The translations under genes were made by a program, and so were the position numbers. Shown here piece by piece: positions 1 through 64,000 of a stretch of DNA of 64,000 nt (the stretch's first letter is position 1; every line of letters begins with the position of its first letter). The stretch is taken from the NCBI GenBank assembly GCA_012976225.1, contig JAAVVG010000011.1, positions 806,001 to 870,000 on the forward strand, written 5' to 3'. This stretch comes from Golubevia sp. BC0850. Taxonomy: Eukaryota > Basidiomycota > Exobasidiomycetes > Golubeviales > Golubeviaceae. The notes under the pieces are model-generated. The model was not told where the DNA came from. It ran no database searches and worked only from the letters and a program-made list of their open reading frames with translations.

Positions 1-390
1 ATTTCCTGAGATGCCCGTTGAGGAGGAAAGTTTGGAGACTTTCTTTGACTTTGAAGATTTCTTCTTATTCTTTGATGAATCTGAAGCGGTTGAATCGACT
101 TGATCTTGTTGTTCTGAAATTGGTTTTGATAAAGTGATTAGTCCTGGAGTGGATTGTTGATTGGATGGCTGAGGTGAATTAACGGTGGTAGAAGAGGAGG
201 AAGAGGAGGTGGTTGGTTGTTTACGTTGTTGTGATGACATCGATTTCTTGTTTGCATTATTGTTTGATGTCGATTTAGTTGACTTGTTATTCGATTGTTT
301 CAAGTTACGAGAAGGAGAATGAGATGGTGAAGGTGAAGATGGTCTGGAGGATGTTAAGTGAGGTGGATTCGATCTCATCGTCGCCAGCAT
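1..390 (-). CDS. N-terminal part of a low-complexity Ser/Asn/Lys-rich protein (runs off the window)
   Basis: The frame is open from an ATG at 388-390 down to base 1, about 130 codons, so only the N-terminus is present. The protein is Ser, Pro, Asn, Gln and Thr rich with a polyserine run, and has a lysine cluster (KNKKKSSKSKK) near residues 108-118. I see no folded domain, signal peptide or membrane segment. The consistent codon use and upstream ATG suggest a real gene, for instance a disordered regulator or nucleic-acid-associated protein. The family is not recognisable from this part. Confidence 0.55.
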   Translation of the reverse strand, partial: MLATMRSNPPHLTSSRPSSPSPSHSPSRNLKQSNNKSTKSTSNNNANKKSMSSQQRKQPTTSSSSSSTTVNSPQPSNQQSTPGLITLSKPISEQQDQVDSTASDSSKNKKKSSKSKKVSKLSSSTGISGN

Positions 391-1746
391 CGTTGAATTA
401 GAGGAGAAGTCAGTTGACTGAGTTTATGGGTTGGATTGGATTAGAGATAAGGGAAGAGAAGAGATGTAGAAGGAGGGGAGAGAAGGAGGGGGGGCAGGAG
501 GAGAGGGAGAGGGAGAGGGCACAGCCAGAGACAAAGACAAAGGGAAAGTGAGTGAAGGTGGAATGGGTTGATGAACTAAGATGACGATCATTCATATCGT
601 AATTTGAATGAAATACCTACGTTAATATTGAATGAATAATTGCAGGGCAGGAAGATTGACCGATTCAAAGCCAAAACGTTCTGGATGGAATTGAATGGAT
701 GAGTTCCTGAGAGTTTGAAGGATTTGGATTGGATGCACTTTGCGAAAGTAGACGTGACGTGAAGGAGTTGAGCAAAGTTAACAGAATTTGAATGGATTGA
801 AATGAATTGCTTGAAGATCTTGAAGAGGAGTTGTAGGAGTTGCGTAGCTTGGGGGGAGAAGGTGAAATGAAGAAGAGGAGAGTCGGGCTTGTTCGCCACG
901 TGGGAAAAAATTGAGAGGGGGAGTTCTCAAGTATAATTTAATGATTCGATATACCAGATTTTGATTGCAGAACAGCAGTCAAGCTCAAGTCAATGTCCAG
1001 ACACCATGATGTCCTTCTTGCCTGGAGGGGACTTTCTTCACAGCGTAACCCCCTCTTCTTTGGTTTCCCTCAGGTCAGATCCATTCCGGAAGTTTCTGAA
1101 GTCAAGTGAAGAGTTTGAAGAGTTTCAAGCTTGCTTAACTAGAAAGAGGCTGGAATTACAGCAAACTCCTCCCTCCAGTACTTTTTCTTTTCTTCTCCTA
1201 GTTCCCACCCACCTTTGCGCTTCCTCTCAGTTGGCAAATTCTTCGAGTTCCAGGTAGGTGAGCGTTCTGGTCAGAATCTAGATTCAGAATTCCTCTTTCC
1301 TTGGATTAGTACAGATAGACGAAAGAAGGAAGAGCAAACTTGTAGATGTTCGATGTGGATCTTGAGGCTGTTCTCTTTCTCGACCTTTCCAGTTCAACAG
1401 TCATCGGCGTCGTTCATTCTTCAGAAATGACCACTCATATCTAAACACTTCAACCATCTGTATGCCAGAGATCCTCTGCACCAAATGAATGTAACTGTCC
1501 CGTGAGACGAATATGTTGGGTGGCAAATCGTTCACTTCTTTTGTCCGTTCCACCACTCCCCACCACTCAGTCCATGGGCATGATATTTCATGTGTGGAAC
1601 GTCCTGTGTGTAATCTGAGATCTGAATACTTCTTCATGTCTACAGGAAGCACTATAGCAAACAGGAATCCAAAAGAGTGAGCGGCACACGGATTCATGCT
1701 CCAACAAGGCCACTGCCGCGCGTCAGTAAAGTTACTCCTGCGGACT
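391..1746. other. Intergenic region, no gene recognised
   Basis: The stretch starts with purine-rich sequence that is probably the 5' UTR and promoter of the leftward partial gene. Only short open frames without sensible start, splice or domain signals follow. I see no RNA gene. Confidence 0.5.
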
Positions 1747-1870
1747 GCTGGCGAGCAGCTGGCGATCTTCTTGAGGTTGGCGACTTTCTGGCGATGCCCC
1801 AGCGACCTTCTGCTCTTCGCAGCTGGCGATTTGCTGGCGATTTGATCTTAAGACGCGACTGTGATCGCCC
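1747..1870. repeat. CTGGCGA repeat island 1
   Basis: Within about 125 bp the heptamer CTGGCGA and close variants (TTGGCGA, CAGCGAC) recur about seven times, mostly in one orientation, with irregular spacing of 10-25 bp. The same motif forms a second island at 3271-3480. It is too irregular for a simple tandem repeat and has no coding frame. It may be a degenerate repeat family or the end of a mobile element. Confidence 0.6.
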
Positions 1871-3270
1871 ACTACTTCTCTCGTCTTTACAATGTAGAGA
1901 AATCTCTTCTCTTCCCAACACCATCAGCATCTACTTCTCCTCTACCCAGTTCCTCTCAAACAGGTCTTCCATTAGCTTTCATCACTTCATGCTCTATCAG
2001 ATTCAGCCTGGAGAATCAAGAACGGACTCTTCAAATCTCTGAGGATCTCTCTTCGACTCTTCCGCACTTCGCAGCATCACAATCTCTGAAATGCACTCTT
2101 CTTCTCTATCTCCTTTCCACAGCTCGCCAAATAGGAAGACTGAAGTGGCGATTAATAATGGAAATCTGGAATATTCTCCGACTGGTGAGTATAGGGTAGA
2201 TGGATCGTTGGTGGCGCATGAAGAGAGAGAAGGTCGGTGCTGTCGATGGTGGAGATAGGAGCATAGGAAGAGGGGGAACGCTTGATGCTTCCAGCGCAGG
2301 GTGTTATCTCTTTCTCTGAAGTTGAAAAATCGTTCAGCTCGAACAGCATTGACCTTGGAGAGGGAGAGGGTTTGTAGGGAGCTGTGGAGGTTCTTACTCT
2401 TATCAGAGAAAGATCTCTACAAGTTTCCTACCTTGACGCTCTCTTCATTTCTCCTTCTTTTCTCACTTTAATGATGACTTGCTCATCTGATCTTCAGAAT
2501 AAGGATATCGCTAGCAGCACTCTTGTCGAAACGTCTTGACTACGAATGAGTGGGTCGCTCGCTCTTGTTGATGGTTGACCTGGTCTTTGCTTCTTCCTCC
2601 ACAACCTCCCACTCCTTTCTCTCACTCTTGAAGTCAACAGGAATATCTCGATTTCTCTTGCAACTTAAACTCTTTCTGAGTGAGTGACTCCTTCAACTGA
2701 CCTTTGAGCATCAGCTATTGTATGCACCCACTCATTCGCCACTCACTCTGCATTTCCTCTACTCCCTTGCTCACCTCAGCTATTACCTTCGCAATCTGCT
2801 GCTGTCGGAATTGGTCTACAGGAGCTGATAATACTCTACATCGAGGCCATTCATGGTAAGTCTCTGATGAGTTGCGAAGAACTCTCTTTGTAGAATGTAT
2901 GCTGACCTTTGCTCTCCTCTCTTCTCCTTTCTCTTCCTTCCAACTTTCTCATCTGCTCAGTCACTCTGGTAAGTCTGCTTTGTTCTCTGTCTTCTCAGCT
3001 AAGTCAGAAGCCAAAGGTCAAAGTCTTCTCTCTCTCTCTCTCTCTTCACTTGTTCCATAGTTTGTTCTACACGTCTCTCTTTCTCTTTACAAGACACCTA
3101 TCCCTTCTTCCTTCTTGTTCTTGTTGCTCATTACTTCAGTAGCTTCTTACATCCACTTTAAATCTTTGCATTACTTTTCCTGTCGCAATTTCGATCACTT
3201 TGTCTTATCTCGTTTGAAAAGAATGGGAGAAGAAAGAAGCAAAGCTACCTCCTTTCCAGCCTGATACATG
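1871..3270. other. Pyrimidine-rich spacer between the repeat islands
   Basis: This 1.4-kb stretch is C/T rich on the plus strand and includes a (CT)n run near 3030-3050. All open frames are short and Ser/Leu/Phe rich, as expected from pyrimidine-biased noncoding DNA. Nothing convincing is encoded. Lying between two islands of the same motif, it could be the body of a non-autonomous element. Confidence 0.4.
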
Positions 3271-3480
3271 CCCGTAACATCGCTATGTCATCGCCAGCAG
3301 GTCGCCATACTATCTATCGCCAGGAGATTGCCAGCTTTATCGCCAGCAGGTCGCTAGAAAATAGCCAGTTTACTTCCTAGGTTTCGTATTTCTGGCGACC
3401 TGCTGGCGATGGCGAACGTATGCGTCTGGCGATCTTCTGGCGGTGCCGGAAAGTCGCCAGCAGATCGCCAGAACTTCGCA
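3271..3480. repeat. CTGGCGA/TCGCCAG repeat island 2 with inverted repeats
   Basis: The motif occurs here in both orientations: TCGCCAG copies around 3290-3350, CTGGCGA copies around 3390-3440, then TCGCCAG again to about 3475. The segments near 3338-3357 and 3391-3411 are almost perfect reverse complements (about 20 bp, one mismatch) separated by some 35 bp, so they could form a hairpin. No frame is encoded. Confidence 0.65.
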
Positions 3481-3804
3481 GGACCAACCTTACTCAGCTG
3501 ACGCTCCTCTCGGAATTGCTTGCCTGGCTGCCTGCAACAGTCTATTCCTAGCATCTTTCATGCTAATATTTCCGAACATTCCATTTGTAGACCGGCGGAA
3601 GGGTGCGGGGCTCACGGTCGATATTATTTCTGCAGGAATTGAATGGCGCCAGTCCAGTCGACGCCTTCGAGATAGGATAGCGGGCTCACGTTCCCGTCCT
3701 TCTCTGAGAGTGAAAGTCCAAAGTGAGATTGGTAGCTTTTTGAAAGCAGGAAAAGGCATAGGTCGCAGGAGCAAGCCGCAGGAGAATTGGGATGTCCAAA
3801 AAGG

Positions 3805-3812
3805 TATAAAAG
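3805..3812 (+). promoter_or_regulatory. TATA box of the secreted glycopeptide-like gene
   Basis: TATAAAAG lies 108-115 bp upstream of the ATG at 3920, with a C/A-rich leader in between. The spacing and leader fit a strongly expressed fungal gene. Confidence 0.6.
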
Positions 3813-3919
3813 GTGGCTCATCGTCGACTAGAATTCAATCTTCTCACCAACAAACAATCTCTCAACTTCTTTCTCATCTTTTCAACTCGAACATCAACTC
3901 AATAACCAACACTTCAAAA

Positions 3920-4814
3920 ATGTTCTCCAAAGCTATCATTGCCGCTGCTACTCTCGCTCTAGGAGCTTCTTCCGTGAGTTCAATCTTTTTTTCCACTTCG
4001 CCACTTGGCTTTCTCCCTGACTCATCTCCCCCTTTTTTCTCCTCCCCTCTTGCAGTGTATCGCAGGATCTCACACTGTCACAGTCAACAACAACTGTGGT
4101 GAGAACTTGGTCATGCAAGTTCCAGGATTCGGAAACATCAACCAACCAGGAGGAGGTTCCTGGACCTACAACGGAGATGTCAGAGGGTGAGTGAAACAAG
4201 ATTGGTCCGCTCTCTTCTTCGGGTGTCTTTACACCTTTAGACTATTGGAGGAAGGAAGGCGTGGGATGGAGAAGTGGGAGGAATGGGTCCAACCAAGACT
4301 ATCGCCTCTCTAATCTCTGACGCCTCTCCCTCATTTGCCCCTTCCTGCCCTTTTTCAGTGCAATCGCTTCAGTTGGAAACAACTGTTCTATTGATGGAGT
4401 AGGCTGCACCAGTGGTGAATTCGCCCTGTGAGTAGATAGGTGATTCCGGAGTCCTGTCACTCGAGTTGAAGTCTAACCTCCTTTCTTCTTCAACATTTGT
4501 CCTTCTAGTGTCGACGGAGTTAGCTCTGCTGATAGTGAGTATCTAATTGCAAAGGAGAGAGTGAGAAAGGGGAACGGATGGCCTGTAACTGATCCGCTTT
4601 GCCCCTCGCCGCCTTTGCTTTTGTTTCAACAGTCACCTTGATCCCAGATCACGTCTTCAACCACCCTCTCACCATCACCTTAACTAACGGAGAGTCCAAG
4701 ACTTGCTCTGCTCCTGGATGCCCTGGCGCCTTCCCTGTTGACGGAAACGACCAACTCTACCAAATCCAAGAGAGCAACAACCCAAACTCTGGAGTTACCC
4801 TTACCTTCTGTTAA
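3920..4814 (+). CDS. Small secreted cysteine-containing protein of the basidiomycete 'glycopeptide' (thaumatin-like) family
   Basis: Five exons (3920-3973, 4056-4186, 4359-4427, 4509-4534, 4633-4814) splice in phase to 153 aa. Residues 1-18 form a signal peptide (hydrophobic, ending ALGASS). The mature part starts near SHTVTVNNNCGENL, which is the family start (HTVT.NNCG), and continues with a glycine-rich loop, GAIASVGNNC, GVGCTSGEFAL, SADITLIPDH and the family end VTLTFC. Cysteines are spaced as in basidiomycete small secreted thaumatin-like proteins. It should be exported, either to the wall or medium or as an effector-like protein; the exact role is unknown. One exon is only 26 nt. Confidence 0.85.
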
Positions 4815-5465
4815 GTGATGGTTCCATAATCACATGTAGTTGAAATTCTGCTAAACTTTTTATGAATCAATAGTCTCTTCTCGTTGCCACTCACGTTTGA
4901 CGCGTTTGAACTCGTCTCCATGCCCAAATCCAAAGCCACTCGCGATATATCTGAAAGAAACTTAGGAAACTGGAAAGCCCATTTCAGATTTCTTCCAAAA
5001 GCATTGGAAATCGAAGCGGGCTTCGTTTTGCGAATAGAGAGTGGAGCCAATCTTCTAATTAACTGAATCGTCTCTTCTCCTGACAAAGCTTTTTGAAGGC
5101 TAACGAGAGTTGAAATACTATTGATGATTAAGTCTGAGGTAAATTCGCTTTGCCAACGTCAGAGACTGTTCTGGTGATGGCCAGATCTTTTTTATGGCGA
5201 AGGAAGAGAAGTGAAGCAGCTCAGATGGAAGGTGCTTGAGGTGGATCGAGCATGGTTGGTTGATGATTGAAGATGAAGTCGAATGAAATCAGAACAGATT
5301 TGTTTCTTTGACATGAATAATCGGTAGAAGAGAAGAAACAAGAGCGATGAACAGCTCTGCAGCGATAGCGACTCTTTCTCTGAGACTTCCTTCTCGCCTT
5401 CCCTCGCTTCTTCTTCCCTCCACACTCCTTATCGTTTCCTCGCATTTCCTCTTTACTGAGCTGAA
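4815..5465. other. Intergenic region between the secreted protein gene and the mannosidase gene
   Basis: The region holds the 3' end of the secreted protein gene and the promoter of the mannosidase gene. A 60-codon frame at 4884-5066 has no supporting feature. I see no RNA gene or repeat. Confidence 0.5.
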
Positions 5466-7817
<2,352 letters not shown>

Positions 7818-8111
7818 GAATTTTGATCAAACCCTACCTCCCTGAAAGTTTCGTAGAACCTACATCATCTTCTGTGTATTTCATACCAAACAGACCGAAC
7901 GAACAATCAAAACAGAAGAAAGAGGTGTTGAGACCATCCGAAAACGCTTCTCAAATGGCATTTAGAGAAAGGGTAACAAATAAAGATAAAGTATTGTTGC
8001 TTGTTGTCTAAGCTTTACATTGAGAGTTTGCCTGAAAAAGCGACTCCAACCCATTCTCTTCTAATCTCTTCCCATCTTCTACACCGTGGCTCTATAACTT
8101 ATGACTGATTC

Positions 8112-10261
8112 TTAAGCCCACACCGGATCCATGATTTCCGGACCTTTTCCAACAGAATGAACGTTGAAACCGATTTCTCTCAACATTCCAGCGTCCAAGA
8201 TCTTTCTTCCATCAAAGACGAAAGCTGGTTTCTTCATATCTTGATAAATGGATTTCCAATCCAAAGATTTGAACTCTTCCCATTCGGTTGCTATGATGAT
8301 AGCTTCGGCTCCTGAACAGGCTTCTTGAGCTGTGGGGGACAGGGTGATTTGAGATTGAACTGTTGAACAGTGCAAGGGAGAGGGAGAGGGGACAAGAGCG
8401 GCAGATTCGAGTGAAAGGAGAAACGAGAGTGTGATCAGTCTACTGAGTTCAGAAGGGATCATTACTTAGAAAAGACAAAGAGCAACACTCACCTGCAGCT
8501 CTATCATTCACTACACCAGGTTCGGTCAAATCCAACCAGATTTGCTCGTGAGGAACCTTTGGATCGTAAATCGAAACCAATGCGTTCTCTTGTCTGAAGT
8601 ACTTGCAGAGAGTGATGGCAGCTGATTCTCGCTGGATCGTAGAGAGAGAGAGAGAGAGGGGGGGGGACAGAGAAAAGATCAGAGGCAGTTAGTTCATCTC
8701 AAAGTCCTCTCTCCAAGTGTCGAAAACTCACAGTATCTCCAGTATTTTGTTTAAAAGCAAATCCCAAAACAGCAATCTTCTTCATTGTGATAGTGTTGAA
8801 AAGAGTCCTCACAACCTTTTGAGCAAACCTAGATTTAGACCACTCGTTCATCGTAATGACCTGGTCAAAGTAGAAGAGGGAATGAGATCAATTTTTGATT
8901 CACCCTTCCATCAATTTGATCTCCAACTCACCTGTTGCCAATATTCAGCTACTTGAGGTAAACCAAGACTTTCACTCAAATAAACCAGATTCAAAATATC
9001 CTTCTGAAAACAACTTCCACCGAACCCAACTGAAGCTTTCAAAAACTTGGGTCCAATTCTTTTATCAAGACCACAAGCGTGAGCAACTTCATCTACATCT
9101 GCACCTGTAGCTTCACAGATAGCAGCCATGGCGTTCATTGAAGAGATACGTTGAGCTAAGAGAGCATTCGCCGCCTGTAGAGAGTGAGGTACTCAAGAAC
9201 GATTAGGAATCAAAGTGCTCGCTTTTCAGGTTCTGATACGATCAAGATCCTTATGTGACTCACCAATTTACTCAATTCAGAACTCCAAAGACCAGTGGTA
9301 AAGATCCTCTCCCTAGGAACCCAATTCTCATAGACTTGAGCTAAAGATTCACTTGCGTTCTTTCCTTCCGGAGTTGAAAGACTACCGATTAGAACTCTAT
9401 CCGGAGAGGTCAAATCTGGAATAGCAGTTCCCTCAGCCAAGAATTCTGGGTTGGATAAGATGTCAAACCTTAGACCAGGTTTAGAGTTTGCCTCCAAAAT
9501 CGTTCTCATAGAAGCGGCTGTACGACATGGGACAGTTGACTTCTCTACGATGATCTTGGAAGTGGTAGCTACTGCTGCGATACGCCTTGTTGAAGATTCG
9601 ACGTAGCTAGAGGGAGGGTGAGAGGTGAAGGGAGGTGATGAGGACGAGGTGTTGGATTAGGGTCTACCAAACATGAGAACCTCTCTCTTCCTTTGAAGTC
9701 GTTCTGATGCAACGCTGTCTAGACAGTGGTAGTAGATTAGACTTCCAGCTTTCCAATGTAACTAGATGAAGGACGTCGTCCTACCCTGGTAGTCATCGTT
9801 CCCCAAGCAAACTCTGAAGCTACTCACTGTAGATCTGCAGCGAAACCCTTTCCAACACCAGATTTCTTTGTAGGAGTGTTAACACTGACAAAAACCAAAT
9901 CAGCTTCCATGATAGCTTTATCAACTTCTGTACTAAAGAAGAGATTTCTACCTCTACATTCCTTTACGATATCCACCAAACCAGGTTCAAAGACGGGTAG
10001 ATTAAAGTCCTCTGAATTCCAAGCCTTGATCCTTACTGGGTTAATGTCAACGATAGTCACTTTGATGTGTGGGCATTTCTGAGCTATAACAGTGCAAGTT
10101 GGACCTCCAACGTAACCAGCACCAATACAGCAAATGTTACGAACTTTGATTGGAGGTGAAGAATTGGAGGTTGAAGTTGAAGCTTGAAGTGAACGAGTGG
10201 AATCAGTTGAAGACAATTGAGTCAAGGAATTCGAAGTCGTTATTGGCGCTGATCCATTCAT
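8112..10261 (-). CDS. UGD1: UDP-glucose 6-dehydrogenase
   Basis: Six exons (10261-9828, 9606-9264, 9174-8932, 8860-8732, 8631-8493, 8329-8112) splice in phase to 501 aa, normal for the family. The enzyme oxidises UDP-glucose to UDP-glucuronate with two NAD+, feeding UDP-xylose and glucuronate for wall and capsule-like glycans. The N-terminal Rossmann motif is GAGYVGGPT. It is followed by [29 protein letters not shown], the active-site segment [15 protein letters not shown] with the catalytic Cys, and the C-terminal NAD/UDP domain ([19 protein letters not shown]). The first about 35 residues are Ser/Thr rich and probably disordered. The protein is cytosolic. Confidence 0.96.
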
Positions 10262-10600
10262 TTCGTTGGCTAGAGGGATGCGGGTATTTGGGGAGAAGGA
10301 AGAAGGAGAAGGGAGAACAACACTTAACCCTTCCCACGTTCGCAGTCTGATTCTTCAACACAACACATTCTGAAATGACACAAGGTTCAAAGAAAACAGA
10401 AATTGAAGATGAAGATAGAAAAAGGTGAAGAGGTATGTTTATTCTTGACGTTGGCCCAAAAGAGAGAGAGAGAGAGAGATGAGAAGTTGGTCGGTTCGGT
10501 GAACAGGGTTAAAAGGAGAAAAAACGAAAGAGGAAATAGAGCGACGGAAGTGATAATGGCAGACATATCTTCTATGTAGTCAAAACGGATTAGCTTGAAT
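10262..10600. other. Promoter region of the UDP-glucose dehydrogenase gene
   Basis: These 339 bp lie between the stop of the acyltransferase gene and the ATG of the dehydrogenase gene, both on the minus strand. The region contains a short (GA)n run near 10462-10480 and no gene. Confidence 0.5.
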
Positions 10601-13600
10601 CTATTCCTTGGTACTTTGAGGAGGAGTTGGAGCAGCAGATTCAATTTTCTCCTTTAATTTCCCAGCCGTACTTTCAGTTTGCATTTCCAAATTTTCAGTT
10701 GCTTTCTCAAATGGAGGTATTTGAGCTTCAGGACTTTTGAGTTCAGTTGTAGAAACATCTTCAGCCAAAGAATGAGTTCTTTGACGTCTTTGTCTTTCCC
10801 CTCCTCCTGCTCCACCATTCTTCTCAGGAAGAGCCGTACTCTTTCCACTTCCACCTTCAGTTGGAGTAAATCCGAATCCAGATCTTTGATCAGTAGGTGA
10901 CATTAAAGATTGTTGACTTTGAGATCTAAGGTCTGTACTAGATCGATTTCTCTTCTCAGCAAAAGTTTCATAAGATCCTGAACCGCTTCTAGATCTTGAA
11001 TGACTTCTACTTCTTGGAGATTTTGGAGTTTTTGATCCATTTCCTTCTTCTCCATTTCCAGTAACGTTAGCTAAAAGATTTGCAGGATTCAGCATTCTAA
11101 AGACTGCTTCATAATCTCCTTCATCTTCAGAAGACCCTTCGTCCGCAGAATCCCAATCATCTTCGTCCGTTTCTTCAGCTTCAGCTTCTGCTTGAGTTGC
11201 TAGAAGAGAAGTTCGAGCGTCCCCATGTTCAGAAGCAGTAGCTGCGAAACTTCTACGTCCAGTTGAACCACCTCGTTTCTTCTTAGTTGGAGTTCCTCTA
11301 CCCCATCCGAAAAGTCTCTCGTCCACCCAAGATAGAGGATGAGTCAAAAGACCAGTCCCATCTGCATTCGGATCTCCACCTGTAGTTGGTCTTTTCTCCT
11401 TCCAAATAAGAGCTTCTCTTCCAGCTTGAGGAGGTGGTTTACTTGCTAGAGGGGAAATGATTCTCCTCTGTTCATAATCCTCGAAGACTGAAGGTGCTAA
11501 TTCATCAATGAGAGCATGAAGCTCGGCAGAGATTTTGGCTCTAGTCTTTTGAAGATTTTGAATGACCTTGTGATTTCCAGGCATGAGAGAGACGAATAGA
11601 GGAGGTAAAGACTTGTAGATGTCGATACCGACTTCACCGAACTTGAGAGCAGAGTAGGACATAGTAGGAAGAGCGATCAGAGTGTAGAAGGGCATTCTAC
11701 ATTGAGTGACGAATGAAAGCTCTCTCTTGTGAGCGATGTAGGTCGCTAAGATTGCATAGGATACGTAGAGGACCGGAGCGACTCCAAGAGAGACTAGAAC
11801 TTTCCATGTAGCTAGAACGTCTCGACCTTCCAGTTTGACTTGAGAGGCGGCTAAAGCTTCCTTTGCTTTGATCCTACTGATGACCTTGGCTAGAATGAAG
11901 ATAGGCGAGTTCAGAACTACACCCGGTAAAGATAGTGCTGCCCAAAAAGCAAGAAGTCCACTTCGATAGGCTAGAAGTCCGAGACTACGCCAGCCAGCTC
12001 TGGTTGCTCGCTCGACCTGATAGCAAATGGGAAGAGGTGGTTGAGAGTCAGAAGTAGGTCTCTTCAACAGCACCAATTTCGAATGATTTCACTCACCTGA
12101 TGATCTTTCAATCCAGCATAAGTCAACATTTTGTTGTACTTGAGAACATCGGCTTTGAGTTGAACAACTCTAGGATCATCTTTATGTTGATGATATCCAA
12201 GAATGAACTTCCTATTCAATTCCACTACTTGATGAAGAGAAGTGTGAGCTCCAGGAGGAGTATAAAGTCTTCTTCCAGCTTGAATGAACTACCGAGGGCG
12301 AAACAAAAGTAATCGATAGCATACAGTCAGGAAAGCTTCTTCAATCGTTTCATCAAACTCAAAAGACAAATTTCGCTATACTCACCATCAATGTTTCAAA
12401 GTCAGGAGCTCTAACAGTGACACTCTTCAATCCGTCGAAAACGATCTCCATCATTTCTCCAACAGCCTTCCTTTTTCCATCTCCACCTTGGCCGAAAGAT
12501 TCGACTAGATTTTGAGGAACGTCGATTGGAGCTCCAAATTCAACTACAGCTCTCGAACGGAATTTGTGAGGATGGAAATAAGACAATCCGACCGGAACGA
12601 TCTTGACTTTAAGACCTGGATTGGCTGCCATAGCGCCCAGCGCCATGATAACGACTCCAGCTTTGAGAGGTAACAGATCTGTGCGATCATGAGATCCACC
12701 TGAGATTCAGAAGAAAAGAGAGAAATAAGATTAGGTGAGAGGGCAAAAAAAGGGAAGACGAACGAGTCCCCAGAAGGTCTTAGAAGGAGACTCACCTTCG
12801 GGAAAGATTCCCAAACAGCCACCTTCCTCTAATCTCTCATAAACACTTGAATACATTTGAGTTTGATCTACGAAAGGTAAACATTTGTACATGCTACCTT
12901 TCTCACCTCCAGGTGGACCTCCTCCACCTCCTTCCTTCGCATCAAAATGCCCAACACTTAAACCTTCTTTAATAGCTTCCAAAGCTTTTGGATCCTTGAA
13001 TTCTTTCTTCAACTTGAGTTCTGTATCAGAGATGATTTCTGCGACTTCAGCAGTAGCATAACCAGTACACTTTGGTAGACAGATTTGACCTTTCACCATG
13101 AGTTGCTTTGTGAATTGAGTGTTGACTCCTTTGATCATGAGAGGATCTCCTGAAGGATGAGCTACTAGATATCCTTTTCCAAGTTTGGCTCCATCTGCTG
13201 CACGAGAGACGGGAACTGAGGACGATTTGGGGGGAAACAAGAGGAGGTGAAATTAGCTGCTCTGCTTTTGGTTGTTCAAAAGAAGAGGAAACGAGAGCTT
13301 ACTACTCTGCATTAATCTTGCTACAGTCCCAATGAAAGGTCTAGCCAGACTCTTTGCTGCAGTGAGAAAAGCAACTCTACGACCTGATCCTCTTCGAACC
13401 TCGGAGGCCAGAAGAATCGGGTCGAGGAACTAGGAAAAGAAGGTAGATAAAAAGAGATGAGCACATGCAGCTCAATTTTCTTGAAAAGGTCTCTTGAAGA
13501 CTCTCCGATCAAAGCAAGAAGCCTCCAGTTCAAGAGCAAGCTCCAGAAGGAAGGGAGAAGGGTAGCCGTCCCTGCCAATCTAAGGTCTTCTGTCCTATCC

Positions 13601-14517
13601 TCCGGCTCTCGACAGACCTCCACCCCAGAGACTTCATAGCTGATTCATCCAGCTATATTCATGAATTCCCATCTTGCTTCCCCGTGTAGCTCGAAGCTCT
13701 GTGTGCAGTTGCTATGACACGTTCTTCCCTACCTACTGTTGTACTACCCACCCTATCCGTCTCTTGTTCAACTCACTTGGTTATGATGAGGAGCTCCAAC
13801 GAAAATGACTGGACCTTCTTTCGGAATCCTCCAGGCACCTCTTGGCTGTACATTAGAAAGGATAGAGATGAGAAATCTGGTGAGTAAAAGGAAGATTGGG
13901 GTAAATCTTTTGAGAGGTAGCAAACTGACCATGATGGATCTGAAGAACACATTAACGATTAACCTCCAAAAAAGCAGAGCTATATCGAAGACTAGATTTG
14001 TAGGCATGACGGAATACCTTGTAAGAACTTTACAAACAGCTCTAGCTATCAATTTTGGAATGATTGGTTGAAGTGAAATTGGGAATCCAGAAAGACAACG
14101 ATCGAAATCTATCAGAGTTCTTAAAAGTTTACTTTGATCTTTTGAAGCTGACCAACGAGCTACAGCTTTGCTTTTAGTTGAACTTGGATCTTTTGGATTG
14201 TAAATTAAACTCCGTTTCTGGACTTTGTCCAACTGATCTCGAATTCCAGTAGAAGAGATGATTGGGGTCTGCGCCGCTGCTCCTCTTACTATCGTTGAAT
14301 CTCTAGACTTTCTAGAAGAATCTGAAGTTGAATTAGAAGGAAGTGAAATTGGATCTGGTTTGTTGGCTCGATTTGCTGTTGAGACCATCGAATGGGAAGA
14401 TGAGTGTAAGAGAAGCGATTTCTCCTTGGTTGGGGAAGTCGATTTTGAGTTGGTCTTCTGAAAAAGGAAATGGCTCGACCGTTTTCTCCTTCCTTCGCCG
14501 GCCCCCTTTCGATTCAT
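10601..14517 (-). CDS. Glycerol-3-phosphate / dihydroxyacetone-phosphate O-acyltransferase (Gpt2/Sct1 type)
   Basis: Six exons (14517-13777, 13429-13303, 13215-12796, 12699-12386, 12288-12097, 12016-10601) splice in phase to 1069 aa. It catalyses the first acylation in glycerolipid synthesis at the ER and lipid droplets. The disordered N-terminus (about 1-150) precedes membrane-embedded helices and the acyltransferase core. The HX4D box reads HNQFLD and is split by intron 1. The glycerol-phosphate box reads FPEGGSHDRTDLLPLK, and a later box is IVPVGLSYFHPHKFRSRA. Further hydrophobic helices lie near residues 600-760. The C-terminal 300 residues are acidic and Ser/Arg rich, as in fungal Sct1, where such tails are phosphorylated. 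The ATG lies only 100 bp from the stop of the alpha-galactosidase gene. Confidence 0.93.
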
Positions 14518-14577
14518 CCAAGTCTTCTAAGATGGCGACTCATTCTAGAGCATTAAATGATTGTCAAAGTGATGGAG

Positions 14578-14584
14578 TATATAA
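14578..14584 (-). promoter_or_regulatory. TATA-like element upstream of the acyltransferase gene
   Basis: The minus strand reads TTATATA about 60 bp upstream of the ATG at 14517. It sits in the 100-bp gap to the alpha-galactosidase stop codon. Confidence 0.35.
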
Positions 14585-14617
14585 GCAATTTTTTGTTAAA
14601 TCATGATTCTCCTGCCT

Positions 14618-16642
14618 TCAAAGACCTCTTCCACCTCTCTTAAAAGCGTCTCTCTCTTCTCTCCATTGCATCGCTCTTCCCATCATGACTTGTTCAACCT
14701 CTTCCACTTCTCTCTTTTTCATTTCTTCATCACTAGTTCCCATCCCATCAGTTCCCTCTTGAGCAATTTTGAAAATCTTGATAGAATGACCTTCAACTTC
14801 AACGTCGCCTAAACTCTCCTTGAAAGGGCTTCCCTCTTCCTTCTCCAACCGATCCGGAACGGTTCCCATCTCAAAATCAACTCCTTTCCAAAGATCATAA
14901 GCATCCCAACTTTCGTTTCTCGAACTTCTTTGATTCTGATCCGGGAAGATGTCAGAGAATGGAAGAGAAACGGTTTGTGTCTCAGTTGCTAGATTGACAA
15001 CTGCTACTACGTAGGTCCCATTAGCTAGAGATCCTGTCCAGAGCTGAACACTTCCTCCGTCTACTTCTTTCTTGTAATTGCGGATTGCAGGAGAGCCGGC
15101 GGAATCCTGGTTGAGAGCAATTACATGCTTGTTCTTAATGGTGGCTTTGGTTGAGTTATCCATGTTTGAAAGATCATTTCCTAGGATCAAAGGTGACTTG
15201 ACGGCGGACCACATTGAGAAATGAAGAACATATTCGTTCTCTGACATTCCACCGTTTCCAACTTCTAGGGAATCTAAATCGTTCCATCGTCCAGGTCCAG
15301 CTTTCTGTCCCAGAGGAGCTGCGAAGTCTAAGATTCTGGCCATGGAACAGTGGAAACCTGATTGAGAAGACAAGAAAGAGTCGGCTGGTGAGTCGGGAGT
15401 TTTTCAAAAGAGAGAAAAGTTCAGGGAAAAGTAACTCACCTGGAAGTTTACAGTCGATAGCAGAAGTGCAAGGACAACGATCGTCGAACTTGTCAAAGGT
15501 ATCAGCGATGTCTCCAGACCTATTGAGAAGAGAGGGAAGAAATAAAGGTAGAAAGTAAGAATCAGTGGAGAAAGAGGGAGAAGAAACAAAGGGAGAAAGG
15601 CCAGAACCAGGGGAGACCAGGAGTCAAAGTTCAGTCAACCTCTCGGCGTCGAGACTCACATTCTCCAAGAATTAGCCATGGTCTGAGCGAAGTTCCAAGG
15701 CCCATCGACACCCCAGTTACAGAGCCCATAGAGGAACGGTCTTCCAGTGGCATTGAGAGCGTCGCCCATTATTTTGTATCGATCGTAAGAGAGCTGACAG
15801 AAGTGAGATGGGGATAGGAGTGAGTAAATTGTGTTTCCTGATAGCTAACTTGAAGGGTGTCTCACCTTTGGAGTTCCTTCACGACCGAGATTGAAGCAGT
15901 TCTGTGGGAATGAGGGGACGGGTTAGAGTTAACGGAGAGGCAGATGAGACGAGAAGAAGAACAAACGGAAGCAGAACAAACGGAAGCTCTAGCTCAATCA
16001 GCTCACATCGTACTTCAAGTAGTCGAAACCCCAATCAGCGAAAGTTTGAGCATCGATTGTTTCAAAATCCAAGGACCCTGGATAACCACCACAAGTCATG
16101 GTTCCTGCAGAACTGGCGAAAGAACAAAGGGGGGGCCAAAAGTCGAAGTCAGCTCAAGCTACTTCAGAGTCGCCTTGAGGAACTTCTTCTCGGTTTACGA
16201 TTGAATCAAAAAGGGTCTTGGACTCACGAGTAGATTCCAACTTTGAGACCATCAGCGTGAAGAGCATCTGTCATGTTCTTCATTCCGTTGGGGTACTTTT
16301 GTGGGTCAGCTACAATCTTGTTGGTACCATTTTCCCTTTGGTGTAAAGCGTAGCAATCGTCATTGACGATGTAGTTATATCCGAGACTGATCAACAATAG
16401 AAGGGGTAAGAGTAAGACGTCAGTAATAGAAGAGCCTATCTTGGGAATATTTGGACTCACTCTCTCAATCCCTCATCTACTAGCGCTTTTCCGTTAGCCT
16501 TCATGACATCCTCTGAGATGTCACATCCGTAGTTATTCCACGAGTTCCATCCCATTTGTGGTGTGAGTGCAATACCATTGTCCAGAGCTAGGACGTTTGA
16601 AAAAGCTAGAGTCACCAGAGTGGTGAGAAGTGGGGAGATCAT
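14618..16642 (-). CDS. Secreted alpha-galactosidase (GH27)
   Basis: Seven exons (16642-16461, 16386-16228, 16112-16007, 15901-15866, 15793-15660, 15519-15440, 15357-14618) splice in phase to 478 aa. It releases terminal alpha-galactose from oligosaccharides such as melibiose and galactomannans. Residues 1-19 are a signal peptide. GH27 motifs are [54 protein letters not shown] (nucleophile Asp) and [18 protein letters not shown] (acid/base Asp). The beta-sandwich C-terminus carries several N-X-S/T sites. The long acidic tail after about residue 430 ([18 protein letters not shown]) is unusual. Exon 4 is 36 nt and follows the nucleophile codon directly. Confidence 0.95.
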
Positions 16643-16785
16643 AGTTGTCTGAGTTGAAGATATGTTCCAAATACTTGTGGGTTGGGCTGAAGGGAAAGAG
16701 CAGGAAGAGATGGGAGAGGAAAAGTGGGGGAAAGGGAAGAAGAAGAGGCTCCTTAAGTACTTTCTGGTCCAGACTCTTTAGCTCG

Positions 16786-16793
16786 TTTTTATA
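16786..16793 (-). promoter_or_regulatory. TATA box of the alpha-galactosidase gene
   Basis: The minus strand reads TATAAAAA about 145 bp upstream of the ATG at 16642, in an otherwise gene-free region. Confidence 0.5.
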
Positions 16794-17161
16794 GCTCTTC
16801 CCTCAATTGGAATGAACTAAGACTTGAAGTCAAATTGCTTCAAAAGAAGAGAGAACGGGAAGATTTTGACTCCTTCTTCCTTCTTTCTTCCCGACGATCG
16901 ATTCGGGAAGGATCTCCACAATGAAGTCATCCTTCTAAGACCTGTACCCAAACGTCATCACCCCTTTGGATGAGAGAACAGTCACACGAACAGAGCACAA
17001 TTCAAGCAGAAGAAGAGAATTTCATGTCAAAACAAGAGAAGGACGGGAGGATTCGTTCCCAACGGAGGTATATGGTGTTGTCGGGAGGGATCTCTGCCTC
17101 AAAACAGGATACACTGTAGGACATCAATAATCGTGCCTCTTTCTTTCTGGTTTAGGTCACT
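16794..17161. other. Intergenic region, no gene seen
   Basis: This is upstream sequence of the alpha-galactosidase gene up to the stop of the next minus-strand gene. It has no open frame with coding character. Confidence 0.45.
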
Positions 17162-17534
17162 TTAATCTTTCTTTCCCTCCAACAATTCCTTTCTACGTTC
17201 CTCGGCGGCAGCTAGATCAGCTTTGGTCTCCTCGGCAGAGCGACTGAGAGTTGGGATGGAATCAGAGAAGAGGATAGATCAGTAACTTTATGTTGTTCGT
17301 GTGGCGAGTGATCTGCAGACTCAGATCCTCTAGAACAACGTTCTTTCTCGACTTCTGACCCAGCTTCCTTTCTAGAGGTCTGGTGGAGCGAGCTGCAGAA
17401 GTGGCTCCGAATTTTGGGAATGGCTGCATTCGTACTCACTTCTTTCCAAACCTCTCTTGCTCTTTCTCAAGTCTCTCAGCAAGATGAGGCGGCAATTTGA
17501 TAGATTCAGTTGAGTTGTTAATTTGATCAGCCAT
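17162..17534 (-). CDS. 58-residue charged helical protein, function unknown
   Basis: Two exons (17534-17440 and 17243-17162) separated by a canonical GTGAGT...CAG intron give a 58-aa protein starting MADQINNSTESIKLPPH. The rest is almost entirely charged and helix-prone (LAERLEKEQERFGKN, then RSAEETKADLAAAEERRKEL) and ends EGKKD. It has no signal or membrane segment. The AAEERRK segment is loosely reminiscent of stathmin-like helices, but the similarity is too short for an assignment. The length is an exact multiple of three after splicing and the intron is a normal size, so I regard it as a real small gene. Confidence 0.65.
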
Positions 17535-17819
17535 GTTTTGAAAGGTTTGATGTAGTGGTTGAGAAGAAGAAATCAATAGGGGGATGACCTTACATAGCCT
17601 AAAAGCTCATTAGACGCCCACGCGACTCGTGAATGGCAACCATTTTGAGAGTCAAGTTGGGAGGGAGTCTTTTCTTTGATTCTGTATAGTGAAAATGAAT
17701 TATAGAGTACGTACGCAAACAAAGAATGAGTCAAAAGATCCAGCCAATTTCATTTCCTTTAAAAACTGTTCAAAAGCTAATTCCGAAAGCCATCCTTCAC
17801 GACCTAAACTACTTTGACT

Positions 17820-19866
17820 TTAACACCTTTCAAGAACAACAGCAATACCTTGACCACCTCCAATACAAGCGGCTCCAACAGCGTACTTCTTGTCTAGACG
17901 ATGTAGATTGTGAGTTAAGTTGGCAATGATTCTGGCTCCAGAAGCTCCTAGAGGATGTCCGAGGGCTAAGATACAAGTAGAGAAGGCAGAAGACGTCAGG
18001 AACATAAAACACTAAGCAAACGGAGGGAAAGAACTACGCAAAGTGTACAAGAGACTCACCAATGGCTCCTCCGAACATGTTACACTTCTCGTCTGGCAAA
18101 GCAAGCTCCTTTTGGACACTCAAGAACTGAGCAGCGAAAGCCTCATTGATCTCAAACATGTCAATGTCATCAATCGAGAGGGAAGCACGAGATAGAGCCA
18201 TCTTGATAGCTTCGACTGGTCCAATCTGTTGAGAGAGAAACATCGAGAGTCAGTTGCCGTCTGACCGCTCCCCACCTCATCGGAGACTGCTTCTTGAAGT
18301 TCCAATGAAGAATCCAATTCTTTACTCACTCCCATGATGCTAGGTTCACAAGCAGTGATTCCATAACTGACAACTCTAGCTAGAGGTTTTAGTCCATATC
18401 TCTTAAGAGCTTCTTCTCCAGCAATGACATTGGCAGCAGCTCCATCACAGATTCCGGAAGCATTACCAGCAGTGACGGTTCCATCCTTCTTGAAGACTGA
18501 AGGTAATTTCGCAAGAGTTTCAGCAGTGGTCTTTCCTCTTGGGTGTTCATCTACTGAGAAAGTTTCGGTGGTCTATGGAAGAAGATAGAGAAAGAGAACC
18601 GAGGGAAATAAGTGATCAAAGAAGGAAGAATAGAGAAGGGGAGAAGTAGAAAGAAGAATGGAGAGGAATTGCAAAACTCACCTTCTTGACCTTGACTTCA
18701 ACAGGGACGATCTCATCAGTGAAAGCACCTGCCTCGTTAGCCTTTTGCCAACGTTGCTGAGATTGAAGAGCAAAAGCATCACACTGTTCACGAGTGATTC
18801 CGTACTTCTGAGCGAGATTTTCGGCAGTGATTCTGGGGTTCAGAAGAGGAGGGAGAGGACAAAAGAGAAAGGGTGGGGAAGGAAGAAATGAAGGAAGAGG
18901 ACATCAGAATCGCATCTTTCTCGATTGTTCTGAGGGAGTGTGTTAAACAAAACTTACCCTATGAGAGAGGAGGCGAAGAGAGAAGGTGAGCACAGTCGGG
19001 GATAAGGAGAGAGATTAGAACCTTTTCTGCTCTCCAAATGTTTCTACACTGTGCAGAGCTTTTGCCAACCCCCCTATCAAGCCCTCAAAACTTGCGAAAC
19101 CAAACCCAACCCTCTTTGTACTCACCCATTGGAGTTGGAGTAGGGACCATATCAGTCAAAGCAGCAGCCAAAGAATCAACCAATTTCAAATCCACTCCAT
19201 ATCTTCCACCACCGAATCTAACTCCATGAAGAGTGTAAGGACACAAACTCATGTTTTCAGCTCCACCAGTTAGTACCACTTGAGATTCTCCTAAAGCGAT
19301 CTCTTGAGAAGCGTTGATGACTGACTGGAAACCTGAACCACAAAGTCTGTTGACAGTCAAAGCTGGAGTTGTGACTGGTAGACCAGCGTGATGACCAACA
19401 TGTCTTGAAAGGTATGCACCAGAATTATCAGAGATATTGACGTTTCCGAAGATAGTAGATGAGACTTCAGTTCCTTGAGGTAGAGTTGCGAGAGCTGCTT
19501 TGGAAGCGAGTCCTCCTAATTGAGCTGCTGTGAGTTTGCTCAGGGATTGTCCGAAGGCACCGAAAGGCTGTGGAAGATAGCAGTAAGGGGTTTGATGGAA
19601 AGGGAGAGGGGAAGAGATAAAGAGTGGGAGTGGGAGTGAAAGGTGGTGACTATTAGAGCTCTTTCCCTCTCCCTACTGCAGCCAGATTCCCCTCCATATG
19701 AATTCAACCCTGGTAGTGATCAATCTGCTCTTGCTGGATTAAGCTTCCTTTTGTGTCGAACTTGATGTTTTGTCTCCGAAACCTGAACCGTTGTACCCCC
19801 GCAACCGAGTGAGAAGTGAAGACTAGGAAGACTCACTGTACGTTTTGAAGCTACGACGTAAGCCAT
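17820..19866 (-). CDS. ERG10: Acetyl-CoA C-acetyltransferase (thiolase), with a predicted 1-nt exon
   Basis: The exons are 19866-19837, 19567-19126, the single base 18958, 18832-18682, 18572-18330, 18225-18060 and 17965-17820; together they give 392 aa. The enzyme condenses two acetyl-CoA to acetoacetyl-CoA at the start of the mevalonate pathway. There is no presequence, so it is likely cytosolic. Thiolase motifs are [12 protein letters not shown] (acyl-carrying Cys), [30 protein letters not shown] and AACIGGGQG. All junctions except exon 2 to the ITAENL exon are simple. That one is off by one base unless base 18958 is included, which restores the conserved Met-Gly before ITAEN. A 5' UTR intron probably ends about 22 bp before the ATG (TTCCAG). 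Confidence 0.94.
18958..18958 (-). other. Candidate single-nucleotide exon of the thiolase gene
   Basis: On the minus strand a pyrimidine tract ends in CATAG, is followed by one G, then GTAAGT. The flanking introns would be 167 nt (19125-18959) and 125 nt (18957-18833), both typical here. Exon 2 ends with one base of a codon (G) and the next exon starts with one base (A). The added G makes GGA (Gly), which thiolases have at this place. Alternatives are a non-canonical CA acceptor or a one-base sequence error. Confidence 0.7.
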
Positions 19867-20531
19867 TGATGATGTGATTGAGGATTGGCTGGAAAGGGAA
19901 GAGAAGAGCAGATCAGAGGAAAGGAGGAGGGTGAGGTAAAGGAGGGAAGGAGAGAAGATCCAACGTATTCTTGAAAGATTCGGTAGTGCAATCGGTAATG
20001 CCCGGACCTCTTGTGAGAACGGCTCACTTTCAAGATGGTTCTCTCAACTCAAAAGCAAGTCTCTTCTCCTCTCAAATGTAGGTCCGTATTAGATTTCAAT
20101 TCAAGACGTTATTAATCTTTCGAGGGGTGGTCGCAGAACCTGAAGTAGGCAAGTATAAGAAGTAGCCACCGTCTGCAGCTGTGGCAAACAAGATTCAACT
20201 CCATGTCAGATCTTCAGAAGCAGCCAATCACTGATCAATCGACTTATGAACATGTATGAAATTACCGGATCAAAGAGGAAAGCAGAAAGAGACATCGAAA
20301 AGCCGAGGGATAGGAAAGGGAACGGCGAGTCATTAGAAGTGAATACAAAAGAGTTGTGAAAGTGATGAGATTGACATGATGTGACGTAGAGTAGTCTTGT
20401 GATTGAAGTGGGGGAGAGAGAGGGGGGTAGAGACCGGGTTATAGAAATCAGCAGGAAGGTAGAAAGGAGGTCGAAAAAAAGAAAGGGGGGGGGAGGATGG
20501 GGGAAAAATCAGGGGTGCGTTGAAGCTGAGA
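19867..20531. other. Intergenic region with probable 5' UTR intron of the thiolase gene
   Basis: Just upstream of the thiolase ATG a pyrimidine-rich stretch ends in TTCCAG, a likely 5' UTR acceptor. The rest, up to the transporter stop codon, has no gene that I can support. A purine-rich run lies around 20400-20515. Confidence 0.45.
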
Positions 20532-21820
20532 TCAATCTCTCTTCTTCCAGATCGGAGCTAGATCAAATAGAGGAACAAGATAAGGAAACTCAGTAGTGGA
20601 GAGAGCTAAGTTGCACATCAAGTAAAGCCCGATGACTGAGGCAGTGAAACCTGCGAGAGAGACGATGAAAAGGAAAGTCAGCCGATAGTTTTGTAGTGCA
20701 TTTCAGATTGGTTCCACTTACCACAACCTCCAGCAGCTTTCAAGACGTCGACACCTTTGTCGGTGTTGCCGTTTGAAATGATCATGTAGCCAGCTCCGAG
20801 ACAATAGAAAGTCAAAGCCACTGTGAACGAGTTCGAGAAGAGGTGGGGTTAGATCATTGAACGTTGGGCTATTTGAGATCAAATCCTCTGGTAATTACCT
20901 GTCAACAAGATCAAGACCAAGATGACATTGGTTTTCAAGGCGGCTGAAAGTGAGAGATTGAAAGTGTCAAAAGAGGCGCAGCTTGAGGATGAGGATCTTC
21001 GAATTCCAGAACTCACCAACCGTGAGAATGGTGACAAAGACACCCCAGACATGAAAGTAGAAGGCGAAAGGTAACTGTAAGAGAAAGAGAAGGAAGAGTG
21101 AGGTCAGACTTCAGAGGTTATCGATTCGAGGGATCAATGTTGCACCTTACTCACTGCGAAAGTGTCACCGAGAGCAGTGGCGATCCCGTAATTTGGGTCC
21201 AAGAAGATTCCAAGAGATAACCAGAAAACTCCAAAAGAAGCAAAGACCAACATCGGGAAACTGTTTCCTACCAAAAACTCTCCAACCCCTGCTAGTGTCA
21301 TGCCTAGACCTCCGACCATAAGATGGACCGGAAGTAAGCCAGGTAGATCGGTGAGAGAATTGGCTTGTCTGAAAGAATCAAAAGGGGAGACGAAGCGTCG
21401 AAAGAAAAAGAAAACTCAGTGATTGTCTTTGTCTTTGTCTTTGTCTCGACTATTCAACCTTCAAACGTTCACTTACCTGAAATTCATCAGGATACAGCTA
21501 GTCGGTAAGAGAGAGAGAACAAAACAGATGATTCCTAGAGGAGTTGGGTTTCCCAAGCTGATTGAGTGGTTGAGTAGGGGTCAGAGTCGACACTCCACTT
21601 TTTCGTCAACAAAGAGCGGGAAAACTCACGCTTTGAGGGCAGACAATTGTCTGTTTGAACGAATGGTTGGTTGAAGGTATAATTCACTGAATTGCTCGTT
21701 TGTTAGAGTGACCGACATTGCGCGATTGAGAGGAGGCATGTTTGGATGAGGGTTGAGAGTAGTCTCATCGTGTTCTTGATTGTAAGTGTTCTCCTTTCCG
21801 TTAGTTTGTGCTTCAGACAT
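20532..21820 (-). CDS. Acetate/ammonium transporter of the GPR1/FUN34/YaaH (Ato) family
   Basis: Seven exons (21820-21630, 21557-21477, 21368-21155, 21074-21017, 20943-20899, 20820-20722, 20650-20532) splice in phase to 268 aa, the usual size. These plasma-membrane proteins carry acetate and other monocarboxylates. After a hydrophilic tail of about 65 residues comes the family signature, here ALGNPTPLGI for the usual NPAPLGL, then about six hydrophobic helices with GLGMTLAGVGEF and FHVWGVFVTIL. The C-terminus ends WKKRD. The neighbouring thiolase uses acetyl-CoA, but no co-regulation is evident. Confidence 0.92.
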
Positions 21821-21890
21821 GATGTAAATGAGGGTGAGAGGGATGAGAGGGAGAGGTGATGGAAGAAACGGGGAAAGGGAGATTCAACCC

Positions 21891-21899
21891 TTTTATATA
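21891..21899 (-). promoter_or_regulatory. TATA box of the Ato-family transporter gene
   Basis: The minus strand reads TATATAAAA about 70-80 bp upstream of the ATG at 21820. Confidence 0.6.
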
Positions 21900-22200
21900 A
21901 TAACAAGAAGGCGATCCGTACTTTGATTTACAATCAATCAGTCAGCTGGACAGATAAGCGTTTTCTCTCATCCCGGGCCACAACTTTAACCTCGATCATC
22001 TTAGCTCTTCTCAATTTGTGGGGCGATGGGACCACAAAAGTTTGTTAGTTGAGTCCCTCAGTCTCACAGAAAAGGGGTTGCCGATGGGAGATCGAAGGAA
22101 ATATCACTGGAGCAGTATAGTCTGTAATGAGTGATTTAGTCGGGTGATTGACTCTTATTGGAATATGCTATCGAAAGGAAAGGGGTTTCAGATCGAAATC

Positions 22201-24301
22201 TCAAGAGTAGTACATCAAATAGCGTCGTTTCCTCTCCAAATCTTCTTCCTCCTCATCCCATCTCCAACCCACCACAATCGTCCTTTCATCAAATCCATCT
22301 TTTCTCTCCGCACTGCCATCTTCAGAAACGGGAGGGAGCTTGCGACCTTTGAAATAAGAACTGAAGGCCACTCCTGGAATGAGAGGTAAAGACGGAACTC
22401 CAGTTCCAGCTCCCCAGGCTCTGAATTTAGAGTTATGTTCTGCACGCTCCTGAGAGGTAGAGAAGAAGATACATCTTACAGATGATTTGTAAGGTTTCGA
22501 TTTCTGGATGTAGAGGTCTCGAAGATCTTCATCCTTGTTAGTGTTGTCGACTACGCAGCTCTTTCCCTCTTTCAGAGACTTGTCCACCAAAGCTAGACAT
22601 TTGTCACGAGTTTTGAGGAGATCTTGATTGACATGAACGTATCCTTGCTTCTCAAAGTATCTCCTATAGAAGGAAGACTTTCCAGCACAGGGAGGTCCAA
22701 CGAAAAGAACGACTTCTAAGTCTGCTGCTCCTTTTCCAGATGGGTCCAGGATCTCCCCCTCGAGAACGGGAGCTAGGAGAGTTAAGGAGGATAAAAAATC
22801 AGCAGTGACAGGTCTCAGTGAACGAGAAGAGTCTTGAATTGCCGAATAAACTCACGAGGGAGCGGTGAGTCGTTCAAAGTTGGCTTCCAACCTGAGAGCT
22901 CAAAAGGCTGAGAACAGAAGAGAGGGACTGTCAGTCCCCCCGAACGCTCGAGAACCATCATTTAAAATAACAGAACTCACCCTGGCTTCTTTTCCCAAGA
23001 AATAACTCTCAGGTTCGACGAATTCGAGTCCGCAATTCAAGGCGAACTTTCTATCGGTGTCACCCCAATCTTTCTTCCTCTCCTTCCCCTTAAAACTCCC
23101 CGCCAATCTACCACCAGCATCTCCAACAAAACTTGAGTTTTCCATATCCATCAAATTCTCCATCTTCATCTGCGAAAGCTCCTCTTCATTCAAAAGACCT
23201 TCCTCTTGCATTCTCTTCTTAACCAAAGCTCCAAACAATTCCCACATCCCAATCCTAGGTTTTCTGAATTCAGCATCTCCTAAAGATCCAACAATGATCA
23301 AAGGTATGTTCCATGCTTGAATCAAAGATTTAACCTTCTCTTTCCAAGTTTCCAACTTTTTGGAAGGTTTGAGTTGCGATTTAGATTTGGATTTTGAAGC
23401 ACTTGAGGGAGTCTGCTTTTGGTTTGATAGGATGAGAATGATATGACCTGATTCATGAGCTGCTTTAAGTTTCATTATGATGTGATTCGGAAAGACCAGT
23501 TCATGGTCCGTGGAATCTGTCGCAGAAGGGAACTGGAGGGAGAGTTTGGGGGGGGGGGGATAGGAACAGTCAGCTAGACGCCTTGGTGCCTTCTCGCGAG
23601 ACCCAGTGTTACTCTAAAAAGCTTATCAACAGATCGTCGAGTACCGAGGCTTCAAAGACATCGATTTCTGTATGCCTTCTCTTGGAGGTCGAAGCTGCCC
23701 ACTCGAATTTCAAGAGCGACCTTTCTTTCGATGACTGCCTTTCTCTTTCGACTTTCTCAGACAAATCACATCACTCGGTACTCACCTTCTTTCCATCTCT
23801 TGGTTTGATGATGGTTCCGTCCAAGTCCAAAGCCAACACTTTGGCCTTCTTCCAGCTCCTTACAACCTCATCATCTCCGCTCATCTTCTCCTTTCCCTTC
23901 CCTTTCTCTTCACTTTGAGATCTTTCTGAACTAGAACTTGACTTCTGATCCTTGTTGCTTTGAACCAACTCTTGGAAAGGATCTCCGTGGACGGCAAGTA
24001 ACACTCCGGAAGCAACACCATCATGTAGCAGCTCTGCATCTACACCTCCCTCTATCGTAGGTGGAGTTCTCCAAAAGTTAGAGCTTGAGACCTTAGTAGA
24101 AGGTTTTGAAAACATAGGAGCCACTTTGAGATCCATTGGGAGGGAGAAATGAGTGGGCAAAGAAGGTGAGGATGATCCAGGATGAGGATGAGGAGATGCT
24201 CCCTTCACTCTACATGTGTGTATTTACTCACGTTTCTGCTTCTTGTTAGTACCATCTGTATGATTGTCAGTTTGAGCTTTGGAGGAATCACGCTTTGACA
24301 T
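22201..24301 (-). CDS. PNK1: Bifunctional polynucleotide 3'-phosphatase / 5'-kinase
   Basis: Five exons (24301-24232, 24207-23786, 23532-22981, 22907-22856, 22772-22201) splice in phase to 555 aa. It restores 3'-OH and 5'-phosphate DNA ends in single-strand break repair. The N-terminal half is the HAD-type phosphatase, with nucleophile motif LALDLDGTIIKPRDGKK near residue 140, ILILSNQ, and a later acidic GDTDRKFA segment. The C-terminal half is the kinase, with P-loop FVGPPCAGKSSF and CVVDNTN. It lacks the FHA domain of animal PNKP, as in fission yeast Pnk1. An extra Gly/Lys/Glu-rich loop lies in the phosphatase domain. Nuclear location is expected. Confidence 0.94.
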
Positions 24302-25206
24302 GTTGCGATAGAGGCTGAAAGGAAGTGAAGGAAGTTGCTGGCGATTAAGAAGATGCAATCTACCACTTTTTCTCAAGTCAATTCTCTGTCTACTTCTACT
24401 CCAGCTTGTTAGGACTTGGAAAGTCTTGAATGAACTCAGTTTTGAAGAAGATTGTCGCGAAGAGATCAGTTGAAGTGTTTTAAGACCGAGTCCAACCCAC
24501 CTTCCTCAAGTCAGTCACAGCCACGAGCCACAAAATCAAGCTTTGAAAAATTCTTGCCAAATCAAGATGCAAATTGCTTCAACAACGAAAGAGGCTGCAA
24601 ATGTCTAGCTACAAAAAGAGAAAAAATACAAAGCGATTAGAGGGAGAGAGAGAAAAGCGGATAGAGTCCGAGGATTTCTCCAGAAGAAAAAAGGTAGACA
24701 TTATAGAATTACAGAAATTGAGTTTTTTTTTCCTTCTTCCATCTAAGAAGTTGAGTGTTGATTGTATGTTATATGCGAGATTGCAGAAATCGCTCGAGCT
24801 AAAGGCCGTGGGCGATTGTGAGAACTTTGTGACTTTGACTTGTGAACCCTTGAAAAGAGATTGAAGAAACTTGGGCTGGGAGAAGACTCGAGCTAAAGGC
24901 CGAGGGTCTACTACTGATGATTGGGAAGAAAAGAGACTTTGATGAACAATGGAAGGGACTTGAGGGAACTTGGGGAAGGTGAAGAGAAGAAAGAGGCGGG
25001 GGAAGTTAAATTCAGAGGGGCATAGGTTTAATAGAAAGATGGCGATCGAGGTCTTGAGGAGAAGAATGAGACGAAGGAAACGAGCGGCTGGCTGACGGGG
25101 AACAGGGGGAAAGCAATGCATGTTAGGATTGGCTGCTTCTCCTACTTTCTACTTATCCTCTCTCAATTGCTCTCCCAGTACCAACTCACAGAACGTTCAA
25201 GCCAAT
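24302..25206. other. Gene-free spacer with a short direct repeat
   Basis: About 0.9 kb lie between the kinase/phosphatase ATG and the aminotransferase stop. A 16-bp word (CTCGAGCTAAAGGCCG) occurs twice, at 24793-24808 and 24897-24912. A 170-codon minus-strand frame at 24609-25121 is Phe/Leu/Ser rich and looks like biased noncoding sequence. Confidence 0.5.
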
Positions 25207-27011
25207 CTAGTGGTAGTCCTCCTCTTCACCAGGGACAGTCTCCAAGGTATCAATTTCCAACAAAGCTTCACGAATAATTTGAACCCCTCTTTCCAAATGC
25301 TTCTCCTCAATAACCAAAGGAGGAGTCAATCTAATAATGTTAACATGAGTAGGTTTAGCCAAAAGACCTTTAGATTTCAAAAGCAAACATAATTGCCAAG
25401 CAGATCTATTCTTCTTTGATTGAGATTCGTCGATAACGATAGCGTTCATTAGACCTTTTCCTCTGACTTCCTTTAACATTGGGATTTCAGATTTGATGGC
25501 ATTCAAAGATGATCTAAACTTTTGACCTAAAACTTCAGCTCTTTCAGAAAGTTTCTCATCGATTAAAACGTCTAAAGCAGTTGCAGCTACTGCACAACCT
25601 AGAGGGTTTCCACCATAAGTAGAACCATGTTCACCAGGTTTGATACATAACATAACTTCCTTATCAGCTAGAACACAAGAGACTGGGTAGACTCCACCAG
25701 AAAGAGCTTTTCCTAAAGTAATCATATCAGGTCTAACTCCTTCATCGTGTTGGCAGCATAGCATTTTACCAGTTCTTCCTAAACCAGTCTGAATCTCATC
25801 ACAGATAAAGAGAACCTTGTGTTTCTTACAAAGTTCTTGAACCTTCATTAGATAACCTTTATCAGGGACCATGATTCCAGCCTCTCCTTGAATAGGTTCA
25901 ACCAAAAATGCACAAACATCCTTTCCATGTTTCTCTAAAACTGCTTCTAAATCTTCAGCATGATTGTAACGAATCTTTAAATCATCAACTCCTGGACCTA
26001 CACCTTCTAAGAAGGGTCCAAATCCAACTCTTGATTCTGGATCAGTAGACATGGAAACGATTCCTAAAGTTCTACCATGGAAATTCCCTTCAACTGATAA
26101 GACTTTGGCTTTTCCTTCTTCAATTCCTTTAACCATGTAACCCCATTTTCTAGCTAACTTCATTGCAGTCTCTACTGCTTCAGCTCCAGTGTTCATTGGT
26201 AAAACCATGTCGTATCCGAAGAGAGTGGTGATCTTCTCTGCGAAAGGTCCAAAGGAACTGTTATAGAAGGCTCTAGAGGATAGATTGAGCTTTTGAGCTT
26301 GAGCGACTAAGGTGGCTACGATACGTGGATGACAGTGACCTTGGTTGACAGCTGAGTAGGCAGAGAGGAAATCCAAGTATTGACGTCCTTCTGGATCCCA
26401 GACGTGAGCTCCTAGAGCGCGCTCGAAGACTACTGGAAGAGGATGGTAGCTGGAGAGGAGGAGCAGAAGAGGGGGGGGGGAGGGAGGTTGTTAGGATTGG
26501 GTCGTAGGAAGGAGTCATGGGATCAAGGTTGCTTTGAAATCAAGCCGCGGAGAATCTGACAAGAAAGAGGGGATTCTCCCCACCCTCTCTCCTTCTGTTT
26601 CCTTTAGAATCATTGAATCACCATGAGATTATCAGGCGCTCAGTCGAGTCACTGAGTCTGCTGGCGGGCCTCCCCTCCCCACCTTTCTTCTGTTGCCAAG
26701 TCCAGGATTGGTCATGCTCCTCTCCTCTCTCCTCTCCCTGTTCGACTTCTCGCTTTTGATCCATCTGTCCCTTCTCTATTTGTCTCCTTCCTTTCTACTC
26801 ACTTGTGAGCGCCATGCTTTGCCTCTAGGTCAATGGTCTGCTTGCTTGAAAGCTTTGGCGAATCAGTCGAAGCTTTGATGACGTTGCTAGCAGTATTTCC
26901 CAGTTGTTGCCCAATCTTGACTGTCTGAGCAATCTCTTTTGCGAATGGAATCTTGGAAGGAGCTACAGGAGTGGTGGTATCTCCAAGAGGGATCGAAGCG
27001 GTTGGTGCCAT
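25207..27011 (-). CDS. CAR2: Ornithine aminotransferase
   Basis: Two exons (27011-26803 and 26449-25207) splice in phase to 483 aa. The PLP enzyme converts ornithine and 2-oxoglutarate to glutamate-5-semialdehyde and glutamate in arginine catabolism. Fold type I class III aminotransferase motifs are [74 protein letters not shown] and the PLP lysine in TLGKALSGG. The N-terminal 55 residues are a Thr/Ser/Pro-rich extension not typical of yeast Car2 and may be disordered. I do not see a clear mitochondrial presequence. Confidence 0.95.
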
Positions 27012-27118
27012 GAGGTGCAGATGAAAGTGAAGTGAAAGAAAGGAAAGGGAAGGGAAGAAGAGGATGCTCTGGTTTGCTTGCAGTTGCTGTCTTAGCTATT
27101 GAGATCTAAGAATGGACA

Positions 27119-27154
<36 letters not shown>

Positions 27155-27514
27155 GTGGCAGAGAAAGGAGGAAGGCAGGAGCAAAGGAAAGGTTCCAACG
27201 TTTCAAGAGTCGAGACCTTGTCTTGTGACGCTCTAATGCCACGTGGCAAAATCGACGTCATCCTCTGTTTTGGATTAACTTTCCTGATTGCTTAGAATGT
27301 AGGTGAGTCCCTCAATGGAAATCAATCAACTCACGAGAGAGACTAGAGAAAGACCGCGATGTCCCTGAAGGGGATGGAACGCCACCCTCCCTCAGTCCCT
27401 GAATGGAACCCTCACATCCTCTCAAAAGAGCATTCAGAAGGAACAGGCTCTTCAGAAGGAACAGAACAAAACTGACTTCTCACCTTCATCCATACTTTCT
27501 CTTTATTTTCCAAG
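27012..27514. other. Divergent intergenic region with a GA microsatellite
   Basis: This lies between the aminotransferase ATG and the ATG of the decayed arylsulfotransferase-like gene. It has a (GA)n run near 27126-27152. No gene is visible. Confidence 0.5.
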
Positions 27515-28634
27515 ATGAGATTCTCCCTTCTCGTATCCCTTCTCCTACTCGCCACTCTCTCCCGTGTCAAGTTCATCTCCCGACCTGACTCGAAGCCACC
27601 CAATCTGAGCCTGGCTTATTAAGCTCCAGACCTCCTTCTAAGCACCACTCAATCTCAAATGAACCAATCTTTCTATCCCCTTGGGGGTGGGTCAAACAAA
27701 GCGCTTCATACCTTTGACTCAGATCTGAACCTGGTCTACATGGGTCCAAATCGCAAACAATCAATCGAAACCTTCAGCTTCGGAGTACAGGAATACAAAG
27801 AAAAGCCTGTCCTATCTCTTTGGAATGGTGGGCTAAGCCCTTACATTCCGGGAACTGGTGAGTAACATAAGAACGAGTTGCGACTTCGCAGCTACTCACC
27901 CCGCCTTCGATTTGCTTTGCGGGCATAGGTCATGGTGTCAACCTTCTCTACGACGACTCGTATCAATTGAAGGCTGTCTACCAAGCCTCTCCAGGATTTC
28001 AAGACCCTGATGTCCGCGAAAATCAACTTGAGACGGCGGCAAGAGTGCTTTGGTTTCTTCTACTAGAACTGTTGGACCTCTCGATTTGACAGCGTATGGA
28101 GGTCCAAAGGATGGCTGGTACTGGATGCTTGTTTCCAAGAGTCAGTCAGGTTTTCATCGTACCTCACCCCTTCACCAAGTTGGATTGCGAGGGATAATCG
28201 GGGAAAGTCAAAAGAAAAAGGGGGGGGGCGAGAACTTTAGAAGTTGACTGCACGTCTTTTTTCTCCCGCCAGAATCGATCTGAAATCTCTCAGACCGAAG
28301 TTCACCTTCTGTCCTTTCGAAGCTGACATACCTCTGAGTGATTCTTTTGCCCCTGTAGGTAACGAAACTTTCCTCTATCCATGGGACAACTTTCACGTAA
28401 GTTCTTTTGAGAGGGTTCTGGAGCGAACTGAGTCTCAAGGGGTCTTCGCTTGACTCTTCACAGGGTAATTCCATAAACAAAGATAGTTTCGGGAACTATC
28501 TCTTCAGCTCTAGAAATATTTACGCCATCTTCTACCTTAATCCTTTGGGTCAAATCATCTGGCAGCTGGGTGGCAAACGGTCCACCTTTCATGGCAATGG
28601 GGCTTCGTTCCGCTGGCAACACCATGGAAAGTGA
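27515..28634 (+). pseudogene. Truncated, decaying arylsulfotransferase-like (ASST family) gene
   Basis: An ATG at 27515 opens a signal-peptide-like segment (RFSLLVSLLLLATLS) and the family start FISRPDSKPP. Later matches are GVQEYKEKPVLSLWNGG, GHGVNLLYDDSYQL, DLTAYGGPKDGW, YPWDNFHGNSINKDSFGNYL and IIWQLGGKRSTFHGNGASF, ending RWQHHGK. A TAA at 27620 interrupts the frame, which stays open on both sides. A one-base-class shift lies in exon 2 near 28040. Introns 27858-27928 and at 28397 onward still have canonical ends. Full-length homologues continue roughly 150-200 residues past WQH, so the 3' third is missing. Probably a dead gene for a secreted or membrane-bound sulfotransferase-like protein. 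Confidence 0.7.
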
Positions 28635-28656
28635 TTGAAAGTGATTCTCTACTCAC

Positions 28657-29490
28657 GATTGAACCTTCAACGGTGACGGTACCAGTTGAACTTGGATTTC
28701 CGATCGCTTTCTGCTGGTTGGAGTCTAGGAAGTAAACGATCTAGTTGTCGATGATGAAAGTCTCGGCTCTTTTGACCGGTTCAGGAGTGACATCTCTGAC
28801 TGCCATTTCAATCTCAGGGGCTTCGATTTTACGTTGAGGCATTGCTGAATAAGGCTGGCCGTTAGTCACCCAGGCTGAGAGAGGAGGTGGAATGAGATGA
28901 AAGGAGTCAATTGAGAGTCCAGTGAATTGAAAGAGATCTATGGAATGAGATGAAAGGAGTCAATTGAGAGTCCAGTGAATTGAAAGAGATCTAGACTTAC
29001 TCAAAGTGTCAACCTCAGTGTCAACCTCGGGGAAGTTCCCGCTGCAGATGCTACCTAAATGGTTTTAACACGCTTGCTTCATGGTCAGCATGACTGAGTT
29101 CATGGCGTTACAAGCATCTCCTCTATCCGGGATATTTGAGCAGACTAGACAAGAGTCAGCTGATCCAGCCCCAACTCCCAGGCAGTTCTGGCTGGCAGAG
29201 AGGCTACATCCCCCACTTGAAATGACATCGCGGAGGGTATCGCAATTCGAGTTCCATTCTGACAAAGATGAGGCGGAAAACAAAATTAGTGAGGCTTACA
29301 GGAGCTGAAATACAAGTTCCCAGTACTCACCCTCCGGATAGTAGCAATTGTAATGAAGAAGAGAAGAACCTACGGCTTGATTAGCGTCTCCACAGGCGGG
29401 CTGATAGGTCAAGACCGCAGCATGAGTTGAAGATACTTGAGAAAGATCCAAAAGAAGACCTAGAGACAGAGTGGAGAGTTGAGATAGCAT
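28657..29490 (-). pseudogene. Decaying gene for a cysteine-rich secreted protein
   Basis: Exons 29490-29331, 29258-29001 and 28874-28657 join in phase across canonical introns. Residues 1-29 form a signal peptide (LSTLSLGLLLDLSQVSS). The mature part has nine Cys in about 85 residues (CGDANQ, YNCYYP, SNCDTL, GGCSLS, QNCLG, SCLVCSN, DACNAM, KQAC). A TAA at 29065-29067 ends the 117-aa frame, but coding-like sequence continues in the same frame (GSICSGNFPEVDTEVDTL) and through the next intron into WVTNGQPYSAMPQRKIEAPE, up to a TAG at 28741-28743 and beyond. Either the gene is broken and 3'-truncated, or the short 117-aa product is still made. I do not recognise the family; it is effector-like in form. 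Confidence 0.6.
28888..28993. repeat. Perfect 53-bp tandem duplication
   Basis: The 53-bp unit starting TGGAATGAGATG occurs twice head to tail, 28888-28940 and 28941-28993, with no difference that I can see. It lies in the last intron of the decaying cysteine-rich gene. Confidence 0.9.
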
Positions 29491-30012
29491 TTCTGGGGGT
29501 TTGAAGGAAGGAGAGAAGGAGAGAGAGATTGTTGCTGTTGACGAAAAGCAAACGAATCCCACCCCCTCTTACACCATGCTCCGATTTCTTGGAATTACTT
29601 CCTTCCGGTCTCGGGGCTTTCGAACAAAGTTGAAAGGGGAATCGAATCTCAAAACATCATCGGTGGCGCTCCAGGGCAGGACGAGAGAAAGAAGGGGCCA
29701 TGATCTCGTGCCTCTTCAACTTGAAAACTTCTTAGAACAGATGCGGTGAATTGATTTCGAAGCGGGTTTCCTGCACTTTTCTCAATTTCTGGTCTTTCTC
29801 GATTCGGAACTTGTTCGGAAGAGGTGAGTTCGGATCTGGGAAGCGAGCCTCAAGACGTCGATTGGGCGTCAACGGTCAAAGGTCCTTGATGACGATCAGG
29901 GGTGTGAGGTTCTCCGCTTGCTTCAGGGCTATTCTCGGAGTTTTTTTTTTGTCTGTAGGAGCCCTGGAAAGAGCTGAACAGTCTGAGCATTCAAGCCTTG
30001 TGACGTTCAAGA
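29491..30012. other. Intergenic region, no supported gene
   Basis: It lies between the decaying cysteine-rich gene and the primer-binding-site-like motif of the LTR-like repeat. It has only short unsupported frames and a T9 run near 29941-29950. Part may be internal sequence of the old element. Confidence 0.4.
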
Positions 30013-30676
30013 GCTCTGATACCAGTGCCAGTGCCAGTGCTCGAAGCGTGGCAACAATTGCCAAATATCGTCCAGCCATGTCCTTATCAGATGCTTGTAA
30101 GGAGCTATCACCATACATTCTGGCAGGTGAATGATGGAATACGATAAACACACTCCTTTACAGCTGTGGAAAAGCTGAGCTGACGCAACAGCGAAGCAAA
30201 AATTACTCTTCAAGGCGACTTTCACTTCTTCAAAAGGCTTCCGATCTCAATTAGTTCTCAGCGATCAAATTCTGCCTCAGTACTTTCTACGACCTCTCCA
30301 TTACTCAAGTCAAAGTGTTAAGGAGATCCAGGTTAAGAACTTCTGTCGACCTCAAGGCCACACTCATTTTCACATCTTCCCACCCCTTCCCATCACTCAT
30401 CCTTTTCTTCACATCCCCAAAATCCAACCCTCGTCATACTCCCAACTCCCTCTTGAATTATCAGATCAAACCACTTTGTTTCTCAAAGTTGGGTCAAGGC
30501 ACATTTCTGAATGCTACGACAGGCTTCTGATTTGACTAAGCCAGTATCTTTACATCATGTCTGCAGGGGGTTGTCATGACTGTCCTAGACTTTTCAAGTG
30601 GTAAAGTAGGCGTGGCTCTGTTCAATGCCTTGCTAGATGCTTGAAAATAAGCGTCATTTGAGTTTCTTACTCTTTA
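30013..30676 (-). mobile_element. LTR-like repeat copy A (fossil; probably Copia-type solo LTR plus primer-binding site)
   Basis: Bases 30069-30529 match 59194-58734 in inverted orientation over 461 bp of equal length, apparently without a difference. Bases 30530-30676 match 58733-58582 less well. On the minus strand the repeat is followed, after 44 bp, by TGGTATCAGAGC at 30024-30013, the usual primer-binding site for initiator-Met-tRNA-primed Copia elements. No gag or pol frame is left. It is broken, a remnant only. The near identity of the core suggests that one copy is young or that the two were homogenised. The LTR identity is an inference. Confidence 0.55.
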
Positions 30677-31032
30677 GATGAGGAGAATCGATCAGTGAGA
30701 CACTGTTTCGACGGTGGGAAAGCTAGCTGTTGAATCAGCGAATAGCCCGAACATGGCTCCTTTCAAGAGCTCTCAAAATCAACCACTTCTTTCTTTTTGT
30801 TGAAAGATCCCAGCCGTGTGCCGTGATGACTGGAATCTCTTCCAAGCGAGGCTGAAAAAACGCTTGCATTGTCTGAGATTCCCTCTCCTCCCGGGCTGGA
30901 CTTCATCCTCTTTCGTGTTCCATTGCGAGAGACATGTTGCCAGTAAATTCAATTTGTTTCTAGAGCTGAATACTTGTTTATTATCGGAAGAAACAGAAGG
31001 CACCTTCTCGCTCCCATAGTTGACACACCAGC
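30677..31032. other. Spacer between the LTR-like repeat and the DBR1 gene
   Basis: There is no supported gene. The sequence differs from the flank of repeat copy B. Confidence 0.4.
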
Positions 31033-33876
31033 TCATGTTTCGGCAGCCATCCCCCCTTGTTTCTTCAACTTCATCTCCTCCCTCTCTTTCCGACGTCTCT
31101 CAGCTGACTCCTTGATTCTGGCAATTTCCTCCGCTTCTCTGTCTTTGGCTGGAGCTGTTGGAGGTGCCGGTGCTTGTTGAGGTTGGGAAGGGGCAGCTGA
31201 TGGCGCAGAACCATCTGCAGAGAGTAAAGAACCTAGACGGAAACCATTTTGATTGTTTGGAGGCGGAAGACTGAAAGATCCCTGAGGCGGGGCTCCTTGA
31301 GGTTGAGGTTGAGGAAGCCCTTGATGAGGGGAGGGGTTGATCAAGTTCGGCACTTGTAGAAAAGCACAGAAAGATTCAGTTTGGGGATTGGTATACCAAG
31401 GAGCTGTTGAGGGTTGGGATTGGACAGAGGAAAAACGAGAAGGAGTCAAAGATAAGTCTTTCGAGGCCGAGTCTTCATTCAAAAAGTTCTCTGCAACCAG
31501 AAAGTTTTTTGAGGTAGAAGGAGTAGCAGTAGAGCCGGAACACAGCACTCACGAGGATTGTTCTCATTCCCTCCAGGTTCGTGAGGTGAAGGAGCAGTCT
31601 TGACAAAACCTTGAACGCTTCCAATAGCTAAAGGATGAGTATCGATATCCACCTCCGAAGTCTCGTTCTGATTTTCGTTGACTTTCGAATTCTTCATCAA
31701 GTTTTCTTGAACCCAGATCTCTTGTTCCTTGATCATATCCTCCAATCTCGGATCTCCGTGTTCAGGTAAAGGTGGATGCTGAGTCTTTTCCAGAGAAAGG
31801 AATGGATGCAATGCTCTGGTGATTGCTAACCAGCGATGACTGAATCGTAGAGGTGGGAAACGTCTTTCTGAAGGATTGGAAGATGGAAGTGGGATCTTGG
31901 CCCCTAGGAACGAAGGACTTGAGGTAGAAGAGGAAGAAGCGACGTGTTCATCGTACGGAGATGGGACGTCTAAGAACTGGAGGAAATCTTGTTGAGGTAG
32001 ACACTTGCTTAAAGCTAAGAAATGAGTTGCGGGAGATGAAGATCGATCTTCGTTAGTTGAAGTTGGCTTCGTCTGAGCTGCAGTTGAAGCTGGGTTTTGA
32101 CTTTGAGGTTCATTCGAACTCGGTTCATTCAAGGTTTTGGTGTTGCGAATGTTTTCAGCTGAATGTTCTTTCTTCTCGTCTATTGAGATTCCATTCCCTT
32201 TACTTCCTCCTTCCACCTCTTCTTCTTCCTCTTCCTCGAAATCGATTTCGATCTCGTCTGGGTTCTCCTTATTCTCATCTTCATTTCCATGTTGATATTG
32301 AGGTTCCTCATCATCCATCATATCATCATCATTAATGTCCAAAGCTTCAGGATTGATGTCTTTCTCCTCGGCAGCTGACTCGACCTCTCTTTCTTTACCC
32401 TTCCCCTGTGCACCTTTTTGATTCCCTGTAAATTTTCCCTTTTCACCCCAACCATCTTTCCCCCATCCCAATTCCTTTTCCTTCTTCTCCATCTCTTCGA
32501 ATCTCCAAACGCAAGAGAACTTGACGTGTAGATGAGCTGAAAACCAGTATTTTGGTTTCAAAACCTTCATCAATTCTAAAAGGGGCGGAGATCCTAGAGT
32601 TCCAGTATTGACTTCATCAGTGAAGAACTTCTTCTTCATCAAAAGACTTTTGAAGTCTCCAGCTCTTTCGATTAAGTTCGGCCAATCGTGAGAGAGAACG
32701 ATTTGAGGTAGTGAAGAAAGCTGCGGGAGTGGGAGAGTTAGGGGGTAAGAGTTGGTATCAAAACCGATCAAATGATCTGTCCGAATGCTGAAGCCCAAGC
32801 TGATGTACTTCAGCAAGGATAGAAGGAAGTTCATCTCACCTGTTTCAATCTAAGAATGTCATAAAGTCTAGTGTGATAGACACTTCGAATATCGGATTTA
32901 CTGTAGGGCATCCTCTCGAAACGACCTGTTTAGACACACAGTCAAATATCAACTTAGAGGGTCGAGACAGATGTTGTGTAAGAAACTGATTCGTTCGAAC
33001 TTACCACGAGGATAATCGTAGTCCTTGTAGATTCCAGAAACTCCCGCTATTCTGAGACCTCCAACTTCTACACATCCAGCCGATCCTAAATAGTAGATGT
33101 TCGGTGCTAGCCATCCTCCATGAAAGCTAAGAGGAGTGAGGTAGTTTGAAGCAGGTGGAACAGGAAGAGGTCGCAGTTGAACGTTGAGAATCGAGGGATG
33201 ATCAAATGGATGAGAGAAATCAATTTGTAAATCAATTTCAACAGAGACAACAGGTCGAGGAAAGGAGGGGAGAGAGAGAATTGAAGTGAGAGATTCGAAG
33301 GGCGAGCAGAGAAGAAGCGAACAAGGTCTCTCGTCTTTACGAATCCTGCCTTTGACTTACAGTTCCCACATGTAGTTACTAGCTTCATGATTCCCACCAA
33401 TGACGATTGTGAGAACGGGAGCTACCTTTTCACCAGAGTAATACTTGTGAAACTCGCCCAACTGACGAAATTTGTCGGGAACCGCTAGACATTGAAGGTC
33501 CGATTTGTTTCGAATTGCCTGGAATAGTAGCAGATGATTCGATTTGGTTGATGGAATGTCAGCAAGGAGATGAAGAGAAAGGCTCGATAAAAACTAGAAG
33601 GAACATAAACGAAGATGAAAACTTTCATCTGGATACTGACCTGGAAATCACCACACAAGAGTAAGACGTCAGCCTTGAAGTTCTTTTTGTTCTCAGCCAA
33701 GAGAATTGAAGCGTAGATTGCATCCAACTCTCCATGAGAACAACCTTCGATGGCGATCTACAGACGAATGGAAAAGACGATGAGGGAGAGAGGAAGCGTC
33801 AGTCTCAATAGAAACCACCTTCGATGGCTGTGAACGTTCTCAGCTTGAAGTATCTAGATGGTAGACTGACCTTCAT
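31033..33876 (-). CDS. DBR1: RNA lariat debranching enzyme
   Basis: Seven coding exons (33876-33871, 33757-33641, 33518-33361, 33126-33005, 32925-32840, 32720-31553, 31352-31033) splice in phase to 658 aa. It cleaves the 2'-5' bond of intron lariats in the nucleus. Metallophosphatase motifs are [40 protein letters not shown] and SAHLHVKF, the normal Dbr1 order. About 150 acidic, Ser/Asn-rich residues are inserted after the core. The C-terminus is Pro/Gln rich and ends in a charged helix. The first coding exon is just ATGAAG, and introns 1 and 2 use GTCAGT donors. The ATG is 166 bp from that of the divergent HP1 gene. Confidence 0.96.
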
Positions 33877-34042
33877 TTGAGAAAGGAAAGGAGAAAGGAG
33901 AAAAGGGAAGAGTAGAGGAAGAAATAGAAGCGAGACTTTCAATTTCATCGCGTGTCGAATGTTGGGGTGCCTCCTCTTGAGGTCTCTACCATTTACCATC
34001 CTACTCTATCCCGATCCAATCCTTTCTATCCGATATTCAATC
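33877..34042. promoter_or_regulatory. Short divergent promoter, DBR1 / HP1
   Basis: Only 166 bp separate the two start codons, so the promoters must overlap or be shared. No TATA box is evident. Confidence 0.5.
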
Positions 34043-36038
34043 ATGGCAGGTACGAAAGCGAAAGGAAGTAAAAAGTCAAACGAGATGGCATCTCCTTCGC
34101 CATCTGCTTCTGAAGACGCAACTGCAGCTGAAGCTCAACTCATGGAAGGAGTAGAAGAAGAGGACGAAGTAGAGGAGGAAGAGTTGCCAGAAGGAAACTA
34201 TTTCGTAGAGAAGATTGTAGGGCATAGAGGAGACGGTGTGAGTAACAGAAACTGGGTACTCAAAGGGGGGTGGGGAAGAACCAGAAGAGGGAGCATGATG
34301 ATGGAGAGAGCATTGAGAGAAACAACACCCTTCCGGGGAAGGGAACTGATTCTCAATCGCGTCATATAGCTTCCTCGGAGTATTCTATTGTCTGGTAGGA
34401 TCTAATCCGCGGATGCGTTGATGGAAGGACAGAGGAGCTAACCATCTGGTGATGATGGCGCGTTGCTCGCTCCTGGCTCTCATGTCTGAGACACGAGGGG
34501 AAAGCGTGCAAAATCTTTTGATGTATGTTGCCTTGACCGTTGCTAGTGGAAGCTAGAAGTGCAAGAGAGCTGACACGTATGATGCTTGATTGAGAGAGAG
34601 ACACGTTGAAGGACAACCCTCTACCTCCTTCCCTTCGCCACCGAATTCTCGCTCAAGATGTTGTCACGCGTCTTGTGTTCAACCTAGATTATTGATCAGA
34701 TCTGCTGTGACGGTTAGAAATGATCTCTGTACCCCGTGACACCTCACTGACTCATTCCCCCGCTTCTTCCTCCTGTTCTCATTACCACCACTTCACTATC
34801 ACAGAAGAACCGCGTGTACAAAGTCCGCTGGGCAGGTTATAGCGCCAAAGACGATACTTTCGAACCAGCAGATTCTTTCGAAGACAATCCTGATATCTTA
34901 GAAGAATACGAGCAGAAGATTAACAAAGGCAGCAAGCCTGGATCCTCTACCTCTGCTTCAGCCTCTTCTAAGAAGGTCCCTGCGTCCAAGGAGAAAGCTG
35001 AAAAGAAAAGTGGAAGAAAGAGCAAAGAAGTCTCAGAGAAGGATGAAGATGAATTCGTTCAAGAAGGAGTTGAAGAACTCGAGGGAGGAAAGAAAGGCGG
35101 TGATGATGATGATGATGATGATGAAGAACAAGAGATCCTTTCCAAAGCTTCTAGCAGTAAGAAAGGAGGGAAAGCTTCTGCTACTACTTCGAAGCCTTCT
35201 ACCAATGGAAACTCAAAGTCAAAGTCGGAAAGTGGATCTGGAAAAGGAAAAGCAACTGCATCAAAGAGACCTGCTGACGACGATGATGAAGAAGAAGAGG
35301 GAGATGAGCCCGAAGGTAAGTTGTTCTCAGAATTGAGGTGTTCGAGCCTGAGAGAGGTGCCATCATCTTTCACCAGCCCTGCTCTTGTCTGAAGAGACAG
35401 GCTGACAATCTCGCTCTCCTTCCCAAATTTCATTTCAACTTTACCGAACCAGAAATCGAAACCGGGTCAGCAGAAGACAACGCCCTCAGAGCGCGTCTGG
35501 AGAAAGTTAAAGATTGGGAAAACCTAGTTCAGGGTATCAAAACTCTAGAGGAGGATGAGGACCTCGACGCTTCGACCGGTCGCAAGGCTTTCAGAGTTAT
35601 CGTCATCTTGTGAGTCACGCCGCAGCGGTTGAATTTGGAACGGCTCGCACCCAACTCGCTCCTACAACCTCTGGGTCTTGGTCCGAAGCGATTGGGCTTC
35701 TGATGCTCACACCGCTTTCCATTTCACTTCTCTCATCAGCAAACCCCTTGACAAAGGAAAGAAGCGTTTCGTCATGTGCTTCGGGTCTAGCATGGTGAAC
35801 TCCAGATGCCCACAAAAGGTGAATTCAAGAAGTCAAGATAGTAGTGAACGTAGCACGAAAAGGAGTATGGGACATGATCACTGCTTTCGTTTTCTTTCGA
35901 CTGCTGACTCTTCTCCTCTTCGGGACCTCTCTCCCTTTCTCCATCGCCTTCGATCTTCTTCTCGTATCTCAGGTCATCGCTTTCTACGAAGAGGCTGTAA
36001 CATTCGCTAATAAGAATAAGAAGACCAAGACGCGCTAG
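34043..36038 (+). CDS. Heterochromatin protein 1 homologue (chromodomain + chromoshadow domain)
   Basis: Exons 34043-34237, 34805-35315, 35453-35609, 35689-35818 and 35973-36038 splice in phase to 352 aa. The protein should read H3K9 methylation. An acidic N-terminus precedes the chromodomain (about 51-105): YFVEKIVGHRGDGKNRVYKVRW, then AGYSAKDDTFEPADSF and ILEEYE. The aromatic-cage positions Tyr, Trp and Phe/Tyr are present. The hinge is Lys/Ser/Asp rich with Asp runs. The chromoshadow domain follows (DWENLVQGIKTLEEDED, FRVIVIFDW, SDAHTAFHF, SRCPQKVIAFYE). Intron 1 is 567 nt, far longer than its neighbours, and cuts the chromodomain. It resembles S. pombe Swi6/Chp2. Confidence 0.94.
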
Positions 36039-36572
36039 ATGACAATAGGGGTAGGATGAGGCGAAGACGCGCTGATTTGCTGGGTGTTGACTACATGCTT
36101 AATCTTTCTCTTCCTTTTTTTTCTTTGCAAAATCTTGGTACCCCCTGCAAATTACGTCAATCGAAGTCTCCTTCCTCGAAGAAATGATATCGAACTTCGT
36201 ATCAATCAACTTATCCGTTTCGTTTCCGTTCTTTTGATTACCTTTTTCTTTCTCCGTCGTCTATCTCGTGTGACTCCGATTTTCTCTCGAAAGTATCCAA
36301 TCAGCTCTCTTTTCTGGTGATTCTTGTTTAAACGACGCGGGGAAGGGCAGAGCCAGGCTTGTTGATAGTTGAGATCAGAAATGCTATCTTAGTACAGAAG
36401 AAATTGTAAATCGAGACACCTGAAGGGTTCTCTGAAGGTGAGTTATGAAAGCTCGCGAAGGATTCCAGAAAGTAAAAGCAAAGCTGATTCGGTCTTCGTT
36501 GAAATTGATGATAAACTATTGTTACAGAAGTTTGGCATTAGACAAGAATGATACAGGAAAAGTAGACCACAT
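36039..36572. other. Convergent 3' spacer between HP1 and UBR7 homologue genes
   Basis: The spacer holds 3' UTRs of the two converging genes. It has a T-rich stretch near 36110-36130 and no gene. Confidence 0.5.
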
Positions 36573-38638
36573 TCAATTCCCACCTTGTTCTCTTTTCTTC
36601 TTCTCAAAGAAATTTTTTATGTCTTCCTTAGAAACCGCTTCCCCACTCGTAGCGAATTGTCTCAAATGACCAAAGAGATCATCTCTCATTTGCTCATAAG
36701 CTCTCCTGCAAGATAAGAGTAAGAGGGGGGTGAAAGAAAGAAAAGAGTCAGGTTTGCTTCAACTCTACTGTTGGCCGTCATCAAAAACTCACAAAGATTC
36801 GATCGCCTTTTCTCTCGGGAGTTTGGAGAGTGCAGCCATGCCTAGATCGTAAGTGGAGGAACCCGCCGTCGAAGCTCCATCGTTGGAAGGAGTTCCAGAG
36901 CGAGAGAGTGGTGGGACGTAGGTCTCTTCTTCGGCGAGTAGGAAAGGGAGAGAGGCAAAAAGTGGGAGGCACTGGAGGTGAGAAAGAAACATGGAGAGCA
37001 GGTCAATACACCGCCAACAGATTCTGTGTGGCTTCTCAAGCCAATTCATTCACCTCTTCACATCTACAAATCCTGTCACGGAAGTTCTCCGAGAGATAAA
37101 TGTCCAATCTAGTCTCTTGGAGTACTTCTCCTCTTTGATTTGTGGAGGCAGACTTGATCTTGATAGGGGAAGAGGTGGTGGATCCGGGAGGAGGGTCACT
37201 TTTGGAAGCGTCCAAAGCGATAGCAAGAGCTTTGGGACGTTTGCAAGAAGCAGTATTGATGACCGTCGTCAAGGTTGAAGACTCTGCGTTTGATTCCAGA
37301 CGAGGACGCTTTGCTTCTTGAGTGAACTCTGTTTCTTCCCCTGCTGGACGTTTGAGGATTGAGCTAGAATCCATAGAAGATTTCTCTCCCATTTGAATGG
37401 AAGAAGTGGAAGTCGCAGGGAGGATTTCATCAGCAGTCCCATCTTCGATCTCCTCCTTTCCCATACCAAAAATTAGGTACTCCCCCGCCAATGCTTCTTC
37501 TTTGAGACTGGTCTTGTAGCAAAGAGCCAAGACCTCAACTCCGTCCCATTCCATGTTGCTTGTGTCTGGAGGATCTTGCAACTGCTTTAATCCAATTTCC
37601 TTCTCCAAACATCCTGCCCAGCCATTGCTTCCGAAGTAAGATCTCAAGACTTCGTTTCCAGGTTTCCTGACGCAAGAATCACAGAGAAGGTAGTCAAACT
37701 TTTCATGATCGATTAGAGGAGGAGCTTGATCTGAAAGGTCGATAGGATCCTTTGACTTTGAGTCTTCTTTTGAGGTTAGTTCGGAGGATAGAGGTTTAAT
37801 AGGTTTTGAAGGTCTAAGAGAGACACAGGATTCATGAAGCCAATCTTCACAGGCAATGCATTGAAACATAGTCTTAAGAAGAGCGATCGGAAAGGAGAGG
37901 CAAGTCAGAGTGAGAACTGAGTGATAACTCTCCGGGAGTTACTCACCTCCTCTTCCTCTTCCGAATTGTAGGTCTTTCCTCTCTCACAATAGCAGAACAC
38001 TCCCTTGAAGTTCTTCCCGTACAAATTGCCTTCATTCTCGACATCGAACTTGCTCTCTCTTAAATTGCAAGGAGGCGGCTCTGAGGGACCGGCTGGATCT
38101 CTACAGAGTGATCTTGTCCCACAATCACAGGTGAAGTTCCTCTTGTTGAACAATTCAATGAGTTGATGTTCTGTGAGAGAAGGTGGATAGGAGAATCAGA
38201 GCTGTGATGAAGAGCTTGTCTTGGTCCAAGACTCCAAGGTTCTCCATCTAATAACCTTATCATCTTGAATTGTGCGTCATCTCTTTTCCCCCATATATCA
38301 TCTCCTGTCCCCCATCACCTCTTTTCCAGCCTTGTACCTATTCTCAATTCACGCTTGTACTCACCTCCGTGACATTCGACGGAACAACCAGAACAGATCC
38401 CACCTCCCCCACAATCTCGACAAGCATAGACAGGCTGTCTGATACTGCCCATCAGATAGGTGCATTTCCCTAGTTGGAAAGGGATAGCTTCTCTTGCATC
38501 TCTCTCTAACTGAGCTTGTCTGTTGATCAGGTCTTGCGCCGTAAAGTGATCATCTGAGGAGGGAGCTGGAGGTAGAGATGGATCTGGAAGATTGGCTGCT
38601 TGTTTTGCCGCTTTGGTTGGAGAGGGTAGGAGAGACAT
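36573..38638 (-). CDS. UBR7-like protein (UBR box + atypical PHD finger)
   Basis: Five exons (38638-38365, 38170-37947, 37872-37054, 36971-36793, 36705-36573) splice in phase to 542 aa. UBR7 homologues are putative E3 ligases or chromatin readers; plant and animal members act on H2B and histone metabolism. The UBR box is CTYLMGSIRQPVYACRDC, then GGGICSGCSVECHGGEHQLI and CDCGTRSLC. The PHD-like finger is FCYCERGKTYNSEEEEETMF, QCIACEDWLHESC, then LLCDSCV. The segment ENFRDRICRCEECLPLFA is a second Cys cluster typical of the family. A C-terminal helix (RAYEQMRDDLFGHLRQFA) follows. No RING or HECT domain is present. Ser/Thr-rich linkers carry KRP basic patches, so a nuclear site is likely. Confidence 0.93.
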
Positions 38639-39000
38639 CCTCAGTATTTAGTCTGATGACTTGACGACGTTGTCGATTTCTGAAATTTGTGAGTGTCGTT
38701 GTGGGAGACACGAGCCACCTCCAACGCGTCAAAAGATTGGCACGCGTTTGCTCGAACCTCGAACGGGCAGCGCTTCTGGCATGATCCAACGACTTCTTTC
38801 GCATTGGAACAAGACGGAGGAGAGAAATAGAGATGAAGACCTCGATTGAAATGCTATTTACAAAGTCACGGGGGACGGTATGAGGGCAAGCTTGAAAGGG
38901 GTTCATCCCTCGTCTTCCATCAAGCTTTGGCGATGAGATCTCTGAATGTTGATGGCCTCATTAATAATCTGCATCAAATCAAGAATCAAGAATTTTTTTT
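38639..39000. other. Short intergenic region, UBR7 promoter
   Basis: This is 362 bp between the UBR7 ATG and the TBC stop, both genes on the minus strand. It has a T8-9 run near 38992-39000 just past the TBC stop and no gene. Confidence 0.45.
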
Positions 39001-40755
39001 TCAGTCGACGCGCCTCACCATTTCTCCAATCAGTGTCCCTACACCTCTCCTTGCACTCACTCTATCGACATCCAAAGGAGGTAAATTGCTCAACAAACTC
39101 TTAATCTCTGATTGATCCAATTCCTCCAATACATCTTGACAATTGATTAAAATGGAAATACAAACATAAAGATGTAAATCCAATGGATCCTTGACGGCGA
39201 AATATGTATCCCATAACCTCAAAAGATCCTCGATTCTCATTTCTGAAGCCAATAAATTCTGTAACCATGAAGTCGAGAAAGAAATTATAGAGACTGATTC
39301 AGATTCAAAATAACCATAAAGATCTGGAAGAGTTGTTCTGAAAAGGGTTAAGAAAGTTGAAAGTCTGTCTCGGAGTGGGTAGGTTTGATGATGAGTTTCT
39401 GAGAAGGAGAGGAGTTGTTAAGGTTGTGAGATCAATTTGAAAGTTCATTGAAAGAATGATTAAGAGTACAAAAGAGTACTCACCTAACATAGTCATCAAT
39501 CTTTCAAAGGCAAAATACATTCCAGCTTCAACTCTAACGCATTTGACGAAAGGTGAGCATAGATGAATCAACGCAACATGAAATTCTGGGGTTGCAGAAG
39601 TATCCAAATCCAGTTCTGGATCCAGGTTATTCCTTCCAGTGTTTTCTCTTTCACCCTCTCCACTGCCATTATCTTGCGCAAGAACTTGCTCTTGATCAGA
39701 ATGAGAAGAACCTAAAGTCTCACTTTCTTCTTTTAGATTCAAATTCCTTCTACTTTTAATACTGTTATTCCAACTCCATCTATTCAAATAAGCACAGACC
39801 ACATTTTCGGTAGACCTTGTAAATCTCTTTAATTCTTGCGCGGCCAAAGCTTCTGGATCTTCCCAGTCTTCTAAATTCTCCTCGGAATTCTCGGTTGAGT
39901 TCGGATTCGGTGTATCCGATTCAGAGTCATTCTTCAAGCCTGGAAATCTTTCACCAGGATCCAACGGCGTCGATTGGTCGTGTTCTGAGGTGCGAGGTGG
40001 GTTCTTTCGAGCTGAGAAGGGAGAAAAGGGTCTCAGCAAACACTAACGAGCTTTCTGGATGAAGATACAAAAACTCACATCTACCAGCCAATTTATTCCT
40101 CGTCGTTCTAGGTCTGTGAGTCAATCTTCTTTGATAGTATCTCTTGCATTCAACTCGGATTCGCTTTTCGAGGAATGGATGATCTTTGTCTAAACTGTCG
40201 TACTCTAAGAACTTGCTTCTTACTGAAGTCATTTCTTGACCTATTCCAACCGATCAGAACGCATGTGAACGGAAAGAATCAGAAAGGTGGATTACCACAG
40301 AAAACATGAAAGAGAAGGATGGGGAATACTCACTCTTATCATCCGACAAGACTCCTAGTAGATATAGCCAAACCTCCTGTTTGAAGATTCGAAAGATTTC
40401 AAAGATCAGTTCACTCTGAATTCATCGATGAAAGACGGTAAGAGGCAGTCCGTGTCTCTACTGACACCTCGAACCTCTGACTGAACTCCATGTCGCGAGT
40501 AATCCTTGAGCTTCTGAAGGTCTACGTGCCTGTGAAAGAGATCGTAAAGGCTGAAATGATTAATTTTGTCGAACTCCCTCGCGAACTCCCTCGTATCAGA
40601 GAGGTTGACTCACTGCTCTGCGTTCAATAGCTTTGAACAGACGGACGAAGGGAAAAGAAACAGGAAATTAGAAGTCAGCCTCTTTCATGCGGTGGATTCG
40701 ATGGAGTGTCTCGGTTACTTACATCTATATATTCTTCTACAGTAGCACCACTCAT
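39001..40755 (-). CDS. TBC-domain Rab GTPase-activating protein
   Basis: Seven exons (40755-40723, 40630-40614, 40529-40466, 40376-40334, 40240-40079, 40011-39484, 39323-39001) splice in phase to 389 aa. It should stimulate GTP hydrolysis by a Rab in membrane traffic. It starts MSGATVEEYIDLLNAEQ. The TBC domain begins VDLQKLKDYSRHGVQSEVRG and EVWLYLLGVLS. Its second half is GMYFAFERLMTMLDLYGYF, SWLQNLLASEMRIEDLLRLWD, then DLHLYVCISILI. About 140 acidic, Ser/Asn-rich residues are inserted in the domain. The usual IxxDxxR and YxQ fingers are weak here (RVECKRYYQRR; MYFAFERL), so catalytic activity is uncertain. Exon 2 is only 17 nt. Intron 3 has a GTCAGT donor. Confidence 0.85.
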
Positions 40756-41009
40756 TTCAGTGGTAGATTTCGAGAGAGTAGTTGGACGAAGCCTCAAAGA
40801 CTCGAAGGTAAACTGAAGAAGCTTAACAGCCAAGTATAGAGAATTCGGTTCTCGAGCTTGACGGTTTTGATTGTAGAGTGAGATCAACTTATTGAATGAG
40901 AACGCGAGAAAAGGAATTGGCGGTAAAGAAGGTTTGGTCTTTGAAGATGGATCTTTGAGAGCGAGTGAGCGACGAAACTTCTTCTTCCCAAGTAACCACT
41001 GCCATCAAA
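40756..41009. promoter_or_regulatory. Divergent promoter, TBC gene / metallo-beta-lactamase gene
   Basis: 254 bp separate the two start codons. No TATA box is seen. Both genes could use a common promoter. Confidence 0.4.
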
Positions 41010-42511
41010 ATGACCGAAAAACTAGTATCCCTACCAGACGTAGCTAGACTTTCCAGTAGGGTCATCAGAATTCTGGGACAGAACCCAGGAAGATACACTC
41101 TTCAAGGTGAGTTCATTTCCTTTCATTCGCTTCTGTGCCAGCACTTCCCAGTTCCCCGCACCTTCTGACACTCTCACCCTCTGAACAGGTACCAACACCT
41201 ACCTCGTCACTGCCAATTCTTCTAAGCTATCCAAGGACAAACCATCACCTTCCATTCTGATCGATACTGGGGAGGGAATCGATGGATACACGCCTCTCTT
41301 AGAGAAGGTTCTCCGAGGGGACGATCCAGAGAATGCCTCCGGACGCAAATTCATCAGTGACATGTAAGTTGACCAAGTCATGGAGACTAGAGCGATGATT
41401 AGATAGTCCCACTCTTTCCCATCTCTACCTCTTCATTCCATCAGTATCCTGACTCATAGGTAAGGGACGACTTTACCTTGTCACTCTGGGCTCGCTCTAT
41501 CTCACATTCTCTTTCTCTCCTCACAGGCACGGAGATCATGTTGGAGGTCTAGTCAAAGTTCTAGAACTCTGCAATCGCCTTCGAAAGGAGTTCGCTATAA
41601 CTTCACCTCCACCAAGAATCCGAAAGTTCGCAGACCCAACCGATTCGAATCTCACAACTCTTTTGGAAACTGAAAAGGTTCCAGTCTCTCACTACACTCC
41701 CTATAAGGGCTCGGGAAGTAAGAAAGAGATCTTGTTTCCTATACTAGATGGAGACCGAATCTATCTTCCTCTAGGAGAAGAGGAGAACAAGGTAGCCGGA
41801 GGAACCGGAGCTTCAGACAAGGAAGAGGGTGCAACTCTACAAGTTCTCCATACTCCAGGTCATACTTCTGATCACTGCTGTTTCTTAATTCTACAAGAGA
41901 AATCTCTGGTAACAGCCGATCACGTTCTAGGACAAGGAACCAGCGTTTTCGATGATCTGGGTTCATACCTTCGTTCTCTCAAGAAATGCTCCAAAGCATT
42001 GGAAGAATTAGGACCTTCAACTCAACAAGAATGGTGTCAATCAAACCTAGAGAAAGAGAATGAAAATATCCTTTATCCATCTCATGGCCCATGCCTAGAA
42101 TCCGGAAGGAAGACCTTGAAGACTTATGTCAGCCATCGAATGGAGAGAGAAAATCAAGTGTTGGAGTTACTAGGAAAACCCTCTCCAGAGAATAAGATCA
42201 ATCAAGAAAACCGAACTCCAAGTTGGTCAATTTTGGAAATTGTGGAAAATCTTTATAGCTCTTATCCTACTCATTTATATCCTGCTGCTGCTAGAGGTAT
42301 TTTCTTACATCTTCATAAGTTGGGAACTCCAGATCCAGATTTGAAGGAAAGTGTCAAGATTCAATGTTTAAACATCCCTGGTTATGCCAAGAAAGACGGA
42401 GGTTCGGGGTTCCCTAGGATGCCGAATGGTGAATCGGAATGGGCTGAAGGGATGGAAGTCAGATTTGCTTTGAATCGTCAACCTCAAGAACAAGAAGGAG
42501 GTCGATTGTGA
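41010..42511 (+). CDS. LACTB2-type metallo-beta-lactamase-fold hydrolase (probable endoribonuclease)
   Basis: Exons 41010-41106, 41189-41363, 41445-41459 and 41527-42511 splice in phase to 423 aa. Eukaryotic LACTB2 is a mitochondrial single-strand endoribonuclease; here no presequence is clear. It starts MTEKLVSLPDVARLSSRVIR, then QGTNTYLV and ILIDTGEG. The zinc motif ILTHRHGDHVGG lies across a 15-nt exon. Later metal ligands are HTPGHTSDHCC, VTADHVLGQG and YPSHGP. The C-terminal helical part (about 330-423) resembles the LACTB2 winged-helix-like domain. It is about 130 residues longer than animal LACTB2, through loops and a charged tail. The stop is 74 bp from that of the converging decarboxylase gene. 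Confidence 0.9.
41445..41459 (+). other. 15-nt microexon of the LACTB2-type gene
   Basis: TATCCTGACTCATAG is flanked by CATCAG and GTAAGG. It encodes most of I-L-T-H-R, the first half of the zinc-binding HxHxDH motif. The neighbouring exons supply the rest in phase. Confidence 0.9.
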
Positions 42512-42585
42512 TGAGAGATGAATCAGGGAGGTTCTATTTGGTGTTTGTATATTCTCTAACAAAGTGGTTAAATAATTACAGTTTT

Positions 42586-44658
42586 CTATTGGGGTACTGA
42601 ACAAGCCAAACGATTCTTAGCTGAAGTAGAAAAGTGGGCTTCTCCAATCGAGGCAACTTCTTCGATGAGTTCTTCCAGATCCTCCCACTTGGTGGAAGGA
42701 TGTACCACAAGTCTGGCAGAGAGGAGATTTGATGGTTCACATCAGAATCGGAGAGACTCTCGTGCGTTCCTAGACTAGTTTCCTCGCTCAACTCACCTAA
42801 TGAAATCTCCTATTCCTCCTGGCAGAGGAGCAAAATCGACAGCGAATCTTCTCCTCTCTCTGATGGTAGTGTGAACTTTCCTAGTGGCCTCCGAAAGAGA
42901 CCCGACCGAAGCATCTGCTTTCGAAGATCTTGGCCTGAAGCACACCTGGAGAAAGAGAGGTTCTGGAGTTGGACCAAGTTCTAGTCTTTCCGACATATTT
43001 TGAACTTTCTTGACGACTCTTCTTGCTAGATCCATTCCTCTGTCGACATGTTCACCGAAGCCTTCTCTACCAAATTGTAACCACGCCAGAAGCATCTTTA
43101 AACAGTCTCCTCTCCTTCCGCAGCCCATGGTCTTCATTCCCGCATTTTCTTTTAATCCTTTTGAGTGAAACAAATAGCTTGCATCCAGAGCATTGGCATT
43201 GAGAACAGAGCCGGATCGAAATATTAAGAAGGAACATTGATGTGGAACGTTTAATAATTTATGAGGGTTCATAGTAACACTTTGAGCTCTTGAACTACCT
43301 TGCATTAAAGACTTCCATTTGTTAGAAAAGATAACAGGCCCACCCCAGCTTCCATCTATGTGTAACCAAATTCTATGCTTCTCACAAACTTTTCCAATCT
43401 CTTCTAGATCGTCAAAGCTACCCAGAACAGTCGATCCAGCTGTTGCGTTAACGAAAAAAGGTTTCACCTTCGAATCCTTTGAAAGCTCTGAAATCATTTG
43501 CTCTAAAGATTTAGGGTCCATTCTACCAAACTGATTACAGGGGACTTTCCAAACAGAACCTAAACCCAATCCACAGCTAATGGCGGCTTTATCTAAAGAG
43601 TAATGAGATTGCTCGCTAGTGAACAGGATTGGTCTGACTCCTAGAGAGAGAAGTCCTCCTTCTTGATAAGTTGGGAAGACATTGGCAAGACTTGTTTGGA
43701 CGGCTAGAGTGTTGGAAGCACTTCCACCCGGCATAGTTAGTCCGTCTGCTATCTTCTGAAGGGAAGAGAGAACGGAAGCAGAAATGGAGTCAGCGGCCTC
43801 TCACGGTCCAAGTTAAAAAAGTGAGTCTTTTGTTGACTTTCGTGAGTATCTTGCAATTATCTTGAAAGCAACTCACTTCGTCGAAACCGAGCAAGGAAGC
43901 GATCCCAGCCACACATTTCTCTTCGCAAAGAGTCAACATTGGAGAGGCACTCATCACATGGGCGTTGGCATTTATCGCCGAGAGTAGTAGATCTCCCACA
44001 AATCCAATCGGATGAGGCGCTGCGTAGAGCTGTTCATGAAGTAAGGGAGAAGGCAGAAAGAGAAGAAGAAGAGTTTAAGCTTCAGGTTCATTGTTTGAGC
44101 ATTCCTCCAGATTTGATTTGGAGGTCGATCTTGATTCTAGCTCTTCTATTGAAATTGGAGATCTTTACCTTATCCAAGAATCGGCCCTGCCGGACAGTTG
44201 GAAAAAAGGCGAAAGCCAGGGAAGGTCAGTCACTTTTGCCGGGGTCCTTTGCAATCTTTTGGGAATTCTCACCGTCCATGGATTGATGCTGTTATCTAGA
44301 ACTGAACCAAAGGCAGCTAGGAGCTCATCGTGAGGGACAGAAGTCTCTGGCAAAGTCAACTTGACGTTCTCTCGAACTTCCGTGTTGGACTTCCACTTTG
44401 TGAGCAGAGCCTCAGGCTTCTCTCCTTCTCGAATCCCTGCTGAGAATTGATAGATCAGTTTCCACTCTAAGGACTGACAGAGTGAGAGCAGAATAGAAGA
44501 GGAAGGAGTGAGGAGTACGACTCACATTTCAAAACAAGATCTACGGCTGGGAGAAGTAAGGCTTCAACCTGGTCCGATGCTATCTGGCTACTCGTTCCAA
44601 CAGAGTAATCGCCATTTTCAGGGTGCTTTCCATTCTGCTTACAATTCAGTTGAGACAT
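42586..44658 (-). CDS. PLP-dependent group II decarboxylase (glutamate / cysteine-sulfinate decarboxylase-like)
   Basis: Five exons (44658-44526, 44439-44273, 44029-43877, 43755-42797, 42712-42586) splice in phase to 512 aa. Family motifs are LTLPETSVPHDELLAAF, NPWTLYAAPHPIGFVGDLL, GLTMPGGSASNTLA, FTSEQSHYSLDKAA, VNATAGSTVLGSFDDL, WLHIDGSWGGPVIFSNK and the PLP lysine in TMNPHKLLNVPHQCSFLIF. The pattern is that of the GAD/CSAD/GADL1 clade, which acts on acidic amino acids or cysteine sulfinate; the exact substrate cannot be read from sequence. It is likely cytosolic. The ATG chosen (MSQLNC) is the first in frame. The RBM25 gene starts 131 bp away on the other strand. Confidence 0.9.
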
Positions 44659-44789
44659 AACGAGTGGGTGGTCGGGAAAGAGAATAGAAAAGGGAGAAGA
44701 TTCTGATTTCTCTCTTGCCAATCGCCACGCACCAAGCCATCCAACTTTCTTCCTCCTTCCTCTTCCTTCATAAGCTCAACTTTACAAGA

Positions 44790-47238
44790 ATGTCTCGAGG
44801 TAGACACGATTGGCAAAATCAAGGGAATCCAAACATGGCGCCTCTTCCACCAAGGCAAGGAAGAGGTGGAATTGGTTCATCATCTTCTGGACCAAGCAAT
44901 CATGATCTACCTCCTCATATGGCTGCAAGATCTGATCATCAAAACTCAGGATGGTCTAATGGTGATTCTCAAGGTCAAGGTCAAGGTCACGGTTACGGTC
45001 ATGGTGGTAGACAACAGCAACAAGAACAAGCAAGCGGATCTTCCTCAAGCGCAGAAGTAGCAACCACTCTCTTCGTTGGTGGAATCTCCCTTGGAGTCTC
45101 TGATGATGAACTATCTGCAGTCCTAAAAGCTTGTGGTTCGTTATCCAATCTCAATAGAGTCTCTCCAGCTTTCGGTTTCGCTACTTTCTCAGAACCAGAT
45201 TCAGTTCTAAGAGCTTTGGCAGTTTTGAATGGAAAGGAACTTCCTGCTCATGATCCAAAGGGTAAGGATCCAAATCCTAAACCAAAGAAGCTCAACGTTA
45301 AGGCGGATGAGAAGACTAGGAAGTTCCTGGATCAGTATGAGCAGACGTTGATCAAGACTGATGTGAGTGTCGCAGCAGCTGGCAGATGAAGGAGAGGGGG
45401 GAGAGGCCAGAGATGATCCTCATGACCAGAGCTTAATGATCTGGGATTCGCTATCTTGATTTTGAAAATTGAACTTCAATCCTGTCTTGATGGTTCATGG
45501 AGAACAATGCTTGAGGAGGAAGCAAAGCAGAGCCCAATCCAACCACCAACTAACACTTTCCTCTTTCTCTGTTCTCCCACAGCAAGATGCAGAAAGACAG
45601 ACCAAGGCTGCCTCGACAGTTGATTCTCTAATCGAGAACATGTCAGATCCGTCAACCAGACCCAAAGTCTCCTCCACAACTCTCTTTGAAGTTCCAGCTC
45701 ATCTAAGAGATCTAACAGAGGAAGAACTTCCAGAAGAACATCGTGGATCAGTCCTTTCTGAGATTGACAAATTCAGACAGACAAGTCAAGTCAGAGAAGA
45801 AGATCAAAAAAGAAGAGAGATGGAAGTTGAAAGAATTAAAGCTGAAGAGAGAAGGAATAAGGTTATGGAGGAGAGAAAGAAAGCTCAAGCTGAACTGAAT
45901 CCTTCAGTTACTAATGGGACTGGAGTCAATGGATTCGTTGGGTCTAGCTCAAACGGAGCTGATACGGGCGGGAAAGACGAGAAGGATATGGAACCTGAAG
46001 AGTGGGATGAGTTGGAAGAGAAGCGAAGAAAGGAAAGGAAGAAAACCGAATCTATTGGTCAAGGAAAGGAGGTAAGTTTGCCGATTTTTTTTTCAGATTA
46101 GATCGAAAGGAAGTGATACTGACACATTTCCTTACATCCGATCACCAGGCTGAACGTTCCTATCTTCATGCTGAAAGAGGTCGCGTCACTCACTTTGAGA
46201 GATTCGCTGACATCGATTCGAAAGAGAAGACTGCTCAAGAGCAGAGAAGAAACGGAATCTTGAAGCGAAGTGAGGAATACTCAAATGGAAAAGGAGATGA
46301 ATACGAGGAAGAAGTCTTCTGGGTCAACAGGTGAGAACCAAATGTTTGAGGACAGAAGAGTTCTCTCTCTACTACATTCTAACAAACCACGCTGTCTCTT
46401 TCTCCTCGTCTCTAGAAACACGTGGAGGATGCAGAGAAACAAGGTAATAGGACGAGAAAGAGAACAAGATGCTTTGGATAGGGCTGAAGAAGTCAAAGAA
46501 ATGGCAGCCGCTCAAAAAGAGACTGAGAAATTTTTGGCTCAACAGGCAGAAGAAATGGCAGCTCATGCAGAAGAACAAAGGAAAGCTGGTATTTTGGTTC
46601 AAGATAAGACTATGGAACCTTTGAAGATGAAGATCAACGTTGCTCCTACAACTTCTACGACGACGAATCCAACTTCCAAGCCTAATGCTAGTGCTCCAGT
46701 CTTGGGAGAAGCAGCTGAAGATGATTTGACTGCTTCGAGAAGAGGTAAATTAACTCAAATTCAACTAGGTGATGGTCTTACTCCTGAGGAAAGAGAAAGT
46801 AAGAGGAGACAAGCGGTGGACAAGATTGAAAAAGAATTACCTACGGATAGAGATGGCCTTTTGAACATGAATCCTAAATGGGATTGGGTGGATGAAAGTG
46901 TTATCCAATCGAAGTATAGAAGTCAACTTGATGCTGGTATTGAAGAGAGTATTGGTGAGAAGGTTCCAGAGTTGACTGAAGCTGTTATTGAGAAGTTGAG
47001 AGGAAGGAGTAGTGCGAAGGAGATCGTCGAAGTTCTGGAACCGGTGAGTTGAGAGTTGATCTAGGGGAAAGAATCTAGCTTCACAGCTTAATTTGGCTTA
47101 ATTCTGACCAGCTTTCTTTGACTATCCTTTCAATCTCAATTCTAGGTTCTCGCTGAGGAATCGGCAGCTTTCGTTGAACACCTTTGGCGTACTGTCATTG
47201 CTGACTCTCTCGTTTCTGCTGCTGGACTACGAGCATGA
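44790..47238 (+). CDS. RBM25-like splicing factor (RRM + Arg/Glu-rich + PWI domain)
   Basis: Five exons (44790-45362, 45583-46071, 46149-46330, 46416-47043, 47146-47238) splice in phase to 654 aa. RBM25 homologues associate with U1 snRNP and affect splice-site choice. A Gly/Gln/His-rich N-terminus (GQGQGHGYGHGGRQQQQEQ) is followed by an RRM: TLFVGGISLGVSDDEL as RNP2, FGFATFSEPDSVLRAL around RNP1. A long charged helical region rich in Arg, Glu and Lys comes next. The C-terminal PWI-type domain is WDWVDESVIQSKYRSQL, VPELTEAVIEKLRGRSSAKE and EHLWRTVIADS. It is nuclear by family. It is a close neighbour, not an operon partner, of the divergent decarboxylase gene. Confidence 0.93.
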
Positions 47239-48068
47239 TCTTTTCAGTTGTGAGTTTTTCAATGGAAATCAGATGGGACATGGCAGAGCGACCGGACATA
47301 GAAGGACGAGAACATGAGGAGCAAAATCAGATGAGTAGCACTTGAACCTCGGGTTTCTGTTTGCCTTGCAATCGCGAATCATCCGGTATCTTCTCTCTTC
47401 AGTCAGCATGGGGACTTGCAGAACTTTCGGTGAGCTTTTGAGTTTCCAAATTTCGGGCTAATCATTCTCTTTTGCCATCTTGATTCTTCCTCCTTTGTCA
47501 CGGGACTCCTTCCTGTTCAGTTTTCTCTCCTTCGAAAGTCTTTTCCTTACAGGAACCAAAACTTCATCCTTTGGAGTGAGTTCAATAAAAACTAATGAAC
47601 AAAGCTCTTTGTATTTCATATTTCAATCAATCGATCCTTTTTCTCTTCTGCTCTCGTGTGTTGCGTTCACAATTTCTTTGACAAAGTAAATGAGAAACTG
47701 AAAAAGATTGTGGATTGGTTTTGGTTGTTGGGTATCGAGTTTTGGGAGGATTCTGGAAACAAAGGAGAGTAAGGTTTTAATATTAAGGGCAATTCAAAAT
47801 TAGGTGAGATGACAAAAATATGGAAAGATGAATGTGGAATTGAGCTTGAGTGCCAGCTGGTCTTTTCGATGGGGAAGGAGTATCTACGAAGACAAAGAAA
47901 AGGGGGAGATGGGAAAGCCGAATTGAGAATGATGAGTTGGAAGAAAAAGAGACAGCCGAGAAAAAAGGAGTGAGCGACAATGATATTGAAGAAAGAGATG
48001 GACGGGATAGGGAAAGATTGAAGATCTAAGAAGAGGAAAGAAGGGGATATCTTGAGGTTCTTGGTTTC
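47239..48068. other. Convergent 3' spacer, RBM25 / BTB-CAP-Gly genes
   Basis: This 830-bp gene-free stretch lies between two stop codons, probably 3' UTRs. Short frames here are T/C-biased and unsupported. A possible 3' UTR intron of RBM25 starts just past its stop (GTGAGTTTTTC). Confidence 0.45.
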
Positions 48069-51000
48069 TCATTCCTGTCCAGAAACCACCCATAGGATTT
48101 CACTTGGTCTCAAAAACAAACCTCTGGTCTTAATTGATTCCCCATTTGAATTCTCATTTGATTTCTTCAAAGTGCTTAAACCCAGACCTTTAAGATCTTT
48201 CCTTTTCTTAGCAGAAGGTAATATTAAACTCTCCTCTTCTTCAGATTGATGATTATCATTACTCGATGTTGGAGTTGAAGTCGGAGAACTAAAAGAAGAG
48301 CTGTTTCTAATTAAATTTGGAGAAGTAAGGACTGAACTTGAATGACCGGTAATTGGAGAAGAAGTATTTCCAATCATTCTAGCAATCCTTCGTTTCCTAG
48401 CTTCTCTTTCTGGTTTCCTAAAAGAATCAACATCAATTCCGATTTTGGATAAACCTTGATTGACTTCTTCTTCTGAATTCTCTTTTAAGTTTTCTCCTAG
48501 ATAGAAATATCGAGTTCCATTCAAGGTACCATCGTTAAAACCTTCTTCTTGAGAATCTGAGAAGTTGGGATTCAAATCTCTTGAAAGAGGTTCAGAGATT
48601 TCGACACCCACCCAAGAACCGAATTTCCCATTCAAAGGTCCAATGTACTTAACAGTAGCTCTTAACCTCTTCTCTTTGCCTTTTGGGTTCTTGGGAGCTA
48701 TGATGCATGGGATCCCAAGAGTGAGACGAGTACCAGCGACTGAATGTGGAACAGTTTTGGAGATCGGAAGAGAAGATGGAGGAGAGAGAGCAGAGGTAGC
48801 TGGATTCAGACTTGAGGATTGAACTTCTTGGAGAGGAGTTGAAGTGGCAGGTGGGCTTGCCGAATCCTCTTTAGGAGTTGCAGAAATCGTGGCGTTTGAG
48901 TCTGAGACTGATACTGGAGTATCGATGTCCATAGAATCAACTTCCTTTGAAGCAAGACTCTCAGGCTCTTTTGCTTTCACCTCTTGATCCTCTGGAGAAT
49001 CGACTTCCATGGCATCCGTGTCTCTTCCAGTACCTCCGGCCACTTCGACAACTCCTTTGGATTTTTCGTTGTCTTCTGAAGCGACCTGTGAGCTGGAAGC
49101 GGTCTTGGATTCCTGTAATTCCAGTCGTTTCCTCTGGCTCGGTAGAGCAGGAACTTTCTCTTTCTTCGAATTTTGAGATGGCTGTTGAGCATAGACACTT
49201 TTAACCCCAGTCAAATTTGAAGTTGAAGTTGCTTTTCTGAGTGTAGGGTCTGATTTCTTAGGTTGAAGAGTATTGCTTGGAGATTGAGTTGAGCCACCAG
49301 CGCCTGGGGTAGAATTAGAAATCGAAGTCTTAACACTTCTACTCGTACTTGCAGTAATTGGAGTAGTAGATTTTCCCGTAGGCTCAGGTTTAGGTGTAGC
49401 CTTCAAGAAAGTTTTAGTCTCCTTAGCTCCATTTGGGTTTGAAACTCCAACTTTACTAGTAGTAGCCCTAGGAGTTGAATTGGCATCCGATGTTTTCAAA
49501 GAAGTAGTACTTCTGGTAGATCTCAAACTAGTAGTCGGGGTTCTTACTGAAAGTTTTGAAGATTTGTTAGGACTCGGAGTAGCCACAAGAATGGAACTGG
49601 CATTTGAATCAACTCGACTTCTAGTAGAAAGAAGACTTGAAGTAGGAGTTCTATCGCCAGCAATTCCTCTAAAAGCAGAAGTTGAAGAAGATGAAGTTGA
49701 CGTTGGAGTGGTTGAATTATTTGAACGAAGATGATTAGATCTGGTAGAGGTAGATGAGATCGGAGTTGTAGACGGATATTTGGAGGAGGTTGAAATTCCA
49801 GGTCTGTTGAGAGGTTTGGTGACAGATCTGACTGGAGTCGTACTGGCGATATTACTCCTTCTAACAGATGAAGTTGAAGAATTGGATGTTACAGATCTCA
49901 GAGAATTAGTCGATTGAGCTCTATTTGGAGTTAAATTCGACCTTTGATTAGAACCAGAAGCAGTTGTAGAAGTGGAAGCGACACTAGAATTAGAGATCAA
50001 AGAACCTCTTCTCCTATCCATGATACTTGAATTTCGACTTGATTCCATATCTTCATCCGATCCAGTTCTACTCCTTGATCTAACCGAAGGAGATCTATTT
50101 CCACTTGAAACTTGTCTAGAAGTGGAAGCTGAAGTAGAAGTTCCATTTCCTAATCTCATTCCACTGTTAACAGATTGTCTAGCAGCATTTCTATTCAGAA
50201 TCGAAGCTCTCATATGAATTGGACCGGCTTCTCTTTCACCATCATTTCCAGATTTTCTATTCAAAGGAGCTCCTCTACCTCTACTTGAGCTTGTACCTCT
50301 TAAGGGACTACCAGTTGAAGTTCTTGATCTAAATCCGTTCTGTTTCCCAACCGAATTCATCTCAACTTCTTCTTCTTCTTTAGGTCTCAACAAATCAGAA
50401 ACCTCGATTTCTAATTCGTGACTTAATTCTTTCAAACACCAATTTTCAGCTTGATTGAATCCACCGACGAATCTAACGTTGATCCATTTCTTCTTCAAAA
50501 ACCTAATGATACTCAATCTGGTTTCCTCCAAAAGGTTCAAAGTTTCACTTTCAATTTCGATTCTCTCTCCATCTTCATTTTGGTTTTCTCTTAAGATGAC
50601 TTTGCCGACTAAGATTTGATAGATAGAAACCGAATTTGAATCATTCAAACCGTCCTTGAGGATCTCCAAAAACTTCATCAAAACATCTTTTTGAAATCCA
50701 ACTCCATCGATGAGATCTTTGAATTCTTTTGTTTCTACGATCTTCTCTAGATTTGATAGGATGACCTCTCTTAGATTTGAAGAAACGCTTTCTGACATCC
50801 AACGAATAGCTTCAACCCATTTCGTGGACCTTTCAGCGTCAACTTTAGTTGCCAAAATAGATAACTGTCTAAGGGTTTGAATAGATTGAGAGGGTTGATT
50901 TTGAACTCTAGAAATCAAATCCGAAATAATCAGACCTCTAACAGAATAGTCCAAATTCCCAATCTCTTTCCACCAAAAGCCACCAAAGTGTGGTCCAGAG

Positions 51001-52937
51001 ACAGCCTTCCTAGCCAAAGAATTTAAATGAGGGTCATTAACATTAATCTCTTCCGTGAAAGCCAAAGTTCTAGGAATTCTCTTGAAACAAGTTTTACAAG
51101 GAGGTGAACAATTGAAATCATGACAGAAATCAGAAGCGATTAAACTAGAGATCAAATTCTTCAACGTGTCAATCTGTAGATAATCTGCAGATTTGAAAAT
51201 TGAAAAACTGGTAGATAAATCAAAAGTTCGATTTGAGAAAAGTAAGGTTCCAGTATAAAGGAAACCTAAAGTGAAATGTAAAGAAGCGGGAGTAAAAGGT
51301 GGAGTTGGAAGTCTTAATACTTTTGCATTAGAATCAGAATAAGGAGATAACAATTGACTTGCAAAATATGGTGATCTAGAAACCAAAATCATTTTATGAG
51401 TTGAAAAGGAAGTTGGTTCTTCTTCTTCATCATCATCATTTGTCATAATTGAATTCCCATCTACATCCAAAGAATAAGTTGAAACGTTATCTGGCATTGA
51501 TTTCAAATTTCCGATTCCATTGAATCCTTCAACATCATCTCCCAAAACGATCTTAACATCTGAAAACAATTTGGATCTCCACATGAAAGTATAATCCGAT
51601 CTCAACTTTTCTAATTTCTCTTCTTTACCTTTTGGTTCTCCTACTTTATCTTCATATAAGAATTCAAATGCTTCAACCATAGATTCTTCAGCTGTGTAAA
51701 GATACTCGAGAGTAGCTTCAAAGAAAGGTTGTGAAATGCCTTTCAAAGTTAGAGGTGGTTTAATGGTACTTGCACTACTCAAAATTGTAGATGTAATCGA
51801 ATAATTATCAGAATCAGTTCTATCAGAATCAGAAAGGATTGAACTTGGTCTTTGATTACCATTTCTTAAAATTGGTCCACTAATGTTTGATTCCTTAGAC
51901 CCCATCGAGCTTTTACTAGAAACTCTTTTCAATGTTGACTTCCCTTTACCTTTCCCATTTCCAAAATCAGTTTCATCCTCAGAATCGCTAATCAAAATCC
52001 CATTGCCAGTTGGATTTCTACCTTTGAAACTACTCGGAGGAGCTTTACCTCTAACACTATTCTTCATGATAGAACCTCTTGAAGAAAGACTGAAATCAGG
52101 TGAAGGAGCAGAAGATCGAATTGAAGGTAAAGAAACTGTTGAGGTGCTGGCTAATTGTTGACCTAGATTGGCAGCTGGCGTTTTCAGATTTAGATATCGA
52201 GTTTGAAAAGTGTTGGGAGCTCGAGCGTAGAGAATGGCTGAGGGAGGAAAGGTATGGAGAGATGAAAGGTGAGTTTTTTGATAGGGTGTTAAGATAGGAA
52301 TTCGAGGATAAAGAGATTCTCTGAATTTCATTTCAAGTTTTGAGATTGGAGCTTGATTCGATGTCACGCCGAGATGGAACCAGGGGTCTGCCTTTCGAGG
52401 ACAGCAATCATGACTGGAGTACTCTTGTCAGATGTTTGTGTGACTTATATGAACCCCCTTTTTCAACAGAACGCATTGTCATAAGCGCGTGAAGTCTCGC
52501 AGAATGACATGGCCTCGCTACCCTTCTCCCGAGTGCTTCTCTTCTCTTCCCACCACTCCGATATCAGTCTTGTACTGACCCTTATGAGCCCAGATTAAAT
52601 TCGGATCATCCCTCGGCATCTGATTTGCGGATCTGAAACTGGTAGGAGTGAGGTTGCCAGCTCTGCTCCCACTCCTACTCCCGCTGGTTACTCTATCATG
52701 CCCATCTGGATCCCCTTCTGTATCAGTATCTGTATCCATTGCATCATCATCTTCATCATCTTGAAGCTGAGTCGACCAAGAAACGTCTGGGAATCTTTCT
52801 CTTGCTCTTGAGAACAAGCTCTTCAAATCACTTCTCCAAGCGTTGGTAGCTTGAATTTGACAAGAGAGAGTTGAGTAAGGTCCAAGAATTGAGAGGGATG
52901 GAGTTGAAGAATTGCAAGTTGAAGGTTGAGTTGGCAT
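48069..52937 (-). CDS. Large two-BTB plus CAP-Gly protein
   Basis: Two exons (52937-52580 and 52237-48069; intron with GTCAGT donor) give 1508 aa. Exon 1 and the start of exon 2 make a first BTB-like unit (ARERFPDVSWST, IWAHKAILYARAPNTFQTRY, FFEATLEYLYTAEES) broken by acidic and Ser-rich inserts. A second BTB follows (KLFSDVKIVLGDD, FSTHKMILVSRSPYFASQLL, LHFTLGFLYTGTLLF, ADYLQIDTL). A helical BACK-like region extends to about residue 770, then about 450 Ser/Thr/Arg-rich disordered residues. The CAP-Gly domain lies near 1290-1370 (GTRLTLGI, ATVKYIGPLNGKFGSWVGVE, NDGTLNGTRYFYL). GKFGSWVGVE stands for the usual GxWxGVELD. A microtubule-linked adaptor, perhaps a CUL3 partner, is an inference. Confidence 0.88.
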
Positions 52938-53262
52938 CGCTTGAAGGAGGAAGCAGAAGAAGGTAGAGGGTAGAGAGGTAGAGAAAGAGAGATAGAGTGT
53001 GCTAGCTTGTTTCGACGTTGTTCTCTTGTATCCTATCCTATTCTATCCTATCCTATTCTATTGAGAATAGAGTTACACTCCCAAGTTTCAACCCGAAAAG
53101 GAACAGTCTGATCGATGAGAGACTGGAAGGTGAGCTCAAAACATAGGGGCTTCGGTACGCATCGCAGTTCGCACGGAGCTCGATATCTCGATCAGCCAAA
53201 TCAATTTTCTGAGAATTGTTGATGTTGCAACTGAGCATCGAACATTTCTTCCATCTCACGTC
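52938..53262. promoter_or_regulatory. Divergent promoter, BTB-CAP-Gly gene / SPB4
   Basis: 325 bp separate the start codons. A short imperfect tandem run of CCTATTCTAT-like units lies at about 53028-53062. No TATA box is seen. Confidence 0.4.
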
Positions 53263-56200
53263 ATGTCTAATGATATCAAGAATGGATCCAATCAGAAGGT
53301 TGCGTCTGTTCGTGATGTTCAGGCTCAGGCTGAAGGTTGGGTCAGCAGAGCTGGTCCATGGCATGAAATCAAACCTCAATTACAACCTTGGATGTGAGTA
53401 GAGTAGAGAAGAGTACAATACAGCGAGAAGTACGAGTAGCTAGAGTAACTTCTGACCTACAGGGAGCACACGTAAGCTATGATCAAGGTAGCAGAGAGAA
53501 GGGCTTGACACTAAGAGAATGAGAAAGAGAAAGTGGAAGAAGCAGATGAAAGAATTTCAGGTCAAGCTGGGACTTCAGCGTAGAGCATCGTCATCCCTTC
53601 TATTTCTACTCAGAGCTATCCGGTAATTGGTCAATAGCTCGTGAGATTGAAGAGAGAAGTGAGCGGGAAAGGGAGCGGGAGAGGGAGTGTACAGAGAAGA
53701 GAAGGTTAGAAGAGCAAAGCTAGGTGGGAGCCTCACAGTTGGACTGCCTAACGATTTCACTCTTTGAAGTTTTAGAGGATCAAGGATATTCTGTTGAATC
53801 TTCTGAAGGTCAAAAGAGCGAGAAGACTTCGGAAAGATGAGAGATTCTTCTTTCTAGCTTAGTCTCTTGCCACCTATGGAAAGTTGGAAGGCTTGCAACC
53901 AGTTGTCTTAATGGGTTTGCTTTTCAAACTTCAGTGATGATCTTCACAACCCTTCAAATCGCTCTTGGGCAGAAAGCAGAACAGAGAGTCATCGAAGCAA
54001 GAAAGACCACTCCTTCGACCTCAAACCTGCCTTCATACTTTCTTCTTCTTCTTGCCCCCCAGTCTAACACACTAACCCTCTAACCTCTTCTCACTCATCT
54101 CCCACTCTTTCCAGTCTCTCACATCTAATGACTCTAGGTCACACCTCTCTAACTCAAGTCCAATCAACTTCAATTCCACTCTTACTATCTCACAAAGATT
54201 TGATAGTAGAAGCCATCACTGGTTCTGGAAAGACACTTTCCTTCTTAATCCCAATGTTAGAATTGATCTCAAGACGTTCTTCGCCTTTGAAGAATAATCA
54301 AATTGGAGGGTTGATCATCACTCCAACTAGAGAATTGGCTTCTCAAATTTATGAGATTGTGGAAAAGTTTTTAGAATCTCAACCTGATGAAGAAGATGAT
54401 GAAGAAGATGATAAGATGAAAGATGGAGATGAGAGAGAAGATGAAGAAGAGGGAAAGGGAAAGGGAGGAGGGGTCAGAATCTCAGGGTCTCAACTTCTAA
54501 TCGGAGGTACTAGATCAACACCGTCTTCAGATTTAAAACTTTTCAAGGAAAATGGACCTGATATTCTAATAGGAACTCCAGGTAGAATTCAAGAATTACT
54601 TTCAAAAACTGGATTGGTGAAAACCAATGAATTGGAACTTTTGATTCTAGATGAAGCTGATAGATTGTTGGATTTAGGTTTCAACAAACATTTGATGGAG
54701 ATCTTGAATTGTTTACCTAAACAAAGGAGAAGTGGGGTTTTCAGTGCTACTATGAATGATAGTTTAAATGAAATTTGTAGGATTGGAATGAGAAATCCTG
54801 TTAGAGTCGTGGTCAAGGTTGAGGCAAAAATCAAAGGGAAGGGGAAGGAGAAAGAGAATTTAATTAGAACTCCATTAAATTTACAGAATCTGTTCTTAGT
54901 TTCTAAAGCTGAGAATAAATTTGCTCAATTATTGAGGTTGATGATTTATGAAGTCAATGGTTCAGGTTCAGAAGGCAAATGGCAATCTAAAAAATTCATC
55001 ATTTATTTCTCTACTTGTAACCAAGTGAATTATTTCCATTCACTTTTGATCGAATTGATGAATCAGAGGAAAACTTCTAAATCTCACCCCAAATCTCAAT
55101 CTTCATCTCAAAACTTCCAATTCTTCGGTTTACACGGAAAGTTAAATGCCAAAAGAAGAGAATCTACTTATCTCGGGTTCTTGAATTCCATGGGATCTTC
55201 TGCTTCTTCTTCTGGTGGACAAGAGAGCTCAGCAGTTGCTGGTGCCTCGATCTTACTTTGTACAGATGTTGCTGCAAGAGGTTTGGATTTACCTGATGTA
55301 GACTTGGTGATTCAATTCGATCCTCCAACTGATCCAAAGGTTTTCAGTCATAGATGTGGTAGGACTGCTAGAGCTGGTAGGAAAGGTAGAGCGATAGTGA
55401 TGCTTACTAAAGGGAAGGAAGAGGAATATGTTGGTGAGTTTGAAGCTTGAGAGGGAAAGAAAGAGCAACCCCATGGCTCATTTTCACTGACCAAGACTGC
55501 CCCCTTGTTTTCCTGTGAATGATCAGATTTCCTTCAAGTTCGCAAGATCCCTCTTACTCCTTATCCCTATCTACTCTCTGGAGATTCTTCTTCAACTTCA
55601 AACCGTTCAACCTCAACTTCAAATGCAACTTCTATTACTCATTCCGATCTCTTCGAACTTCCACATCCAGGTCCAGAACCTCCTATAGATTTGGCAGCTA
55701 GATCATTAGAAGAATCAATCCATCAAATCTTACTTTCGGATCGTGGAATCTATGAACTCTCAATCAAAGCCTTCGTTGCTTTCGTTCAATCTTATTCGAA
55801 ACATGAAGTCAATTACATTTTTCAACTGAATGAAAACTTACCTGGAAACTTGAAAATCAAGGCTTTGGCTAAGAGTTATGGTCTTTTGAGATTACCTAGA
55901 ATGCCCGAGATTGTGAACGCGGAGAAAGGAAAGGCCAAAGGAAAAGGAAAGGTGAAATTAGAGGAGGGAGATGAAGGTATTGAAGAAGGAGAAGGGGAGG
56001 TGGAAGAAGTAGAGGAGAAATCTGGTAAAGGTAACAAAAAGAGAATGAAAAGTAATTTGAAGGAGGAAGTTGGAGTTCTTGGAAAGAGGAGAAAGATTGA
56101 CGAGGAATTGAAATTGGAAAATGGAGGTCAGAATCAGGGGGAAAGATTTGTTAGGGTTGAATTTGATGTGAGTAATTCGTTTTGGTCGCTCAAGCAGGAT

Positions 56201-56868
56201 TGATTTTCCTTGCTTATCTACTTTCTCTTTTTCCCCATTAATCACAACAGCTAAGGAGTCTAGCTTACAAAGACAAAGCTAGGGAGAAACAAAGGCTCGC
56301 AAGTCAAGCCATTAAAGAAAAAGCTAAAGAGGAAGCTCTTAAATCAAAACCTGTCGTCACTTCGAAAACAAAATCAAAGTCCAAGAAATCAGAATTCGAA
56401 CATGGAGAAGATGAGGATGAAGAAGAAGTGGAAGTGGATGAAGAGCAAGAAGACGAAGTTAAAAGGAAAGAAAGAGAGAAAAAGAATAGAAGAGATAGGA
56501 TCAAGAAAGCTGGAATGGAAGTAGATGAAGCTTGGAGTGATAAGAAGGCCAAGAAAAATGAGAAGGAATTGAGGAAGATCAAGAGGAAGAGAAAGAGAGA
56601 CTGGGAGAAGAAAAGTGGAGTGAGAGTTCAGGGAGGTGAAAGTGATGATGAGGAGAGTGGAAGTGATAGTGATGTTGAAGCGGAGAAGAATGGTAAGGGA
56701 TCGAAGAAAGAGAAGAAGGCGAAAGATTCTGATGACGATTCCAGTGAGGATGAAGTTCAGGATTGGAAGGAAGAGATCAAATCTAGGAAATCAAAGTTGA
56801 AGGAAGAAAGAGATCAGAAAAGTAAAGGAATGGCGGTTGATGAAGAAGGGTTCTTTGGGGATCTTTGA
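53263..56868 (+). CDS. SPB4: DEAD-box ATP-dependent RNA helicase Spb4/DDX55
   Basis: Exons 53263-53393, 53463-53471 (9 nt), 54115-55433, 55527-56167 and 56251-56868 splice in phase to 905 aa. Spb4 works in 60S ribosome assembly in the nucleolus. The Q-motif region is WHEIKPQLQPWMEHTLSHLM, then LGHTSLTQVQ. Helicase motifs are AITGSGKT (I), PTRELA (Ia), TPGRIQ (Ib), LDEADRLL (II), SAT (III), STCNQV (IV), TDVAARGLD (V) and HRCGRTARAG (VI). The Spb4-specific end is RKIPLTPYPYLLSGDS, FVAFVQSYSKHEVNYIF and LAKSYGLLRLPRMPEI. The Lys/Glu-rich tail of about 300 residues is longer than in yeast. Intron 2 is 643 nt. Confidence 0.96.
53463..53471 (+). other. 9-nt microexon of SPB4
   Basis: GGAGCACAC is flanked by CTACAG and GTAAGC. 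It joins a 2-nt codon remainder (AT) to the next exon (T), giving WMEHTLSHLM in the conserved region just before the Q motif. Without it two residues of this helix are replaced or lost and the phase is still kept, so skipped isoforms would be in frame. Confidence 0.85.
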
Positions 56869-57329
56869 GGCCTGTTTTTCGTCGCAATTCATATGTATAT
56901 TATGAATCCGGGAGAGATTATTAGTCTTATTGGTGTCGTTTCTCACTTATCTGAGTCAAAGGATTGGCCCGGAGAGAAAAGTGTCGATGACAGAGGCGAG
57001 AGAGATGGATTTGGAAGTGTGGAGAGGACATGGAGAAACAACTGGGGACAAACATGTGGTCAAACATAGGTGCGAGATTCACCAACTTCCTCGTAGGGCT
57101 GGACAGAAGCTCTACCAACCACCCCCAAAAAGAACCAAGTGATCAGACTGATTCGATTCGAGAGCGCTTCGAGAGCGCTTCGAGAGCGCTTCGACTAGGA
57201 AGATTGAAATGATCCTGTGTTCTCGTTTTTGTTAGAGTCTCGATTCCATCGAAATACAAACGAACTTTTTAAACTTCTTAAACTTCTTGATGTTAAGAAA
57301 CAGTTGTTCTTAGATTGGCTTTCCAGTGC
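56869..57329. other. Spacer downstream of SPB4 with an 11-bp triple repeat
   Basis: The unit CGAGAGCGCTT occurs three times in tandem at 57159-57191. No gene is supported in this stretch. Confidence 0.5.
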
Positions 57330-57929
57330 ATGTGGTTTTGTCATTCGCTTTGGTCCAATTTCTGTTTCTGCTGCTCGTTAGAACAGATTCAATCAACACT
57401 ACATGAAGATCTCTCGAGAAGGGTTTTCTCGGTTCTCAAAGCTCTGGAGCTTCGGACCAGTCGTGTTCTGAAAAGAAAATTAAGGCATGTCAATGACGAG
57501 AACACCCCCACGCCCACGGAATTGAAAGTTTTATCCTCCCTGTCTCCAAAACTCTCCACTTTTGCACTCTCCTTCTCCCAGATGCTATTTGCCCTTTTCC
57601 TTCCGGCCTTTCGTTACAGTCGTCACCAACTGCGAGGAAAGAAAGTGGAAAAGAACCAAAGGCAGATGACTCTCTTACTAATATTCAGTCTTGCGACTAG
57701 TGTTTCTCTGTTTCACTTGCCCGTCTCACCTATTTCCAAAGTTCTCAGCTTGACCTTCCCACTTTTGATCTTCTCGTTCTCTCTCAACTCTTTCCTTCTC
57801 CTCTCCCACAAATTGAGTGAACGAGGAGAGTCAGGAGAGACTGCCTCTCGAGCACTTGGATTAAGCTGCGATGGAAGGACTGACATACTGACAGGAGACG
57901 TAGATGCTTCATTGAATAGTAAGAGCTAG
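57330..57929 (+). CDS. Possible small membrane protein gene (uncertain)
   Basis: An open frame of about 200 codons has a first ATG at 57330. It holds several hydrophobic segments (MLFALFLPAFRYS, MTLLLIFSLATSVSLFHLP, KVLSLTFPLLIFSFSLNSFL). The last resembles, in the same frame, a segment encoded on the other strand near 60190-60260 (NVLSLTFSVLTISFSLDVF), also followed by a GTGA-type donor (AAATTGA then GTGAAC). The true gene is probably spliced and shorter. I do not recognise a family. Confidence 0.3.
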   Translation: MWFCHSLWSNFCFCCSLEQIQSTLHEDLSRRVFSVLKALELRTSRVLKRKLRHVNDENTPTPTELKVLSSLSPKLSTFALSFSQMLFALFLPAFRYSRHQLRGKKVEKNQRQMTLLLIFSLATSVSLFHLPVSPISKVLSLTFPLLIFSFSLNSFLLLSHKLSERGESGETASRALGLSCDGRTDILTGDVDASLNSKS

Positions 57930-57962
57930 AGACGCTCATCGCTTTTGCGAGAAATTGGTACG

Positions 57963-58466
57963 TCAGCCCTTTACTAACAAAGTCAGTTCCTTATTCTCGG
58001 CTTTTCCAGCATAATCTGAAAGAAATGGAGAAGATTCGGAAGCTTGAGAAACCTGAGTTGTAAACTTGACTCTCCATTGGTGTCCTTGAGTAGCAGTAGA
58101 GAAATTTAAATCAGCAAATTTGCGTTGAGCTAGTAAGCCAGGATAGAAGACTTCGGGTCCCTTGGTGTTAAAGTTCTTCTTTTCGAGATGGGCCTCGAGG
58201 CCGTCCAGCGAGTCAATAGGTTGGTAGACTGGGCCCCTAAGCTCCAAATAGTGTCGAGGAAAGTCATTTAGGATCCCGGAGGTATTCTTTACTTGAGAGA
58301 CGTTTGGAAAACAAATAGAGGAGAACGAGTCCTTTTCGTCTGCTGGACGAGTATCTGGCACGAATTGAAATTGTTCGTCTGCTGGCAGTTCTTCGAGAAG
58401 AGGGACTAGATTTGAGTTGAGAAGTCTGAGTTGATCTGGCAGGGCAGTGAAATGGTGAGAAGCCAT
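57963..58466 (-). CDS. 167-residue open frame of unknown family
   Basis: An ATG at 58464-58466 opens a single uninterrupted frame, MASHHFTALPDQLRLLNSNL to ENKELTLLVKG. It has balanced composition, without the Ser/Phe bias of noncoding frames here. There is no signal peptide, membrane helix or recognised motif; the Pro/Asp/Phe pattern (FQFVPDTRPADEKDSF) suggests a folded, soluble protein. It lies directly beside LTR-like copy B, so it could be host-derived or belong to an old element. Confidence 0.4.
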   Translation of the reverse strand: MASHHFTALPDQLRLLNSNLVPLLEELPADEQFQFVPDTRPADEKDSFSSICFPNVSQVKNTSGILNDFPRHYLELRGPVYQPIDSLDGLEAHLEKKNFNTKGPEVFYPGLLAQRKFADLNFSTATQGHQWRVKFTTQVSQASESSPFLSDYAGKAENKELTLLVKG

Positions 58467-58581
58467 ACTGTTGGTGGATGAGTTTCTGAGATAGAGGGGG
58501 TGTAGAAGAACTCGACAGGTGACTGGCGGATGCGTAGAAAACTAGTCGAAACTCTGAGTTCCGGGGCCAACCAGGTCATCA

Positions 58582-59194
58582 TTAAAAGAGTAAGAAGACT
58601 CAAATGACAGCTTATTTTCAAGCATATAGCAAGGGATTGAACATAGCCTCGCCTACTATACGACTTTAAAAGTCTAGGACAGTCATGGCAGCCCCTTGCT
58701 AGACATGATGTAAAGATACTGGCTTATTCAAACCAGAAGCCTGTCGTAGCATTCAGAAATGTGCCTTGACCCAACTTTGAGAAACAAAGTGGTTTGATCT
58801 GATAATTCAAGAGGGAGTTGGGAGTATGACGAGGGTTGGATTTTGGGGATGTGAAGAAAAGGATGAGTGATGGGAAGGGGTGGGAAGATGTGAAAATGAG
58901 TGTGGCCTTGAGGTCGACAGAAGTTCTTAACCTGGATCTCCTTAACACTTTGACTTGAGTAATGGAGAGGTCGTAGAAAGTACTGAGGCAGAATTTGATC
59001 GCTGAGAACTAATTGAGATCGGAAGCCTTTTGAAGAAGTGAAAGTCGCCTTGAAGAGTAATTTTTGCTTCGCTGTTGCGTCAGCTCAGCTTTTCCACAGC
59101 TGTAAAGGAGTGTGTTTATCGTATTCCATCATTCACCTGCCAGAATGTATGGTGATAGCTCCTTACAAGCATCTGATAAGGACATGGCTGGACG
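58582..59194 (+). mobile_element. LTR-like repeat copy B (fossil; inverted partner of copy A)
   Basis: Bases 58734-59194 look identical to 30529-30069 on the opposite strand, and 58582-58733 are a diverged match of 30530-30676. Past 59194 the two copies differ at once, so the primer-binding-site-like motif of copy A is not found here. There is no gag or pol frame. It is a broken fragment, with no internal region seen. The family is probably Copia-type, by its partner. Confidence 0.55.
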
Positions 59195-59639
59195 CAAGAC
59201 AGAAAAACTCTGACTTGGCTCTTGCGGCAGCGCTGATTGCTCCCCCTATCAGGATTAAAAAAACGGTATGACTCTTTGAATCCGAAACCTTTCACAGCTT
59301 TAGGATCCGAGCCTTGTCCCGAACTTGACAAAGTCCGTTTGCTTCCCCCAACTCTCACCGAAAACCGGATCGAGTTGGCCCTGTCTTTTTTCTTTTCTTT
59401 TGTTTTTCTTTTCTTTCTTTCTTCTTTTTCTTCTTTTCCTTTTCCTCTTTTCTCTTCTTCTCTCACTGCATCGCTATGTTACTCACCAGTTTCGGATGGA
59501 CTCGACGATCCAGATTTGAACCGAACGTTTTGGGGAACGAGAAATCCCAAATGAAATTTGAAATTAATAGAAGGCTTCTTAGCATCAAGAGGAAAGTGGG
59601 TGAAGGGAAGAGTGGTGAGAGTGAAAGAGGGCAGAAGTG
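59195..59639. other. Spacer after LTR-like copy B
   Basis: It contains a strong T/C-rich tract at about 59380-59470. Two short coding-looking stretches (KRYDSLNPKPFTALGSEP near 59265; SDGLDDPDLNRTFWGTRNPK near 59497) could not be tied to any gene model. Confidence 0.4.
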
Positions 59640-60103
59640 ATGAGAAGGGGGAAGATATTTTATCGGAAGTGTGCGCTCCTATTTAAAGTGAGCGCCACTG
59701 GAAGAGACGAACTGCATCGAATTGTCTTAGCTTGGGGCTGAAACAAACAAAGGAAGAATGATTCAGCCGGCCTGAAGCTAAGACACTGGAGGAGGCGTGT
59801 CGACAACTGGCTCGCATCCGTCCACACGTTCCGCCGCGTGAGGGTCCGGCTCTCTTGAGATTCTGTTTCTTTCCATTCTTGTTTCTCTTCAAATTTAATC
59901 ATTTTCACTAACTTTATTCTTCAAAAACAATCAAGGAAGAAGCTTTGACAGAACGGAGCCTCGACTTGAGGTCTCGACTCATGCTTAAATCCTTGTCTCG
60001 AGAAGTGAGCAGTATTCTCGATTCCGATCCCTCGCCTTCAAATCTCAAAAAGTCATTGAATCATTTCAAAGACGTCCTCCAGGCCTCCATTCTACCATCC
60101 TGA
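59640..60103 (+). CDS. Candidate 91-residue LYR-motif-like small protein
   Basis: Three exons (59640-59687, 59778-59837, 59936-60103) join, all in phase 0, through canonical GT-AG introns; the second intron has a CACTAAC branch site. The product begins MRRGKIFYRKCALLFKLRHW, continues VHTFRREEALTERSLDLRSR and ends LQASILPS. FYR near the start, basic residues after it and FR about 30 residues on resemble the Complex1_LYR family of mitochondrial assembly factors and complex I subunits. The resemblance is by eye. Exon 2 is also open in another frame. A tentative antisense gene starts just downstream. Confidence 0.4.
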
Positions 60104-60159
60104 TCGATTGTTCTCTTTCGGAACAAGTGAAAGAAACCAGGAGGGGTCTGAGATCGTTT

Positions 60160-60440
60160 CTGCGAGCTCACTCAGATTTTGGAGTGCGGCAGTGAAGACG
60201 TCGAGAGAGAACGAGATAGTCAAGACCGAAAAAGTCAAGCTGAGGACGTTCAGGAGAGATAAGTGATAGACTTTTGCATTCTTTGTTGGTACCAAATCAG
60301 TGCGTGGAGGACTGAGAAGTGAAAGAGAAGAGGAGTGGAGAGGAAAGGAGCAGACAGAGCAGTAGCAGTCTCCAATGCAATCAAATTTAATGTCAAAAGG
60401 CTCACTTGATGTCGAGGAGCGACACAAAGAAAAGAAGAAT
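60160..60440 (-). pseudogene. Fragment related to the membrane protein frame at 57.3-57.9 kb
   Basis: On the minus strand a hydrophobic stretch (HLILLFFVSLLDIK) ends at a GTGAGC donor. After an intron ending TTCTCAG comes DLVPTKNAKVYHLSLLNV and LSLTFSVLTISFSLDVFTAA, then again a GTGAGC donor. The second part resembles KVLSLTFPLLIFSFSLNSF of the plus-strand frame at 57740-57790. No clear start or end is visible. It is likely a gene remnant or part of an unrecognised gene. Confidence 0.3.
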
Positions 60441-61073
60441 CAGATGTGAAGAGGAACAAAGACCTCTAGGAGAATAAGCAGCGGTTGAGATGCATCAATG
60501 AGAGAAGTCTCTTGGGGACCCATGGAACGGTCCTCCAGTCCTGTCGCACTAATTCTATGGCATTCTCATATTTTTTTCTTGCGAAACAGCGGAAGACGTA
60601 GGTAAGGATTTGCGAAAGAGGTCCATTCCAACCGAAAGAGCTCTCCTTCTTCGATGGTCCAGGACAATCTTTTGAGACGGATCAACCGGTCTATTCAGAT
60701 AGCAACATTTACATCGACATCAAAAGGAAGCAGATAAAAAAGTGAGTACGTGGCTAAGGGGCAGAAAAGGTTCGACGAATCAGCGAGGCAGTTCTAACTC
60801 TATCTTCTGAACTTACCTTAAAATTGTCTGATCTCTGACTTGAACTGAGATTTCCTCGACTGTATCTTGCTGCAAATATCAATTTCCAAAAGTAGCTGCT
60901 TCAATTGGATGCAATTCGATGCGATGGTTCGAAAGTCTAAGAGGCTGGCTTATAAAGTTGCTCTCCAACACGCCAACACCCACCCTCAATCGTCCAATTT
61001 AATCTTTCACCTTCCAATCTTCTGATCATTCCCATCTGAATATAATTTCAAATCTAATCCTCAAAAAAGCACC
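60441..61073. other. Upstream region of the profilin gene
   Basis: It holds a TATAAAG box at 60951-60957, about 120 bp before the profilin ATG. An open stretch at about 60609-60742 (PFQPKELSFFDGPGQSFETD) ends at a GTGAGT donor and may be an exon of an unrecognised gene. Confidence 0.45.
60951..60957 (+). promoter_or_regulatory. TATA box of the profilin gene
   Basis: TATAAAG lies 117-123 bp upstream of the ATG at 61074, followed by a C-rich leader. Confidence 0.6.
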
Positions 61074-61849
61074 ATGTCTTGGCAAGGATACGTTGATACT
61101 AACTTAGTAGGAACTGGCAGAGTTTCTAAAGCAGCCATCATTGGTTTAAAAGGTGGAGTTTGGGCCACAAGCTCGGGTTTCACTGTGAGTCAATCGCTCT
61201 ACGCAGCTACAAAAAACTACCTAAATTCAACTCCCTCAGACTTGGAAACAAGAGAGGGAATGAGAGGACATGAGCTACCACCAACGAGTACTGACTGATA
61301 GGAGAAACCTTTTCTTCCCTCTTCCTCCCTTTCCTTCTCAGGTCTCACCACAAGAACAATCAGCTTTAGTTCAAGGTTTTACTTCTCCAGATACTCTTCA
61401 AGCTTCAGGAATCCACGTGGACGGAAAGAAGTACTTCACCTTGCAGGCCAACGAGAGAAGCATATATGGTAAACAAGGCGTGAGTATCAGTAGCTCCCTA
61501 TCTCATTCCCTCTTCGGTCTCTTCTCATTTGAAGAGGGAGGAGAATACTCGGAGAAAACCCATTGGAGGAAACAGGGAGGTGGAAGAAGTAGCTGCCATG
61601 AGCCAAAAACTTGTTTATCTCGTTGTGCTCTCTCGTTTTCTCCAGAAGGTTGAGGCTTGCGATCTCACCCCCTCTCAATCTCCTAATTCTATAACTCTCT
61701 TCTCTCATTCCTCTTAGGCCGATGGTCTAGTCTGCGTCAAAACCAATCAAGCCGTCCTAGTCTGTCAATACGCTTCTCCAATCGTTCCTGGGGATGCCAC
61801 AAAGGTGGTTGAGAGTTTGGCTGATTACCTTATTGGGACCGGATATTAA
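61074..61849 (+). CDS. PFY1: Profilin
   Basis: Exons 61074-61184, 61342-61479 and 61718-61849 splice in phase to 126 aa, the normal size. Profilin binds G-actin, poly-proline and phosphoinositides and promotes actin filament growth. The start MSWQGYVDTNLVGTGRVSKA is the family signature. GVWATSSGFTVSPQE, then GKKYFTLQANERSIYGKQGA and DGLVCVKTNQAVLVCQYASP follow. The C-terminus is VVESLADYLIGTGY. The intron positions and a TATA box about 120 bp upstream fit a well-expressed housekeeping gene. Confidence 0.97.
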
Positions 61850-62011
61850 AGGGAGGCTTTGGTAATCAAGGGAGGCTTGGTAGAAAGGAGATGGAGGAAA
61901 TGAGAGGGAGGAAGATGGAGATTTTCAGAGGAAGGGTGATTGAGAGAGAGAGAGCAGATTTCAGAGGAGGGGAAGGGGATAGAAAAGCGAAGACAAACCA
62001 AGTGAGTTTTA
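61850..62011. other. Profilin 3' region
   Basis: It is purine rich with a short (GA)n run near 61940-61955. No gene is seen. Confidence 0.45.
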
Positions 62012-62402
62012 TCAAAATATGATGGAGTATTTGGGAAGATAGATCGGAAGGTAAGGAAGGTTGATAGTGAGAGCTAAAGCGGCCTTGAGAGAGTAAGGCT
62101 TGGGGATGGGTGGCCCTCTAATCTCTCCAAGTTGGGGCGAAGCCAATTCTTCGAGGAAGGAATTCAAAGATTTAGAATCATCTAGATGAAAGGTTCTGTC
62201 CACTCTCTGCAGCAGCATGTCCACGCTTCTTTAAGCAAATAAGTAGGAGAGGAAAGGTTAGAGCTGTCTGTCCTTTCGAGCAGACCTCGATCTTCATCTT
62301 CTCACCGGGACTGAGAGGAGTATCGCAATCCTCAACTGCTGAACTTGAAACTCTGAATCTAGGGGTCGGAAGGAAGGATTCCTTCTTCATTTCTCGAATC
62401 AT
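62012..62402 (-). CDS. Possible small gene, model unresolved
   Basis: On the minus strand an ATG at 62402 opens MIREMKKESFLPTPRFRVSS up to a GTGAGA donor (after LSP). A CTAAC branch site and an AAG acceptor follow about 90 nt later. Past it, one frame gives a short end. Another is open for 70 codons (VDRTFHLDDSKSLNSFLEEL to YLPKYSIIF) but does not fit the phase. I cannot choose a model and do not recognise a family. Confidence 0.25.
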
Positions 62403-64000
62403 TCTAATCAGTTTTCAAACGTCCATCTGTCTAACCTTTCTTTCCTTTTCCCTCATCTCATCTTTTCTCTTCCTTTAGACAATGATGAAGTTCATAAATC
62501 AAAACCAGAAAGCACCCCCTCACAACTCTTTTTTTCTCTTCCCCAATCTCTTCAAACAATTCAAATTTCCAATCTCCTCTTTCTTGTCTCCTTCATTCCT
62601 TTCTTTCCGATTCTCAACAACATTCAATTCCACAAAGAAGTTAATCATGAAACGAGCATCTTGAAGGGGAAGTCTGAGAATGAAATCCGCTTGAAAAGAA
62701 GGAAGAAGTCTCTTTCATTGACTTTCAGCACTCGAGTTTTTCTTTGGGGGCGACATCATTTGGTTAGATCTCTCTTTGTCCACCTCCGGGCAGCCTCCTC
62801 TTTGACCTAAGTGGATGGTCGTGAAACGCATCACTTTTAGGCCCGGGTACTGGCATATGACATGCCTGGTTTTGGTCATTGAGAACTAGAAAGAACTGAG
62901 AAGTAATATTGAATCTGAAAGAATGATCTCTCGACTAAATCAGCGAGACAGATAGCTTTGCTTAAACCTTGAATTCCTCAAGAAAATTACGCAAATTCGC
63001 ATAAGGATCACAATGAAGAAGGTCGACCATAGAAAATAGATGAAGGGAGAAAAAGTGCACAGAAGGGTAGACAACAGAGAGTGAGAATAGATTCTCTCTC
63101 TCCTTCGTGTCCAACATCAAACTTACATCATTTTATCTTTCAGACAAAAAATCAAAAAGGAACCCAGTCAAGAGTTAGAACCGAGTTCTGAAGGAAGTCA
63201 ATGTGGAATAGAACCTCTTTTACTCCTTCTTTCACCCCAGCTTTCCCTATGACTGATCAACCCTTCTTTCAATTCCCGGTTGAAAAAAGTTTGTGCAACC
63301 CCTTTCTTAGTAGATCTTTAAAAGCCATTTCATGTTCCTTTTGGCTCTCCAGTGTTCAACTTGAATTTGCCTCTCACGCCCTGTAGAATTTGGTCAACCT
63401 ACAAACATCTTTGTCTTGCTCTAAATTGATCTTCCTCTCTGAGAAACAGACCTTACATTCTGTGTTCAACCTTTTATGAATTTGCAAAGCGCAGTTTTTG
63501 AATTTAAAAGCGCGTCTCCCTCTGTGAACTCCTTGTCGATTCTCTTCTGACTACTCAAATTCCAATCCTTTTCTTACCCCTGCTGAAGGATTCTGACCAG
63601 TCTCTGCCAAAAACAGTAATCTCTACACTAAATCTTTGAAATTGCAAAGACCAACTTCTAGTCACCTTGCAAGAAAAGTGGTTCTCCTGTCTCCAGAAAA
63701 CAAGGGGTCTCACTCTTTTCTCTCTTCCTAAGTTGATGAAAAGCAGTTAGACAGGAAGGACATTGAAGCTCTCATTTTTTTCATTAAGGAAATTGTGTTT
63801 TGGGTCTAGTCTTCCCTTCGAAAGTCATGGAATTGCTCTGCAAAGTCTATTTTTTGCTTGGTTAGTGGGAGTAAACAATCTATATTTGGCTCCACCTCTC
63901 CTCTCTAGGTTATTTTTCTTACTTGGAGGAGCCTCCATTTTTTCTCAAAACCCTCAGAAGAAGCGTTACGAAACCAAAATCACTCAATCCCTCTCCCTGT
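62403..64000. other. No supported gene to the window end
   Basis: The sequence is A/T-leaning with many short frames. A 60-codon Phe/Ser-rich frame at 62482-62664 has no support. I see no repeat, tRNA or splice-consistent gene. Confidence 0.45.

Follow-up and report, generated by a model that had tools for sequence, protein, structure and literature searches.

Our analysis of the window, the whole 64,000-nt stretch of DNA, makes it very probable that a thiolase gene on the minus strand contains an exon of a single nucleotide: the 293 nt between two of its coding segments would be removed as two ordinary introns of 167 and 125 nt, and the G at 18958 would be kept between them as a constitutive exon that completes a glycine codon. 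The gene runs from 19866 to 17820 and has seven exons. Exon 1 (19837..19866, 30 nt) carries the start codon, exon 2 (19126..19567, 442 nt) ends in ATG G, exon 3 is the lone G (18958..18958), the second position of a GGA glycine codon, and exon 4 (18682..18832, 151 nt) opens with A ATC ACT (ITAENL). Exons 5 (18330..18572, 243 nt), 6 (18060..18225, 166 nt) and 7 (17820..17965, 146 nt) follow, the last with the stop codon. The sum, 30+442+1+151+243+166+146, is 1179 nt, corresponding to 393 codons including the stop and to a protein of 392 aa.

Exon 2 ends on one codon base, a G before GTGAGT (TGG|GTGAGT at 19126), while exon 4 starts with an A after CCCCAG (CCCCAG|A ATC at 18832), and joining the two directly loses the frame and runs into stops downstream. 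The interval between them reads, on the minus strand, a pyrimidine tract, CATAG, the G at 18958 and GTAAGT, with exactly one base between a canonical AG and a canonical GT (CATAG-G-GTAAGT, 18963-18952). Addition of this G brings the gene back in frame and yields the conserved peptide PTPM-G-ITAEN, the base being required for the reading frame as well as for a conserved residue. Intron 2 (18959..19125, 167 nt) begins with GTGAGT and ends with CATAG, and intron 3 (18833..18957, 125 nt) begins with GTAAGT and ends with CCCCAG. A preliminary description had proposed the same exon ends, the out-of-frame direct join, the lone G with its flanking sites, both intron lengths and the coding length of 1179 nt, all of which the sequence and the gene model bear out. 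Its reading that the fungus splices a one-base exon is likewise favoured by the frame, protein conservation, site strength and two likely cases in the same genome.

Coding potential identified 209 introns in 264 kb of sequence, made up of the window and 200 kb of contig C11; the five found in the thiolase gene were set aside, and the other 204 served to train the donor and acceptor models. The 209 introns have a median length of 135 nt and a 95th percentile of 344, and 163 of the 204 reference introns start with GTRAGT. Specifically, intron 2 scores 11.65 bits at its donor (55th percentile) and 15.1 bits at its acceptor (71st percentile), and intron 3 scores 9.57 bits (27th percentile) and 15.4 bits (73rd percentile). 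Only two donors (19125 and 18957) and four acceptors in the 293-nt interval score above 0 bits, and the one-base exon model employs both of these donors together with the two strongest acceptors. Furthermore, among 299 in-frame one- and two-intron solutions with sites reaching 30 nt into the exons, all sites exceed 0 bits only in the one-base exon solution (weakest site, 9.6 bits), and none of 71 in-frame single joins with sites up to 150 nt into the thiolase exons has both sites above 0 bits. In a search of the last 80 nt for the branch-point motif YTRAY, the only motifs found precede the acceptors by 56 and 71 nt; distances in the reference introns peak at 25-50 nt.

An identical product would result if one intron spanned the interval and ended at a non-canonical CA acceptor, with the cut a base earlier (18834|18833), and an intron-terminal G could be used in this way at the thiolase and at both of the further loci described below. 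We consider this reading highly unlikely, given that the CA acceptor scores −3.2 bits against 15.4 for the adjoining AG and that the internal acceptor-G-donor arrangement would become a coincidence at three loci.

The junction is also constrained at the protein level. In an alignment of the 120 homologs listed as the best among 8000 scored, 119 lack any insertion separating Met from the Thr-Ala/Gly-Glu-Asn motif, and the junction residue is Gly in 118 and Ala in 2, in agreement with the glycine that the preliminary description expected after Met. A join from the downstream donor GA|GTACAA to CCCCAG is in frame and would add one Glu (MGEITAEN), yet this donor scores −7.5 bits, under all 204 reference donors, and the added residue runs against all but one of the listed homologs, leaving this join a negligible probability. 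The sole exception, P0102 (Phenoliferia), has a 21-residue insert at the junction. Because introns must start with GT, the only intron that can account for this insert is a phase-1 one retained behind ATG G, at the same position as in the window's gene. The insert in the deposited protein is likely an annotation error, and its position suggests that the intron site is old and that the base lost from the window's gene may have been on the acceptor side.

The best PDB match of the thiolase is 4c2j, a mitochondrial 3-ketoacyl-CoA thiolase (450.7 bits versus 320.8 for the next), and the protein scores 409 bits against TIGR01930 (cut-off 240.55) over residues 4-408, which places it in the thiolase family as an ACAA2-type member; both searches used a 410-aa version that retains 54 nt of intron 5. 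The gene had initially been called an acetyl-CoA acetyltransferase, a name that is loose in view of its best structural match. The nearest named thiolase among the matches listed is that of Pseudozyma flocculosa (78% identity), and Pseudozyma flocculosa belongs, like Violaceomyces palustris, to the Ustilaginomycotina. A record from the fern Adiantum nelumboides (P0002) holds a smut-like thiolase 77% identical to that of the window and is probably fungal contamination.

The frame conflict, the conserved residue and the strong canonical sites flanking one base can be read directly from the sequence, and the probability that the AG-G-GT arose by chance in its interval is low. When the 293-nt interval was dinucleotide-shuffled 20,000 times, a plausible AG-G-GT appeared in 36 of the products, or in 69 with any middle base, and one as strong as that observed in only 1. 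In addition, no internal AG-N-GT was found at permissive thresholds in 114 other introns of at least 120 nt, and the thiolase site is the sole passing AG-G-GT on both strands of the 264 kb.

These figures bear on the possibility that one base is absent from the assembly or from the genome at a boundary, either as an undercalled G in the GGG that closes exon 2 or as a lost G after CCCCAG, with one intron of about 293 nt as the true structure. Adding a G at either boundary would indeed restore the frame with one intron, as it would in the two further genes, and a 293-nt intron is within the range of the 209-intron set. However, a missing base leaves unexplained why a strong CATAG-G-GTAAGT, matched once in the shuffles and never in the 114 introns, lies exactly where it is needed. 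Moreover, two more genes with a frame conflict were recovered by that motif alone, and their boundaries read GAGTGAGT, without a long G run. We therefore judge a missing base improbable and retain the one-base exon as the preferred reading.

We scanned the genome with a strict G motif, YYYYYNYAGGGTRAGT; a first pattern, CATAGGTAAGT, had been set aside as it lacked the extra G. The strict motif matched 12 places and its reversed control the same number; by itself, then, the motif is uninformative and only the frame test discriminates. All 12 places were inspected (the window and L042-L052), and three of them have a supported one-base exon: the thiolase, an SFM1-like gene (L046) and an ABC1-type kinase gene (L052). 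Among the rest, L047 was worked out by hand as an ordinary exon end, at L044 and L049-L051 the acceptors score under 0 and the places can be read as exon ends, and L043, L045 and L048 were placed neither with the supported nor with the rejected cases. Automatic coding scores were too weak to classify the loci and did not rank the one-base solutions of the SFM1-like and ABC1-type genes first. Allowing A, C or T in the middle position gave 30 matches, versus 50 in the control; none of the 22 inspected (L053-L074) is a supported one-base exon, and L058 was neither supported nor dismissed. L063-L074 were viewed over about 300 nt to either side, a span that a farther donor would escape. A looser G motif gave 43 overlapping rows at 21 places, versus 56 in the control. 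Six of these places were already known, and L075, one of the 15 new places and the one inspected, can be read as the end of an exon within a pyrimidine-rich leader, with no donor above 3 bits within 318 nt upstream. In none of these three forms (strict G, middle base other than G, looser G) is the motif enriched genome-wide over its control (12/12, 30/50, 43/56).

Some of the places visited in these scans have features of their own. L042 (G000:C4:497663-498863, motif offset 602) lies in a gene that we take to encode a membrane protein; worked out by hand, it fits not a one-base exon but an 11-nt exon sharing the same donor, GTCTTCTTAGG, which the gene seems to need (acceptor 17.0 bits, donor 12.8), and the genome probably has other microexons. 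At L045 (G000:C13:461417-462617), in a presumably chitin-deacetylase-like gene, the exon after ...YDLNDY has no recognisable GT donor, and an AG-G-GTGAGT stands in the gap that follows. A 25-base string, CTCCTCTTGTCGGATCAGGGTGAGT, occurs on three contigs (G000:C12:590384, its last 23 bases; C14:3995; C22:10513); the copies on C14 and C22 are near the contig start, and the string may be a subtelomeric repeat.

The SFM1-like and ABC1-type genes seem to need a one-base G exon as well. The SFM1-like protein matches PF04252 (115.6 bits), and its nearest named relative among the matches listed is from Violaceomyces palustris (70%). Its junction peptide reads WALL-E-Y, and the junction Glu is conserved as such in 107 of the 120 relatives listed, with 10 gaps, 2 Gln, 1 Asp and no insertion column; it also aligns with the solved SFM1 structure 5h5d with no gap there. 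The ABC1-type kinase matches PF03109 (108.3 bits), and PDB searches with the ABC1 piece gave no match. Because its relatives are presumed to read E-x-x-LLDHGLY, the ABC1-type gene is the weaker case.

With sites up to 30 nt into the exons, the one-base solution is the best by weakest site at each locus (thiolase 9.6, ABC1 10.1, SFM1 9.6 bits), and the next-best solution is below 0 at the thiolase, 1.8 bits at ABC1 and 1.1 bits at SFM1. A wider enumeration covered single introns only, for SFM1 80 nt upstream. There, the best other single join of the ABC1-type gene has its weaker site at 4.4 bits, and the SFM1-like gene has a rival canonical in-frame join (donor 11.3 bits, acceptor 12.4) lying 122 nt into the exon, which would remove about 41 residues including YRHML, kept in 22 of the 24 relatives shown. 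Since the motif, rather than the frame, led to these two genes, their frame conflict is an independent result, and two more genes that seem to need the same device argue against a lone assembly error. The base is G in all three genes; consequently, an acceptor displaced by one base, or a G missing from a boundary, would yield the same protein at each, and none of the 22 inspected places with another middle base gave a supported case that would exclude a shifted G. A metagenome SFM1 fragment (P0135) is 99% identical over 77% of the query and has one extra Glu, with the one-base exon outside it; judging from this fragment, a close strain is present in public metagenomes.

As the acceptor of intron 2 nearly touches the donor of intron 3, both introns would be recognised across the intron and excised one after the other. 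Skipping of the G at 18958 shifts the frame, with a stop about 58 codons on, so inclusion would have to be near complete whenever the enzyme is made. The same frameshift and early stop could instead mark a frame-broken pseudogene or a regulated, frameshifting splice form, which we regard as most improbable, because the remaining exons show no damage and are conserved, and the 25.8-Mb assembly of 64 contigs yielded no close second copy (13 matches, those outside this gene 33-45% identical).

We infer that the constitutive one-base exon could have originated through loss of a G from a splice boundary, with the frame restored by a cryptic AG-G-GTRAGT within the intron, the route that Nelson and Syed propose for Fusarium CYP621A (PMC12940212). 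Introns 2 and 3 of the thiolase each occur once in the genome, and the six introns flanking the three one-base exons have no similarity to one another or to the 204 reference introns, save one 15-nt match, which leaves an intron-transposon (introner-like) origin unsupported. No Rfam family reaches its gathering score in the window.

The strict motif fits 81 of 204 acceptors and 163 of 204 donors of the reference introns, so the three finds would imply roughly nine G-type one-base exons genome-wide. We lean towards the broader view that such exons are routine in this fungus, with at least three genes (thiolase, SFM1-like and ABC1-type) and about nine of the G type, that they would represent independent frame rescues after the loss of a boundary G, and that basidiomycete spliceosomes may have no practical lower limit on exon length. 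One-base exons are usually absent from annotations, as PMC12940212 and PMC8831610 state for their own genes, and genes that contain them would in consequence appear in annotations as broken or wrongly spliced. Exons of this minimal size may be used regularly in this smut-related fungus, and the loss of a boundary base followed by recruitment of a cryptic exon may be a recurring route to exon birth.

Nuclear one-base exons are already known from Arabidopsis APC11, plant VPS55 and CYP621A of Fusarium, an ascomycete. The preliminary description mentioned one reported plant case, which is true and incomplete: Arabidopsis APC11 has a constitutive one-base coding exon proven by cDNA and reporter constructs (PMC4674806), a 1-nt microexon of VPS55 is kept across land plants, in flowering plants in one of two clades of copies, as seen by RNA-seq and RT-PCR (PMC8831610), and the CYP621A exon is documented in 20 Fusarium orthologs and 18 SRA reads (PMC12940212). 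A placozoan mitochondrial one-base exon has also been reported, and an 8-nt microexon in the basidiomycete Phanerochaete is mentioned in PMC12940212. In titles and abstract openings, with subscription journals mostly outside the coverage, we found no one-base exon from Basidiomycota and no report of several such exons in one fungal genome.

The thiolase gene resembles each of these systems in part. Like APC11, it would have a one-base coding exon between a canonical AG and GT, although the base is A in the plant and G in the fungus, and like VPS55 it has one base followed by a strong GTRAGT donor. CYP621A is also fungal, has AG-G-GT (AGGGT) with the G in the middle of a conserved Gly codon, and was likewise revealed by a phase conflict; CYP621A exons are P450 cases with orthologs and SRA reads, whereas the exon predicted here is in a basidiomycete thiolase. 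As in [D1,2] stwintrons, two fungal introns share one position and would be removed in consecutive reactions. However, in a [D1,2] stwintron the internal intron interrupts the external donor directly behind the first donor base (AG-TRAGT), whereas the middle of the thiolase interval reads AG-G-GTAAGT. Here the second donor already exists in full before any splicing, neither donor is divided and a single base would be retained; we therefore rejected this classification. Drosophila ratchet points are juxtaposed sites in long introns from which nothing is kept. The account of these recursive-splicing points in PMC8605326 describes an acceptor adjoining a donor, as in the thiolase gene, but here the introns are short and one coding base would be kept.
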